Of a stretch of DNA of 64,000 nucleotides, positions 1 through 64,000 are shown one piece after another. Position 1 is the stretch's first letter. Each line of letters begins with the position of its first letter. The translations under genes and the position numbers were made by a program. This DNA comes from Thiohalospira halophila DSM 15071 (GTDB lineage Bacteria; Pseudomonadota; Gammaproteobacteria; Thiohalospirales; Thiohalospiraceae), in assembly GCF_900112605.1 (NCBI RefSeq), contig NZ_FOMJ01000001.1, forward strand, positions 396,577-460,576, in the 5' to 3' direction. Under the pieces are notes generated by a model. It ran no database searches, was not told the origin of the DNA, and saw only the letters and a list, made by a program, of their open reading frames with translations.

Positions 1-3000
1 GCGAAGAGCAGCCGGCCGTTGTCGATGGTCAGCTCCTGCCCCCAGGCGCGGTAGTGGCCGTCCTGGATGACCAGCTCGCCGCGACCCCGGGGCGGGCTCC
101 CCGGCTCCTGCAGCAGCCGCAGATCCCCTTCCAGCCGGCCGCGGAAGCCGTGGCCGCGCAGATAGATCCGGGGCCCCAGCAGCAGCCGGATGTCGGCCCG
201 GACCGGCAGCCCCGCCTCCTCCTCCCCGGCCTCGCGGTAGACCACGTCGGGGGAGGGGGCGGCGCCCGAGGCACCGCCCCCCTCCGGCAGGACCAGGCGC
301 GCCTCGGGAAGCCGGACCTCGCCGGTGAAGATCGCCTCCTCGGGGGTCAGCTCCAGCCGCAGGTCCGGCGAGGCCTGCACGCGCGCCTCGGGGAGGTCGA
401 CCACCTGCACCCCCTGGCCGGTGAGCCGGAGATCGGCGGTCATGGGCGGTCGCGGCTGGAACGTGCCGGCGAGGTCGAGGGTGCCGCCACCGCTTCGGGC
501 CTGCGCCTCCAGCTGCAGCGGTTCGGCGCCATTGGCGCGGATGGTGGCGGTTACCGGGCGCAGGTCCAGGCCGGCATCGGCGACGCGAAGCCGCCCCTCG
601 CGCCAGTGGATAGCACCCTGCGGCAGCGGCTCGCCCAGGGTGCCGGTGAGGGCGATATCGGCGGCCAGGTGGCCATCGGTGCGGATGAAGCCGGGCACCA
701 GGGGGCCGATCCAGGCGACACCGACCCGATCCGCGTGCATCGCCCCCTCCAGGGGCTGGTCGGCGTCCACCGCTGCCCATCGCCATTCCGGGAGGTGGAC
801 CCGGCCGGCGAATTCGTCGCCCGGTTCGCCGGTGTGGAGGGTGGTCCCGGCGGTCAGTCCCGTCTCGGCGGTGTAATCGGCCCGCAGATCCAGCCGCTCC
901 AGACGCGCGGCGATCTCGTCGTCCAGGCGCGGGTGGACCAGCTCCAGCCCCCGGGCCTCCGCGGCCAGCGCCAGTTCGTCGATGGCGTCGCTCCAGCGCA
1001 GCCGGGCCCGGCTGTCCAGCTGGCCGGCGTGCAGGCGGGTGCCGCCGGGGATCAGCCTTGCCAGCGGGGCCAGCTCCAGGCCGGCCAGTTCCAGTGCCGC
1101 CGTGCCTCCCTCAGCATCGCCGTGGGCCCCGGCGCACAGCCGCCCACCGGCATCGCCGAGCCAGCAGCCGCTCTCCAGCCCCCAGCCGTCGGCACCTTGT
1201 CGGGCCCGCAGATGGCCGGCGAGCTGCCAGTTCTCCCCGGCGGCGGTGGCCACCCCCGTGGTTGCCCGGAGCTCGCCGGCGGCCGGTTCCAGCGTCCCCG
1301 TCAAGGCCAGTCGAGGACGGCCTGCTGCCAGGGTCCAGTTCAGCCGTTCCGGTGGCCCTTCCAGTATGAGGCTCACAGCGCCGGCCTGTTGGTTGGCCAC
1401 CTCGGCCGTGGGGAGGGTGAGCCCGGCGCGCAGATGCGCCGGGGAGCCCTCCGCCGAGACTTGCAGTTGCGGGATGGCGATCAGGTCTCCCCAGGCGAGG
1501 TCCGTGCCGGTGAGCCGGGCATCCCCCGAGCCGTCCGCCCAGCCGATCCGGCCCTCCAGCCGGCCGTGCAGCTCCGGGTGGAGGGCTTCGGGATCGGAGA
1601 GGTCCAGTCGGAGGTCGGCGGTGAGCGGGGTGGAGCCGCTGGCGTGGCCGGCGAGGTGGTTGGCCCCCACCGAGGCGTCCAGCCCGGCGACCCGCCAGCC
1701 GTCGGATGTCCAGGCCCCGCGTCCGTCCACCGCCAGGTCGTGGCCGCGCAGGTCGCCGGCCACATGCAGGTCCTTCATCGTGGCGGTGGGCCCCGTCAGG
1801 GTGCCGTGCAATCGGGTCTCGCCGGTGAGGGTCGCCGGCCAGTCGGGGAGCAGGCCGCCGGTCTCCACCCCCTCCCAGGCGAGATCGGCCTGCCAGGGGC
1901 GTTCCCCCTCGAGGGTGAGGGTGGCGCGGCCGTGGGCGCTCCCGCCCAGCGCCTCGAGTTCGCGCAGCTCGGTGTGGAGGGTCGCGCCGGCGCCGCGGGC
2001 CCGCAGGCGGGCAGAAGCCTCGGGCAGGTCGGCGGGGCGGGCGGCAACGGTGCCAGTGAGGTCCCAATGGCTCGGCGTACCGCCGGCCTGCAGCGCCAGC
2101 CCCTCCAGTCGGCCCAGGTCGCGGGGCAGGGCGAGGCCGTCGCTGGCCAGGGTGGCGGTGCCGCGCCCCTCGCCGAGGTGCCAGGCCCCGGAGCCGGTAA
2201 CGGCCCCGCCGCCGGCATCGAGCCGCTCCAGCGCCAGTGCGGGGAGGTGGAGCCAGCCGTCGGCCCCGCGCCGTCCCTCGGCCTCCAGGGCCCAGAGGCC
2301 GTTCTCGGCCAGGTCCAGACGGGCGGCCAGTGTCATGGCCGGGGTTGCTGCGGGGCCGGTGACATCGGCCGTCACCCGCCCCAGCCAGGGGAAGCCCGCC
2401 CGCTCCTGAAGGGCGGGGCCGGGGCGATCGGCGCGCAGGGTCAGATCGAGGGTGGGGTCCTCCAGGAGGCTCCGCAGCCGGCCCTCCAGGCGAACCCGAG
2501 CCGGACCGGAGCCGCGGCCCTCCACCCGGAGCTCCTCGGTGTCGCCGGCCAGATCGAGATGGCCGGTGGCCGGCCCCAGCGGGCTGGGCGTGTCGATCTG
2601 CAGGCGGGCCTCCAGGGCCCGCTGGCGCCAGTCGCCCTCGCCGACGAGGGCCAGACGGGCGCCCCGGTGGCGCAGGGTGGCGTTCAGGTCCCGGAGCCGG
2701 GAACCGCCGGCCCGGGCCGCCAGGCGAAGGTGGAGGGGGCCTTCCAGGCCGGGCAGGCGGTTGGCGGCGACACGCGTGCCGGTGAGCTCCAGGGCGAAGG
2801 GCAGACCGGGCAGCTCCGGGAGGGCGCCCCCCGGGGTCTCCGTGGTCGGGCCTGGCTCGCCCCCGCGCACCGTGACGGTCAGGTCCTCTACGTGGAGCCG
2901 GTGGATGCGGACCCGCCCGACCAGGAGGTCCAGCGGGCGCCAGTCCAGGTCGAGGCCGGTGGCTCCGGCGGTCACTGCCTCGTCCTCCCAGCGAACGCCC

Positions 3001-3227
3001 TCCAGGCGCAGGGGGCCGGCCAGGCGCCCCTCGGCCTCCTCCACGGTGAGGCGGCCACCGGTGATCTCCCCGGCCCATCCGGCGACCCACCCCGGCGCGG
3101 CCGGGTGGTGGAGGAGGGTGACCAGGCCCACGCCGGCGGCCGCCAGCGCCAGGACCACGGCCAGCAGCAGGCCCTTCCCCGCCAGGACAGCGAGGCGCCG
3201 CAGCCGTGTGAGCAGAACGCCGGCCAT
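1..3227 (-). CDS. tamB: TamB, inner-membrane translocation and assembly protein (3' end outside window)
   Basis: Reading frame open from an ATG at 3227 to the window edge, about 1075 codons seen; TamB proteins are usually near 1250 residues, so the conserved C-terminal DUF490 end is partly missing. The N-terminus has basic residues then one hydrophobic segment (about residues 18-42), fitting a single signal anchor with the rest in the periplasm. The body is a long run of repeated beta-rich segments with alternating Gly/Leu/Asp, as in the bridge-like lipid-transfer/beta-taco proteins. TamB works with TamA to move lipids or assemble outer-membrane proteins. Its ATG overlaps the tamA stop by one base, so the two are translationally coupled. 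Family identity rests on architecture and the tamA partner. Confidence 0.85.
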   Translation of the reverse strand, partial: MAGVLLTRLRRLAVLAGKGLLLAVVLALAAAGVGLVTLLHHPAAPGWVAGWAGEITGGRLTVEEAEGRLAGPLRLEGVRWEDEAVTAGATGLDLDWRPLDLLVGRVRIHRLHVEDLTVTVRGGEPGPTTETPGGALPELPGLPFALELTGTRVAANRLPGLEGPLHLRLAARAGGSRLRDLNATLRHRGARLALVGEGDWRQRALEARLQIDTPSPLGPATGHLDLAGDTEELRVEGRGSGPARVRLEGRLRSLLEDPTLDLTLRADRPGPALQERAGFPWLGRVTADVTGPAATPAMTLAARLDLAENGLWALEAEGRRGADGWLHLPALALERLDAGGGAVTGSGAWHLGEGRGTATLASDGLALPRDLGRLEGLALQAGGTPSHWDLTGTVAARPADLPEASARLRARGAGATLHTELRELEALGGSAHGRATLTLEGERPWQADLAWEGVETGGLLPDWPATLTGETRLHGTLTGPTATMKDLHVAGDLRGHDLAVDGRGAWTSDGWRVAGLDASVGANHLAGHASGSTPLTADLRLDLSDPEALHPELHGRLEGRIGWADGSGDARLTGTDLAWGDLIAIPQLQVSAEGSPAHLRAGLTLPTAEVANQQAGAVSLILEGPPERLNWTLAAGRPRLALTGTLEPAAGELRATTGVATAAGENWQLAGHLRARQGADGWGLESGCWLGDAGGRLCAGAHGDAEGGTAALELAGLELAPLARLIPGGTRLHAGQLDSRARLRWSDAIDELALAAEARGLELVHPRLDDEIAARLERLDLRADYTAETGLTAGTTLHTGEPGDEFAGRVHLPEWRWAAVDADQPLEGAMHADRVGVAWIGPLVPGFIRTDGHLAADIALTGTLGEPLPQGAIHWREGRLRVADAGLDLRPVTATIRANGAEPLQLEAQARSGGGTLDLAGTFQPRPPMTADLRLTGQGVQVVDLPEARVQASPDLRLELTPEEAIFTGEVRLPEARLVLPEGGGASGAAPSPDVVYREAGEEEAGLPVRADIRLLLGPRIYLRGHGFRGRLEGDLRLLQEPGSPPRGRGELVIQDGHYRAWGQELTIDNGRLLF

Positions 3228-4981
3228 CACGGATCGGGCCTCAGGTAGAGGTGGAAGCGCCAGCCGGCCTCGGTATCCACCGCCCGGGCGAAGTCCACGG
3301 CCAGGGTGCCGATGGGCAGGCGCCAGCGCAGTCCGGCCCCGGCGCTGCGCCGGAATTCGGCGGCGTCGGGGTCGTAGGCGTTGCCGGCATCGTGAAAGAC
3401 TGCCAGGGAAAAGCTCTCCCCCAGGGCGTGCTCGTAGTCCACGCCCACCACGGCCAGGGCACTGCCGCCGGTGACGTCACCCTGGTCATCGGTGGGCCCC
3501 AGGCGCTGGTAGCCGAAGCCGCGCAGGGTGCGGTCGCCGCCGGCGAAGTAGCGCAGGGAGGCGGGGAGGTCCTCGGTCTGTGCCAGGGCGGTCCCGCCCA
3601 GGCGGCTGCGCAGGCGCAGGCGGTGGCGCTCGGTCACCGGGAGCACCCAACCGGCCTGGAGGTCACCGCGGACCAGGTCGGTATCCGAGACCACGGCCTC
3701 GCTGGCCCCGCGCAGGGAGAACTCGGCCCGCCAGCCGTGGGCCCGGCCTCCGGTGTAGTGGACCTGGGTCCGCTGCCACTGGATCCCCGGCATGAGCAGC
3801 AGGCTCTGGTCGCGCTCGTCGGCGACGCGGTAGCGTTCGCGCTCCAGCCCCAGGGAGATCGTTCGGGACCAGCGACCCGGTACCCGGGTGAGGGCGAGGC
3901 GGAGCTGTTCGCGGGTATGCTCCGAGGTGTCGGTGCGCGTCTCGTCCAGGCTGGCGCGGCCGGCCAGCTCTTCGCGCCGCGGATCGGCCAGGGGGATGCG
4001 GTACCAGGCGGCCGCCTCCCGGCTGATGGCCGAGACCTGCGCCTCCACGCCGGTGCGGTGGCCGGCGGCATTGAGGTAGCGGCGCTCGATCCCGCCCCGG
4101 ACCCGGGGACCGGTATCGGTTCCGTAACCGCCGCCGGCCGTGTAGCGGGTGGGGAGGTTGTCCGTGAGCTCCACCTGGAGGTCGACCACCGGCTCATCCT
4201 CCCGGGGATGCGGGATGACCTCCACGCGGGAGAAGTAGTCGCTATCCAGGAGGGTCCGCTGGAGCTCGATGAGCTGGTCCCCGTGGTAGGGGTCGCCGGG
4301 GTCCATGGGGGCGAAGCGGCGGATGAGATCGGTTCCGAGGCTGCTACCCGAGAAGTCGAACGCCCCGAAGCGGTAGCGGGGGCCGGTCCGGTAGTGGAGG
4401 GCGATGTCCGCCGTGCCGGCCTCCCGATCCACCTCGATGCGCCGCTGCTCGAAGGCTCCCTCGAACAGGCCGAGCTCCCGGCCCAGGGCCTCCAGGCGGT
4501 CGCGGGCGGCATCGTGGGCGGCGTGGTCCAGGCGATCGCCGACGGCCAGCGGATAGGCCTCGCGCCATTCGACCAGCTCAGGGTGGTCGGCGGCAGGGCC
4601 GGTGAGCTCGATGGTGACCGAATGCACGCGCACCGGCTCGCCGGGATCCACGCGGTAGGTGGCGCGCCAGTCGTCGCCCTCCAGGGCCTCCAGGTCGCTG
4701 TCGATGGTCGGGTCGGTATAGCCGTAGGGTGCCAGCGCAGTGCGGATGGCCGCCGTTCCGCGTCCGTGGAGGTGGCGGATGTCGGCGGGCGACAGCCCGG
4801 GGTCATCGCGATAGCGCTGCAGCGGCAGCCGCGCGATGACGGCGTCGTGCAGCGTCGATTTCTCGAGTCCCTCCACGCGGATCTCCACGGCGGCGAGCCC
4901 GGGCTGCACCATGGCGATGACACCGACGCCGATGGCCAGGGTGCAGCAAAGGGTGGAGAGCGCGGGGCGGCGGCGTGACAA
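3227..4981 (-). CDS. tamA: TamA, outer-membrane Omp85-family protein
   Basis: Omp85-family barrel protein that pairs with TamB. About 584 residues if translation begins at the TTG at 4981, close to the usual 577. That start gives a clean signal peptide: basic MSRRRP, a hydrophobic core, and a cut after PGLAA. The frame stays open upstream to an ATG at 5119, but that would add 46 residues before the signal peptide, so I reject it; GGAAG lies about 8 bases before the TTG. POTRA-like repeats occupy about residues 35-270. The C-terminal barrel carries the typical segment RTLRGFGYQRLGP and ends in the aromatic-poor strand HLYLRPDP. Divergent from the PfpI gene. Confidence 0.9.
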   Translation of the reverse strand: MSRRRPALSTLCCTLAIGVGVIAMVQPGLAAVEIRVEGLEKSTLHDAVIARLPLQRYRDDPGLSPADIRHLHGRGTAAIRTALAPYGYTDPTIDSDLEALEGDDWRATYRVDPGEPVRVHSVTIELTGPAADHPELVEWREAYPLAVGDRLDHAAHDAARDRLEALGRELGLFEGAFEQRRIEVDREAGTADIALHYRTGPRYRFGAFDFSGSSLGTDLIRRFAPMDPGDPYHGDQLIELQRTLLDSDYFSRVEVIPHPREDEPVVDLQVELTDNLPTRYTAGGGYGTDTGPRVRGGIERRYLNAAGHRTGVEAQVSAISREAAAWYRIPLADPRREELAGRASLDETRTDTSEHTREQLRLALTRVPGRWSRTISLGLERERYRVADERDQSLLLMPGIQWQRTQVHYTGGRAHGWRAEFSLRGASEAVVSDTDLVRGDLQAGWVLPVTERHRLRLRSRLGGTALAQTEDLPASLRYFAGGDRTLRGFGYQRLGPTDDQGDVTGGSALAVVGVDYEHALGESFSLAVFHDAGNAYDPDAAEFRRSAGAGLRWRLPIGTLAVDFARAVDTEAGWRFHLYLRPDP

Positions 4982-5155
4982 GGATTCGCTTCCGTAGGGG
5001 GACCTCCACGATAGCAGTCCCGCCGGCGGTGGCAAATTCTCCCCGCCCGAAGACCGCTCAACCGGGGGCCGGACTTGAAGGGCGGCGATGGCGCTCCCAT
5101 CTCCCGACCGTACAGCCACCGCTATCCGACTCTATCCCCGACAAGGAGACTGCCC

Positions 5156-5668
5156 ATGAAGGCCCTGATCCTGAGCGCCGACCAGTTCGAGGACGTAGAG
5201 CTCCTGGCTCCCCAGTACCGCCTCCTGGAGGCCGGCTACGAGGTCACGGTAGCGGCACCGGCGACCGACCCCATCACCGGCAAGAAGGGCTACGAGGTAG
5301 CCGTGGACCGGTCCGTGGCCGACGTGGACCCGGCCGGTTTCGAACTACTGGTCCTGCCGGGGGGCAAGGCGCCGGCGGCGCTGCGCGACGATCCCGCCGT
5401 CCAGGCGATCACGCAGCACTTCATGGATGCCGGCAAGCCGGTGGTGGCCATCTGCCACGGCCCGGAGATCCTCGTCTCCGCCGACCGCGTTCGCGGCCGG
5501 ACACTTACGGGCCATGCCGATGTACGCGACGCGGTACCGGCGGCCGGCGGCGATTACGTGGACGAAGAGGTGGTGGTGGACGGCAACCTCGTTACCTCCC
5601 GGGTGCCGAAGGATATCCCCGCCTGGCTGCGGGAGATGATGGCCCTGGTGGAGTCTCACAAGAGCTAA
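5156..5668 (+). CDS. DJ-1/PfpI family type 1 glutamine amidotransferase-like protein
   Basis: 170 residues, matching the single-domain PfpI/YhbO family. The nucleophile elbow AICHGPE puts Cys100 and His101 where the family keeps its catalytic Cys-His; LVLPGGKAP and the early FEDVE acidic segment are also typical. Members act as stress proteins, with glyoxalase/deglycase or peptidase activity claimed for various homologues; which applies here cannot be read from sequence. Start chosen at the ATG preceded by AAGGAGAC; an in-frame ATG at 5075 would add 27 unlike residues. Lies alone between divergent tamA and convergent ispG. The 57 bases to the ispG stop hold only a weak CCCTTT/AAAGGG inverted repeat. 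Confidence 0.88.
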   Translation: MKALILSADQFEDVELLAPQYRLLEAGYEVTVAAPATDPITGKKGYEVAVDRSVADVDPAGFELLVLPGGKAPAALRDDPAVQAITQHFMDAGKPVVAICHGPEILVSADRVRGRTLTGHADVRDAVPAAGGDYVDEEVVVDGNLVTSRVPKDIPAWLREMMALVESHKS

Positions 5669-5725
5669 GGTGTCGCTTGAAGATCCCCTTTCAACGTACT
5701 GATATAAAAGGGTATTTAGTCCGCC

Positions 5726-6958
5726 TTACCGGTCGCCGAAGCGGTAGTGGACGTACGCCTCCAGCCGCTGCTGGAACTCCTCGGCGATGCGTTCGCCCTT
5801 TAGGGTCACGGTCTTCTCGCCGTCCTCGTAGACCGGTGCCACCGGCGTCTCGCCGGTGCCGGGGAGGCTGATCCCGATATCGGCGTGGCGGCTCTCGCCG
5901 GGGCCGTTCACCACGCAGCCCATCACCGCCACGGTCATCCCCTCCACGCCGGGATATTCCTGCCGCCACTGCGGCATGCGCTCGCCCATGTAGGCCTCGA
6001 TGTCCCGGGCCAGCTCCTGGAAGTAGGTGGAGGTGGTCCGCCCGCAGCCGGGGCAGGCCACCACGGCCGGGGCGAAGTTGCGCAGCTCCAGGCTCTGGAG
6101 GATCTGGCGCGCCACCTCCACCTCCTTGGTACGCGGCTCGCCGGGCTCCGGGGTCAGGGAGATCCGGATGGTGTCGCCGATCCCCTCCTGCAACAGCACC
6201 GACAGGGCCGTGGTGGAGGCGACGATCCCCTTGGTCCCCATCCCGGCCTCGGTGAGTCCCAGATGGAGCGGGTAGTCGCAGCGACTGGCCAGGTCGCGGT
6301 AGACGGCGATGAGGTCCTGCACGCCGCTCATCTTGCAGGAGAGGATGATCCGGTCGCCGCCCAGGCCCAGCTCCTCCGCCCGGGCGGCGCTCTCCACCGC
6401 CGAGGTGACCACGGCATCGCGCATCACCGCCTCCGGCGGTAGCGGCTCCGGGCGGGCGGCGTTGGCGTCCATGAGGCGCTCCAGGACCGTCGGGTCCAGG
6501 CTGCCCCAGTTGACCCCGATACGCACCGGCCGGTCGAAGTGGCAGGCGTGCTCGATGAAGCGGGCGAAGTTGTCATCCCGCCGGACGCCGCGGCCCACGT
6601 TGCCGGGGTTGATCCGGAACTTGTCCAGCGCCTCGCCGCAGGCCGGCTCCTGCTCCAGGAGCTTGTGGCCATTGAAGTGGAAGTCCCCCACCAGCGGGAC
6701 CGTCACGCCCATCCGCTCCATCTCCTCGCGGATCCGCGGTACGGCGGCGGCCGCTTCCTCGGAGTTCACCGTGATGCGGACCAGCTCCGAACCGGCCTCG
6801 GCGAGCTGGCGCACCTGGATGGCGGTGGCCACCGGCTCGGCGGTGTCGGTATTGGTCATGGACTGGATGGCAACGGGGTGGCCGCCGCCGATGGTGACCC
6901 CGCCGACCCGAACGGCTCGGGTGGTCCTGCTGACGGGGCCGGGCACGGAATCGCTCAT
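5726..6958 (-). CDS. ispG: 4-hydroxy-3-methylbut-2-en-1-yl diphosphate synthase (IspG/GcpE)
   Basis: Non-mevalonate isoprenoid enzyme converting MEcPP to HMBPP with a [4Fe-4S] cluster and flavodoxin or ferredoxin. 410 residues, the normal length of the bacterial two-domain form: an N-terminal TIM barrel ([11 protein letters not shown] near the start, INPGNVG motif) and a C-terminal cluster domain with CPGCGRTT and [10 protein letters not shown] supplying the three Cys ligands and the Glu. Starts at ATG 6958. Downstream of fisR on the same strand, separated by 112 bases and a hairpin, so probably transcribed separately. Confidence 0.97.
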
Positions 6959-7047
6959 GACGTCTCTCTAGACAATGGTGGCTGGGCTGCGCGCGATGAT
7001 AGCGCAGTGCCGGTTCGAGAACACCCGGCCGCCATCGAGGGCTCCCA

Positions 7048-7068
7048 CCGCTCCGATCCCCGGAGCGG
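7048..7068 (-). terminator. Hairpin just after the FisR-like gene
   Basis: CCGCTCCG and CGGAGCGG form a perfect 8-bp stem around a 5-base loop, beginning three bases past the regulator's stop codon. There is no U-run, so termination strength is uncertain; it separates the regulator from ispG. Confidence 0.5.
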
Positions 7069-7070
7069 CG

Positions 7071-8429
<1,359 letters not shown>

Positions 8430-8540
8430 GGCGTCATGCTATGTCGGGAATGTCAGTGGCTGCAAGGGAATGGCTGCCTTGTGTGACAGTCGTTGTGAGG
8501 GTAGTGCCGCCGCGGGCCCATGACAGCGCCCTTTCAAGGA

Positions 8541-8556
8541 TGGCACTGCGTTTGCT
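8541..8556 (+). promoter_or_regulatory. Sigma-54 (-24/-12) promoter for the sulfide-oxidation genes
   Basis: TGGCAC at 8541-8546, five bases, then TTTGCT at 8551-8556: the GG and GC doublets sit exactly 12 bases apart, as sigma-54 needs. Start of transcription would be near 8567, with an AGGAGG ribosome site at 8577-8582 before ATG 8587. Upstream, TGTCA (8451), TGACA (8484) and TGACA (8521) and a CAAGG/CCTTG inverted repeat (8463-8481) are possible activator sites, but I cannot assign one. Confidence 0.85.
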
Positions 8557-8586
8557 TGCGTAGTAGCCAAAGCGGCAGGAGGCTCC

Positions 8587-9273
8587 ATGATCTTCCGTCA
8601 GTGGCTGGACAGCGACAACGAGGGCGAACGTTGCGGCTATCTGCTGGCCGACCCGGTGACCCGGGCGGCCGCGGTGATCGATGCCCATGAGGCCATTGCC
8701 GAACGGTGCCTGGACGAGATCGAGCGGCTGGGGCTGGAACTCCACTACGCCTTCGAGACTCGCCTGCACATCGCTCATCGATCCGCGGCGGCCTGGATCC
8801 GGCGCGAGACCGGCGCCCTGGTAGTGGCCCACGAGGCCACCGGCATCGCCTGCGCCGATCACCATGCCGAGGAGGGCGATGGCTTCCATCTCGGAGAGGA
8901 GACCCTGACCTTCCTCCACCTGTCCGGGCTCTGCCCCGGTGCCAGTGCGCTGCTCTGGGGCGACCGCCTCTTCACCGGGGATAGCCTCTGGCCGGGCGGT
9001 ACCGGGCCCATGGGCCCCGGGGGTGACCTGCGCACGCTGCGCTCGAACATCGAGGATCGGCTGTTCCGGTTCGCCGACGAGACGCTGGTCTTCCCCGGCG
9101 CCTGCCCGGACGGCCGGCGAGTCACCACCATCGGGGAGGAGCGAGCCGGGGCCGGCGAAGCGGACTGGCCCTGGAAGAGCCGCCGGGGCACCGATAACCA
9201 GGGGCTACGGCCCGACATCGCCGCCTTCAACCGGGAATGCAGTCAGCGGCCCCACGCCGGGCCCCCTGCCTGA
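8587..9273 (+). CDS. ETHE1/persulfide-dioxygenase-like MBL-fold protein lacking the metal site
   Basis: 228 residues. The N-terminus MIFRQWLDS, then YLLADPVTRAAAVID, and later LFTGDSLW and GRRVTTIGEER follow the ETHE1/persulfide dioxygenase family. That enzyme uses a mononuclear iron held by two His and one Asp to oxidise glutathione persulfide to sulfite. Here the THxHADH motif reads TRLHIAH (first iron His replaced by Arg59), HTPG reads LCPG (second iron His replaced by Leu115), and the late PAHDY reads PGACP (His replaced by Ala162); only Asp132 remains. Cys116 and Cys163 lie next to the lost His positions. Classical dioxygenase activity is unlikely; a persulfide-binding or carrier role is speculation. 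First gene after the sigma-54 promoter. Confidence 0.85.
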   Translation: MIFRQWLDSDNEGERCGYLLADPVTRAAAVIDAHEAIAERCLDEIERLGLELHYAFETRLHIAHRSAAAWIRRETGALVVAHEATGIACADHHAEEGDGFHLGEETLTFLHLSGLCPGASALLWGDRLFTGDSLWPGGTGPMGPGGDLRTLRSNIEDRLFRFADETLVFPGACPDGRRVTTIGEERAGAGEADWPWKSRRGTDNQGLRPDIAAFNRECSQRPHAGPPA

Positions 9274-9318
9274 AACCCCACTGTCGAAAACCGATTTACT
9301 CCAGCAGAGGAACGCGCC

Positions 9319-9894
9319 ATGAAACGCACCATCCTGACCCTTACCTCCCTGGCCCTGGCGGGTACCGCCGCGGCGGCCAGCCTGGGCGAAAAGGTCGACC
9401 AGAACGTGGATGACAGCCGTGCCACCATCAAGCAGTTCGCCACCTCGCTGCAGGGCGAACTCAAGGCGGCCATGCAGGAGGGCGGCCCGACGCAGGGCAT
9501 CAGCGTCTGCAACGAGGCCGCCCCCCGCATCGCCGCCGAGGCCTCGGAGTCCTACGGTGGCGATGTGAGCCGTACCAGCCTCAAGGTCCGCAATCCCGAC
9601 AATGCGCCGGACGGCTGGGAGCGCGAGGTCCTCCAGCGCTTCGATCGCCTTGCGGAGCGGGGTGCCGACCCCAAGAAGCTGGACCATTTCGAGGTCCATC
9701 GCACCGAGGACGGTGGCCGCGAATTCCGCTACATGAAGGCCATCCCCACCGGCGAGGTCTGCCTGACCTGTCACGGGGAGAATATCCCGGCATCGGTTCA
9801 GGAAACCATCGATGACCACTATCCTGAGGATGAGGCCCGGGGCTTCGAGAAGGGTGACATCCGGGGCGCCTTTACCCTGACCCGGCCGCTCTAG
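9319..9894 (+). CDS. Periplasmic c-type haem protein, Tll0287-like (DUF3365)
   Basis: 191 residues with a cleavable signal peptide (cut after TAAAA, about residue 20). One haem-attachment motif CLTCH at 148-152 sits in a conserved region of the DUF3365/Tll0287 type, a PAS-like fold often found as a sensor or redox domain. A further Cys64 in ISVCNEAAP is typical of the family. It stands between the ETHE1-like gene (45 bases) and sqr (96 bases) on the same strand, so it probably belongs to the FisR regulon. The role, whether electron acceptor or haem-based sulfide/redox sensor, is not known. Confidence 0.85.
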   Translation: MKRTILTLTSLALAGTAAAASLGEKVDQNVDDSRATIKQFATSLQGELKAAMQEGGPTQGISVCNEAAPRIAAEASESYGGDVSRTSLKVRNPDNAPDGWEREVLQRFDRLAERGADPKKLDHFEVHRTEDGGREFRYMKAIPTGEVCLTCHGENIPASVQETIDDHYPEDEARGFEKGDIRGAFTLTRPL

Positions 9895-11268
<1,374 letters not shown>

Positions 11269-11277
11269 GCCCCTTCC

Positions 11278-11304
11278 CATCACCCCGCTGATGGCGGGGT
11301 GATG
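11278..11304 (+). terminator. Hairpin terminator after sqr
   Basis: CATCACCCCGC and GCGGGGTGATG make a perfect 11-bp stem around TGATG, nine bases after the sqr stop. It lacks a long U-run (TCCTTCCCC follows) but is the strongest hairpin in this neighbourhood. Confidence 0.75.
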
Positions 11305-11354
11305 TCCTTCCCCGTTCGCGGTAGCCTGCGGCCATCCCCTGACTGGAGGCTGCC

Positions 11355-11675
11355 GTGCACATCCATCTCGATACCCCCGATCTCATGACCCGGGTCCGCC
11401 TGGAGTCGCGCTGGCGTACGGCCGGAGCGACGGTGAGCAGTGGCGCGGAGCCGGACGCTCGTCCCCATCGCATCGTCGTCGACCTGACCGGTTCCGGTCC
11501 GGAGGGCGTAACCGCCTGGCGGGAGCGCTTTCCCGAGGCCCGGATTACCGCCTTCGGACCCCACGTGGAGGGCGAGTCCCTGAAGGCGGCGAAGGCGGCC
11601 GGGGCGGACCAGGTCCTGCCCCGGGGCAAGGTCGGCGAGCGGATCGCCGAGGCGGTGGTGGATCAGGTCTGGTAG
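11355..11675 (+). CDS. Small unknown protein, possibly receiver-like fold
   Basis: 106 residues from a GTG preceded by GGAGG at good spacing. Not recognised by name. The pattern of short hydrophobic strands (RIVVDL, RITAFG) followed by helices, and the late [13 protein letters not shown] segment, recall CheY-like or Rossmann-type alpha/beta folds, but no phosphoacceptor Asp in the usual setting is seen. No signal peptide, no Cys. The 3' end overlaps the convergent malic enzyme gene by 13 bases. Codon use matches the surroundings, so it is probably a real gene. Confidence 0.65.
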
Positions 11676-12907
11676 CGGGCGGGGAGCTCGACCCGGGCTA
11701 CGCCGCTGTCCACGGCGGCCCGGGCGACGGCGGCCGGGACGCGCTCGCCCAGGCGGGGGTCGAAGGGCGTGGGGATGATGTAGTCCGGACCGAAGGCGAG
11801 ATCGTCGCGACCGTAGGCGGTCAGTACCTCGGACGGCACCGGCTCCCGGGCCAGCTCGGCCAGGGCCCGAACGGCCGCCGTGGTCATGGGGACGTTGATG
11901 GCCGAGGCCCGCACGTCCAGGGCGCCCCGGAAGATGAAGGGGAAGCCGAGGACGTTGTTCACCTGGTTGGGGTAGTCGGTGCGCCCCGTGGCCAGGATCA
12001 GGTCGTCGCGAACCGCGCGCGCCACCTCCGGCCGGATCTCCGGATCGGGATTGGAGAGGGCGAAGACCACCGGGCCCGCGGCCATGCTCGCCACCATCTC
12101 CCGGGTGAGCAGATCGGGGCCGGAGACGCCGATGAAGACGTCGGCGCCGCTCAGGGCATCCTCCAGGGTCCGATCCGCGGTCTCCACGGCGAAGGCCGAT
12201 TTCCACTGGTTGAGATCGTCGCGACCCGCGTGGATGACCCCCTTGCGGTCCACCAGCCGTAGATTCTCCGCCCGCGCGCCCAGGTTGAGCAGCAGATTCA
12301 TGGAGGCGATCCCGGCAGCACCGGCGCCCAGGCAGACGATCCGGGCATCGGCCAGGGCCTTGCCCTGGAGCTCCAGGGCGTTGAGCAGGCCGGCGGCGAC
12401 GATGACGGCGGTGCCGTGCTGGTCGTCGTGGAAGACCGGGATGTCCATGCGCTCGGCCAGGCGCCGCTCGATGTCGAAGCAGGCGGGGGCGGCGATATCC
12501 TCGAGGTTGATGCCGCCGAAGGTCGGACCCAGGCGGGCCACTGTCTCCACGAAGTCGTCCGGGTCCTCGGCCTCCACCTCGATGTCGAAGACGTCGATAT
12601 CGGCGAACTGCTTGAACAGGACCGCCTTGCCCTCCATCACCGGCTTGCTCGCCAGCGGACCGGTATTGCCCAGCCCCAGCACGGCGGTCCCGTTGCTGAT
12701 CACCCCCACGAGGTTGCCGCGGCCGGTGTAGCGGAAGGCATCCAGCGGCTCTTCGGCGATGGCGCGCACCGGCGCCGCGACCCCCGGCGTATAGGCCAGG
12801 GAGAGCTCGGCCTGGGTGGAGCAGGGCTTGGTCAGCGCCGTGGCCAGCTTCCCGGGCACCGGTTCGGCGTGGTAGCGCAGGGCGTCGCGGGTGAGGTCGT
12901 CGCTCAT
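11663..12907 (-). CDS. NAD(P)-dependent malic enzyme, short form
   Basis: Oxidative decarboxylation of malate to pyruvate. 414 residues, the length of the short bacterial form that lacks the phosphotransacetylase-like domain of MaeB. Visible motifs: SLAYTPGVA near the N-terminus, the metal/substrate segment FHDDQHGTA, nucleotide-binding [10 protein letters not shown], and [10 protein letters not shown]. Starts at ATG 12907; an upstream in-frame extension to 13036 runs into the palindromic repeat and is rejected. Overlaps the convergent small gene by 13 bases at its 3' end. Confidence 0.95.
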
Positions 12908-12991
12908 CGGGGCTCCTTGGGGGTGGGGACTTGCCGGGCCGGAATTGTCGCGCTTTTTGACCGACCTCGCCAGAACCGCGGGCTCGCTCGG

Positions 12992-13103
12992 GGCGGGTGG
13001 TACAGGTCCCTGCTGCCAGGTACGCCGTGAAGACATCCCTGTCGGCTCGACGGCAGCATCCCTGCTGCCGACGACCTGGCAGCAGGGACCTGCACCACCC
13101 GCC
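12992..13103. repeat. Nested palindromic repeat between malic enzyme and roxA genes
   Basis: Two 30-base arms, 12992-13021 and 13074-13103, are inverted copies with one mismatch. The 52-base centre holds two more hairpins, both with loop TCCC: GACA-TCCC-TGTC (13032-13043) and CGGCAGCA-TCCC-TGCTGCCG (13051-13070). The word CCCTGCTGCC recurs in the left arm and the centre. This looks like a REP/SMAG-type dispersed intergenic repeat or a miniature element; no second copy was seen in this window. It occupies most of the 228-base gap 12908-13135. Confidence 0.8.
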
Positions 13104-13135
13104 AGGCCTTTTCGGGTAGAAGACGGGCGTCCTGC

Positions 13136-14317
13136 CTACGCCTCCTCGGGGAAATAGAGGGCGCCGGCATTCACCAGCTCGGTGAGCAGGGCGGGGAATC
13201 CGTCCACCTGCAGCCATTCGGCCAGCTCCGCGGCGGGATAGCGCCGATGCCGGCAGAGGAAGGCGGCGGCGGGGGCCAGCACTCCGCCCAGCCAGTGTTC
13301 GTGGCCATCCACGAACAACCGGGCGCCACTGTCCTCCTCGTAGAAGGCGAAGCGGCTGAATTCGCTGCGCCAGACCGGCTCGTCCGCCTGGATCCGGGAA
13401 CGGATCGCCGATTCGGAGAGGGGCGGTTCCGGGCGCAGGTCCTGGTCGTGGTCGGGGGTGGTCACGAAGCGGCCGAAAAAGGCATCCAGCACGGCATCCT
13501 CGTCCAGCGCCCGGCGCAGGGTATCCCGGACCCGAGCGCGGCTGGCCGCGTCCAGCGCCCCCGGGTTCTCCGGCTCCGCCCGGCCGGGGTCGGCAAACCG
13601 CCCCTCGGCCGGCAGGCGTTCGGCCACCTCCTCCAGAAAGGCCGTGACCAGGTCGGCGTGGCCCGGGGCGCGGAACCCCACCGACAGCGTCTGGCACGGC
13701 TCCAGCGCCTCGCCGTGATGGGGAATGCCCGGCGGCAGGTAGAGCATGTCCCCGGGCTCCAGGACCCAGACGTGATCGGGGTCGAAGTCGCGCAGGATGC
13801 GCAACGGGATATCGGGCAGGAGGTCGTCGTCCCCGCAGGGGGCATTGCCGATGGACCAGCGCCGCCGGCCCTGTCCCTGGAGGAGGAAGACGTCGTACTG
13901 ATCGGTATGCGGGCCGACGCTGCCGCCCTCGGGGGCATAACTCACCATGACGTCATCGACCCGCCAGTCGGGGATGAAGCGGAAGGACTCCAGCAGGTCG
14001 GCCAGTTCGGGGACGTGGCGGTTGGCGCCCTGGACCAGCAGCGTCCAGTGGGTAGGCGGCAGGTCGGCAAAGCGGTCCTCGGGGAAGGGGCCGTGCTCCA
14101 GGGACCACCAGGGCGGGCCGTCCAGCTCGCGGATCAGGCGCGATTCCACATCCTCCTGGAGGGCAAGACCGGCCAGCTCCTCCGGGCTCACCGGCGAACG
14201 GAAACCGGGCAGGGCGCCCCGGATGAGCAGGGGGCGCTGCTGCCAGTAGTCCCGGAGGAAGGTAGCGGCGTCGAGATCACCCAGCAGGGTCTCGGGGATA
14301 GCGGGAGTACGGGCCAT
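13136..14317 (-). CDS. roxA: JmjC/cupin ribosomal oxygenase (RoxA/YcfD type)
   Basis: Fe(II)/2-oxoglutarate dioxygenase that in E. coli hydroxylates an Arg of ribosomal protein L16. 393 residues. His127 and Asp129 in VGPHTDQYDVF with His190 in PPGIPHHGEA form the iron triad, close in position to those of YcfD. The N-terminal segment FLRDYWQQRPLLIRGALP is also characteristic, and a C-terminal winged-helix-like part follows (about 300-393). Start at ATG 14317; an upstream in-frame ATG at 14596 lies inside the downstream reading frame of the diguanylate cyclase gene and gives atypical sequence. Confidence 0.92.
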   Translation of the reverse strand: MARTPAIPETLLGDLDAATFLRDYWQQRPLLIRGALPGFRSPVSPEELAGLALQEDVESRLIRELDGPPWWSLEHGPFPEDRFADLPPTHWTLLVQGANRHVPELADLLESFRFIPDWRVDDVMVSYAPEGGSVGPHTDQYDVFLLQGQGRRRWSIGNAPCGDDDLLPDIPLRILRDFDPDHVWVLEPGDMLYLPPGIPHHGEALEPCQTLSVGFRAPGHADLVTAFLEEVAERLPAEGRFADPGRAEPENPGALDAASRARVRDTLRRALDEDAVLDAFFGRFVTTPDHDQDLRPEPPLSESAIRSRIQADEPVWRSEFSRFAFYEEDSGARLFVDGHEHWLGGVLAPAAAFLCRHRRYPAAELAEWLQVDGFPALLTELVNAGALYFPEEA

Positions 14318-14372
14318 GGGGAACCGAATGATGCGGTGGATCCTCGGAAGTGTGCCGCTGCCAGGCCGGCTG

Positions 14373-17042
14373 TCAAGGAAGGAGGGCCGCCACCTCCGCC
14401 GGAGGGAGTGGCCGCGCCCAGAGGAAACCCTGCCCGGCATCACAGTTCCGGCTCCGCAGGAAATCGGCCTGGGCCTCGGTCTCGACTCCCTCGGCGATGA
14501 CGTCGAGCCCCAGATGGCTGGCCATGGCCAGCACGGCCTCGATGATCCCCTCGCCGGCGTCCCCGTCCCCGATGCGCTGGACGAAAGAGCGGTCAATCTT
14601 GACGTAGTCCAGGGGGAGTTCCTGGAGATAGGCCAGCGAGGAGTATCCGGTGCCGAAATCGTCCAGCGCGAAGCAGATCCCCTCGGCTCGCAGGCGGGCG
14701 AGCTTGTCGGCGGCGGTCGCCAGGTTCTCCATGAGCAGGCTCTCGGTCACCTCCAGCTTGAGGCGGTCTCCGGCGACGCCGAACCTCCGCAGCCGCTCGT
14801 GGATCCCCGCCTCCCAATCCAGCGCCGCAAACTGCCGGGGGCTGATATTCACCGCTACCCCCATGGGCGGGATGGCATATCCGGCGGCCTCCCACTCCCG
14901 GAGCTGCGTCAGAACCTGTTCCAGCACGCTGTCACCCAGGCGATTGATGAGCCCGCTACGCTCGGCCAGGGGCACGAATTCCGCCGGGGAGATCGCGCCG
15001 CGTTCCGGGTGCTCCCAGCGGGCCAGGGCCTCCATGCCCACCATGCGGCCGCTGGCCAGGTCCCACTGGGGCTGGTAGACGACCTGGATATCGCCACCAT
15101 CCAGGGCGTCGGCCAGCGCCTGTTCGAGTTCCAGCTCCCGCTGCGTGGTCGCCAGCATTCCCGGCTGGAAGAAGGCGATGTCGTCACCGCCCCGGGCCTT
15201 CACGGGGTCCAGGGCGATATCCGTCTCCCGGAGGAGCTGGTCCGGGTCGTGGTCGGCACGCGGGAAGAGCGTGATCCCGAAGCTGGCCTTTAGCCGGTGC
15301 CGCCGCCCCTCGACCTTGAGCGGGATGGAGAATTCCTCCCGCATGCGCTCGGCCAGGCGATCCGCCGCGGTAGCAGCGGCCTCCGGGGTCCCTTCCAGGT
15401 CGAGCAGGAGGACCACGAACTCGTCCGCCCCGATATGGGCCACGACATCCTCGGTCCGGACCTGGCCGCGCAGGCGCAGGCCCACGGCACACAGCACCCC
15501 GTCACCCACCTCGGTTCCGAGGGTATCGTTGATCCCCTTGAAGCCATCGAGGTCGAGGTGGACCACGGCCCCCTGGCGGCCGGTGCGCGAGAGCCGACGG
15601 GATTCCTCCACCAACCGTTCGCGCAGGGCCGTCCGGTTGGGCAGCCCCGTTACCCGATCGCGGTAGGAGAGCTCCTCGATACGCGCCTCGGCCTCCTTGA
15701 GATCATGGATATCGCGGGCGATGGTGGAATAGTGGCTCGGCTCCCCTCCCGGCTCGGGTGAATGCGCGATGATGACCTGGGAGAACGAATGGACCTCCCG
15801 GCCGCCCCGGACCCGGACATCGATCTCGCCCTGCCAGCGACCCTCACGCCTCGCCGTGGGCAGTGCCTCCTCGCGGAGGCGCCGGCGCGAGGGGTCGGGA
15901 TGGATGGTGTCGATGCCGTGACCCACCGGGTCGAAGCCCAGCCCGGCCCGGGTCGCCGGATTGGCGTAGGTGATCCGGCCTTCGGGCTCCGCGATGGCCA
16001 CGAAATCGGGGGTGGCCTCCAGGATCTCCAGCAGCCGGTAGTTCGACTGCAGCTGGTCGTAATGGTCCAGGGCGGCGCCGAGATCGGCGGCCAGTTCCTC
16101 CAGGAGGTTGACTCGCTCCGGCGTAAAGAAGTCCCGCTCCCGACCGTAGACCAGAAGGACACCGGCCACGGAGCCGCCCCGGCGAATGGGGAAGCCCCCG
16201 ACGGAGGCCAGGCCATGGGCCCGGGCGGCCTCCTGCCACGGCGCCATGGTCGGCTCGGCCTGGATATCCGGGATGAGGACCGGTTGGTCTTCCCGCAGAA
16301 CGCGCCCACCGGGACCGCGACCCTCGGACTGTTCGGGATCGGCCGTCACCCGGATGTTCCGGACGTAGTCGGCCGCCTCGCCGAAGGCAGCCACCGGCCG
16401 GAAATCGCCGTTCTCGCTGGGCAGCCCGATCCAGGCCAGGCCCAGTCCGCCGAGGCGGACGATGATGCGGCAGATCTCGCTATAGGCGTCATCCGGGACC
16501 GGATTGCGGATGAGCAGTCGGTTACTGGCACTGATGGCGTGATAGAGGTCCCGCTGGTGGCGGAGATCGGCCTCGGCCTGCGCCTGAGCCGTGATGTCCC
16601 GGAGGAAGGCGAAGAACCAGGGCGATTCCTGATGACGGAGTACGCCCACCGTGGCATCGAGGGTAATGGTGCGGCCGTCACGGTGGCGGGCGTTGATATG
16701 CCCCCGCTCCCCCATTCGCATGACCGCGGTCTCCTGCTGCGCCAGGGCATCCAGGTAGGCGCCGTGCTGCCGCGTCTGCTCCGGCAGGAGGAGGTCATCC
16801 AGGGGTGCGCCGACCATCTCCGATTCCCGGAAACCGAAGATCTCCTCGGCCGCGCGATTGAAGCGGCGAATACGCTGGTCCGGCCCGAGGATGATGACGG
16901 CATCCGGACCCTCTGCCATTAGTGAATGGCCGATCTCGCTGGTGACCTCGGGGGGTACGACCTCCGCTGTCATCGGATCCATTTCCCGGCTCATTGTCTG
17001 GACATGATTCGAACATAGCACCCCCGCACCCTGCCGGGCCAA
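14373..17042 (-). CDS. PAS-GAF-PAS-GGDEF-EAL c-di-GMP protein
   Basis: 889 residues, no membrane segments. PAS (about 36-155), GAF (about 175-325), second PAS (about 330-445), GGDEF domain (about 455-615) and EAL domain (about 635-889). The EAL half keeps MEALARW and DDFGTGYSSL, so c-di-GMP phosphodiesterase activity is plausible. The cyclase signature reads GADEF instead of GGDEF and may be weak or serve only as a GTP sensor. Start is the TTG at 17042 with GGAGGA five bases upstream; ATG codons downstream lack such a site. Divergent from yceD. Confidence 0.9.
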   Translation of the reverse strand: MARQGAGVLCSNHVQTMSREMDPMTAEVVPPEVTSEIGHSLMAEGPDAVIILGPDQRIRRFNRAAEEIFGFRESEMVGAPLDDLLLPEQTRQHGAYLDALAQQETAVMRMGERGHINARHRDGRTITLDATVGVLRHQESPWFFAFLRDITAQAQAEADLRHQRDLYHAISASNRLLIRNPVPDDAYSEICRIIVRLGGLGLAWIGLPSENGDFRPVAAFGEAADYVRNIRVTADPEQSEGRGPGGRVLREDQPVLIPDIQAEPTMAPWQEAARAHGLASVGGFPIRRGGSVAGVLLVYGRERDFFTPERVNLLEELAADLGAALDHYDQLQSNYRLLEILEATPDFVAIAEPEGRITYANPATRAGLGFDPVGHGIDTIHPDPSRRRLREEALPTARREGRWQGEIDVRVRGGREVHSFSQVIIAHSPEPGGEPSHYSTIARDIHDLKEAEARIEELSYRDRVTGLPNRTALRERLVEESRRLSRTGRQGAVVHLDLDGFKGINDTLGTEVGDGVLCAVGLRLRGQVRTEDVVAHIGADEFVVLLLDLEGTPEAAATAADRLAERMREEFSIPLKVEGRRHRLKASFGITLFPRADHDPDQLLRETDIALDPVKARGGDDIAFFQPGMLATTQRELELEQALADALDGGDIQVVYQPQWDLASGRMVGMEALARWEHPERGAISPAEFVPLAERSGLINRLGDSVLEQVLTQLREWEAAGYAIPPMGVAVNISPRQFAALDWEAGIHERLRRFGVAGDRLKLEVTESLLMENLATAADKLARLRAEGICFALDDFGTGYSSLAYLQELPLDYVKIDRSFVQRIGDGDAGEGIIEAVLAMASHLGLDVIAEGVETEAQADFLRSRNCDAGQGFLWARPLPPAEVAALLP

Positions 17043-17126
17043 TGATTCCTCCCATCAGTGACCCCCACCGGAATGTGATGCGAGTCTCACGCGCCCGGAT
17101 CCCCGCCTTCCACGCCGGTTTGTTGC

Positions 17127-17155
17127 TTTACAGTTGTGGCGTGGCGCCTTAAGAT
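17127..17155 (+). promoter_or_regulatory. Sigma-70 promoter for yceD-rpmF-plsX-fab
   Basis: TTTACA (17127-17132), 17-base spacer, TAAGAT (17150-17155). The expected start, near 17162, is only a few bases before the yceD ATG at 17165, so the message would be almost leaderless. Confidence 0.6.
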
Positions 17156-17164
17156 CGCGAAGTT

Positions 17165-17686
17165 ATGTCGGCGCAGCTTCCGGGGCCCACGGACCCCGCC
17201 CATCTGGCCCGGAGTGGCCAGACCCTCTCCGGCACCCTGAAGGTGTCGGAGCTGGCCCGGCTCGCGGAATCGGTCCGCGAGCCGGGCGGGGAGGTGAGCT
17301 ACGAGCTGCGCTTCGGGGAGGAAGAGGGCGTGCCGACCCTGCGGGGTCATGTCGCCGCGGACGTCACCCTGACCTGCCAGCGTTGCCTCGGGCCGCTGGC
17401 CGTCCATGTGGAGGCCGAGCCGCAGCTGGGTTTTGTCGACTCCGAGGCGGAGGAGGCGAACCTGCCGGAGGGCCTCGAGGGCGTGGTCCTGGAGGGTGGT
17501 GAAAACCTTCGGCCCGGCGACCTCATCGAGGATGAGGTCCTGCTGGGCCTGCCGCTCTTCCCCACCCACGACACAGGGACCTGTCCGCCGTGGGAGGATT
17601 CGGTGGAGCTCTCCCCGGCGGAAGAGAAGGACAATCCCTTCGCCGTCCTGGCCAGCCTGCGCGGCGGCAGCGGCGACGAAGACTAG
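17165..17686 (+). CDS. yceD: YceD/DUF177 family protein
   Basis: 173 residues. YceD is linked in E. coli to 23S rRNA accumulation, and is nearly always followed by rpmF and plsX, as here. The CQRCLGPL motif (two Cys in C-x2-C) and the C-terminal run [10 protein letters not shown] are typical. Acidic overall. The C-terminus ends 39 bases before rpmF. Confidence 0.92.
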
Positions 17687-17725
17687 CAAGACCGGAATTA
17701 CAGCGACCCTTTCAGGAGTACGATC

Positions 17726-17905
17726 ATGGCCGTTCAGCAGAACAAGAAGAGCCCCGCCAAGCGCGGAACCCGCCGTTCCCACGACGGTCTGCGCAAGGAG
17801 GCGCTCAGCGTCGACAGCACCACCGGCGAGACCCATCGCCGCCATCACGTCTCCCCGCAGGGTTTCTACCGCGGCCGCAAGGTCGTGGAGACCGACGACG
17901 AATAA
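17726..17905 (+). CDS. rpmF: 50S ribosomal protein L32
   Basis: 59 residues: [20 protein letters not shown] at the start, then [11 protein letters not shown] and GFYRGRKV, all standard for bacterial L32. Zinc-free type (no Cys). AGGAG lies just upstream of the ATG. Sits between yceD and plsX in the conserved order. Confidence 0.98.
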
Positions 17906-17939
17906 CGCCCGCGACCTGCCTCGACGACCGCGCGAATAC

Positions 17940-18968
17940 ATGGCGGATAACTGCACCATCGCCGTCGACGCCATGGGCGGCGACGAGGGGCCGGACGTAA
18001 CCGTTCCCGCCTCGCTGGGACTGCTCGACGCCCACCCCCGGGCCGAACTCATCCTGGTGGGCGACGAGGATCGCCTTCGCGCCGCTGTGGAGAGCCGCGG
18101 CGGCGACCGCGGCGGCCGCCTCACCTATCGCCACGCCTCCCAGGTGGTGGAGATGGACGAGAGCGCCTCGCTGGCCATGCGCAACAAGAAGGATTCGTCC
18201 ATGCGCGTGGCCATCAACCTGGTCAAGGAGGGGCAGGCCCAGGCCTGCGTCAGTGCCGGGAACACCGGCGCCCTCATGGCCACGGCGCGCTTCGTCCTCA
18301 AGACCCTGCCCGGCGTGGATCGCCCCGCCATCTGCACCACGCTCCCCACGGCGGAAGGCCATGTCCACGTCCTCGACCTGGGGGCCAACGTCGACAGCCG
18401 CAGCACCAATCTCTTCGAATTCGCCGTCATGGGTTCGGTACTGGCCGGCGCCGTGGACAGGCAGGAGCGGCCCAGCGTCGGCCTGCTCAACGTCGGTGAA
18501 GAGGACGTGAAGGGCAACGAGGTGGTCAAGGAGGCGGCGCGACTGCTGGGCGACAGCGATCTCGCCTATCACGGCTTCGTCGAGGGCAATGATGTCTTTC
18601 AGGGCACCACGGACGTGGTGGTCTGTGACGGCTTCGTCGGCAACGTCATGCTCAAGTCCACCGAGGGCGTAGCGCGACTCATCGCCGGGAATCTGCGGGC
18701 GGAATTCCGCCGCAATCCGCTGACCAAGCTGGTCGGGCTGATGGCCAGGCCCGTGCTCAACCGCTTCCGTTCCCGGATCGATCCGCGTCGCTTCAACGGT
18801 GCCAGCCTCGTGGGGCTGCAGGGTATCGTCATCAAGAGCCATGGCAACGCCGATACCTACGCCTTCGGGCAGGCCCTCCACGAGGCGATCCTGGAGGTGG
18901 ACAAGGCGGTGCCGGACCGCATCGGGCAGGAGCTCGAGCGGGTACTTGTCGAGGGACGCACGGTTTGA
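17940..18968 (+). CDS. plsX: Phosphate acyltransferase PlsX
   Basis: Makes acyl-phosphate from acyl-ACP for phospholipid synthesis. 342 residues from ATG 17940, beginning with the family's [12 protein letters not shown]. Also seen: [33 protein letters not shown]. An open frame extends upstream through rpmF but is out of keeping with the family. Its stop overlaps the fabH TTG start (TTGA), implying translational coupling. Confidence 0.97.
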
Positions 18969-19933
18969 ACAGCGCACGCATTACCGGCACCGGGAGCTAC
19001 CTGCCCGAGAAGGTCCTTACCAATGCCGACCTGGAACGCATGGTGGATACCACCGACGAGTGGATCACCGAGCGCACCGGTATCAAGGAGCGCCGGGTCG
19101 CCGCCGAGGACGAGACCACCTGTGATCTGGGTGAGGCCGCCTCCCGCCGCGCCATGGAGGCCGCCGGTGTCGACGCCGGCGAGATCGACCTCATCATCTT
19201 CGCGACCACGACGCCGGACCGGGTCTTCCCCAGCACCGCCTGCCTGCTCCAGGAGCGGCTGGGCATCCACGGCAGCCCCGCCTTCGACATCCAGGCGGTC
19301 TGCACCGGTTTCGTCTACGCCCTCAGCGTCGCCGACAAGTTCATCGCCGCCGGTGGCGTGCGCAACGCCCTGGTGGTGGGCGCCGAGACGCTCTCCCGGA
19401 TCACCGACTGGACCGATCGCTCCACCTGCGTCCTCTTCGCCGACGGTGCCGGGGCGGTGGTGCTCTCGGCGGCGGAGGAGGGCGGAATCCTGTCCACCCA
19501 TCTCCACGCCGACGGCGCCTTCAAGGACCTGCTCACCGTCCCGGCCGGGGTCTCCAGCGGCTACGACCAGGTCCGGTCCGGCGAGGCCTACATGCACATG
19601 AAGGGCAACGAGGTCTTCAAGGTCGCCGTGAACACCCTCGGCTCCATGGTGGACGAGACCCTGGCCTACAACGGACTGGCCAAGTCCGATGTGGACTGGC
19701 TCATCCCCCACCAGGCCAACATCCGCATCATCCAGGCCACCGCGCGCAAGCTGCGGCTGGGCATGGAGCGGGTAGTGGTCACCGTGGATCGCCACGGCAA
19801 CACCTCCGCCGCCTCCATCCCGCTGGCGCTGGACGAGGCCGTGCGCGACGGCCGTATCCAGCGCGGCGAACGGCTGCTGCTGGAGGCCTTCGGTGGGGGC
19901 TTCACCTGGGGCGCCGCCCTCATCCAGTACTGA
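18965..19933 (+). CDS. fabH: 3-oxoacyl-ACP synthase III (KAS III)
   Basis: Starts fatty acid synthesis by condensing acetyl-CoA with malonyl-ACP. 322 residues; catalytic Cys113 (QAVCTGF), His249 (IPHQANIRI) and Asn279 (HGNTSAAS). TTG start overlapping the plsX stop; no ATG nearby would preserve the canonical [15 protein letters not shown]-terminus. Confidence 0.97.
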
Positions 19934-19962
19934 CCCGCTCATCCAGGATTCAAGGATTTCCG

Positions 19963-20904
19963 ATGACAACCGCATTCGTCTTTCCCGGTCAGGGCTCGCA
20001 GTCGGTGGGCATGCTCGCCGACCTGGCCGAGTCCGCCCCCGAGGTTCGCGCTACCTTCGATGAGGCCTCCGCTGCCCTGGGCGAGGACCTCTGGGCCCTT
20101 AGCCAGGAGGGGCCGGAAGAGGCCCTGAACCGAACCGACCGCACGCAGCCCGCCATGCTGGCCGCCGGCGTGGCCGTCTGGCGCGCCTGGCAGGCGCGTG
20201 GCGGCGGCCGACCGGTCGCCATGGCCGGCCACAGCCTGGGCGAGTATACGGCCCTGGTCTGCGCCGGCAGCCTCGCCTTCGACGAGGCGGTGCGCCTGGT
20301 GGCCGACCGCGGTTGCTTCATGCAGGAGGCGGTGCCGGCGGGCGAGGGCGCCATGGCGGCCATCCTCGGACTGGATGACGAGACCGTGATGGGCCTCTGC
20401 GGTGAGGCGGCGCAGGGCGACGTGGTCCAGGCGGTAAACTTCAACGCCCCCGGCCAGGTGGTCATCGCCGGTGATACGGCGGCCGTGGAGCGTGCGGTCG
20501 CGGCGGCCAGGGAGGCCGGTGCCAAGCGCGCCGTGACCCTCCCGGTCTCCGTGCCCTCCCACTGCAGCCGGATGCACCCGGCGGCCGAACGGCTCGCCGA
20601 TCGTCTGGAGGGCGTTGCCCTGAACAGCCCCGAGATCCCGGTGATCCACAACGTGGATGCGGCGCCGGCCAACGACCCGGCGGCCATCCGGGATGCCCTG
20701 GTCCGGCAGGTCGAGAACCCGGTGCGCTGGGTCGCCAGCATTCAGCACATGGCCGCCGATGGCGCCACCGATTTCGTCGAGGCCGGCCCGGGCAAGGTCC
20801 TGGCCGGGCTCATCAAGCGTATCGACCGCAATGTGCGCCCCTGGGCGGTGGCCGATGCCGCCGGCTTGGAGGCGGCGCTGCAGGCAGAGGAGGGCAAGGC
20901 ATGA
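19963..20904 (+). CDS. fabD: Malonyl-CoA:ACP transacylase
   Basis: Loads malonyl onto ACP. 313 residues. FPGQGSQSVGM near the N-terminus, nucleophile elbow GHSLGEYTAL with the catalytic Ser, and a conserved His in PVSVPSHCSRM. AGGATTTCC precedes the ATG. Overlaps the fabG start by four bases. Confidence 0.97.
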   Translation: MTTAFVFPGQGSQSVGMLADLAESAPEVRATFDEASAALGEDLWALSQEGPEEALNRTDRTQPAMLAAGVAVWRAWQARGGGRPVAMAGHSLGEYTALVCAGSLAFDEAVRLVADRGCFMQEAVPAGEGAMAAILGLDDETVMGLCGEAAQGDVVQAVNFNAPGQVVIAGDTAAVERAVAAAREAGAKRAVTLPVSVPSHCSRMHPAAERLADRLEGVALNSPEIPVIHNVDAAPANDPAAIRDALVRQVENPVRWVASIQHMAADGATDFVEAGPGKVLAGLIKRIDRNVRPWAVADAAGLEAALQAEEGKA

Positions 20905-21644
20905 ATCTGGACAACGAGATCGCCCTGGTCACCGGGGCCAGCCGCGGCATCGGCCGCGCCATCGCGGAGCGGCTGGGGGCCGGCGGCGCCACCGTCATCG
21001 GTACCGCCACCTCGGACAAGGGGGCCGGCGCCATCGGTGATTACCTCAAGGAGGCCGGCATCAACGGCGGCGGCTACGCCCTGGACGTGACCGACCCGGC
21101 CTCCATCGACGAGGTCCTCAACCAGGTCACCGGGGCCTTCGGCGCCCCCACGATCCTGGTGAACAACGCCGGGATCACCCGCGACAATCTCCTCATGCGG
21201 ATGAAGGACGAGGAGTGGGACGAGATCATGCGCACCAATCTCGACTCCGTCTTCCGCATGTCCCGGGGCTGCCTGCGCGCCATGATGAAGGCGCGCCACG
21301 GCCGGATCATCTCCATCAGTTCCGTGGTGGGGGCGGCCGGCAATGCCGGCCAGGCCAACTACGCCGCCGCCAAGGCCGGCGTGGTCGGCTTTACCAAGTC
21401 CCTGGCCCGCGAGGCGGCGCCCCGCGGTATCACGGTCAATGCGGTGGCACCGGGTTTCATCGACACCGACATGACCCGGGCCCTGGAAGAGGAACAGCGC
21501 CAGGCGCTGCTCGAGCAGATCCCGGCCGGCCGGCTGGGTGACCCTGCGGAGATCGCCGAGGCGGTGGCCTTCCTGGCCTCGCCCGGTGCCGGCTACATCA
21601 CCGGCGAGACCATCCACGTCAACGGCGGGATGTACATGGGCTGA
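20901..21644 (+). CDS. fabG: 3-oxoacyl-ACP reductase
   Basis: NADPH-dependent short-chain reductase of fatty acid elongation. 247 residues, [11 protein letters not shown] cofactor loop, [14 protein letters not shown], catalytic Ser with YAAAKAG (Tyr-x3-Lys), and the FabG C-terminal [11 protein letters not shown] overlaps the fabD stop. Confidence 0.97.
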
Positions 21645-21742
21645 AGCGCCCTTGAAAGCGCGTTTTGTTCAGCAAGTTACAACCGAATTCTTGGATGCAT
21701 TCCAGGTTTGTGGTTGCTCTGGCATAACCCCGGGCAATCCCC

Positions 21743-21748
21743 TACAAT
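21743..21748 (+). promoter_or_regulatory. -10 element of a promoter for acpP
   Basis: TACAAT at 21743-21748, with a poor -35 (TGGCAT, 17 bases upstream). It lies in the 157-base gap between fabG and acpP, giving a leader of about 47 bases; acpP commonly has its own strong promoter. Early in the same gap a short GCGC/GCGC hairpin followed by TTTTGTT (about 21649-21669) could partly end the fabG message. Confidence 0.5.
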
Positions 21749-21801
21749 ACGCCGCGGCGCCTGGCGGTGCCGCCCAGAACCAATCCGGAGGCAGAACGGA
21801 C

Positions 21802-22038
21802 ATGAGCACTGTGGAAGAACGAGTCAAGAAGATTGTGGTCGAGCAGCTGGGCGTGAAGGAGGACGAGGTCACCACCTCCGCCTCCTTTGTCGATGACCTC
21901 GGCGCCGACTCCCTGGATACCGTGGAGCTGGTCATGGCCCTCGAGGAGGAGTTCGAGACCGAGATCCCGGACGAGGATGCCGAGAAGATCACCACGGTCC
22001 AGCAGGCCGTCGACTACATCAATCAGCACAAGGAATAG
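21802..22038 (+). CDS. acpP: Acyl carrier protein
   Basis: 78 residues, strongly acidic. The phosphopantetheine Ser lies in [15 protein letters not shown], the canonical motif. Starts at ATG 21802 ([11 protein letters not shown]), GGAGG upstream. An in-frame extension to 21538 reads through fabG and is not real. Confidence 0.98.
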
Positions 22039-22113
22039 CCCCGTTCTTCCGCGTAGCGGCCCGGGACCGTGCTGCCGGGCCTGCCCGAACCTGACAGCCT
22101 GGGGGAGACGGCG

Positions 22114-23355
22114 TTGACTAAACGACGCGTAGTGGTCACCGGTCTGGGTACCGTCTCGCCGGTCGGCCTGGACGTTAAGAGCTCGTGGGAGAATATCCTG
22201 GCGGGGCGTAGCGGCATCGGCCCCATCGAGCGTTTCGATGTAAGCAGCTTCCCGACCCGGATCGGCGGCCCGGTCCGCGATTTCGATGTCACCCGGTACA
22301 TCTCCGCCAAGGATGCCAAGAAGATGGATGTCTTCATCCACTACGGCATCGCGGCGGCGGATGAGGCCCTGACCAATGCCGGTCTGGAGGTCACCGAGGA
22401 GAATGCCGAGCGCATCGGCGTCTCCGTGGGCTCGGGCATCGGCGGCATCGGCGGCATCGAGACCGGCTACGAGGGCTTCCTCAAGGGCGGGCCCCGGAAG
22501 ATCTCGCCCTTCTTCGTCCCGCAGGCCATCATCAACATGGTGGCCGGGCACGTCTCCATCCGGCACGGGCTCAAGGGGCCGAATATCTCCCTGGTGACCG
22601 CCTGCGCCACTGGCACGCACAGTGTCGGCGAGGCGGGGCGCATCATCGAGTACGGGGATGCCGACGTGATGATCGCCGGCGGGGCCGAGATGGCCACCAC
22701 GCCCACCGGGCTGGGCGGTTTCTGTGCCGCCCGGGCGCTCTCCACGCGCAATGACGAGCCCGAGCGGGCCAGTCGGCCGTGGGATGCGGACCGGGACGGC
22801 TTCGTCCTCAGTGACGGGGCCGGCGTCATGGTGCTGGAGGAGTACGAACACGCCCGGGCGCGGGGAGCCCCCATCCTCGCCGAGCTCGCGGGCTACGGCA
22901 TGAGCGGTGATGCCCACCACATGACCGCCCCCTCCGAGGGCGGCGAGGGTGCCAGCCGCTGCATGCAGGCGGCTCTGCGCAATGCCGGGCTCAACGCCGA
23001 GGACGTGAACTACGTCAACGCCCATGGCACCTCCACGGATGCCGGCGACCTGGCGGAGACCCTGGCGGCCAAGCGGACCTTTGGGGACCGGGCCTACCAG
23101 GTACCCATGAGTTCCACCAAGTCCATGACCGGCCACCTCCTGGGGGCGGCCGGTGGCGTGGAGGCGGTCTACACCGTCCTCGCCGTCCGCGACCAGGTGG
23201 CGCCGCCGACCATCAACCTGGAGAACCCGGGCGAGGGCTGCGACTTGGACTATGTCCCGAATACGGCGCGGGAGATGCCCATCGAGGTGGGTCTGACCAA
23301 CTCCTTCGGCTTCGGCGGCACCAACGCCACGCTCGCCTTCCGCCGCCTGCGCTAG
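22114..23355 (+). CDS. fabF: 3-oxoacyl-ACP synthase II (KAS II)
   Basis: Elongating condensing enzyme. 413 residues, equal to E. coli FabF, if translation starts at TTG 22114 ([16 protein letters not shown]) after GGGGGAGAC. An in-frame GTG at 22069 has no ribosome site and would add 15 residues. Catalytic Cys164 (TACATGTHS), His in [11 protein letters not shown] and His in [11 protein letters not shown]. Confidence 0.97.
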
Positions 23356-23372
23356 GCCGCGCCCCCGCCACC

Positions 23373-24737
23373 ATGCCGCGACCGCGCCAGCCGCTCATCC
23401 AGCGGCTCGACGGGACCCTGGATGGCGGGGGTATGGCCGCCCTCGCGCGGACCCGGCCGGAACGCTATCCCTTCCTGCTCCAGAGCGTCGCCTCGGGCAC
23501 GGCCCAGGGTCGGTACGACCTGCTGCTCGCCTTCCCGGGGGAACGGCTGACCCTCTCGCGCGACTTCGAACTGCAGGGCCCCCACGCCGAGTCCCGTGAT
23601 TTCCTGACGGCCCTGGACCGCTGGTTCCTGGAGGAACGGCGTCCCCGGCCGGAGGGGCTCCCCTTCGCCGGCGGCTGGTTCCTCTATCTCGGCTACGAAC
23701 TGGCCGGCCAGGTGGAGCCGCGCCTGGCGCTGCCGGCGACCGAGGAGCCGCTGCCGGTGGCCACCGCCGTACGCGTCCCGGCGGCACTCATCCGCGACAC
23801 CGCGACCGGGGCCCTCTGGTGGGCGACGGAGGATCCGGAGGCCGCACCGCTGTCCGCGGTGGAGGCCGATCTGGCGGACACTCCCGTCGCCGAAAGCCCC
23901 TTCCGCCTGGAGTCGCTGGAGGAGGATCCCCCCGACCGTTACCTGGAGGCGGTGGCCCGGGCCCGTCGCTACATCCGGGACGGGGACATCTTCCAGGCCA
24001 ACCTGGCACGGACCTGGCGCGGGCGCCTGGGGGCGGAGACCGGGCCGGACACCCTCTATGCGCGACTCTCCCGGGCCAATCCCGGCCCCTTTGCCGGCCT
24101 CGCCCGGCTGGAGGAGGCCACGGTGATCAGCTCCTCGCCGGAGCGACTCCTGGCGATCCGCGACGATCGGGTCAGCATGCGCCCCATCGCCGGTACCCGT
24201 CCGCGCGGGGAGGGGGCCAGCGATGCCGCCCTGCGGGCCGAGCTGGAGTCCCACCCCAAGGAGCGGGCCGAACACATCATGCTCGTCGACCTCATCCGCA
24301 ACGACCTCGGCCGGATCTGCCGGCCGGGGACCGTCTCCGTGGACGAACTCATGACCCTGGAGGAGTACGCCCATGTCCACCACATCGTCTCCGAGGTGGG
24401 CGGGGAACTGGGCCCGGGGTTCGGACCGGGGGAGGCCATCCGGGCCACCTTCCCGGGGGGGACCATCACCGGCTGCCCCAAGGTGCGCTGCATGGAGATC
24501 ATCGCGGAACTGGAAGGCAGTGGCCGGGGCGCCTATACCGGTAGCATGGGGTACCTGGATGCCGGCGGTGACCTCGACCTCAACATCCTGATCCGGACAC
24601 TGGTCCAGTACGGCGATCGCCTGACCCTGCGGGCGGGTGCCGGGATCGTCGCCGATTCCGAGCCGGAAGCCGAACTCGCGGAGACCCGCGCCAAGGCGCG
24701 CGGACTGCTGGCCGCCCTGGAGGGGGGCGAGGCATGA
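23373..24737 (+). CDS. pabB: Aminodeoxychorismate synthase component I
   Basis: Makes 4-amino-4-deoxychorismate for folate. 454 residues of the chorismate-binding fold: YIRDGDIFQANLAR, HIMLVDLIRNDLGR, FPGGTITGCPKVRCME, GAYTGSMGYL. PGG(T/S)ITG is PabB-like rather than TrpE-like, and pabC follows directly. Odd feature: the motif reads PIAGTRP, the TrpE form, whereas E. coli PabB has PIKGT with a Lys that forms a covalent intermediate. Overlaps pabC by four bases. Confidence 0.9.
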   Translation: MPRPRQPLIQRLDGTLDGGGMAALARTRPERYPFLLQSVASGTAQGRYDLLLAFPGERLTLSRDFELQGPHAESRDFLTALDRWFLEERRPRPEGLPFAGGWFLYLGYELAGQVEPRLALPATEEPLPVATAVRVPAALIRDTATGALWWATEDPEAAPLSAVEADLADTPVAESPFRLESLEEDPPDRYLEAVARARRYIRDGDIFQANLARTWRGRLGAETGPDTLYARLSRANPGPFAGLARLEEATVISSSPERLLAIRDDRVSMRPIAGTRPRGEGASDAALRAELESHPKERAEHIMLVDLIRNDLGRICRPGTVSVDELMTLEEYAHVHHIVSEVGGELGPGFGPGEAIRATFPGGTITGCPKVRCMEIIAELEGSGRGAYTGSMGYLDAGGDLDLNILIRTLVQYGDRLTLRAGAGIVADSEPEAELAETRAKARGLLAALEGGEA

Positions 24738-25549
24738 ACTGCCTGCTGGATGGCCGGCCGGCCGAGGCGCTCCCCCTGGATGATCGGGGAGTCAGTTACG
24801 GGGATGCGCTCTTCGAGACCCTCCGAGTCGTGGGCGGCCGCGCGGAGGCCTGGAGCGACCACATGGCGCGCCTCTCCCGCGGCGCCACCCGCCTGGGGCT
24901 GCCGGCCCCGGATGTCGAGGCGCTGGCCGCCGATGCCGCGGCCCTCTTCGCGGATGGCGGCGACGGGATCCTGCGGCTCTGGTGGAGCCGGGGCTCCGGG
25001 GGCCGCGGCTACCGCCCGCCGGAGCCCGCGACGCCGCGGCGCATGGCCTGCCGCTTCCCGGCGGCGGAGAGGCCAGCGGCCGTGGCCACCGTGCGCCGGT
25101 GCACGACCCGGCTGGCCCGGCAGCCACTGCTGGCCGGGCTCAAGCACGCCAACCGGCTGGAGCAGGTCCTGGCCCGGGCCGAATGGGACGACCCGGCCAT
25201 CCACGAGGGGCTGGTCTGTGACACCGACGGAGTCCTGGTGGAAGCGGTCCAGTCCAACCTCTTCTGGGTGCGGGAGGGTGTGCTGGAGACCCCGGATTTG
25301 TCGGAGTCCGGGGTCGCTGGCATTATCCGCAACCGGCTCCTGACCCTGGCCGAGGCCGGAGGTCTGATCACCCGGGTGGTCCGCCAACCGCCGGCGGCGT
25401 TGGCCGGCGCCTCCGAGGCCTTTCTGACCAACAGCGTCTTCCACCTCTGGCCCATCGCCCGCTTCGAGGGGCTGGAATGGCCGGCGCCGGGGCCGGTGGC
25501 CCGGGAACTGGCCGACCAACTGTCCAACGACCTGGAGCAGCGACCGTGA
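24734..25549 (+). CDS. pabC: Aminodeoxychorismate lyase
   Basis: PLP enzyme releasing p-aminobenzoate and pyruvate. 271 residues, fold-type IV: GVSYGDALFETLR near the N-terminus, the PLP Lys in AGLKHANRLEQVLAR, EAVQSNLFWV, and TNSVFHLWPI late. ATG overlaps the pabB stop and the stop overlaps mltG, so pabB-pabC-mltG are coupled, an order common in gammaproteobacteria. Confidence 0.95.
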   Translation: MNCLLDGRPAEALPLDDRGVSYGDALFETLRVVGGRAEAWSDHMARLSRGATRLGLPAPDVEALAADAAALFADGGDGILRLWWSRGSGGRGYRPPEPATPRRMACRFPAAERPAAVATVRRCTTRLARQPLLAGLKHANRLEQVLARAEWDDPAIHEGLVCDTDGVLVEAVQSNLFWVREGVLETPDLSESGVAGIIRNRLLTLAEAGGLITRVVRQPPAALAGASEAFLTNSVFHLWPIARFEGLEWPAPGPVARELADQLSNDLEQRP

Positions 25550-26553
25550 CCATTAACCGCCTCCTCGGCTTCCTGCTGCTGGCCGCCTCGCTGGGTGGGG
25601 GCTGGTTCTGGATGGGGCTGGACGGTCTGGCCAATCAGACGCTGAACCTGGAGGAGGAGACCGTCATGGAGGTCTCCTCCGGCGCCTCGTTGAAGGGGAT
25701 CGCGGCGGGCCTGGAGCAGCAGGGCGTCATCGATTCGGCCTGGCAGTTCGAATGGCTGGTCCGGCTGCGCGGCGACCCGCGCGCCATCGCCGTGGGGGAA
25801 TACCCCCTGCAGCCCGACATGACCGTCGGGGAGCTGGCCAACCGGCTGGTCCACGGCGAGGTCAAGCAGTACGCCTGGACCCTGGTGGAGGGCTGGAACA
25901 TCCGCCAGGTGCTGGCCTCCCTGCACCGCCACCCGGCGGTGAAGCACACCCTCCCGGAGGATGCCGACGGCCTCATGGAGTCCCTGGGGGAGCCGTCGAC
26001 CCACCCGGAGGGCCGTTTCCTCCCGGACACCTACTTCTTTACCCGCGGAACCAGCGACCGCGCCCTGCTCAAGCGGGCCCGGGCGGCCATGCAGCGGGCC
26101 CTCGCCGAGGTCTGGGGGGAGCGCCAGCAGGACGGGCTGCCACTGGAATCCCCGGAGGAGGCGTTGATCCTCGCCTCCATCATTGAAAAGGAGACGGCGG
26201 TCCCGGAGGAGCGCCGCCGCATCGCCGGCGTCTTCACCCGGCGCCTGAAGCAGGGCATGCGCCTGCAGACCGATCCCACGGTCATCTACGGCCTGGGCAC
26301 CGGGTTCGACGGCGACCTGACCCGCCGCCATCTCCGGTCCTCGGCCAACGACTACAATACCTATCGCCACGACGGCCTGCCGCCGACGCCCATCGCCATG
26401 CCGGGGCGCGCCTCCCTGGAGGCTGCGGTGGATCCCGCCCGGGGCGATGCGCTCTATTTCGTCAGCAAGGGGGACGGGAGCCATCACTTCTCGGCCACCC
26501 TGGAGGAACACAACCGCGCCGTGCGCCGATTCCAGCTGGGGGAGGGGGACTAG
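25546..26553 (+). CDS. mltG: Endolytic murein transglycosylase MltG
   Basis: Cuts growing glycan strands in the periplasm. 335 residues starting at GTG 25546, which overlaps the pabC stop and gives an N-terminal membrane segment (about residues 5-24). LysM-like region, then the catalytic segment LILASIIEKETAVPEER with the active Glu, and RLQTDPTVIYGLG, SANDYNTYRHDGLPPTPI. The longer frame to 25477 would bury the membrane anchor. Confidence 0.96.
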   Translation: MTINRLLGFLLLAASLGGGWFWMGLDGLANQTLNLEEETVMEVSSGASLKGIAAGLEQQGVIDSAWQFEWLVRLRGDPRAIAVGEYPLQPDMTVGELANRLVHGEVKQYAWTLVEGWNIRQVLASLHRHPAVKHTLPEDADGLMESLGEPSTHPEGRFLPDTYFFTRGTSDRALLKRARAAMQRALAEVWGERQQDGLPLESPEEALILASIIEKETAVPEERRRIAGVFTRRLKQGMRLQTDPTVIYGLGTGFDGDLTRRHLRSSANDYNTYRHDGLPPTPIAMPGRASLEAAVDPARGDALYFVSKGDGSHHFSATLEEHNRAVRRFQLGEGD

Positions 26554-28181
<1,628 letters not shown>

Positions 28182-28183
28182 GC

Positions 28184-28528
28184 ATGGATGCCACCCGCGA
28201 ACGGATCCTCCATCTGGATCTCTCCAACCGCACCGAACTCTACGCCGCCTACCTGCCCTTCATCCGGGGCGGCGGCCTCTTCGTTCCCACCCGCGCGGAC
28301 CACCCCCTGGGCGAAGAGCTCTTCCTGGTGGTCCAGCTCCCGGACGAGCCCGAGGCCCTGCCGGTCACGGGCCGCGTGATCTGGCGCACGCCACCGGGCG
28401 CTGCCGGCCATCGGCCCGCCGGGATCGGCCTCCAGCTCCAGGGCGACGACCACGGCACGATCCGCGCCCGCATCGAGGACCTGCTCGCCGGCGCCCTGGC
28501 ATCCGACCGTCCCACCCATACCCTGTAG
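28184..28528 (+). CDS. pilZ: PilZ-domain protein, type IV pilus type
   Basis: 114 residues, single PilZ domain; homologues are needed for type IV pilus assembly. LSNRTELYAAYLPFIRGGG and a central LPVTGRVIWRTPP match the PilZ family of this gene order. The classical c-di-GMP motif RxxxR is not evident at the N-terminus, as in Pseudomonas PilZ, which does not bind the dinucleotide. AGGAGATAGGC precedes the ATG. Confidence 0.9.
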   Translation: MDATRERILHLDLSNRTELYAAYLPFIRGGGLFVPTRADHPLGEELFLVVQLPDEPEALPVTGRVIWRTPPGAAGHRPAGIGLQLQGDDHGTIRARIEDLLAGALASDRPTHTL

Positions 28529-28553
28529 GGGTGGGCCAGGGGGGCGGCCCCTT

Positions 28554-28562
28554 TGCTATAAT
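28554..28562 (+). promoter_or_regulatory. Extended -10 promoter before the TatD-family gene
   Basis: TGC directly followed by TATAAT (28557-28562) is an extended -10 element; no -35 match is seen in the GC-rich upstream. Start expected near 28569, leader about 27 bases. Confidence 0.55.
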
Positions 28563-28595
28563 TCCCGACCTCTGAAGGCCGAAAAGACCGGAGCC

Positions 28596-29405
28596 ATGAC
28601 CGAACCGACCCTCGTCGATTCCCACTGCCACCTGGATCGCCTGGAGGGCGCCGATCAGCCCGGCGCCGTGGCACAGTACCTGGCCGATGCCCGGGAGAAC
28701 GGGATCGGCCACGTCCTCTGCGTCTCCATCGACATGGGCAATGTCCACGACGTCCTGGCCATCGCCCGGGAGCACGAGGGGGTCTCCGCCTCCGCCGGGG
28801 TCCACCCCAACGAGGAGCCGGATCCCGCAACCGAGCCGGATGCGGCCACCCTGCGCGACCTGGCCCTGGATCCGGTGGTGGTCGCCGTGGGCGAGACCGG
28901 CCTGGACTACTTTCGTAGCGGCGAGGACGAGGACATGGAGTGGCAGCGGGAGCGCTTCCGCCGCCACATCGGCGTCGCCCGGGAGGTGGGCAAACCGCTC
29001 ATCATCCACACCCGCGCCGCCGCCGAGGACACCCTGACCATCCTGCGGGAGGAGCGGGCGGAGGAGTGCGGGGCGGTGATGCACTGCTTCGCCGAAGACC
29101 GCGATGTCGCCCGCCGCGCCCTGGACATGGGCTTCTACATCTCCCTGGCCGGGATCGTCACCTTCAAGAACGCCGTGGAGCTCAAGGAGGTGGCGAAGAT
29201 GGTCCCGGAGGACCGCCTGCTGGTGGAGACCGATGCCCCCTACCTGGCACCGGTGCCCAACCGCGGCAAGCCCAACCGGCCCGCCTGGGTGCGCCACACC
29301 GCCGAGCACGTCGCCGAGCTGCGCGGCACCTCCCTGGAGGCCCTGGCCGCAACCACCACGGCGAACTTCCACCGCCTCTTCCCGCGCGCCGAGGCCGCGG
29401 CCTGA
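28596..29405 (+). CDS. TatD-family metal-dependent hydrolase (YcfH type)
   Basis: 269 residues, TIM-barrel deoxyribonuclease/hydrolase. Metal ligands: VDSHCHLD at the N-terminus, GETGLDYF, HTRAA, MHCFAED, and ETDAPYL. Placed after pilZ in the conserved block. Homologues have 3'-5' DNase activity or act in D-aminoacyl-tRNA/proofreading contexts; the physiological substrate is unclear. Confidence 0.93.
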   Translation: MTEPTLVDSHCHLDRLEGADQPGAVAQYLADARENGIGHVLCVSIDMGNVHDVLAIAREHEGVSASAGVHPNEEPDPATEPDAATLRDLALDPVVVAVGETGLDYFRSGEDEDMEWQRERFRRHIGVAREVGKPLIIHTRAAAEDTLTILREERAEECGAVMHCFAEDRDVARRALDMGFYISLAGIVTFKNAVELKEVAKMVPEDRLLVETDAPYLAPVPNRGKPNRPAWVRHTAEHVAELRGTSLEALAATTTANFHRLFPRAEAAA

Positions 29406-29456
29406 CGGTTATCGGGTTTAATATTCAGTGAGTTACAAAAAACTCTTGATGTAGAT

Positions 29457-30608
29457 TCAAAGCTCGGCGGCGACCCTGTCCACCGTCTCCAGGGCCCGGC
29501 CAATGGTGGCGGAGGCCGTGTGGAAGTGGGGCGAGAAGCGGATCCCGCCGCCGCGGTGGGCGCAGAGGACGCCGCGGTCCATGAGCCCCTGCCAGAGGGC
29601 CGCATTGTCCACGCCGGTATGGCGGAAGGTCACGATACCGGCCATGCGCGCCGGGTCGGTAAGGAGCTCCAGGTCGGGGTGGGCGGTGGCGCGCTCGGCC
29701 ACCTCGCCGGCGCGCTGGCGCACCAGGGCCTCCACCCGCTCCATGCCCACCTCTTCGAACACGGACAGGCTCGCCGAGAGGGCGTGGATCCCGAGCATGT
29801 TGGGGCTGCCGGGCTCGAAGCGCCGCGCCGAGGCCGCCGGCTCCCACTCCTTGCGATCGAAGTCGCCGACGTGCTCGACCATGTGCCAGCCCCACTGGTG
29901 GAGGGTCAGCTGCTGGCGCAGCTCCGGGCGGCAGTAGAAGAGTCCGATCCCCTCCGGGGAGAGCAGCCACTTGTGGGCATCAGCGGCGATGAAGTCGGCA
30001 TCGATGGCCTCCACGTCCATGGCCAGCGCCCCCAGGCTCTGGATGGCGTCCACCCCGAAGAAGCTCCCGTGGGCCCGGCAGGCCCTCCCCAGCCGGCCCA
30101 GGTCCAGGGCGAGCCCGCTGGCGTACTGGACCGACGAGATGGCCAGCAGTCGCACCCCGCCCTCGGCCAGCACGGCCTCCAGGGCTGCCTCCGGATCGTC
30201 CCGGCCGGCCAGCTCCACCTGGACCAGCTCCACGCCCCGATCGGCCAGCGCCTCCCAGACCACCCGGTTGGAGGGGAATTCCTCGGCGGAGGTCACCACC
30301 CGGTCGCCGGGCTGCCAGTCCAGGCCGGCGGCCACCAGGGAGAGCCCCTCGGAGGTATTCTTCACCAGGGCAACGTCGTCCGCCGAGGGGGCCCCGATGA
30401 AGGCGGCCAGCCGTCGGCGCAGGCCGGCCTCGGTCTCCAGCCACTGCAGGTAGCGGCGGGAGCCCTGCCGGGCGTTCTCGGCGGCGAAATCGGCCACGGC
30501 ATCCCGGGTCCGGGCCGGCCAGGGGCCGATGGCGGCGTGGTTGAGGTGGACCAGTTCGGGGTCCAGCGGGAACTCGCGATCCGGGTCGATGGCCAGGCGT
30601 TCCAGCAC
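29457..30608 (-). CDS. Class V aminotransferase (cysteine-desulfurase-like fold)
   Basis: 383 residues, PLP fold-type I. N-terminal LNHAAIGPWP, VKNTSEGLSLVA, and the PLP Lys in AADAHKWLLSPEG. The absence of the mobile-loop Cys of IscS/SufS leaves the exact substrate open; close relatives include isopenicillin-N-epimerase-like and kynureninase-like proteins. Stands alone: the 51-base gap to tatD is AT-rich with no clear hairpin, and the 140-base upstream gap is shared with the divergent 30749 gene. Confidence 0.85.
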   Translation of the reverse strand: MLERLAIDPDREFPLDPELVHLNHAAIGPWPARTRDAVADFAAENARQGSRRYLQWLETEAGLRRRLAAFIGAPSADDVALVKNTSEGLSLVAAGLDWQPGDRVVTSAEEFPSNRVVWEALADRGVELVQVELAGRDDPEAALEAVLAEGGVRLLAISSVQYASGLALDLGRLGRACRAHGSFFGVDAIQSLGALAMDVEAIDADFIAADAHKWLLSPEGIGLFYCRPELRQQLTLHQWGWHMVEHVGDFDRKEWEPAASARRFEPGSPNMLGIHALSASLSVFEEVGMERVEALVRQRAGEVAERATAHPDLELLTDPARMAGIVTFRHTGVDNAALWQGLMDRGVLCAHRGGGIRFSPHFHTASATIGRALETVDRVAAEL

Positions 30609-30748
30609 GACGTCTCTCCTGTCGGGGGCTTTACGGCCATTCTACCAGTGCGAGCCGGATGACCATGGCCCCGTTGAACGGGTGGGATCGTCGCCTCCAT
30701 GATAGATTGATGGGCTAGGCTGATGGCAGCAACCAGGAGGGAAGGACC

Positions 30749-31423
30749 ATGAGCGATCAGGAACAGACCACCCCCAGCGACGACCCGGCCCTGGAGGGCG
30801 TGCGCGCCGCCGCCGAGGAGGCGGTGAACGCCGGCGAGGGGTCCGAGGGCCTGGAGGAGCGAGTCCGCGACGCGGTCCGCGAGGCCATTGGCAACGGGGC
30901 CGTCACCGCCGACCGGGTCCGGGAGCTCGTTGCCGCCGCCATGAGCGGCGTCGATGCCGGCCTGGTCGAGGAAGGCAGCCGCGGCAGCGCCGCCGTGCGC
31001 GAGGCCCTGGGCCGCCTGGAATCCACCGCCGCAGGAGCCGGGGAGCGCCTGCGGCTGGCCGCGGAAGAGAGCGGCGGCCGACTGCGCGAGTTCGGCGAGG
31101 GGCGGCTGGAGTGGAGCCGCCGGGAGCTGGGCAGTCTCGCCGGGATGTTCACCGACGCCGCCGCCGAAGCGGTCCGCGGGGCCGGAGAGACCTTCGGCGG
31201 GATCCTCCGCGACCTCACCGGCCACGCCCGCACCGGCGTAAAGGATACCGCGGCCGAGGTGGGCGAGACCGCCGGGGGGCTCAAGGAGGATCTCGAGACC
31301 GTGGCCCGGTCGGCGGCGGAGAAGGGCCGCCTCTCGGCGGCTACTGCCACGGCCCGCGTCCAGGCCGTCGTGGCCGGCACCCTCGGCGGTATCACCGAGG
31401 GCCTGGAAGGGAAGGGGCGCTGA
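30749..31423 (+). CDS. Unknown Ala/Glu/Arg-rich helical protein beside an ABC1 kinase
   Basis: 224 residues, very rich in Ala, Gly, Glu and Arg, with heptad-like runs and no signal peptide, Cys or membrane segment. Predicted to be nearly all helix, apolipoprotein/LEA-like. The protein is not recognised with confidence; it resembles the uncharacterised proteins (DUF6781-like) often encoded next to AarF/UbiB-like kinases. Three bases separate it from that kinase gene. AGGAGGGA lies upstream of the ATG. Confidence 0.8.
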   Translation: MSDQEQTTPSDDPALEGVRAAAEEAVNAGEGSEGLEERVRDAVREAIGNGAVTADRVRELVAAAMSGVDAGLVEEGSRGSAAVREALGRLESTAAGAGERLRLAAEESGGRLREFGEGRLEWSRRELGSLAGMFTDAAAEAVRGAGETFGGILRDLTGHARTGVKDTAAEVGETAGGLKEDLETVARSAAEKGRLSAATATARVQAVVAGTLGGITEGLEGKGR

Positions 31424-31426
31424 CCG

Positions 31427-33112
31427 GTGTTCTGGGAGGCCATGGGAGCGGCCCGGGACCTGGGCCGACTCCACGACATCGCGTCGGTCCTCATCCGCTA
31501 CGGTATGGGGGACGTCGTCCGACGGCTGGGGCTCTCCCGCATCCTGGAACGGGCGGGACATGCCCTGCACTGGAAGGATCCGGAGGCCATGGCCCACATG
31601 GCCCCGCCCCAGCGCCTGCGCCGCGCCCTGGAGGATCTGGGCCCCACCTTCATCAAGCTCGGCCAGGTCCTCTCCACCCGGGTGGACCTGCTGCCGCCGG
31701 AGTACCTGGAGGCCCTGGAGGGATTGGTGGACGACGTGCCCGCCGTCCCCTTCGAGGAGATCCGTCCGCAGCTGGAAGCGGATCTGGGGGCGCCGCCGGA
31801 AGAGGTCTTCGCCTGGATCGACACCGAACCCTTGGCCAGCGCCTCCATCGCCCAGGTCCACCGCGCCCGCACCCAGGAGGGGGGCGAGGTCATCCTCAAG
31901 ATCCGCCGCCCCGAGATCGAGGAGACGGTAGAGGCGGATCTGCGACTGCTCTCCCGGCTCGCCGACATGGCCGAGTCGGAGCTCCCCGAGGCGCGCCGCT
32001 ACCGGCCTCGGGAGGTGATCCGCCAGTTCAGCCGCTCCCTCAAGCGCGAACTGGACTTCGCGCGGGAGGCGCGCAATGCCGACCGGGTGCGGGAGAACTT
32101 CCACCGCGAGGAGGAGCTGGTCATCCCCACCGTCCACTGGGAGTGGACCGGGGAGCGCCTCAACGTCCAGGACTTCATCGACGGCATCCCCGGCCGGGAC
32201 ATGGCGGGGGTCGACGAGGCCGGTCTGGATCGGCGGCTACTGGCGCGGCGCGGCGCCCACGCCGTCCTGCACATGACCCTGGTGGACGGCTTTTTCCACG
32301 CCGACCCCCACGGCGGCAACGTCTTCTTCCTGAGGGACAATCGCCTGGCCCTCATCGACTTCGGCATGATGGGGAGCCTCTCCCAGGACCGGCGCCAGCA
32401 GGTGGGCGATCTGCTCATGGCGCTGGTGAACCGGGACACCGAGGCGACCGTGGATACCCTGCTGGAGTGGACCGCCGGCCCGCCATCGGACCCGGAACGG
32501 CTGGCCGTCGAGGTGGACGCCTTCCTGGACACCTACCACGGGCTGCCCCTCAAGGAGCTCCACTTCGCCGAGATGGTCACCGACCTCATGGCCCTCATCC
32601 GGGAGCACGAGCTGGTCCTGCCGCCGGACCTCTCCCTGCTCTTCAAGTCCTTCCTGAGCCTGGACGGGCTGGGGCGGCGGCTGGATGACTCCTTCGATAT
32701 CGTCGGTGAAGCGCGTCCCTTCCTGCGCCGGCTCATGGCCCGACGCTACCGGCCGGAGACGGTCTGGCGCAACGCCCGCAACCGCCTGGGCGCCACCATG
32801 GACCTCCTCAACGGCCTGCCCCGGGACCTGCGGCGCCTCATGCGCCTGGCCCGTCGCGGCGCGTTGCAGGTCAACGTCGACCTCACCCGGCTGATCCAGT
32901 TCGGCCACCAGATGGACCGGGCCGCCAGCCGCCTGGCCGTGGGGCTGGTGACGGCGGCGCTCATCATCAGCACCGCCATCGTCGTGGCCTTCCTCAAGGA
33001 CGGCCCCACCCTCCTGGGACTCCCGGTCTTTACCACCCTGGGCTTCGGCGGCGCCGTGGCCGGGATGCTCTGGCTGGCGCTCTCCATCCGCCACGGTAGC
33101 CACCGGGACTGA
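31427..33112 (+). CDS. ABC1/AarF/UbiB-family protein kinase-like
   Basis: 561 residues from a GTG. The KxGQ motif occurs in FIKLGQVLSTR, followed by LASASIAQVHRA (the A-rich replacement of the Gly loop), the HADPHGGNVF catalytic loop and LIDFGMMG (DFG). Two C-terminal membrane segments (about 505-525 and 530-550). Members aid ubiquinone synthesis or lipid handling as atypical ATPases. Whether this is the ubiquinone UbiB or a paralogue is open: no ubiE/ubiJ lies next to it, which favours a paralogue. Confidence 0.88.
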   Translation: MFWEAMGAARDLGRLHDIASVLIRYGMGDVVRRLGLSRILERAGHALHWKDPEAMAHMAPPQRLRRALEDLGPTFIKLGQVLSTRVDLLPPEYLEALEGLVDDVPAVPFEEIRPQLEADLGAPPEEVFAWIDTEPLASASIAQVHRARTQEGGEVILKIRRPEIEETVEADLRLLSRLADMAESELPEARRYRPREVIRQFSRSLKRELDFAREARNADRVRENFHREEELVIPTVHWEWTGERLNVQDFIDGIPGRDMAGVDEAGLDRRLLARRGAHAVLHMTLVDGFFHADPHGGNVFFLRDNRLALIDFGMMGSLSQDRRQQVGDLLMALVNRDTEATVDTLLEWTAGPPSDPERLAVEVDAFLDTYHGLPLKELHFAEMVTDLMALIREHELVLPPDLSLLFKSFLSLDGLGRRLDDSFDIVGEARPFLRRLMARRYRPETVWRNARNRLGATMDLLNGLPRDLRRLMRLARRGALQVNVDLTRLIQFGHQMDRAASRLAVGLVTAALIISTAIVVAFLKDGPTLLGLPVFTTLGFGGAVAGMLWLALSIRHGSHRD

Positions 33113-33136
33113 AAGCCGGTTCGGAAGGGGAGGCGG

Positions 33137-34549
33137 TCAGCGCTCGGCGTCACCCCAGGCGGGGTTGTCGCTGCCGAACAGCGCATCCATGGCGAGGACG
33201 TCGTTCTCGTCCAGGTCGCCCACGGCGGCCTGGAGGGCGAGCAGGCTCTCCAGGTAGCCGTACTTCGCATCCGCCAGATCGCGCTGGCTGGCGTAGTAGC
33301 GCTGCTCGGCGTCCAGCAGCTCCACCTGGCTGTTGAGGCCGTTGCGGTAGCCCTGGCGGGTGGCGTCCCGCGCGGTGCGGGCCGATTCCACGGCCTGGGC
33401 CACCGCCTCCAGGCTGGAGCGGGCGGAGCGGGCGTTGAGATACCCTCGACGCGCCTCCAGGCTGGCACTGCGTCGCGCCTGCTCCAGATTCTGTTCCGCC
33501 TCGCGGACGGCGGCGCGGGCCTCGTCTTCCTTCGCCTTTAGGCTCCCTCCGGTAAAAACTGGCATGGATAGCTCCACCCCATAGGCGGTGTCCTGACTGT
33601 AGTCACCCGAATCGTAGACACCTCCCTCGATATCGGTGTACGACGCCACAAAATTCACCGTGGGCCAGCGCTCGCCTTGAATGCTCATTACATTCGCCTC
33701 CTGCAATTCCACCGCCTCCCGGGCCTGGGCCACCACCGGGGAACGCTCCAGGGCCCGCTGTTCCCAGGCGCCCGGTTCAGCGGGAGTGAGCTCCCGCGCC
33801 GGCGGGATCCCGTTCAGCCCGGCCAGGCCATCGGGCATCTCGCCCAGGAGGATGGCCAGCTCCTGACGGGAGACCTCCAGCTCGTTCTCCGCCTGGATGA
33901 GGGTGGCCCGGGCCTGGTCCCGGCGGGCCAGGGCCTCGTCCACCTCGGTCCGGGCGCTGATCCCCACCGCCTGCCCCTGGCGGGCGGCGGCCAGACGGCG
34001 CTCCATGGCGTCCATCTCCGCCCGGGCGGCCTCCAGGGACTCCTGGGCGGCGAGAACGCCGAAGTACCGGCCGGCCACGCGCAGGATGGCCTCCTGTTCC
34101 GCCTGGTTGTAGGCCTCGGTGACGCGCGCCGCTTCCGCCTTGCCCGCCTGGAAGGCGCCGATGGCCGTCAGGCTGAACAGCGGCTGCTGAAGGGTTACCT
34201 GGTACTGGGTCTCGCGGTAGTCGCCGTCGCTGATAGAGGAGGTCTCCCGCCCATTGAAGACCGACGTCCTTTCCTGCTCCGAGTCCCGTTGCTTGTAGGA
34301 GGCGTTGAGATTCACCGAGGGCATCAACTGCCCCCGTCCCTGGGTGATCCGCTCCTCACCGCCTTCCCGGGCGGCGCGGGCGGCGGCCAGCTGGGGATCG
34401 GACTCCAGGGCCTGGCGGTAGGCGTCCATGAGGCCCATGGGGGATTGGGCCGCGGCCGGCGTAGCAAACGCGGTAGCGATGAGCGCGGCCAGGGTCGAGC
34501 GGCGCAGGGTCTTGCCAGTCATCATGGGACGGTTCCTTTTCGGGTTCAT
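33137..34549 (-). CDS. TolC-family outer-membrane efflux protein
   Basis: 470 residues, signal peptide ending PAAAQ, then two homologous TolC repeats (GLMDAYRQALESDPQLAAAR start; LDAEQRYYASQRDLADAKY near the end). Last gene of the tetR-adaptor-RND operon. Two stretches, about 33530-33715 and 34195-34320, which encode the extracellular loop of each repeat, use codons (CTA, CCA, GTT, GGA, TCT, AGG) that are rare in the rest of the gene, a possible sign of loop recombination. Confidence 0.92.
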   Translation of the reverse strand: MNPKRNRPMMTGKTLRRSTLAALIATAFATPAAAQSPMGLMDAYRQALESDPQLAAARAAREGGEERITQGRGQLMPSVNLNASYKQRDSEQERTSVFNGRETSSISDGDYRETQYQVTLQQPLFSLTAIGAFQAGKAEAARVTEAYNQAEQEAILRVAGRYFGVLAAQESLEAARAEMDAMERRLAAARQGQAVGISARTEVDEALARRDQARATLIQAENELEVSRQELAILLGEMPDGLAGLNGIPPARELTPAEPGAWEQRALERSPVVAQAREAVELQEANVMSIQGERWPTVNFVASYTDIEGGVYDSGDYSQDTAYGVELSMPVFTGGSLKAKEDEARAAVREAEQNLEQARRSASLEARRGYLNARSARSSLEAVAQAVESARTARDATRQGYRNGLNSQVELLDAEQRYYASQRDLADAKYGYLESLLALQAAVGDLDENDVLAMDALFGSDNPAWGDAER

Positions 34550-34559
34550 GCGTTCGAAT

Positions 34560-37500
34560 TCATTCGGATGTCGGGTAATGGGACTGCCAGCGCTGCAATC
34601 CGTTCTCCAGGAGCGAGTAGACGGCGGGTACCACCACCAGGGTCAGCAGCGTGGCGGTGATCATCCCGCCGATGACGGCGATGGCCAGCGGCCCGTTGGT
34701 ATCGGCCCCGGCCCCCAGGCCCAGCGCCGCCGGGAGGAGGGCGAGGATCACCGTCAGCGAGGTCATGAGCACCGGCCGCAGCCGGATGGGGCAGGCCTCG
34801 CGCAGCGCTTCGTCGATGCCCTTGCCCTCCGCCCGCGCCTGGTTGGTGAGATCCACCAGGAGGATGGAGTTCTTGGCCACCAGGCCCAGCAACAGCAGCA
34901 GGCCGATCATGGAGAAGATGTTCAGGGTGTTGCCGGTGACCCACAGGGCGATGACGCCCCCGATCATGGCCAGCGGCTGGGCCACCATGATGATGAAGGG
35001 CTGCAGGAAGCTGTTGAACTGGCTCGACAGCACCATGTAGAGCAGGGCGATGGCCATGAGGAAGGCGAAGCCCATGTAGCCGGCGGTCTTCTCGAACTCC
35101 TCCGCCTCGCCCATGAGGGTCACGGAATAACCCGCTGGCAGGGTCTTCGCAGCGGCTTCCTCCACTTGCTGGGCCGCCTCCGCCAGGGGGAGGTCGGGGT
35201 CGCCGTAGAACTTGGCGCCGTACTGGAGATCCACGCGGGTGATCACGGCCGGGCCCAGGATCTCGCGGAAGTCGGCCACGGTATCCAGTCGTACCGGCTC
35301 GCCGCCGCTGCCGCGGACGTAGATCCGGCGCAGGTCCGCCGGGGTGGCCAGCTCGCCGTCGGCCGCCTTGAGACGGACGTCGTAGCGCTCGCCATCACTG
35401 GGGACATCGTTGTAGCGGCCCACGTCCAGGCCGCCGGCCAGGGTGTTCACCGCCATGGCCACATCGGCGGCGCTGATCCCGAGCTGGGCCGCCCGGCCGC
35501 GGTCGAGCTCCACGTCCACCTGGGGCAGGTCGAGCTCCAGCTCCCGGTCCAGCCGGCCCATGCCGTCGATGGCCTCCAGCCGCTCCTGGAGCTCCCCGGA
35601 GAGGCGGCCCACCTCGTCCAGGTCGTTGCCGCGCACGGCGAACTGCAGGGGATCGCCGCGCTGGCCGCCGATCATAGGCTGCTTGCGGGCAAAGGCGCGG
35701 ACCCCGGGGATCTCCCTGAGCTCCCGGTTTACCTCGGCGACGATGGCCTGCTGGGAGCGCTCGCGCTCGGCCCGATCCACCAGGCGGACGAAGGCCAGAC
35801 CCTGGTTCACCTGGCCCTGGTCCCCCAGGCCGATGGCGGCAAAGTAGCCGTAGACGTCGTCCCGCGCCGCGAGGATGGACTCCACCTCGCGCAGCTTCTC
35901 GTCGGTGTAGTCGATGTTCGAGCCCAGCGGCGCCCGCAGGATGATCATGAAGGCGCCCTGGTCCTCCTCGGGGGTGAAGGTCTTGCCCACGTCGGCGAAG
36001 AACCAGGTGGATCCCCCGACCATGGCCGCCACCAGGGCGATGACCTTCCAGCGATGGCCCAGGGCGGCGCCCAGCAGACCGCGATAGAGGCGCTCCAGGG
36101 CCTGGAAGGCGTTCTCGAACAGGTGCCAGAGGCGGTTGTGGCGCGGCTCCACGCTGAGAAAGCGGGAGCAGAGCATGGGGGTGAGGGTCATGGAGACGAA
36201 CCAGGAGACCAGCACCCCGAAGGTGACCACCACGGCGAAGGACTCGAAGAAGCGGCCGATGATCCCGCCCATGAAGATCACCGGGGCGAAGATGGCCACC
36301 AGGGTCAGGGTGGCCGCGAGGACGGCGAAGACCACCTGGTTGGTGCCGGCGATGGCCGCCCGGATGGGGTGCGGCTCCAGCTGCTCGCGGTGGCGGTAGA
36401 TGTTCTCCAGCACCACGATGGCGTCGTCCACCACCACGCCCACCAGGAGGAGGAGGGCGAGGAGGGTAAGATTGTTGAAGGTGTAGTCGGCGAAGTACAT
36501 CACCGCAATGGCACCCAGCAGCGATACCGGGATGGCCACCGCGATGATGGCCGTGGAGCGCAGGCTCTTGAGGAACAGCAGCACCACGATGGCGGCCAGC
36601 AGGGTGCCGAGGACGACGTGCTCCTCCAGGGCGTGGATCATCTCCATGATGTAGAGGGAGTCGTCCGAGGAGACGGTGAGCTTCATCCCGGCGGGGAGCT
36701 GGGGGACGATCTCCTCGTCCAGGCGGCGCTTGACCTCGTCGGTGATGGCCACGGTGTTGGCGCCGGCGATCTTCACCACGCCCAGGCCCACGGTGGACTC
36801 GCCGCGGTAGCGGGCCAGCTCCCGGTAGTCCTCCAGGCCGTCCTCCACCTCGGCGAAGTCGGAGAGACGGATATTGCCGCCCTCGCGGCTCGCCACCACC
36901 ATCTTCGCCAGTTCGTCCGGGTCGTGGTACTCCATGTCGAGCTTGAGCAGGCTCTCCGAGCGCTCCGAGACCAGGAAGCCGCCGGGGAACTGGACGTGCT
37001 CGGTATCGAAGGCGTTCACCACCTCCGGGACGGTGACATCCAGCGCCGCCATGCGGTCCAGGTCCAGGTTGACCCGGATGGTGCGGTCGCGCCGGCCGCC
37101 CAGGCGGACCCGCCCGACGCCGTTGATGGTCTCCAGCTGCTTCTTGATGACGGTATTGGCGTAGCGATTGAGCTGCTGCTGGGTCCGGTCGCCCTGGAGG
37201 GAGAGCCACATCACCGGGGAGGCGCCGGTCTCCACCTTGCCCACCACCGGCGGTTCGGCATCCTCCGGCAGCTGGTCCAGGACCTGGTTGACCTTGGACT
37301 GGACCTCGTTGAAGGCGACGTCCACGTCCTTGGAGAGGTCGAACTGTATGGTGACCACGGAGACGCCCGGGGAGGAGCTGGACTCGATGCGGTCGATCCC
37401 CGGTACGCTGTTGACCTGGGTCTCGATGACGTTGGTCACCGAGGAGTCCACCACGCCGGGATTGCCGCCGGGGAGGGTGGTGGTCACCGAGACCACCGGG

Positions 37501-37625
37501 AAGTCGATATCGGGGAACTGATCCACCCCCATGCGCTCGTAGGCCACCAGCCCGAAGAGGACCAGCACCAGGGAGAGCATCAGCGCCAGCACGTGGCGCC
37601 GGATGGATAGCTCCGGCAGGGTCAT
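34560..37625 (-). CDS. RND efflux pump permease (HAE1 family)
   Basis: 1021 residues, twelve membrane segments expected: the first at about 10-30, then a large periplasmic loop (VDQFPDIDFPVVSVTTTLPG), a block of segments 2-6, a second loop, and a final block. TM4 carries VGVVVDDAIVVLENIYR with the paired Asp of the proton relay, placing it in the drug-exporting HAE1 group rather than the heavy-metal group. Start overlaps the adaptor stop by four bases; ends 11 bases before the tolC-like gene. Substrate not predictable. Confidence 0.95.
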   Translation of the reverse strand: MTLPELSIRRHVLALMLSLVLVLFGLVAYERMGVDQFPDIDFPVVSVTTTLPGGNPGVVDSSVTNVIETQVNSVPGIDRIESSSSPGVSVVTIQFDLSKDVDVAFNEVQSKVNQVLDQLPEDAEPPVVGKVETGASPVMWLSLQGDRTQQQLNRYANTVIKKQLETINGVGRVRLGGRRDRTIRVNLDLDRMAALDVTVPEVVNAFDTEHVQFPGGFLVSERSESLLKLDMEYHDPDELAKMVVASREGGNIRLSDFAEVEDGLEDYRELARYRGESTVGLGVVKIAGANTVAITDEVKRRLDEEIVPQLPAGMKLTVSSDDSLYIMEMIHALEEHVVLGTLLAAIVVLLFLKSLRSTAIIAVAIPVSLLGAIAVMYFADYTFNNLTLLALLLLVGVVVDDAIVVLENIYRHREQLEPHPIRAAIAGTNQVVFAVLAATLTLVAIFAPVIFMGGIIGRFFESFAVVVTFGVLVSWFVSMTLTPMLCSRFLSVEPRHNRLWHLFENAFQALERLYRGLLGAALGHRWKVIALVAAMVGGSTWFFADVGKTFTPEEDQGAFMIILRAPLGSNIDYTDEKLREVESILAARDDVYGYFAAIGLGDQGQVNQGLAFVRLVDRAERERSQQAIVAEVNRELREIPGVRAFARKQPMIGGQRGDPLQFAVRGNDLDEVGRLSGELQERLEAIDGMGRLDRELELDLPQVDVELDRGRAAQLGISAADVAMAVNTLAGGLDVGRYNDVPSDGERYDVRLKAADGELATPADLRRIYVRGSGGEPVRLDTVADFREILGPAVITRVDLQYGAKFYGDPDLPLAEAAQQVEEAAAKTLPAGYSVTLMGEAEEFEKTAGYMGFAFLMAIALLYMVLSSQFNSFLQPFIIMVAQPLAMIGGVIALWVTGNTLNIFSMIGLLLLLGLVAKNSILLVDLTNQARAEGKGIDEALREACPIRLRPVLMTSLTVILALLPAALGLGAGADTNGPLAIAVIGGMITATLLTLVVVPAVYSLLENGLQRWQSHYPTSE

Positions 37626-38740
37626 CCGTCGTCACCCCCGCGCAGCCGCACGGCGGCCCCGTCGGAGAGATAGTCGGCCCCGTCCCGGGCGATGGTGGTG
37701 CCGGCGGCCAGCCCCTCCCGGATCACCACCTGCCCGTCGAAGCGGAAGCCGGTCTCCACGACCTTCTCGACGGCCTGGCCATCCTCGAGGGCGTAGACCA
37801 CCTCGCCGGCCGGACGCTGGACCACGCTGGTCTCGTCCACCACCACGGCCGAGGGGAGGTGGTCGCGGACGATATTGCCGACTACGCCGGCCCCGTCCCG
37901 CCAGTTGCCGGGATTGTCGAAGTCCACCAGGGCATCGAAGGCGCGGCTGGCGTCACCGACGCGCTCGCGCAGGGCGGTCACCCGGGCCTCCACGACCTCC
38001 TCCGGCGCGGAGGGCAGCCAGAGCCGCACGCCCATGCCGGGCTCTACCCGGGCGGCGGCGGTCTCCGGGAGGGGAAGCTCGGCCCGCAGCCCCTCGGGGG
38101 CGACCAGTTCGAACAGCGGCTCCCCCACACCGGGATAATCCCCGGGGGAGATGTGGCGCTCCACGACGCGCCCCTCCACCGGCGCCCGGATCCGGGTCAG
38201 CCGCAGGTCGCGCTGGGCCTGCTCAAGCCGCGCCTCGGCCCCGGCCAGCCGGGCCCGGATCTCGTCCAGGGCGGTGGTGGCGGCATCCAGTTCGGACTCC
38301 GAGACGTACTGCTCCTCGGCCTGGGCGCGCAGCCGCTCTACCTGTCGCTGCTGGTTGCGCTGCTGGGCCCGGAGTCGGTCCACCTCCGAGCGCGCCGCAT
38401 CCCGCGCCAATCGGAAGGGCTCGGCATCCAGGGTGGCCAGGAGTTCCCCCTGGCGCACCGGCTCCCCCGCATCCACCTCCAGTCCGACGACGCGCCCGGC
38501 CACCTCGGCGCGCAGGGTGGGCGCCGTCCGTGCGCGGATCCGGCCGATGGTGTGTTCCGTGATGTCGACGGCCTGTTCGCGAGCCTTGTCGGCCTGGACC
38601 AGCATGGCCCGGTCGCTGGCCATCGCCTCGCGGCCCTCCTCGCCCGATTCGCCGCCGCAGCCGCTCAGGGCCAGCAGGAGGGAGAGGGCCAGTCCGGGGA
38701 TGACCGGTCGGGCGCAGGGGGAGGGTGGGCATCTTCTCAT
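37622..38740 (-). CDS. RND periplasmic adaptor (membrane fusion) lipoprotein
   Basis: 372 residues from ATG 38740, chosen because it puts a lipoprotein signal at the N-terminus (LSLLLALSGC, Cys about residue 28); a longer frame reaching 38803 would overlap tetR. Lipoyl/barrel-sandwich halves flank a coiled coil (about 110-175, rich in Gln/Arg/Glu); the beta-barrel part includes GEPLFELV. It links the pump to the outer-membrane channel. Confidence 0.93.
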   Translation of the reverse strand: MRRCPPSPCARPVIPGLALSLLLALSGCGGESGEEGREAMASDRAMLVQADKAREQAVDITEHTIGRIRARTAPTLRAEVAGRVVGLEVDAGEPVRQGELLATLDAEPFRLARDAARSEVDRLRAQQRNQQRQVERLRAQAEEQYVSESELDAATTALDEIRARLAGAEARLEQAQRDLRLTRIRAPVEGRVVERHISPGDYPGVGEPLFELVAPEGLRAELPLPETAAARVEPGMGVRLWLPSAPEEVVEARVTALRERVGDASRAFDALVDFDNPGNWRDGAGVVGNIVRDHLPSAVVVDETSVVQRPAGEVVYALEDGQAVEKVVETGFRFDGQVVIREGLAAGTTIARDGADYLSDGAAVRLRGGDDG

Positions 38741-38753
38741 GCGTCTTTGCGCC

Positions 38754-39386
38754 TCACGCGGGATGGCGGAGGATACCCTGGAGCAGGATATCCACCAGGG
38801 CATCGCTGTAACGCTCCGGCTGGCCCTTCACGGTGCCATCCGTGCTCTCCTCCAGGACCTCGCGGTTCATGAAGAAGAAGAGGTCGGCACCGACCAGGGC
38901 GGAGACCAGAACCCCCGGATCGAAGTCCTGGCGGAAGACGCCTCCCGCCTGACTATCCTCGATGATGGAGACCACGTACCGGAAGTGGCTTGCCAGGACG
39001 TTCTCGGCCAGTTCACGGCCCCGCGGATTGTCCCGATCCTGGATCTCGCGCAGCACCAGCCGGCTGAGGTCCTCGCGCTCGAACAGGTGCTTGAGGTGCT
39101 GCCGCGCAAAACGGCGCAGCCGTTCCTCCACGGCATCGCCCTCGGAATCCAGCTCCTGGCGCAGCGCCTCCAGCCCCTCGCGGCAGGCGTTCTCCAGGAC
39201 CGCCTGGTAGAGAACCTCCTTGCTCCGGAAATGGTAGAGGATATTCGCCTTGCTGGTACCGGCCGCCTCGGCAATGGCGCTCAACGAGACCCCGTCAAAG
39301 CCATTGGTGGCAAAAAGGTGCTCAGCGGTCTCCAGGATCGCGACGATGCCCTGACCGCGCCGGACCGTCTCCGACTCCGTACCCAT
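38754..39386 (-). CDS. TetR/AcrR-family regulator
   Basis: 210 residues. N-terminal helix-turn-helix (ILETAEHLFATNGFDGVSLS...AGTSKANILYHFRSKE) of the RutR/AcrR type; the C-terminal ligand domain is unassigned. First gene of the efflux operon, 13 bases before the adaptor, so probably autoregulatory. Upstream lies AT-rich sequence (about 39425-39465) and, at 39497-39510, the near-palindrome TGACCAACTGGTTA, a possible operator. Confidence 0.92.
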   Translation of the reverse strand: MGTESETVRRGQGIVAILETAEHLFATNGFDGVSLSAIAEAAGTSKANILYHFRSKEVLYQAVLENACREGLEALRQELDSEGDAVEERLRRFARQHLKHLFEREDLSRLVLREIQDRDNPRGRELAENVLASHFRYVVSIIEDSQAGGVFRQDFDPGVLVSALVGADLFFFMNREVLEESTDGTVKGQPERYSDALVDILLQGILRHPA

Positions 39387-39866
39387 CTTTTACCCCCTGC
39401 ATCACGCACTGTCAGAAAGCCAGTCAGTCAATAATTTATCAGTTTTTTATAAACCAGATTGTGAAGAGTTTCACCAACCAAGGACTGGCGCCAACTGACC
39501 AACTGGTTAAAAGCATTCTGGATCGTCGCCGACGGCGAGGCAAGGCGCCATGGGCTGTCACGACGCGCCAATCCCGGGTCCGGACCGTAGGGGCCGTGCG
39601 GGAGCTATTGCCGGCTACCGGGCCCGGAACCGCACAGGGATCCGTACGGGGATCCAGACCGGCAGTCCCGGCGGCCGGTTCCTGGGTCGGAAAGGCGCTG
39701 AAACGCCTCCGACAGTCCTCACCGGAAGCCTCACCGGAAGCGGCTTCGAGGCTCCGGCGCCGGCGAGCGCAACCGAGGCCGGGCCGGAGTCGCAAGAGCC
39801 GAGGGGCCGGCCATCCAGCAGGGAGGCCCGAACGGGGCTCGGGGACTGCCCCACTCACCCCGCCAT
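39387..39866. other. Gene-free stretch between tetR and dif, repeat-rich
   Basis: No convincing gene: the frames open here on both strands give Arg/Pro/Gly-rich, low-complexity products with no ribosome sites. It holds a tandem duplication of the 12-mer CCTCACCGGAAG (39717-39740), a hairpin GTCGG-AA-AGGCG/CGCCT-CCGAC (39685-39712), paired GGGATCC words (39638 and 39650) and GGAACCG/CGGTTCC inverted arms (39626 and 39675). A structured RNA or terminus-associated DNA sites are possible, but nothing is recognised. Confidence 0.6.
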
Positions 39867-39894
39867 ACTTCGCATAATGTATATTATGTTAAGT
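39867..39894 (+). other. dif: Chromosomal dif site (XerC/XerD resolution site)
   Basis: XerC arm ACTTCGCATAA, centre TGTATA, XerD arm TTATGTTAAGT. Compared with E. coli dif, 22 consecutive inner bases are identical, including the 6-base crossover region. The AT-rich 28-mer stands out sharply in GC-rich, gene-free DNA. XerCD, activated by FtsK, resolve chromosome dimers here, so this marks the replication terminus. GGGCAGGG words (KOPS-like) that I found point to it from both sides. Confidence 0.96.
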
Positions 39895-39993
39895 CGTGGA
39901 TCGAGGTGGTCGGCACGTAACCCGAGCAATCTGTCCCGGTCGCCCCCGCTGTGCCACAATGCGGCCATTCCGATTGATCGAGGTGGCGGTCCC

Positions 39994-40392
39994 ATGGCGG
40001 CACGATTGCGGCAGATTTCCGTTCTGGCCCTGGTCGGCGTCGGCATCGTGATGCTGCTGGCCGGCTGTGCCCGGGAGGTCTACGTGGAGCCCGCCGAGAC
40101 CATCGAGGTCCGCCAGGCCGGGGACGAACGGCTGACCTGCGGCGAGCTGGACCGCCGTATCGGCAACCTCTACGGACGCGCTATGGAGTTCGCTCCCGAT
40201 GGCTTCCACGAGGATCGGGGAAATGCCGTCGCCGGGAGTGTCGGGACCTTCGCCTTCAGCCCGGCCTATCTGTACGTACTGCGTAACGAGGTCGTCGACA
40301 AACCCAGGGAACGGGAGCGTTTCGACGCAGTGACCTCGCGCATCGAGTGGCTCCAGCGGCTCAAGGCGCGCAAGCACTGCTTCGAGTACTGA
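39994..40392 (+). CDS. Small putative lipoprotein, unknown function
   Basis: 132 residues from ATG 39994. Hydrophobic segment and lipobox MLLAGC put the lipidated Cys at about residue 25; two further Cys (TCGELDRRI and KHCFEY) may form a disulfide. Asp/Glu/Arg-rich mature part; the segment GNLYGRAMEFAPDGF and the C-terminus resemble small uncharacterised lipoproteins of gammaproteobacteria. First gene after dif. Confidence 0.8.
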   Translation: MAARLRQISVLALVGVGIVMLLAGCAREVYVEPAETIEVRQAGDERLTCGELDRRIGNLYGRAMEFAPDGFHEDRGNAVAGSVGTFAFSPAYLYVLRNEVVDKPRERERFDAVTSRIEWLQRLKARKHCFEY

Positions 40393-40419
40393 TCGAGCCG
40401 GAAGCAGGACCTCGCGAAC

Positions 40420-40447
40420 AACCATCAGAAGCCAACCATCAGAAGCC
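40420..40447 (+). repeat. Tandem 14-bp duplication before the M61 peptidase gene
   Basis: AACCATCAGAAGCC occurs twice head to tail, immediately upstream of the ribosome site for the GTG at 40461. It probably arose by slippage; it may change leader spacing. Confidence 0.8.
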
Positions 40448-40460
40448 ACGAGGGGGAAAC

Positions 40461-42281
40461 GTGAGCCGCGACGCCATCACGCCGCTTCGCTACCGGGTCG
40501 TTCCCTTGCGGCCCTCGGCCCACGAGTTCGCGGTGGAGCTCACCATCCCCGAGCCGGCGGCAGACGGTCAGCGCCTGATCCTGCCGGCCTGGATTCCCGG
40601 TAGTTACCTGGTCCGCGACTTCGCCCGCCACATCGTGGAGATCGCGGCGGAGGACGGTGACGGCGTGCCGGTCCGGCTGGACAAGGAGGACAAGCAGACC
40701 TGGCGCGCCGCCCCGGCCAAGGGTCCCCTGGTCCTCCGCACGGTGGTTCACGCCCACGACCCCTCGGTGCGCAGCGCCTGGCTGGACCGGCGCCGCGGCT
40801 TCTTCAACGGCACCTCCCTCTTCCTGGAGCCGGAGGGTCACGACCATCGCCCCTGCGAACTGGATCTGGAGCCGCCGGCCGAGGGCTCGGTGGACGGCGA
40901 ATGGACGGTGGCCACCGCCCTCACCCCCGCCGGTGCGGCCGAGGGCGGATTCGGCCGCTATCGCGCCGCCGATTACGCCACCCTCATCGACAGCCCGGTG
41001 GCCATGGCCCCCCTGGCCCGCGTCGGCTTCGAGGTGGCGGGCATCCCGCACACCATCGCCATCAGCGGCCACCACCGGGCCGACCTGCCGCGGCTGGCCG
41101 AGGATGTGCGCGCGATCTGCGAGGAGCAGGTGGCGGTCTTCGGCGAATTGCCGGTTACCGAGCGCTACGTCTTCTACCTCCACGTGGTCGGCGACGGTTA
41201 CGGCGGCCTGGAGCACGCCGACAGCACCGCCCTGGTCGCCAGGCGCGACCACCTCCCCCGCCCCGGCGGGGACGTCGATGCCGACGGCTACGCCGAGCTG
41301 CTGGGGCTGTTCAGCCACGAATACTTCCACCTCTGGAACGTGAAACGGATCCGGCCGGCCGCCTTCACGCCCTACGACCTGCGCGGCGAGGTCCACACCA
41401 CCCTCCTCTGGGCCTTCGAGGGGATCACCTCCTATTACGACGACCGCGCGCTGGTGACCGCCGGCCGCATCGATCGGGAGGCCTATCTCGAGCGACTGGG
41501 TCGGGTCATTACCCGGGTCATGCGCGGCAGCGGCCGCCACCGGCAGTCGGTGGCGGACTCCAGCTTCGACGCCTGGACCCGCTTCTACCAGCAGGACGCC
41601 AACGCGCCCAACGCCATCGTCAGCTACTACGCCAAGGGGGCCCTGGTGGCCCTGGCCCTGGACCTGCTGCTGCGGCGCGATGCGGGCACCCGGCTGGACG
41701 ATGTCATGCGCCGGCTCTGGAGCGAGTACGGCCGCCCCGGGATCGGCGTCCCTGAGGAGGGGGTCCGGGAGGCAGCCGAGGCCGTCTCGGGGCTCGACCT
41801 GGGGGACTTCTTCGCGCGCTACGTCCACGGCACCGAGGACCCGCCCCTGGCGGAGTTGCTGGCCGCCACGGGCGTGGCCCTGCGGACCCGGCCCCGCGGC
41901 GGGCGCGATGACCGCGGCGGCACCCCGCCCGGCGACTCCCCGGCACCGGCATGGACCGGCGCGGTGATAGCCGATGAACAGGGGCGCGCCCGGGTCCGGA
42001 CCGTTCATGCCGGCAGCCCGGCGGAGGTGGCCGGCCTCTCCCCCGGGGACGAACTGGTGGCCGTGGCCGGTCTGCGCGCCACGGCCGCCGGCCTGGACGA
42101 GATCCTGCGGCGCTACCCGGCGGGCGAGGCGCTCCCCGTCCACGCCCTGCGCGGTGACGAACTGATCACGACGACCCTGCGACCCGCGGAGCCGCCGGGT
42201 GATACCTGTTACCTGGAGTTTCAGCCGGAGGCCGGGGAGGCCGAGAAGCAGCGGCAGGAGGAATGGCTTGGCCACCCCTGA
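40461..42281 (+). CDS. M61-family (glycyl aminopeptidase-like) metallopeptidase with PDZ domain
   Basis: 606 residues from GTG 40461 (GAGGGGGAAAC upstream). Zinc motif HEYFHLWNVKR (His-Glu-x-x-His) with the GYGGLEHADST segment before it and FEGITSYYDD after it carrying the third ligand Glu. PDZ domain at about 510-590 (AGSPAEVAGLSPGDELVAV). No signal peptide is evident, unlike some relatives. Overlaps mobA by 14 bases. Confidence 0.92.
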   Translation: MSRDAITPLRYRVVPLRPSAHEFAVELTIPEPAADGQRLILPAWIPGSYLVRDFARHIVEIAAEDGDGVPVRLDKEDKQTWRAAPAKGPLVLRTVVHAHDPSVRSAWLDRRRGFFNGTSLFLEPEGHDHRPCELDLEPPAEGSVDGEWTVATALTPAGAAEGGFGRYRAADYATLIDSPVAMAPLARVGFEVAGIPHTIAISGHHRADLPRLAEDVRAICEEQVAVFGELPVTERYVFYLHVVGDGYGGLEHADSTALVARRDHLPRPGGDVDADGYAELLGLFSHEYFHLWNVKRIRPAAFTPYDLRGEVHTTLLWAFEGITSYYDDRALVTAGRIDREAYLERLGRVITRVMRGSGRHRQSVADSSFDAWTRFYQQDANAPNAIVSYYAKGALVALALDLLLRRDAGTRLDDVMRRLWSEYGRPGIGVPEEGVREAAEAVSGLDLGDFFARYVHGTEDPPLAELLAATGVALRTRPRGGRDDRGGTPPGDSPAPAWTGAVIADEQGRARVRTVHAGSPAEVAGLSPGDELVAVAGLRATAAGLDEILRRYPAGEALPVHALRGDELITTTLRPAEPPGDTCYLEFQPEAGEAEKQRQEEWLGHP

Positions 42282-42876
42282 TGCCACCAACGAGGTCGCC
42301 GGCGTTGTCCTCTGCGGCGGGCGCGGCCAGCGCATGGGCGGACGGGACAAGGGGCTCGTGGCCCTGGATGGCCGCCCCCTGGCCGAGTGGGCCGCCCGCG
42401 CCCTGGCCCCGCAGGTGGCTCGGCTCTGCATCAACGCCAACCGGAACCGGGAGGCCTATGGTGAACTGGGCTGGCCCCTCTGTCCCGATACCGTGGCCAA
42501 TTTCCCCGGGCCGCTGGCCGGTTTCCTGGCCGGCCTGGGTCAGCTCGTGGAACAGCCCGGAACCTGGCTGGCCACCGTCCCCGGCGATACCCCTCGCCCC
42601 CCCGCCGACCTGGTGGAGCGCCTCCTGACAGCGGCCCGGGAGGCCGGCGCCCCGGCCGCCCTGGCGCATGCCGGCGGGCGTCGCCAGCCGGTCTTTGCCC
42701 TCCTCCACCGCGACCTGCGCCCCTGGCTGGAGGCGGCCCTGGCGGCCGGCAATCCCGCCACCGGCGCCTGGCTGGACGAAGTCGGCGCCGTGGAGGTGCC
42801 CTTCCCCTCGGCGGAACCCTTCGCCGGCATCAACACCGAGGCGGAGTGGCGCCGTCGGGAAGCCGAGGGGGTCTGA
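42268..42876 (+). CDS. mobA: Molybdenum cofactor guanylyltransferase
   Basis: Attaches GMP to molybdopterin to make the MGD cofactor. 202 residues from TTG 42268, with AGGAGGAAT just upstream; an earlier in-frame ATG (42199) lacks this site. Nucleotide motif LCGGRGQRMGGRDKGL, then PGPLAGFLAGL and VPGDTPRPPADLV. Implies molybdoenzymes (not in this window). Confidence 0.93.
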   Translation: MATPDATNEVAGVVLCGGRGQRMGGRDKGLVALDGRPLAEWAARALAPQVARLCINANRNREAYGELGWPLCPDTVANFPGPLAGFLAGLGQLVEQPGTWLATVPGDTPRPPADLVERLLTAAREAGAPAALAHAGGRRQPVFALLHRDLRPWLEAALAAGNPATGAWLDEVGAVEVPFPSAEPFAGINTEAEWRRREAEGV

Positions 42877-42955
42877 CACCGTGAGCCGGGGCATGCGGAT
42901 CGGCCATCCCTGCTACCGTCGTGCGCTGTCGCACGCCGGGAAGGGCTAGAACGCC

Positions 42956-43345
42956 ATGGGGATGGAGAGTTTCCACGTCCTGGTGGCCGATGACCTGCGC
43001 TCCATGCGCAACGTCATCAAGTCCATCCTGCGCAACATCGGCTTCGCCACCATCTACGACGCCGAGGATGGGCAGCAGTCCCTCCACCTCTTGCGCAACG
43101 AGACCATCCACCTGGTGGTCTGCGACTGGAACATGCCCAGGATGACCGGTCTGGAACTGCTGGAGGCCATGCGCGCCGACAGCAACCTCGCCGATATCCC
43201 CTTCATCATGGTCACCGCCGAGAACAGCAAGGAGCGCATCACCCAGGCCATCGAGGCCGGCACGGATGAATACGTGGTCAAGCCCTTCAACGAAGAGACC
43301 CTGCGCAAGAAGATCGCAAACGCGCTCCGACGCCACAGCCCGTAG
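42956..43345 (+). CDS. Single-domain CheY-like response regulator
   Basis: 129 residues, receiver domain only. Acid pair in VADDLRSMR, phosphoacceptor Asp in VVCDWNMPRMTGLELL, Thr/Lys switch residues in MVTAENS and VVKPFNEETL, very like chemotaxis CheY. No chemotaxis genes lie nearby; it is followed by heme oxygenase and a bacteriophytochrome, so it may act in that light pathway or as a stray cheY. A CGTGCG-CTGT-CGCACG hairpin (42920-42935) sits in the leader. Confidence 0.93.
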   Translation: MGMESFHVLVADDLRSMRNVIKSILRNIGFATIYDAEDGQQSLHLLRNETIHLVVCDWNMPRMTGLELLEAMRADSNLADIPFIMVTAENSKERITQAIEAGTDEYVVKPFNEETLRKKIANALRRHSP

Positions 43346-43429
43346 CGATGGCCTTGCTTTCGCCGACCATCGGGTCGCGGTAGAGTGACCGCCGCGCGGA
43401 AATCCCGACGACCGCATTGAAGGTTATCC

Positions 43430-44035
43430 ATGCAGACAGAAACCGGCGCCATGGCTGCCGAAACCCTGCCGGATACGGACGTCCGGTCGCTGCTCCGGGA
43501 TGCCACCGCCGAACTGCACGCCGACATCGAGGCGAGCGCCGTCGTCCGCCGGGTGATGGCCGATACGGTCACGGAGGCCGACTATCGCCACCTCCTGGCC
43601 CGCCTTCACGGTTTTCATCGCCCCCTGGAAACGGGGCTGAACGACTTCTGCACCCGAACCGGAGAAGAACGGCCCTATCAGCGGCGTGTCGTCCGCCTGG
43701 AGCGTGACCTCCGGGCGCGCGGGATCGACCCCGACGACCTCCCCCGCTCGCCCGACGCTCCCCGCCCGCACGACCGGGCACAGCTGCTGGGAATCACCTG
43801 GGTACTCGAGGGCTCCGCCCTTGGTGCGCAGGTCATCCGGCGCCACCTGGAGGCGCGCCTGGGGCCGGCCGTGATCGGCCCCTTCCACGCCGCGGAGGGC
43901 CCCGCCGCCTGGCGATCCTTCCTGGCCCGGCTGGAGGGCGAGGTTCGCTCCCCCGGGGAGCGCGAGGCCGCGCTCCGAGGGGCGCGCGTCACCTTCGCGG
44001 GGCTGCTGCAATGGCTGCAGGAGGCCGGGGCGTGA
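43430..44035 (+). CDS. bphO: Heme oxygenase supplying biliverdin (BphO type)
   Basis: 201 residues. Opens haem to biliverdin, the chromophore for the phytochrome encoded next. LRDATAELHADIEAS holds the proximal His; GITWVLEGSALGAQVI is the conserved distal helix with its Gly-rich kink. Overlaps the phytochrome gene by four bases (GTGA), so the two are co-translated. Confidence 0.93.
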   Translation: MQTETGAMAAETLPDTDVRSLLRDATAELHADIEASAVVRRVMADTVTEADYRHLLARLHGFHRPLETGLNDFCTRTGEERPYQRRVVRLERDLRARGIDPDDLPRSPDAPRPHDRAQLLGITWVLEGSALGAQVIRRHLEARLGPAVIGPFHAAEGPAAWRSFLARLEGEVRSPGEREAALRGARVTFAGLLQWLQEAGA

Positions 44036-46098
44036 ACCACGTCGATCTGGACAACTGCGCTCAGGAGCCCATCGCCACCCCGGGGAGCATCCAGCCCTTC
44101 GGCGCGCTGCTGGTGCTGGAGCCAGCGGACTACACCATCCGGTTCGCCAGCGCCAATGCCGGCGACCACCTCCCGGGCGCGCCGGATGTGGCCTCCCTCC
44201 CGGGCCGGCCGCTAACGGACTGGCTACCCTGCGCCGGAACGCTCGCGAGGATGGACCGGGCGCTGGAGCAGCGGCCCCGGGCGACGGCGACTCTATCCGT
44301 CGGCGAGGCCAAGAACCCTGCCGCCCTCCACCTCACCGGCCACCGCAGTGCCGAGGGACTGGTGGTGGAACTGGAGCGCCTGCCGGACTGTGGCGCCGAG
44401 GCCACCGAGCAGAAGGTGGACCGCCTGGACCGGTTCCTGCAGCAGCTCGCCACCTGGCACGACCCCGATTCACTCCTGGCCTTCGCCGCGGGGGAACTGC
44501 GCGAGGCTGCCGGCGTGGCGCGGGCCATGGTCTACCGCTTCGATGCCGACTACAACGGCACCATCTCCAGCGAACTCACCGACGGCCGGCCCCAGCGCTA
44601 CCAGGGTCAGCGCTTCCCGGCCAGCGACATCCCGGAACAGGCCCGTACGCTCTACCGCCACAACCGGGTGCGCGTGATCCCCGACACCGCCTACACCCCG
44701 GTCCCGCTGCTCGCCGAGGAGGGCCGCACCGAGGCCCCCGACCTCGGCCTGGCGCTGCTGCGCAGCGTCTCCCCCATCCACCTGGAATACCTGGGCAATC
44801 TCGACGTCCGCGCTACCCTGGCCCTCTCCATCCTCGACGAGCAGGGCGACCTCTGGGGCATGCTAGTCTGCCACCACGATGAGCCGCGGGACTTTCCCCC
44901 GGCGGTTCGCGATTACGGCGCCATGCTGGGCGAGCTCCTCTCCGCCCACCTCCCCCTGCTGCGCCTCCGCCGGGAGCAGGAGACCGTGGAACGGGGGCTG
45001 GAGCGGGTCAACGAACTTCTGGCGGACCTGCCCCGGGCGGATGACCTCATTCCCTACCTGCACCGGCAGAGCGAGGCGCTCCTGGCGGCCTTCGCCGCCG
45101 ACGGGATGATGCTCTGCCTCCGGGGCGAGTGCCATACCATGGGCGAGCAACCGCCGGCGGGGATCCGGTCAGCACTGGAGACCGCCGTCGACAGTCGGGG
45201 CGACGGGGAGCGGATCTTCGCTACCAGCAAGCTGGGGGAGCTGGCCGGCCACAATGGGACCGGCTGGGCCGCGGGGGCCCTCTACGTCCCCCTGGCCAAC
45301 CACGGCAATGACTACCTCTGCTTCCTCCGTCGGGAGCAGATCGAGACCATCGACTGGGCCGGCAATCCCAACAAGGCGGTGGAACGCAATCCCGATACCG
45401 GCCGGCTCTCCCCGCGCAAGTCCTTCGACCTGTGGCAGGAAGAGGTCCGCGGCCAGAGCCTCGCCTGGCAGGGGCACCATATCAAGATGGCCGAGAAGCT
45501 GTCGCAACTGGTGGGGCTGCACCAGGGCTACAAGGTCCGCCAGGCACTGGAGACCGAGGCCCGGCTCCACCACCAGGCCCACCACGACGCCCTCACCGGA
45601 CTGCCCAACCGGGTCCTGCTACTGGATCGCATCGAGCAGGCCATGGAGCGAGTCGGCCGGCACGGCCACAGCCTGGGGCTGCTGTTCACGGACCTCGACG
45701 GCTTCAAGGCGATCAACGACTCCCTGGGCCACGACGCCGGCGATCGCGTGCTGGTAGAGGTGGCCAACCGCCTGTCGGCCGAGCTGCGCGACTGCGATAC
45801 CCTCGCCCGCCTGGGCGGCGACGAGTTCGTCATCCTCGCGGAGGCGGGCTCGCCCGCCGAGGCACGAGAGGCCCTGGGCGGGATTGCCGAGCGCGTCATT
45901 GCGACCGTGGCGCGCCCCCTGGAGAAGGAATCCGGCTCACCCCGCCTGGGGACCAGCATCGGCATCGCCCATTACGCCCTGCCGGAGGCAGGGTCCGCCT
46001 CGGTCAGCGCGGAGCAGCTCCTGCGCGAGGCGGATGTCGCCATGTACGAGGCCAAGCGCACCGGCCGCAACCGCTACGCCTTCGCCAGCGACGACTGA
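44032..46098 (+). CDS. bphP: Bacteriophytochrome diguanylate cyclase (PAS-GAF-PHY-GGDEF)
   Basis: 688 residues from GTG 44032, AGGAGG upstream. Cys9 in DNCAQEPIATPGSIQPFG is the biliverdin-attaching Cys of bacteriophytochromes; the GAF domain carries FPASDIPEQAR (Asp199) and SPIHLEYL (His250); the PHY tongue shows PRKSF. The output is a GGDEF domain (intact LGGDEFVIL) rather than a histidine kinase. There is no EAL domain, so red/far-red light should control c-di-GMP synthesis. IQPFG replaces the usual IQPHG. Confidence 0.94.
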   Translation: MNHVDLDNCAQEPIATPGSIQPFGALLVLEPADYTIRFASANAGDHLPGAPDVASLPGRPLTDWLPCAGTLARMDRALEQRPRATATLSVGEAKNPAALHLTGHRSAEGLVVELERLPDCGAEATEQKVDRLDRFLQQLATWHDPDSLLAFAAGELREAAGVARAMVYRFDADYNGTISSELTDGRPQRYQGQRFPASDIPEQARTLYRHNRVRVIPDTAYTPVPLLAEEGRTEAPDLGLALLRSVSPIHLEYLGNLDVRATLALSILDEQGDLWGMLVCHHDEPRDFPPAVRDYGAMLGELLSAHLPLLRLRREQETVERGLERVNELLADLPRADDLIPYLHRQSEALLAAFAADGMMLCLRGECHTMGEQPPAGIRSALETAVDSRGDGERIFATSKLGELAGHNGTGWAAGALYVPLANHGNDYLCFLRREQIETIDWAGNPNKAVERNPDTGRLSPRKSFDLWQEEVRGQSLAWQGHHIKMAEKLSQLVGLHQGYKVRQALETEARLHHQAHHDALTGLPNRVLLLDRIEQAMERVGRHGHSLGLLFTDLDGFKAINDSLGHDAGDRVLVEVANRLSAELRDCDTLARLGGDEFVILAEAGSPAEAREALGGIAERVIATVARPLEKESGSPRLGTSIGIAHYALPEAGSASVSAEQLLREADVAMYEAKRTGRNRYAFASDD

Positions 46099-46103
46099 CG
46101 CCT

Positions 46104-46706
46104 TCAGGGACGGGTCGCGCGCACGGCCACGGGCAGGCGGGCCGGCGGCCCGAGAGACGGCAAATCAGCCAGTTGCCCGACCCGGGCGGCCACCTCCGCC
46201 CGCCAGAAGAGGGTGCGGCCGGCAAGACGCGACGCCGTCAGAGGACGTCGATCCAGGAAGGAGCCCAGGGTCACCAGCCAGGCCGGCGCGGGCCGTCGAT
46301 TGCAGAACCCCCAGGATGCGGCCTCTGCCCCTGCCAGGACCATCTCCCGCAGGGAATCCGGCCACCACCCGCCGGCCGGCAGGCTCACCACGATCCGGCC
46401 CCAGGCCAGCCGGCCGGCGGTCGGTCCGGTCTCGGCGACCGCCTGATCCACCAAAGGTGCCCAGATGGCCGCGGGATCGGGCTCCACCCCCAGCAGCAGT
46501 ACCTCGTCTCCCGACTGCCGCCAGGGGCCCAGTGCCATGAGCTGGGGTAGCGGATTACCGGCCGCCGGGAGGAGCCACGAGATCGCCGCCCGACCGCCGG
46601 CCGGCGGCGGTGGCTCCCAGCGGGCCGCGGGGGCATGGGGCTGCCGCGCCACCGGCCTGTTCCGGAGACGCGGCGAAGAGTCCGGGCGCCTATTCCGAAC
46701 CGCCAT
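46104..46706 (-). CDS. Unknown protein, 200 residues
   Basis: Not recognised. No signal peptide or membrane segment; Pro/Trp-rich (RLAWGRIVVSLPAGGWWPDSLREMVLAG), one Cys. Start ATG 46706 lies inside the end of the upstream gene (17-base overlap), suggesting coupling. It converges on the phytochrome gene with only five bases between stops. The frame shows the same third-position GC preference as its neighbours, which favours a real gene. Confidence 0.6.
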   Translation of the reverse strand: MAVRNRRPDSSPRLRNRPVARQPHAPAARWEPPPPAGGRAAISWLLPAAGNPLPQLMALGPWRQSGDEVLLLGVEPDPAAIWAPLVDQAVAETGPTAGRLAWGRIVVSLPAGGWWPDSLREMVLAGAEAASWGFCNRRPAPAWLVTLGSFLDRRPLTASRLAGRTLFWRAEVAARVGQLADLPSLGPPARLPVAVRATRP

Positions 46707-47541
46707 CCTCCCCTCGCTCTCCCAGGAAGCCGACCACCGCACCGGCGGCCCCGGCGACCGGATCCGCCGAGAGGGTGTGAAACTCGTCACCCGACTCGCC
46801 CGCGGCTCGCTCCAGACGCCCGTAACCCTCGTGTTCCGGATCCACCAGGACGGCGGCGGGGCCCGGCAGGTCGGCGAGGAGCCGGCTGGTATCCAGGTTG
46901 GGCTCGTCGGCGTAGTAGCTGAGCATGGCCGCGGCAGTCACATCCACCGACTCGCAATGGAGGAAGCCGATCCCGCGCAGCAGTTCGTCGGCCCGACCCT
47001 GATTGCGCAGTTCCCGGGCGCGCTCCAGCAGCGGCTCCAGCGACTGCCCGTGTTCCCGACGGTAACGGGCTGCGGCCCTGTCCGCCCGCCAGACCAGCGG
47101 ATCCAGCAGCAAGGCCGCCCCCAGCGCCGGGTGGCGGCTACGGGCCAGGAACCAGGCCACCTGGTTGCCGCCGCGCCCCTCGCCCAGGAAGTGGACCCGG
47201 GTGATGCCCCGCCGCAGGAGCCAGTCGAACCAGCTACCGACTTCTTCCATCCCGGCACGATGGAGTCGGCGCCACGGACCGTTGCAGCTGGCACCGGCGC
47301 CCCGGGGCTGTACCACCAGGACCCCGAACCCGCCCCGGAGGATGGCCTCCTGGAGGGACTGCCAGAGCGCCACCTTCGGATGCGAGGCATCCGGATAGAG
47401 CAGCACGACCCCGCGGCCCGGCTGCGCGGGCGCAGTATAGTCGGCCTTCAGGGTCGCGCCGTTGAAGGAGCGCTCCACGGGCTCCGCAGAGGCGGTGGCC
47501 AATCCCAGCACCAGTATCAGTAACAACCCGCCGCGTCTCAC
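46690..47541 (-). CDS. Secreted alpha/beta-hydrolase-like protein (DUF3530-like), nucleophile lost
   Basis: 283 residues from GTG 47541 (AGGAG six bases upstream), giving signal peptide MRRGGLLLILVLGLATASA. Hydrolase-like core with strands VVLLYPDA, GFGVLVVQP and the elbow FLGEGRGGNQVAW, where the usual G-x-S-x-G reads G-E-G-R-G: the Ser is absent. DUF3530-family proteins share this fold. Hence probably a non-catalytic or alternative-chemistry relative. Periplasmic. The stop lies 17 bases inside the next gene. Confidence 0.7.
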   Translation of the reverse strand: MRRGGLLLILVLGLATASAEPVERSFNGATLKADYTAPAQPGRGVVLLYPDASHPKVALWQSLQEAILRGGFGVLVVQPRGAGASCNGPWRRLHRAGMEEVGSWFDWLLRRGITRVHFLGEGRGGNQVAWFLARSRHPALGAALLLDPLVWRADRAAARYRREHGQSLEPLLERARELRNQGRADELLRGIGFLHCESVDVTAAAMLSYYADEPNLDTSRLLADLPGPAAVLVDPEHEGYGRLERAAGESGDEFHTLSADPVAGAAGAVVGFLGERGEDGGSE

Positions 47542-47643
47542 GCCGTCTCCTGCCAAGCTCCAGGGTCGATCCTACCGCCATGATGGCCCCGGGGCGAGCG
47601 CCCCCGTTCTCCCGGCTTGCGTCACCGCAGGGTGACGATTACA

Positions 47644-47661
47644 TTCAACAAAACCGTTGAA
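47644..47661 (+). promoter_or_regulatory. Inverted repeat, likely operator of the ArsR-rhodanese gene
   Basis: TTCAAC-AAAACC-GTTGAA: perfect 6-bp arms with a 6-base spacer, 12 bases before the ATG at 47674. The AT-rich TTCAA/TTGAA core is typical of ArsR/SmtB operators. Confidence 0.6.
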
Positions 47662-47673
47662 AGCGAATGGACG

Positions 47674-48360
47674 ATGTCCGAACACCTGCGACAGGAACTC
47701 TCCGACCAGTTTGCCCGCATCGGCAAGGCGCTGGGGAACGGGCGCCGCCTGGAGCTGCTGGAACTCCTCGCCCAGGGCGAACGCAGCGTCGAGGCGCTGG
47801 CCCACACCTCCGGCCTCTCGGTGGCCAACACCTCCCAGCACCTGCAGCAGCTGCGCCAGGCCGGGCTGGTGGAGGGCCACAAGACCGGTCAGCACGTCTA
47901 CTACTCCCTGGCCGACGCCCGCGTGGTCAGCCTCCTGGACCTGGTTCATCAGCTCGCCGAGTCACGCCTCGCCGAGGTCTCGCGACTGGTCCACAACTAT
48001 CTCGGGATCCATGACGAACTCGAGCCGGTTACCCCGGATGACCTCCTGGCACGGGCCCAGGAGGGGCTGGTTACGGTCCTCGACGTCCGTCCGCCGGAGG
48101 AGTTCGAGGCCGGCCACCTGCCGGGCGCCGTGAACATCCCGCTGGAAGAGCTGGAGGAGCGGCTGCCGGAGCTCGCGCAGGACCGGGACGTCATCGCCTA
48201 CTGCCGGGGTCCCTACTGTCTGATGGCCTACGAGGCGGTGGAACAGCTACGCTCCGCCGGCTTCAATGCCCGGCGCCTGCGCGAGGGCTATCCCCAGTGG
48301 CGCGAGGGCGGCTGGCCCGACGAGAAACGCGGGATCGCTGACGATAAACCGGACGATTGA
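47674..48360 (+). CDS. ArsR-family regulator fused to a rhodanese domain
   Basis: 228 residues. Winged-helix ArsR half (about 10-100; VANTSQHLQQLRQAGLVEGHK is the recognition helix region) and rhodanese half (about 112-215; LDVRPPEEFEAGHLPGAVNIP). The only two Cys in the protein are Cys177 and Cys182 in the rhodanese loop AYCRGPYC: the first is the sulfur-accepting Cys. The design suggests a repressor whose binding is set by persulfide loading. An inverted repeat overlaps its leader. No transporter or enzyme gene is next to it; glgP follows after 90 bases. Confidence 0.92.
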   Translation: MSEHLRQELSDQFARIGKALGNGRRLELLELLAQGERSVEALAHTSGLSVANTSQHLQQLRQAGLVEGHKTGQHVYYSLADARVVSLLDLVHQLAESRLAEVSRLVHNYLGIHDELEPVTPDDLLARAQEGLVTVLDVRPPEEFEAGHLPGAVNIPLEELEERLPELAQDRDVIAYCRGPYCLMAYEAVEQLRSAGFNARRLREGYPQWREGGWPDEKRGIADDKPDD

Positions 48361-48450
48361 GCCCGCGCCCTCTTCCCCTTTACCCCTGGCACGTTATGAT
48401 GCCTGTCAGATGCCGCGACACTGCGGCCCCGCAACCCGTGACAGGCCCTA

Positions 48451-51018
48451 ATGAGCTCGACCACCTTTTCCCTGGAAGTCCGCCCCAACATCCCCCAGCG
48501 TCTGGAACGCCTTCACGAACTGGCCGATGACCTCCTCTACTCCTGGGACCGCCAGGTCCGCGGACTCTTCTACCGCCTGGATCAGGAACTCTGGGAGGCC
48601 TGTGGCCACAACCCCAAGGTCTTCCTGCGCCGGGTCTCCCAGGAGACCCTGGAACAGGCCGAGGGGGACCGGATCTTCATGGAGGACTACAACCGGGTCC
48701 TGTCGGTCTACGACACCTACCACCAGGAGGGGATGCGTTCGCACATCGAGCCCTACCTGGATCCGAAGAAGGACCTCGTGGCCTACTTCTGCGCCGAGTT
48801 CGGCTTCCACGAGAGCTTTCCCATCTACTCCGGCGGCCTGGGCATCCTCGCCGGCGACCACTGCAAGGCGGCCAGCGATCTGGGGATCCCCTTCGTGGCC
48901 ATGGGCCTGCTCTACCGGCAGGGCTACTTTACCCAGACCATCGACAACCACGGCCACCAGATCGCCCACTATGCGCCCACGGACTTCGGTACCCTCCCGG
49001 TCCACCTCTGCCGCAACGAGTCCGGTGAAGAGCGGCGGGTAACCGTGGGAATGCCGGGGCGGGAGATCCAGCTCCGGCTGTGGCACGCCAAGGCCGGCCA
49101 CATCACCCTCTACCTGCTGGACAGCGACCTGCCGGAGAACAGCGAGGCCGATCGCGCCATTACCTACCAGCTCTACGGCGGCGACAGCCACACCCGGATC
49201 CAGCAGGAGATCGTACTCGGCATCGGCGGCGTCCGCGCCCTGCGCGTGCTGGGCCTGCAGCCCACGATCTGGCACATCAACGAGGGCCACTCCGCCTTCC
49301 AGATCCTCGAGCGCTCCCGGGAGCTGGTCGTGGAGGAGGAGCTGACCTTCGAGGCCGCCCTGGAGGCGGTCGCGGCGGGCACCGTCTTTACCACGCATAC
49401 CCCGGTCCCCGCCGGCCATGACATGTTCGACGCCGGCATGATGGAGGAGTATTTCTCCGGATTTCACGAGGAGTTGGGGAAGGATTTTCAAGAATTTTTT
49501 GAACTCGGCACGACCGGCGAGAACGGCGAGGTCTTCAACATGACCACCCTCGCCCTCCACGGCTCCCGTTTCAACAACGGCGTCAGCCGCATCCACGGCG
49601 GCGTCGCCGCCGAGATGGAGGCGACCCTCTGGCCGGAGGTCCCGCCGGAGGAGAACCCCATCCGCTACGTCACCAATGGCGTGCACGTCCCCACCTTCCT
49701 GGCGCGGGAATGGGGCAACCTGTTCGACATGCGCCTGCGGGAATGGCGCAACGAACTCCTCAACGAGGACTTCTGGGAGGCCATCGACCAGATCCCCGAT
49801 CACCGCTACTGGAGCCTGCGCCAGAGCCTGAAGACCGAACTCCTGGAGGATGTGGTCGAGCGGGCGGAGAATCAGTACCGGCGCAACGGCTACTCCGAGG
49901 CGATGATCAAGCGGATCACCCACTACGCCCGGCAGAGCGAGGCCGACACGCTGGTGATCGGCTTCGCCCGGCGCTTCGCGACCTACAAGCGGGCGACGCT
50001 CATCTTCTCCGAGCTGGAGCGGCTCAAGGAGCTGATGAACGATACCGACCGGCCGGTCATGCTCATCTTCGCCGGCAAGGCGCACCCCTCGGACAAGCCG
50101 GGCCAGGAGCTCATCCGCCGGATCCATGAATACGCCCTGCAGCCGGAGTTCGTCGGTCGCATCCTGCTGCTGGAGGGTTACGACATGGCCCTGGCGCGGA
50201 AGCTGGTGACCGGCGTGGACGTCTGGCTCAACACCCCGGAATACCCCATGGAGGCCTCCGGCACCTCGGGCCAGAAGGCGGGTGTGAACGGCGTCCTGAA
50301 CCTCTCCGTGCTGGACGGCTGGTGGGGCGAGGGTTACGACGGCAACAACGGCTGGGCCATCGTCCCCCACGATCCGGGCTTCGATCCCCACTATCGCGAC
50401 AGCGAGGAGGCGCGCGACCTGGTGGACATCCTGGCCCGCGAGGTCGTCCCGCTCTACTACCAGCGCAACAACCACGGTTACTCGGCGGCCTGGGTGCAGC
50501 GATCCAAGGCGGCCATGAAGAGTACCATCCCGCGCTTCAACGCCCAGCGCATGGTCATGGACTATGTCCGGGACTTCTACAGCCCCGCGCGGGACCAGGA
50601 TGCCCGCTTCCGGGCGCGGAAGCACGCGGCGGCCACCGAGCTGGCCGAGTGGAAGGGCCGGATCCGGGAATCCTGGGACGGCGTGGAGCTGGAGATGGTG
50701 GAGGAACCGCCCCGGGCCCTGCCCCACGGCGACAGCCTCCAGCTCCGCGTCCGTGCCCGACTCAACGGCCTGACGCCGGACGATGTGACCATGGAGTGCC
50801 TGGTGGCGCCGGCGCGCCGCGAGGACAGCCCCTTCAAGCCCGAAGACCGGTTCCAGCTGACCCCCGAGGAGGAGGACGAGGACGACTCGGGAAGCTGGAT
50901 CTTCACCCTGGACCTCTGCCCGCGGCTGGCCGGTCTGCAGCACTACCGGGTGCGGATGTATCCCAGCCACCCGCGCACCAGTCATCCCTTCGAGACCGGC
51001 CGGATGGTCTGGCTCTGA
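48451..51018 (+). CDS. glgP: Alpha-glucan (glycogen) phosphorylase
   Basis: 855 residues, the bacterial/archaeal form with an N-terminal DUF3417-type domain. Releases glucose-1-phosphate. PLP Lys region EASGTSGQKAGVNGVLNLS, GIGGVRALRVLG, NEGHSAFQ. A weak -10 (TATGAT, 48395-48400) lies 51 bases upstream. Around 49441-49505 the codons turn AT-rich, with a T6 run at 49495-49500, but the frame continues intact. Confidence 0.95.
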   Translation: MSSTTFSLEVRPNIPQRLERLHELADDLLYSWDRQVRGLFYRLDQELWEACGHNPKVFLRRVSQETLEQAEGDRIFMEDYNRVLSVYDTYHQEGMRSHIEPYLDPKKDLVAYFCAEFGFHESFPIYSGGLGILAGDHCKAASDLGIPFVAMGLLYRQGYFTQTIDNHGHQIAHYAPTDFGTLPVHLCRNESGEERRVTVGMPGREIQLRLWHAKAGHITLYLLDSDLPENSEADRAITYQLYGGDSHTRIQQEIVLGIGGVRALRVLGLQPTIWHINEGHSAFQILERSRELVVEEELTFEAALEAVAAGTVFTTHTPVPAGHDMFDAGMMEEYFSGFHEELGKDFQEFFELGTTGENGEVFNMTTLALHGSRFNNGVSRIHGGVAAEMEATLWPEVPPEENPIRYVTNGVHVPTFLAREWGNLFDMRLREWRNELLNEDFWEAIDQIPDHRYWSLRQSLKTELLEDVVERAENQYRRNGYSEAMIKRITHYARQSEADTLVIGFARRFATYKRATLIFSELERLKELMNDTDRPVMLIFAGKAHPSDKPGQELIRRIHEYALQPEFVGRILLLEGYDMALARKLVTGVDVWLNTPEYPMEASGTSGQKAGVNGVLNLSVLDGWWGEGYDGNNGWAIVPHDPGFDPHYRDSEEARDLVDILAREVVPLYYQRNNHGYSAAWVQRSKAAMKSTIPRFNAQRMVMDYVRDFYSPARDQDARFRARKHAAATELAEWKGRIRESWDGVELEMVEEPPRALPHGDSLQLRVRARLNGLTPDDVTMECLVAPARREDSPFKPEDRFQLTPEEEDEDDSGSWIFTLDLCPRLAGLQHYRVRMYPSHPRTSHPFETGRMVWL

Positions 51019-51033
51019 GGTAGCTGCAGGCCC

Positions 51034-52512
51034 TCAGCCGCTGCGGCCGTAGAGGGTATTGAGCCGGGCGAGCTCCGTCGCCCGGCCTTCGGGAATCCAG
51101 TCCCGCTCCAGGCGCCACCCCCAGTTCCCCTCCACCGTCCCCGGGACATTCATGCGGTGCTCGCTCCCGAGCCCCAGCAGATCCTGCATGGGGATCACGG
51201 CCAGGCGCGCCACCGAAGCCAGGGCGGTCCGCACCAGCGCCTCCGGCAGGGCCTCCCCCGGATGGCCCAGGTACTCGCGCACGCGGTCGACTACGGCCGG
51301 CTCCAGCTCCCGGAGCCAGCCGGCGGTGGTGTCGTTATCGTGGGTGCCGGTGTAGACCACCGACGCGATGCGGTGATTGTGGGGGAGATAGGGGTTGGCC
51401 GCCCCGCCCTCGAAGGCGAACTGCAGGATCTTCATCCCCGGAAGGCCGAAGTCGTCCCGCAGCGCCTCCACATCGGCGGTGATGACGCCGAGATCCTCGG
51501 CGACCAGGGGCACGTCGCCGAAGCGCTCCGCCACGGCCCGCAGGAAGGCGTGGCCACTGGCCGGCTCCCAGTGGCCCTCCAGGGCGGTCTCCGCCTCGGC
51601 GGGGATGGCCCAGTAGGCGGCCAGCCCGCGGAAGTGGTCGATGCGCAGGAAATCGAAGAGCTCGAGCTGGGTCGAGAGGCGGTCCAGCCACCAGGCGAAG
51701 CCCTCCTCCTCCAGCCGCTGCCAGTCGTAGAGCGGATTGCCCCACCACTGGCCGGTCTCCGAGAAGTAGTCCGGCGGTACCCCGGCCACGCGGCGCGGAC
51801 AGCCGGCCTCGTCCAGGTCGAAGAGGTCCCGGCGGGCCCAGACATCGGCGGAGTCCAGGGCGACGAAGATGGGCATGTCGCCGAACAGGGCAACGCCGCG
51901 CTCGGCGGCATAGTGGCGCAGGGCCCCCCACTGCCGGAAGAAGCAGAACTGCTCGAAGACCACCCGCTCCACCGCCGTCTGCAACCGCTCGCCGGCCGCC
52001 GCCATGGCTCCGGCCTCGCGGTCGCGCTCGGCGGCGGGCCACTCCCACCACGGAGCGCCGCCCTGCTCCTCGCGCAGGGCGCTGTAGAGGGCGAAGTCCT
52101 CCAGCCAGCCCCGGTGTTTCTGCCGGAACTCGGCCAGTTCGCGCCGCAGCCCGTCGTCCACCTGCTGCTGGAACCCCTGGAAGGCCGCCTGGCGGCACTC
52201 CTCGCGCCACGATTCGGCCTCGTCGACGGTGGCCGGAGGCGGCCTCCGCTCCAGCCAGCCCGCCTCCACCAGGGCCTCCACATCCACCAGCCGCGGATCG
52301 CCGGCGTGGACGGAGAGCGTCTGGTAGGGGGAGCCGTCGGCGTGGGTGGGGCCCAGGGGCAGCATCTGCCAGACGGAGAAGCCCGCCTCGGCCAGCCAGT
52401 CCACGAACCACCGGGCCGCCGCCCCCAGGTCCCCATTGCCGGGGCTGTCCGGGAGCGAGGTGAGATGGAGCAGGACCCCGGCGCGGCGATGCTGGGTAGG
52501 GTCCGCCGTCAT
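51034..52512 (-). CDS. malQ: 4-alpha-glucanotransferase (amylomaltase)
   Basis: 492 residues, GH77. HLTSLPDSPGNGDLG at the N-terminus, FGDMPIFVALDSADVWA, and the catalytic LRIDHFRGLAAYW (Asp nucleophile) with LVAEDLGVI (acid Glu) and GTHDNDTT. Rearranges maltodextrins from glycogen degradation. Overlaps the GH57 gene by four bases; converges on glgP. Confidence 0.96.
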   Translation of the reverse strand: MTADPTQHRRAGVLLHLTSLPDSPGNGDLGAAARWFVDWLAEAGFSVWQMLPLGPTHADGSPYQTLSVHAGDPRLVDVEALVEAGWLERRPPPATVDEAESWREECRQAAFQGFQQQVDDGLRRELAEFRQKHRGWLEDFALYSALREEQGGAPWWEWPAAERDREAGAMAAAGERLQTAVERVVFEQFCFFRQWGALRHYAAERGVALFGDMPIFVALDSADVWARRDLFDLDEAGCPRRVAGVPPDYFSETGQWWGNPLYDWQRLEEEGFAWWLDRLSTQLELFDFLRIDHFRGLAAYWAIPAEAETALEGHWEPASGHAFLRAVAERFGDVPLVAEDLGVITADVEALRDDFGLPGMKILQFAFEGGAANPYLPHNHRIASVVYTGTHDNDTTAGWLRELEPAVVDRVREYLGHPGEALPEALVRTALASVARLAVIPMQDLLGLGSEHRMNVPGTVEGNWGWRLERDWIPEGRATELARLNTLYGRSG

Positions 52513-54212
52513 TGTGAGCGCCCCGGCTGCATCGCCCCGCCCCGCGCATCCGCACCGCCCCCGTGGGCGAAGGCGTGGCTCAGGTGCTCGGGGGGATGCA
52601 GCCCCAGGCGCTCGTAGAGGGCAATGAGCTGCAGTCGGTAGAGGTGATCGAACTCGGCGACGATCCCGGCGGGATTGTAGTCACCGAACCACCAGAACCA
52701 GTCGGAGCTCTCGCAGATGGCCAGCTGTACCTCGGCGCGGTCCCGCGCCTCGGCATCGAGCCCGTCCACGACGCCGTCGAAGGCCCGCTTGGCCTCTACC
52801 AGCAGCTCCCAGCCGCGATTCTTCTCCCGCTCGCCGATCCAGGTGGAGAAGCTCCCCCAGACCCAGCTTCCGGCAATCACCCGGGGGAGCTGGCGTGCCG
52901 GAAGCTCCGCCGCCTCGGCAAAGGTCGTCAGTTCCAGTTCGGGATGGTCGGCCAGGCGACGATAGAGGGCGGAGAGGAAGTACCAACCGTTGGCCGGGTA
53001 GTGCTCCCAGGCGTTCTCGCCATCCAGGATGATGGGGATCACCGCCTGCTTCCGGTCGGCGCAGTGGGCGACGATGGTCTCCAGATGGCTCACCAGATTG
53101 GCCACGGCATCGTCACCGTGCCAGTCGGCGTAGTTGAAGCCGATGAGGTCGGAGAGGCCGTCATCGCGGAAGAAACAGCGCATGGCCCCCTCGCCCACGG
53201 TGTAGGCGCGATGCCATTCCGGGTCGGGGTCGGTCCGCATCTCCGCGTCGGCGAGGCTGTTATCCAGCACACTACCGCCGCTGGCCGCCCAGGCGAAGCC
53301 GGCCGCCTCCAGCTCCGCCAGGGTGGCATCACTCACCGAGCCCTCCGCCGGCCAGCAGCCCGCCGGCCGGAAGCCGAAGGCCGCCTCGAAGACCTCCAGG
53401 CCGCGCTGGATGTGCCAGCGGGCGCGCTCGGCCCCGCCCGGGTAGTGGGTCGCGGTGGGCATGGGCGCATCGGGCCACGCCTCCTGGACGCTGGTCAGGT
53501 CCTGGAGCAGCGGCAGGATGGGGTGGGCGTACGGGGTCACCGAGAGCTCCACCCGGCCCTCCTCTGCCAGGGCGCGGTAGCGCGGGATGACCCCCTGCAG
53601 GAGCTCGCCGATGACCACCAGCAGCTCCCGCCGATCGTGGACGGAAAAGCCGCGCTCCTTGTCCATGAGCCGCTTCACCCGCGCATCCCCGCGCCGGACG
53701 CTCTCCCCCAGCCACGCCAGGTGGTACCAGGTGATGAGGTCCGCCAGGAAGCGGTCGCTGATATCCAGGCCGCTGCCCGGATGCTTCTCCACCCAGCGCC
53801 CCAGCTCCGCCAGCATGGCGAAGGGGGCCCAGCGCTCGATGAGATGGGCCTCGTTGGCGCGCAGGCACCACTGGACCAGGCGCTCGCGGTCGCAGGCGTC
53901 CTCCGGCAGCGTGGGGTCGGCCAGCGCCCGCAGCAGCGGGTCGTGCAGCGGCCGACCGTCGCGCAGATGGCCGGCCACCTGCTCGGTGTAGTCCTGGATC
54001 TGCTCGATGAGGGTGGGCGAGAAGTTCACCACCGCCCGCGCCTCCGGGATGGCCTCCAGGTGGGCGACCATGTCCACGTAGTCCTTGGTGGCGTGGAGAT
54101 AGGTCCAGGGGAGGCGGTACTCCCCGCTGCAGGGATCGAGATAGCTGGGCTGGTGCATGTGCCAGCCCAGGACCACCTTCACCGGCGTCTTTCCCTTCCC
54201 CTTAGCGGACAT
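52509..54212 (-). CDS. Glycoside hydrolase family 57 protein
   Basis: 567 residues. [12 protein letters not shown] at the N-terminus, nucleophile Glu in [11 protein letters not shown], acid Asp in [13 protein letters not shown], and a helical C-terminal domain ([13 protein letters not shown]). GH57 includes alpha-amylases, glucanotransferases and branching enzymes. As glgB (GH13) is also present, this is more likely an amylase or pullulanase-like enzyme of glycogen turnover. Overlaps glgC by 11 bases and malQ by four. Confidence 0.93.
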
Positions 54213-55467
54213 GGTGGACCCCCTGGCCGAGCATTTCCGGTGTCACGAGTGTCACGCCGCCGGGGCTGACGTGGAAGCGTTCGGCGTCGGCCTGGGGGTC
54301 CTCCCCGATGACCGTGCCCGACGGGATGCGGCAGTGCTTCTCGATGACGGCGTTGGTGATGCGGCAGCCGGGCTCCACCCGGACCTCCGGGAGGATCACC
54401 GAGGACTCCACCTGGCTACCCGCCTCCACCATCACCGAGGAGAAGAGCAGCGACCGGCGGACGTAGCCGCCGGAGATGATGCAGCCCCCGGAGACCATGG
54501 AGTCCACCGCCATGCCGCGGCGGTCCTCGTCGTCGAAGATGAACTTCGCCGGCGGCAGCTGCTCCTGGTAGGTCCAGATGGGCCATTCGTCGTCGTAGAT
54601 ATTGAGCTCCGGGGTGATGTCCACCAGCTCCAGGTTGGCGCGCCAGAAGGAGTCCACCGTCCCCACGTCGCGCCAGTAGGCCTGCCGGCCGGTGCTCGCC
54701 TCGCGGAAGGGGTAGGCCATCACCCGGGCCGACTCCAGGATCCGCGGGATGATGTCCTTGCCGAAGTCGTGGTCGGAGTCGGCATCCGCATCCCGGATGA
54801 GCTGGTCGAAGAGGAACTGGCGGTTGAAGATGTAGATCCCCATGGAGACCAGCGCCATGCCCGGGTTGCCCGGCGTCGGCGTCGGATTCGCCGGCTTCTC
54901 CTCGAAGCGGACCACCCGGCCCGCCTCGTCGGTGGCCATGACGCCGAAGGCGCTGGCCTCCTCCACCGGCACCTCCAGGCAGCCCACGGTGACGTCGGCC
55001 TCGTTCTCGGCGTGGTGGGCCAGCATGGGGCCGTAGTCCATCTTGTAGACGTGGTCGCCGGCGAGGATCAGGACGTACTCCGGCGAGTGCATCTGGATGA
55101 TGTCCAGGTTCTGGTAGATGGCATCGGCGGTGCCCTTGTACCAGGAGGTCTCGATGCGCTGCTGGGCCGGCAGCAGCTCCACGAACTCGCCGAACTCCCC
55201 GCGCAGGGAGCCCCAGCCCTGGCGCAGATGGCGGATGAGGGAGTGGGCCTTGTACTGAGTAATGACCCCGATGCGCCGGATCCCGGAGTTGATGCAGTTG
55301 GACAGCGGGAAGTCGACGATCCGGAACTTGCCCCCGAAGGGGACGGCCGGTTTGGCCCGCCACATGGTCAGGTGGCGCAGTCGCGAGCCCCGCCCCCCGG
55401 CCAGCACCAGGGCCAGGGTGTCACGGGTGAGACGGCTGACGAAGCGGGGAGAACGGTTGGACAGCAT
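54202..55467 (-). CDS. glgC: Glucose-1-phosphate adenylyltransferase
   Basis: Makes ADP-glucose. 421 residues from ATG 55467 (AAGGGA nine bases upstream); a longer frame (55509) adds 14 atypical residues. Substrate loop [10 protein letters not shown] with [15 protein letters not shown], sugar motif [10 protein letters not shown] and FEEKP, C-terminal left-handed beta helix ([11 protein letters not shown]). First gene of the glgC-GH57-malQ minus operon, divergent from glgB. Confidence 0.96.
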
Positions 55468-55512
55468 GCACGGTTTCCCTTGGTGCGATTGGCTCGCGAT
55501 GGCTCTCAAATC

Positions 55513-55539
55513 CCCCGCCGCCGTTCGACGGTGGCGGGG
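55513..55539 (+). other. Strong hairpin in the glgC/glgB divergent region
   Basis: CCCCGCCGCCG pairs with CGGTGGCGGGG (11 bp, one G-T) around TTCGA, then TTCCTGTTTATCC. On the plus strand it resembles an attenuator-type terminator 71 bases before the glgB GTG; on the minus strand it lies in the glgC leader region. Confidence 0.5.
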
Positions 55540-55609
55540 TTCCTGTTTATCCTCTTGTTAACACACGCGGGTTTCCGCCGCCAGCACCACCCCTCGTAAG
55601 GAGCCGAAC

Positions 55610-57799
55610 GTGAGCGAAAAGACCCCGCCGCAGAGCACGGAAGAGCAACGTCGGCGCATCGCCGAGGCTCGCCACCCCGACCCCTTCGCCTTCCTCGGTG
55701 GCCCCCACGGCGAGAAGCGGCGGGTTCGGGTCTATCTCCCCGGCGCCACCGCCGTATCCGTCGAGGCGGGCCCGGAACTCGAACACGTCCCCGGGACCGA
55801 CTTCTTCGAGGGGACCCTCCCCGCCGATATTCCCCGCCCCTGGCAGCTGCGCTGGGTCGATGGTGACGGCGGCGAACACGCCGGGTACGACCCCTATGCC
55901 TTCGGCCCCCAGCTCGCCGACTTCGACCTCCACCTCTTCGGCGAGGGTCGCCACTGGCACCCGCAGAACTTCCTCGGGGCCCACCCGACCACCGTGGACG
56001 GCGTGGCCGGCACGCAGTTCGGCGTCTGGGCCCCCAATGCCGACCGCGTCAGCGTGGTCGGTGACTTCAACGGCTGGGACGGTCGCCGCCACCCCATGCG
56101 CGTGCGCGGCGGCAGCGGCGTCTGGGAGATCTTCCTGCCCGGTGTGACCGTGGGCACCCTCTACAAGTTCGAGATCCGGGCCCGGGACGGCTCCGTGGTG
56201 ACCAAGACCGACCCCTACGGCCGCTGCTATGAACTCCGCCCGGATACCGCCGCCGTGGTGGCCGCCCCCGACGAGTATGTCTGGGGCGACGATGCGTGGA
56301 TGGCGCGCCGCGCCGAGGCCGACTGGCAGGCCGAGCCCATGAGCATCTACGAGGTCCATCTGGGCTCCTGGCAGCTCGGGGATGACGGCGAGATGCTCGA
56401 CTACCGCGAACTCGCCCACCGGCTGGTGGACTACGTCACCGCCCGCGGCTACACCCATATCGAACTCATGCCGGTAACCGAGCACCCCCTGGACGCCTCC
56501 TGGGGCTACCAGACCACCGGCTATTTCGCCCCCACCCGGCGCCACGGCAATCCCGACGACTTCCGCTACTTCGTCGACCACTGCCACCGCAACGGCGTCG
56601 GTGTCCTCCTGGACTGGGTCCCGGCCCACTTCCCGCGCGACGCCTGGGCCCTGGCGGAGTTCGACGGCACCGCCCTGTACGAACACGAGGACCCGCGCCG
56701 CGGCGAGCACCGCGACTGGGGGACCCTCATCTTCAACTACGGCCGCAACGAGGTGCGCTGCTTCCTCCTGGGCTCCGCCCTCTACTGGCTGGAGCACTTC
56801 CACGTGGACGGCCTGCGCGTGGACGCCGTCGCCTCCATGCTCTATCTGAACTACTCCCGCGAGGAGGGCGACTGGCTGCCCAACATCCACGGTGGTCACG
56901 AGAACCTGGAGGCCATCGACTTCCTGCGCGAACTCAACACCGTGACCCACGGCGAACAGCCCGGGACCATGGTCATCGCCGAGGAGTCCACCTCCTGGCC
57001 CCAGGTCACCCGCCCCACCTGGCTGGGCGGGCTCGGCTTCTCCATGAAGTGGAACATGGGCTGGATGCACGACACCCTCACCTACATGGGCGAGGACCCC
57101 ATCCACCGCAAGTACTACCACGATCATCTCACCTTCGGCCTGCTCTACGCCTTCACCGAGAACTTCGTGCTGCCCTTCAGCCACGACGAGGTGGTCCACG
57201 GCAAGCGCAGCCTCCTCTACCGCATGCCCGGGGACGAGTGGCAGCGCTTCGCCAACCTGCGGCTGCTCTACGCCCTGCAGTTCACCTACCCGGGCAAGAA
57301 GCTCCAGTTCATGGGCTGCGAGTTCGGCCAGGGCGAGGAGTGGGACGATACCCGCGCCCTGGACTGGTACACCCTGGACTACCCGCTCCATCAGGGGGTG
57401 CTGCGCATCACCGACGACCTCAACCGGCTCTACCGCAAACTGCCGGCCCTCCACCGGCGCGACTTCACCGAGGACGGCTTCGAGTGGATCGACTGCCACG
57501 ACGCCGAGCAGTCGGTGCTGAGCTACCTGCGCAAGGATGACCAGGGGCGCATGGCCGTGGTCATCTTCAACCTGACTCCGGTGACCCGGGAGGGGTACCG
57601 CATCGGCCTGCCCGACGGCGGCGTCTGGCGGGAGCACCTCAACAGCGACGCCGCCTGCTACGGCGGCTCCGACGTCGGCAACGGCGGCGCCGTGGTGGCC
57701 GAGGCCCTGCCCTGGATGGGCCGGACCCACTCCGCCGCCCTGACCCTGCCACCCCTGGGCGCCCTGGTGCTGACCCCGGAGGGAGACGAATCGTCATGA
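55610..57799 (+). CDS. glgB: 1,4-alpha-glucan branching enzyme
   Basis: 729 residues, GH13. N-terminal carbohydrate-binding modules ([34 protein letters not shown]), then the barrel with [21 protein letters not shown] (Asp nucleophile), [10 protein letters not shown] (Glu) and [17 protein letters not shown] start after AAGGAG. Overlaps glgA by four bases. Confidence 0.97.
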
Positions 57800-59223
57800 G
57801 GGTCCTCTTCGCCACCTCCGAGGCGTGGCCGCTACTCAAGACCGGCGGCCTGGCCGACGTCGCCTACGGTCTGCCCCGGGCCCTGCATGACGAGGGGGTC
57901 GATATCCGCCTGGTCCTGCCGGCCCACCCCGACGCCGTGGCGCGGCTGGAGGGGCCGGTGGAGCGCCGGGAGACGAGCCTGGACGGCCGCCCCCTGACGC
58001 TGGTCGGCGGCCTGCTGCCGGGGACCGGCGTCCCGGTCTGGCTGGTGGACGACCCGCCGCTCTTCGCCCGCGCCGGCAACCCCTACACCACCGAGGAGGG
58101 GGTGCCGTGGCCGGACAACGCCCGCCGCTACCACCGCTTCAGCCGTGTGGCGGCGGCCCTGGCGGCCGGGGAACTGGCCGACTGGCGCGCCGATCTCCTC
58201 CACGCCAATGACTGGCAGACGGCGCTGGCGCCGCTGTTCCTGCGTGATTACCCGGAGCGGCCGAGCAGTCTCTTCACCATCCACAATCTCGCCTACCGCG
58301 GTCTCTTCCCCGCCTCTACCCTGGGTCAGCTCGGCCTCGATCCGGGGCTGTGGCAGCCGGACGGGCTGGAATTCTACGGCGAACTGGCCTTCATCAAGGG
58401 CGGCCTCCACTTCGCCGACGCCATCACCACCGTCAGCCCCACCTACGCCCGGGAGATCCAGACCGCCCACTTCGGCTGCGGGCTGGACGGGGTGCTCCGG
58501 GCCCGGGCGGCGAATCTCCACGGCATCGTCAACGGCATCGACACCGCCACCTGGGACCCGGCCAACGATCCCCACCTCGCCGCCCGCTACAGCGAGCCCG
58601 ACGAGAACACCCGCACGGCGAATCGCACCGAACTCGCCCGCCGCCTGGGGCTGACCGACGGCCGCGGGCCGGTCATCGGCTTCATCGGCCGGCTGGTGGA
58701 GCAGAAGGGCATCGACCTCCTCCTCCCGGCCCTCTCCCGGCTGGTGGAACAGGGCGCCCGCTTCGCCCTCCTGGGCGCCGGCGAGCCCCACCTGGAGGCC
58801 GGCCTGCGGGCCGCGGCCGAGCGCCACCCCGGCGCCGTGGGCGTCCATATCGGCTACGACGAGGGCCTGGCCCATCTGGTGGAGGCCGGCAGCGACCTCT
58901 TCCTCATGCCGTCGCGCTTCGAGCCCTGCGGGCTCAACCAGCTCTACAGCCTGCGCTACGGCACTCCGCCCATCGTCACCCCCACCGGCGGCCTGGCCGA
59001 TACCGTCATCGACGTCGGCGTCGACCCGAAGGCCGGCAACGGCTTCCACATCCCCCACCCGGACGCCGTCGCGCTCGCCTCCACCGTCGAGCGTGCACTG
59101 CTACACTGGGAGGAAGACCGCGATTGGCGGGGCCTGCAGGCCCGTGGCATGGCCGGCGATTATTCATGGAATAAATCGGCCGCCCAGTACGTCTCTCTCT
59201 ATCAGAGTCTGGTAAACCCCTGA
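57796..59223 (+). CDS. glgA: Glycogen synthase
   Basis: 475 residues, GT5. [17 protein letters not shown] is the ADP-glucose KTGGL motif; [22 protein letters not shown], and [22 protein letters not shown] near the C-terminus. Closes the plus-strand glycogen operon, followed by a terminator. Confidence 0.97.
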
Positions 59224-59235
59224 CTCGCAGACGCT

Positions 59236-59265
59236 CCCGTCGGCTCCCCCCTGGGGGCCGACGGG
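59236..59265 (+). terminator. Terminator after glgA
   Basis: CCCGTCGGC pairs with GCCGACGGG (9 bp), with further C/G pairing inside (TCCCCCCTGGGG); starts 13 bases after the glgA stop. Only a weak T-content tail. Confidence 0.7.
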
Positions 59266-59313
59266 TCGGGGGTCTACTACCGGCTCTCCAGCGAACCATT
59301 CAGGAGCCGAACC

Positions 59314-59976
59314 ATGCACTTTCCCCATCGCCTGAAGACCCTCTCGGGTCTCCTGCTGACAGCGCTGGTCCCGGCCACGGCCGCGGCCAGCGACCTCGGC
59401 GAGAAGCTGGCCCAGCAGGGCAACGACAGCGGCGCGGTGGCCTGCGTCACCTGCCACGGCGCCGACGGCAGCGGCCAGGGCCCGGCGGGCTGGCCGCGGC
59501 TGGCCGGCATGAACGCCGACTACCTGGTCAAGCAGCTCGACGACATCGCCAACGGCGAGCGCGACAACGCCACCATGAACCCCATCGCCAGTGGCCTCTC
59601 CGCCGAGGAGCGCCGCGCCGTGGCCGAGTACTACGCGGCCATGGAAGTCCCCGAGGAGGCCCCGGGGACCGACGCCGGCGACGACACCCTGGCGAAGGGC
59701 GAGGCCATCGCCGAGCAGGGCCTGTGGCGCAAGGGCGTCCCCTCCTGCGTCGCCTGCCACGGCCCCGGCGGTGACGGCGTGGGGGCGGATTTCCCTGCCC
59801 TCTCCGGCCAGCACGCCAGCTACATCGAGAACCAGATCAAGGCGTGGCAGGACGGCAGCCGCCACAACGACCCCAATGAACTCATGGCCTCGGTGGCGGA
59901 TCGCCTGACCGAGAACGAGATCAAGGCCGTGGCCGCGTGGTTCGCCGCGCAGCCCGCTCGTCCGTCCGCCGAATAG
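59314..59976 (+). CDS. tsdB: Dihaem cytochrome c (c4/TsdB type)
   Basis: 220 residues with signal peptide (cut after TAAAS). Two similar halves, each with a haem motif: CVTCH (44-48) and CVACH (145-149), as in cytochrome c4. Placed directly before tsdA, so it most likely accepts electrons from TsdA (TsdB role) and hands them to a terminal oxidase. AGGAG upstream of the ATG; 17 bases to the tsdA start. Confidence 0.85.
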   Translation: MHFPHRLKTLSGLLLTALVPATAAASDLGEKLAQQGNDSGAVACVTCHGADGSGQGPAGWPRLAGMNADYLVKQLDDIANGERDNATMNPIASGLSAEERRAVAEYYAAMEVPEEAPGTDAGDDTLAKGEAIAEQGLWRKGVPSCVACHGPGGDGVGADFPALSGQHASYIENQIKAWQDGSRHNDPNELMASVADRLTENEIKAVAAWFAAQPARPSAE

Positions 59977-59993
59977 TGATCCTGGAGGCCATC

Positions 59994-60986
59994 GTGAAGA
60001 CGACGAATCAGCAGACCCCCCGGTACGGCCGCCGCACCGCCCTGGTGCTGGCCGCTACCCTCCTCGTTCCGGCCGCCGGCATGGCGCAGCAGGACGAAAC
60101 CCTCACCGAGCAGGTGGAGCTGGAAGAGGCCCCCGAGGCCGGCAGTGAGGGCTACCACGACTACCCCGGCATGGATGAACTCCCCGACGGCGAGTTCGGC
60201 GAGGCCGTGCGCAGCGGGATGGAGGCCTTCGTGAACACCCGGCAGCATCCGGAGGCCCGGCGCCACGTGGGCAACGGCCAGAACTGCGCCAACTGCCACC
60301 TGGGCAGCGGCATGGCCGCCAACTCCGCCCCTGTCTGGGGCGCCTGGGGCATCTATCCCAAGTACCGCGGCAAGAACGACCACGTGAACACCATGGATGA
60401 GCGCATCCGCGGCTGCTTCACCTACTCCATGAACGCCAAGGGTTCCGAGGCCGGCGCCCCGCCGGAGCCGGACAGCCAGCTCCTCAAGGACATGCAGTCG
60501 TTCATGTTCTGGGCCGCCCAGGGGGCCCCCATCGGCGAGAACCTCCCCGGCCGCGGCTACCGTAGCGTGGAGGAGCCGGAGGATGGCTACTCCATCTCCC
60601 GCGGGGAGTCCATCTACGAGGCCCAGTGCGCCATCTGTCACGCCGAGGATGGCAGCGGCAAGTTCACCGCCGACGGCGAGCAGATCTTCCCCCCGCTCTG
60701 GGGCGAGAAGGCCTACAACTGGGGCGCCGGCATGCACCGCATCAACACCGCGGCCGGCTTCATCAAGTACAACATGCCCCTGGGCAAGGCCAACCCGGTG
60801 GAGAAGCACGCCGCCCTCTCCGACCAGGAGGCGTGGGACGTCTCGGCCTACATCAACAGCCACGAGCGGCCCCAGGACCCTCGCTGGGAGGGCGACAAGG
60901 CCACCACCGAGGAGAACTGGCACACGCACAAGTGCCTCTACAACCACGAGGCCCACGGCCACACCCTGGGTGAGGGTACCGAGTAA
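59994..60986 (+). CDS. tsdA: Thiosulfate dehydrogenase, dihaem TsdA
   Basis: Oxidises two thiosulfate to tetrathionate in the periplasm (or the reverse). 330 residues from GTG 59994, signal peptide ending GMAQQ. Haem 1 CANCH (98-102), haem 2 CAICH (212-216). IRGCFTYSMN puts Cys141 at the place of the Cys axial haem ligand that marks TsdA. A His-rich tail (HTHKCLYNHEAHGH, with an extra Cys) is longer than I expect for the family. Upstream in-frame start (59937) lies inside tsdB and is rejected. Confidence 0.9.
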   Translation: MKTTNQQTPRYGRRTALVLAATLLVPAAGMAQQDETLTEQVELEEAPEAGSEGYHDYPGMDELPDGEFGEAVRSGMEAFVNTRQHPEARRHVGNGQNCANCHLGSGMAANSAPVWGAWGIYPKYRGKNDHVNTMDERIRGCFTYSMNAKGSEAGAPPEPDSQLLKDMQSFMFWAAQGAPIGENLPGRGYRSVEEPEDGYSISRGESIYEAQCAICHAEDGSGKFTADGEQIFPPLWGEKAYNWGAGMHRINTAAGFIKYNMPLGKANPVEKHAALSDQEAWDVSAYINSHERPQDPRWEGDKATTEENWHTHKCLYNHEAHGHTLGEGTE

Positions 60987-61010
60987 CCCCCCGCCCCTGT
61001 GACCACGATC

Positions 61011-61030
61011 GGGGCGCCTGCGGGCGCCCC
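61011..61030 (+). terminator. Hairpin between tsdA and the porin gene
   Basis: GGGGCGCC-TGCG-GGCGCCCC, perfect 8-bp stem, 24 bases after the tsdA stop. Without a U-run it may only partly reduce readthrough into the porin gene. Confidence 0.55.
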
Positions 61031-61079
61031 ATCCGATCCCGGCCCCCGAAACGGGCGCCCGAACATCCACGAGGAATCC

Positions 61080-62507
61080 ATGATGAACCGTATCCACGCG
61101 CGCGCCGCGCTGGCCGCGGGGCTGCCGCTGGCCGTGGCCGCCGGCCCTGCAACGGCGGCCAACTGGCTGGTGCTTAACAGCGCCGAGGCGCCGGAGGGCG
61201 CCCCGAACATGTCGGTGTTCGGCTTCATCCAGCCGACCTACCGGAACATCGACGACAGCGACAAGGCGCCCAATGGCCGCCGCCCGATCTTCAACACCCT
61301 CTCCCCCGACCGCTCCAGCAGCCAGGGCTTCAACCTGGCCCGGGCACGGCTGGGGGTCCGCGGGGCTCTGAACAACACCGACGAGGACATCCACTACTTC
61401 CTGCTCACCGAGTGGGGCAACAACGGCATCACCCGCCTGGCCGACCCCGATGGCGGAAGCCACGGGCCCCAGCTCACCGACGCCTCATTGACCTTCCGCC
61501 ACCTCGCCGGCGGCGGCAGCGACGACATCTGGGAGCCCGGCGTGAGCCTGCGCATCGGCCAGTTCCAGTGGCCGCTGGTGGACGAGGGGCTGCGCGCCAT
61601 CCCCACCTACGACTACATCTCCTTCTCCGAGGTGAGCCGGCAGCAGGTGCTGGAGCGGTACGTTCGAGCAAACGGCGATCCGACAAATGAGACTCCGAAC
61701 CAGTTATCCGGCTTCGACGGCGCCATCAGCTCCTACCGCGACATCGGCGCCATGGCCTTCGACGAGTTCCGGATCACCGAGCACTGGGAGGGGACCTGGG
61801 CCGCCGGCCTGGGCAACGGCAACGGCATCAACCGCGGCGACAACGACGACAACCAGGATGTCTACCTGCGCGCCCAGGCCGCCTACGTCTTCGACGGCGT
61901 CCACCGCGGCAACCCGCGCCGGGAGGACTTCAAGGTCTACGCCTGGAGTCAGCAGGGGGACCGGGTCTTCGATGCGAACGGGGACGGCACCCTCGACGGT
62001 GGCGAGGAGTTCGAGCGCAACCGCCACGGCCTGGGCTTCCACTTCTACCGCCAGCCCTGGCGCCTCTCCGGGGAGTACATCTTCGGCAACGGCATGGTCT
62101 ACAACGGCACCAATCCGCCCTTCACCGACCCCGGCGAGGACATCGGTGATGTGCTGCCGAAGATGGCCTGGGGCGAGGACAACGAGTTCGACGGCTGGTA
62201 CCTCGACGCCGCCTGGTTCGTCCAGCCCAACAAGCTGGCGCTACAGGCGCGCTACGACGTCCTCAATCGCCTCAACGAGTTCGACGGCGATGGCCAGTTC
62301 GCTAGTGGGGGGCACCCCGAACGGGTCTTCGAGACCTGGACCCTGGGCCTGCAGTACTGGGTCCACCCCATCAAGAGCCAGTGGACCCTCTCCTACCGCA
62401 TCCGCGATCTGGAAGCGCCCCACAACGACGGCGCCGACAAGGTAGGCAGCACCATGGGCAACGAGATCGCCCTCCAGTACTTCCACCTCTTTAACGCCGG
62501 CGGCTAG
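61080..62507 (+). CDS. Outer-membrane porin, phosphate-selective porin O/P-like
   Basis: 475 residues from the ATG at 61080 (a second ATG follows at once; GAGGAATCC upstream). Signal peptide ends AATAA; the mature part alternates beta strands with Asp/Gly/Asn-rich loops and ends in a C-terminal strand (GNEIALQYFHLFNAGG). LNLARARLGVRG-like and FQWPLVDEG segments recall the OprO/OprP porin family. About 61655-61715 (RANGDPTNETPNQ) uses low-GC codons unlike the rest. Position after tsdBA suggests passage of thiosulfate or tetrathionate (inference). Confidence 0.85.
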   Translation: MMNRIHARAALAAGLPLAVAAGPATAANWLVLNSAEAPEGAPNMSVFGFIQPTYRNIDDSDKAPNGRRPIFNTLSPDRSSSQGFNLARARLGVRGALNNTDEDIHYFLLTEWGNNGITRLADPDGGSHGPQLTDASLTFRHLAGGGSDDIWEPGVSLRIGQFQWPLVDEGLRAIPTYDYISFSEVSRQQVLERYVRANGDPTNETPNQLSGFDGAISSYRDIGAMAFDEFRITEHWEGTWAAGLGNGNGINRGDNDDNQDVYLRAQAAYVFDGVHRGNPRREDFKVYAWSQQGDRVFDANGDGTLDGGEEFERNRHGLGFHFYRQPWRLSGEYIFGNGMVYNGTNPPFTDPGEDIGDVLPKMAWGEDNEFDGWYLDAAWFVQPNKLALQARYDVLNRLNEFDGDGQFASGGHPERVFETWTLGLQYWVHPIKSQWTLSYRIRDLEAPHNDGADKVGSTMGNEIALQYFHLFNAGG

Positions 62508-62515
62508 TCGGCGGT

Positions 62516-62539
62516 GGGCCCCGCCGGGTGGCGGGGCCC
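62516..62539. terminator. Bidirectional terminator between porin and SAP-protein genes
   Basis: GGGCCCCGCC-GGGT-GGCGGGGCCC, a perfect 10-bp stem, eight bases after the porin stop and five bases before the convergent small gene's stop; CTCCCTCATTGCTGTTT follows on the plus strand. Confidence 0.8.
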
Positions 62540-62544
62540 CTCCC

Positions 62545-62760
62545 TCATTGCTGTTTCCCGCCCGCGTCGCGCCGCGCCGTGGGCGGGCAGTCCTCCCGCC
62601 AGAGACAGTCGGTGCGGTCGCAGAGGCCGGCCGGGTCGGTGGCGAAGCAGTCGAAGCTCCCCTCCTGCCGCTGAATGGCGCGAACCAGCTCCCGCTTGCT
62701 GCGATGGGAACCGGTAACGCCCTTTTCCGCCGCGATGGCGCGGATCTGCTGCATATTCAT
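62545..62760 (-). CDS. Small SAP-domain protein with four cysteines
   Basis: 71 residues from ATG 62760, with GGGAG six bases upstream (another ATG two codons earlier overlaps that site). N-terminal SAP-like helix pair (MQQIRAIAAEKGV...SKRELVRAIQ) and a Cys-rich end FDCFATDPAGLCDRTDCLWREDC with four Cys, perhaps a metal or disulfide knot. Similar short proteins occur widely in proteobacteria without known function; DNA binding is inferred only from the SAP motif. Confidence 0.8.
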   Translation of the reverse strand: MNMQQIRAIAAEKGVTGSHRSKRELVRAIQRQEGSFDCFATDPAGLCDRTDCLWREDCPPTARRDAGGKQQ

Positions 62761-62851
62761 GTCCATCTCCCTGTTCGATTGCCGACGGGTAGCCCTGCCC
62801 GCCCACTCGGGAGTATCGTCGAAGCCCATCGAATTGAACAGGAGGCAGCAG

Positions 62852-63775
62852 ATGCGTCTGGCGATGCTGGGACTCGGCCGCATGGGCGGCAACATGGCCC
62901 GCCGGCTGGCCGCCGGCGGCATCGAGGTGGTCGGCTGGAACCGCAGCCGCGAGACCGCGGACGCCCTGGCCGCGGAGTGGGACCGCATCTCCGCGGCGGG
63001 CACCATGGCCGAGGCGGTAGAGGCCCTGACCCCGCCGCGGGTGGTCTGGTCGATGCTCCCGGCCGGCGAGGCCACCGAGGCGGCCCTGATGGAGCTCACC
63101 CGCCACCTGGAGCCCGGCGACATCGTTGTCGACGGCGGCAATGCCGACTATCGCGAGAGCCTGGATCACGGCCGCCTCCTGGGCGACAGCGGCATCGAGT
63201 TCATCGACGCCGGGGTCTCCGGCGGTGTCTGGGGCCGCGAGGAGGGCTACTGCCTCATGGTCGGCGGGACCGAGGCCGCGGTAGGCCGGCTGGAGCCCGC
63301 CCTGCGGGTGCTGGCGCCGGCCCCGGACCGCGGCTGGGCGCGCGTGGGCCCGGTGGGCGCCGGCCACTTCACCAAGATGGTCCACAACGGCGTCGAGTAC
63401 GGCATGATGCAGGCCTTCGCCGAGGGCTTCGATCTGCTGGAGCGCAAGGAGGCCTTCGCCATCGACCCCGGCCAGGTGGCCGAACTCTGGCGCCACGGCT
63501 CGGTGGTCCGCTCCTGGCTGCTGGACCTGATGGCCGACTTCCTGGGCGAGGATGCCCGCCTGGACGACATCGCCCCCTGGGTGGCGGACTCCGGCGAGGG
63601 CCGCTGGACCGTGCGCGAGGCGGTGGACAGCGGCGTCCCCGCCCCGGTGCTCACCGCCGCCCTCTACGCCCGGTTTCAGAGTCAGGACGAGCGCGGCTAC
63701 CAGGCACGCCTGCTCGCCCGGCTGCGGCAGGCCTTTGGCGGCCACGCAGTCCGCCAGGGAGGCGAGGCGGAATGA
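62852..63775 (+). CDS. gnd: 6-phosphogluconate dehydrogenase, short (GndA/YqeC) form
   Basis: 307 residues; AGGAGG before ATG 62852. LGLGRMGGNMARRL dinucleotide motif, IVDGGNADYRES, DAGVSGGVWGREEGYCLMVGG, HFTKMVHNGVEYGMMQAFAEG with the catalytic Lys. This shorter class is usually NAD-dependent. Overlaps zwf by four bases, so the two oxidative pentose phosphate genes are coupled. Confidence 0.95.
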   Translation: MRLAMLGLGRMGGNMARRLAAGGIEVVGWNRSRETADALAAEWDRISAAGTMAEAVEALTPPRVVWSMLPAGEATEAALMELTRHLEPGDIVVDGGNADYRESLDHGRLLGDSGIEFIDAGVSGGVWGREEGYCLMVGGTEAAVGRLEPALRVLAPAPDRGWARVGPVGAGHFTKMVHNGVEYGMMQAFAEGFDLLERKEAFAIDPGQVAELWRHGSVVRSWLLDLMADFLGEDARLDDIAPWVADSGEGRWTVREAVDSGVPAPVLTAALYARFQSQDERGYQARLLARLRQAFGGHAVRQGGEAE

Positions 63776-64000
63776 GCCTCGAGCCCTGCACCCTGGTGGT
63801 CTTCGGCGCCACGGGCAACCTCGCCCGGAACAAACTGCTGCCCTCCCTCTACCACCTGGAGGAGGCGGGCCGCCTGCCCGACGGCCTGGCCATCATCGGC
63901 TACGGCCGGCGGGAGTGGGACGACGACGCCTGGCGCGCCGACGTCCGCGAGACCCTGGCACCGCGGGTGCGCGGCGGCCTCGACGAGGCGGTCTGGGAGC
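63772..64000 (+). CDS. zwf: Glucose-6-phosphate 1-dehydrogenase (5' part; cut by window end)
   Basis: First 76 codons from ATG 63772. VVFGATGNLARNKLLPSLYHL is the N-terminal nucleotide-binding motif of G6PD (GATGDLA type, here GATGNLA), then IIGYGRREWDDDAWR. Directly coupled to gnd. Confidence 0.95.
   Translation, partial: MSLEPCTLVVFGATGNLARNKLLPSLYHLEEAGRLPDGLAIIGYGRREWDDDAWRADVRETLAPRVRGGLDEAVWE

Follow-up and report, generated by a model that had tools for sequence, protein, structure and literature searches.

The question raised by this locus was what a protein resembling persulfide dioxygenase (PDO), but with a dismantled iron site, does as the first product of a sulfide operon. Its gene was found at positions 8587 to 9273 (+ strand, 228 aa, ATG start) of the window, i.e. 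the whole 64 kb stretch of DNA that was analysed. A ribosome-binding site, GGAGG, was read directly upstream of the ATG at 8578 to 8582 (+). A strict sigma-54 -24/-12 promoter (TGGCAC-N5-TTGCT; TGGCACTGCGTTTGCT) at 8541 to 8556 (+) starts 46 bp 5' of the ATG and is the only strict site in the window, with 0.03 expected. The gene is divergent from a gene at 7071 to 8429 (- strand) for a FisR-type sigma-54 activator with PAS, sigma-54 AAA+ and Fis HTH domains. The three sensor cysteines of this FisR are arranged as HC-x10-C-x6-C, and their spacing (11, 7) equals that of C53, C64 and C71 of Cupriavidus FisR, of which we take C71 to be the third sensor cysteine. A Tll0287-like heme protein with a CxxCH motif is encoded at 9319 to 9894 (+; Pfam PF11845, E 1.6e-27) and a sulfide:quinone oxidoreductase (SQR) at 9991 to 11268 (+; 3sz0, E 1.9e-191; 3kpk, about 1e-191), giving the order fisR<>pseudo-PDO-Tll0287-sqr. 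The sequence-only reading had placed the gene first behind a sigma-54 promoter, next to FisR and upstream of sqr; the promoter, the FisR domains and the SQR match to 3sz0 all confirmed this, while the Tll0287-type gene between pseudo-PDO and sqr had gone unmentioned. In Cupriavidus FisR a polysulfide link joins C53 and C64 (PMC9495516), and FisR activates sigma-54 transcription of sulfide-oxidation genes on sulfane sulfur (PMC9495516; PMC7315123).

The ETHE1-like identity proposed earlier held in phmmer comparisons, in which the window protein matched 9rhq (E 1.6e-31), Myxococcus xanthus ETHE1 (4ysb, E 4e-25) and human ETHE1 (4chl, E 4e-14). No Pfam family was matched, and all NCBIfam matches were far below the curated cut-off. 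The fold, for which modelling on ETHE1 had been suggested, was predicted with AlphaFold2 (pLDDT 87.8, pTM 0.85), and the top PDB folds for the model were all persulfide dioxygenases of the PDO/ETHE1 type. Fold and length are common to the window protein and the type I PDO/ETHE1 proteins (4chl, 4ysb, 8zbd and AcPDO of Acidithiobacillus caldus), as are the motifs MIFRQ at the N-terminus, DRLFTGD and GRRVTTI(G)EER. A profile and fold match was also obtained with mt-SAF20 (6sg9, 9hny), which has the MBL fold and belongs to the trypanosome mitoribosomal small-subunit assemblosome. mt-SAF20 is part of a large complex, in a setting unrelated to that of the window protein; this match is a lead only.

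To describe the active site, residues were numbered after AcPDO, with the window residue taken from an alignment to an Acidithiobacillus PDO. Two of the three iron ligands are lost (H57 to R59, H113 to L115), and D130 is kept as D132, in agreement with the sequence-only reading. The second-sphere residues D61 and H171 are replaced by A63 and A172, and the GSH-site residues R139 and D141 by P141 and G143. H59 (H61), H62 (H64) and C87 (C89) are kept, and the PDO motif T-H-x-H-A-D-H reads T-R-L-H-I-A-H. The loss of a late conserved histidine to alanine had been recognised correctly but numbered wrongly: the residue is Ala172, residues 162 and 163 being Phe and Ala. Similarly, Cys116 does stand beside a lost ligand position, but the second cysteine, given as Cys163, is Cys173.

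All 40 intact PDOs examined have the same residue at each of the six changed positions (H57, D61, H113, R139, D141 and H171), and chance is therefore no explanation for the substitutions in the window protein. The AcPDO single variants H57G and H113G bound no iron and were inactive, and the H171A, R139A and D141A variants were inactive as well; in D130H both iron and activity were low, and D130 variants showed 0.5 to 2% activity (PMC6060420). Because AcPDO variants at the same positions are inactive, the window protein is, judged by its residues, very unlikely to act as a dioxygenase. Some metal binding is possible, since H61, H64 and D132 remain. Binding of GSSH is not assured, because the equivalents of R139 and D141 in the GSH site are lost too. 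Two intact PDO paralogues are present elsewhere in the same genome; simple ORF picking in their surroundings gave no clear sulfur operon.

Most proteins from a class-wide search with the window protein were intact PDOs; the few that were altered became evident from their motifs and fisR neighbours. No relative was obtained from a single-sequence pattern scan of genome contigs or from the viral contigs searched, the order of G354 (FisR nearest to L205/L267) yielded intact PDOs only, and no homologue above 43% identity to the window protein was found. The arrangement closest to that of the window, fisR<>PDO-like-Tll0287, occurs in a Thiogranum MAG (L205:2917-3597) and in Gammaproteobacteria HyVt-519 (L267:7001-7678). 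Both loci share with the window the gene order, the sigma-54 site and the loss of D61 (here Ser) and H171 (here Arg). In contrast to the window protein, their products keep H57 and H113, have His at position D130 (TGHTLL) and possess Cys118 and a C87/C224 pair; a three-His site as in cysteine dioxygenase is possible from these residues. Besides that of the window, a second altered PDO-like gene was found via fisR neighbours in genome G037, where it is the first gene of an operon that also contains cydAB, globin, rhodanese and sqr genes (names other than sqr from reading the proteins, that of cydAB also from similarity). A search from this gene revealed altered homologues throughout the Acidithiobacillaceae. 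In Acidithiobacillus the order is fisR<>gene-cydA-cydB, and a paralogous group precedes cyoAB.

Several further observations were made on these relatives. The second altered paralogue lies directly 5' of cyoAB on A. caldus plasmid pACA1.1 (L187:3858-4538) and at L175, L177, L179, L184, L198-L200 and L202; the annotation of the pACA1.1 copy (WP_169737334.1) gives a hypothetical protein and places its start further downstream, and no fisR lies beside this copy. A third altered subgroup, from A. ferrivorans and a MAG (L176:6019-6717, L194, L195), keeps C-x-H-x-D-H and has no fisR nearby; at L176 an apparent LysR-type regulator gene adjoins the altered gene. The protein of A. sulfuriphilus (L174:6549-7268, equal to L188:7001-7720) is transitional, with the motif HMHEGH, H113 kept (three His), D130 changed to Glu and H171 to Arg. 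An apparent His-to-Phe change in L014 was discarded as an alignment artefact, the motif being TPGHT.

An unrooted tree of 23 altered rows and 40 intact PDOs was calculated after removal of the active-site columns. The altered rows formed one side of a branch with 100/98 support against the intact PDOs, and the window protein grouped with L205 and L267 at 95/90; altered and intact rows had separated in the same way in a quickly built tree from the full set of columns. The window protein is the only one of the 23 altered rows with Asp at the D130 position, and the intermediates with D130E and D130H record the path of iron-site loss. In close pairs of altered relatives dN/dS was 0.08 to 0.31 (0.19 for L205/L267), which means that purifying selection acts on these relatives. 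Long branches were seen for the window and G037 rows. The long branch of the window protein and the two intact paralogues would fit a decaying, functionless PDO duplicate. Against this stand the intact ORF, the good ribosome-binding site, the only strict sigma-54 site of the window and a codon-position GC content (0.73/0.54/0.85) typical for the genes of the window. Decay was rejected as hardly credible on account of the conserved altered clade, the low dN/dS one step away in L205/L267 and the shared gene order. The sequence-only reading had expected a decaying copy if no conserved family shared the loss of the iron site; such a family was found in the altered clade beside fisR.

One apparent member of this family has been purified. 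According to Wu et al. 2017, A. caldus A5904_1112 (OAN03376.1) had no SDO activity at pH 3 to 10, retains only two metal residues and is not near sulfur genes (PMC5584763). The L183 protein, a member of the altered clade, has 243 aa, a mass of 27,087 Da and 34.8% identity to an intact PDO, and it keeps H57 and H62 only. Its gene adjoins fisR and cydAB, and the plasmid of A. caldus belongs to the same genome. Judging by length, mass, identity and motif, but with no accession match, we infer that L183 is A5904_1112, although its computed pI is 8.3 and the one reported is 7.09. A5904_1112 is like the window protein in being PDO-like with most metal residues gone, and its apparent match lies next to fisR. 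It differs in its 243 aa; the L183 gene precedes cydAB, and the window protein, unlike L183, keeps the equivalents of H59, H62 and D130. The published data speak against a GSSH dioxygenase in the case of one apparent family member. Neither the FisR/cydAB setting of A5904_1112, nor a link to FisR/σ54, nor a wider altered family was mentioned in the passages of Wu et al. 2017 and of the other papers examined.

The cysteines of the window protein had been suggested as persulfide-binding residues. Cys116 and Cys173 each follow a lost histidine (positions H113 and H171) by one residue. In the alignment of altered and intact rows, both were private to the window protein, and they were therefore rejected as conserved persulfide cysteines of the family. 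The near-invariant new cysteine is instead that at window position 118, present in 21 of 23 altered rows and in 0 of 40 intact PDOs, where the window protein has Gly and its Cys116 stands two residues earlier. With respect to the C87/C224 pair, C89 of the window protein aligns, and C218 aligns with C224 in one alignment but not in another; most Acidithiobacillus members of the altered clade are without the pair. No cysteine is conserved across the whole clade. These data also bear on the idea that the protein is a new enzyme whose metal site has been rebuilt, for example from H61, H64 and D132 with Cys116 and/or Cys173. The three kept residues, the position of the two cysteines and the possible three-His site of L205/L267 would suit such an enzyme. 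Nevertheless, we give it little probability, as Cys116 and Cys173 are private, a plausible set of ligands is missing in most clade members, the AcPDO D130 variants performed poorly and A5904_1112 was inactive in the SDO assay.

The neighbourhoods of altered and intact genes were compared. A divergent fisR adjoined 11 of 16 altered loci versus 0 of 52 intact ones on the contigs compared; the rows are related to each other, and the p-value of this contrast should accordingly be read with caution. Outside these 52 loci, at L129:3750-4304, a fisR lies close to and divergent from an intact PDO gene, with a distant SQR-like match behind the latter; this order is the canonical arrangement that the window gene replaces. 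A -24/-12 site matching 10 or more of the 12 consensus positions starts 46 to 69 bp 5' of the window gene and of every one of the 14 distinct fisR-linked altered relatives tested (15 loci, L181 and L201 being one). The cyoAB-linked altered genes had weaker matches, except L177. The earlier question whether such homologues always sit beside sqr and fisR was answered in the negative: most members do adjoin fisR, but the genes behind them are cydAB or cyoAB, not sqr, and some are without an adjacent fisR. At L117, L118 and L120 (genomes G245, G251 and G216) fisR is divergent from a Tll0287-like gene and sqr, without a PDO-like gene between, and Tll0287 would seem to belong regularly to FisR-SQR loci. 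The cydA homologue of the window's own genome is more distant (36%) and lies apart from the pseudo-PDO operon (L287, L288; G000:C9:72433-73746).

Two other roles have to be weighed against these gene orders. The protein could be an assembly, protection or tuning factor that acts on the downstream quinone enzymes (SQR, CydAB, CyoAB) by protein contact and not through persulfide. Quinone-linked respiration is the element common to all these contexts, and the Acidithiobacillus gene is directly 5' of cydA or cyoA, on pACA1.1 even without an adjacent fisR. However, many sqr operons have no pseudo-PDO gene, the link to FisR suggests a sulfide-specific role, and the contact is a proposal; we regard this role as unlikely. 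Alternatively, a dead PDO that binds persulfide or FisR itself could tune the activator as a feedback partner. Although the fisR<>pseudo-PDO pair is constant while the downstream genes vary, the cyoAB-linked paralogues have no adjacent fisR and many FisR loci, such as those in G245, G251 and G216, have no such gene, which makes feedback on FisR quite improbable.

We are confident that the window gene encodes a PDO pseudoenzyme in a FisR operon. Since the altered genes are usually first in SQR or quinol oxidase operons, a persulfide-binding partner of quinone-linked sulfide respiration is favoured, and on balance we lean towards the reading as a whole, namely a FisR/σ54-induced PDO pseudoenzyme serving as such a non-catalytic partner. 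FisR/sigma-54 control is common to the window operon and the PDO/SQR operon of Acinetobacter baumannii, in which sulfide increases cydAB as well (PMC7315123). In the window, FisR would sense sulfide or polysulfide and turn on sigma-54 transcription of the operon, whose first product would be the pseudo-PDO, together with the heme protein and SQR (in relatives the quinol oxidases CydAB or CyoAB). To judge from the homologue literature, the pseudo-PDO without its iron site would not oxidise GSSH. Its emptied, cysteine-lined pocket would most likely still bind a low-molecular or protein persulfide, and the protein might then serve as a sulfane-sulfur buffer or adaptor for quinone-linked sulfide oxidation. 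Sulfite would be formed by the intact PDO paralogues that the genome has at other sites. The specific role as a persulfide adaptor is offered tentatively and may well prove wrong. That the whole FisR-induced pseudo-PDO family forms a non-enzymatic subunit or adaptor dedicated to handling persulfide in sulfide-resistant quinone respiration (SQR, bd and bo3 oxidases), with some sites perhaps rebuilt (three-His or Cys/His/Asp), is a more speculative and rather doubtful extension.

If true, this would be an adaptor role for the PDO fold, of which no description was found in the portions of the literature examined. FisR/σ54 sulfide operons can begin with a PDO gene whose product has in all likelihood ceased to oxidise persulfide, and this gene travels with those for quinol oxidases and SQR. 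Sulfide sensing would thereby be linked to a non-catalytic sulfur protein, and a single odd gene becomes a testable family. Counts of "PDO/SDO" genes in sulfur oxidisers include inactive paralogues, especially in Acidithiobacillus, which is used in bioleaching.
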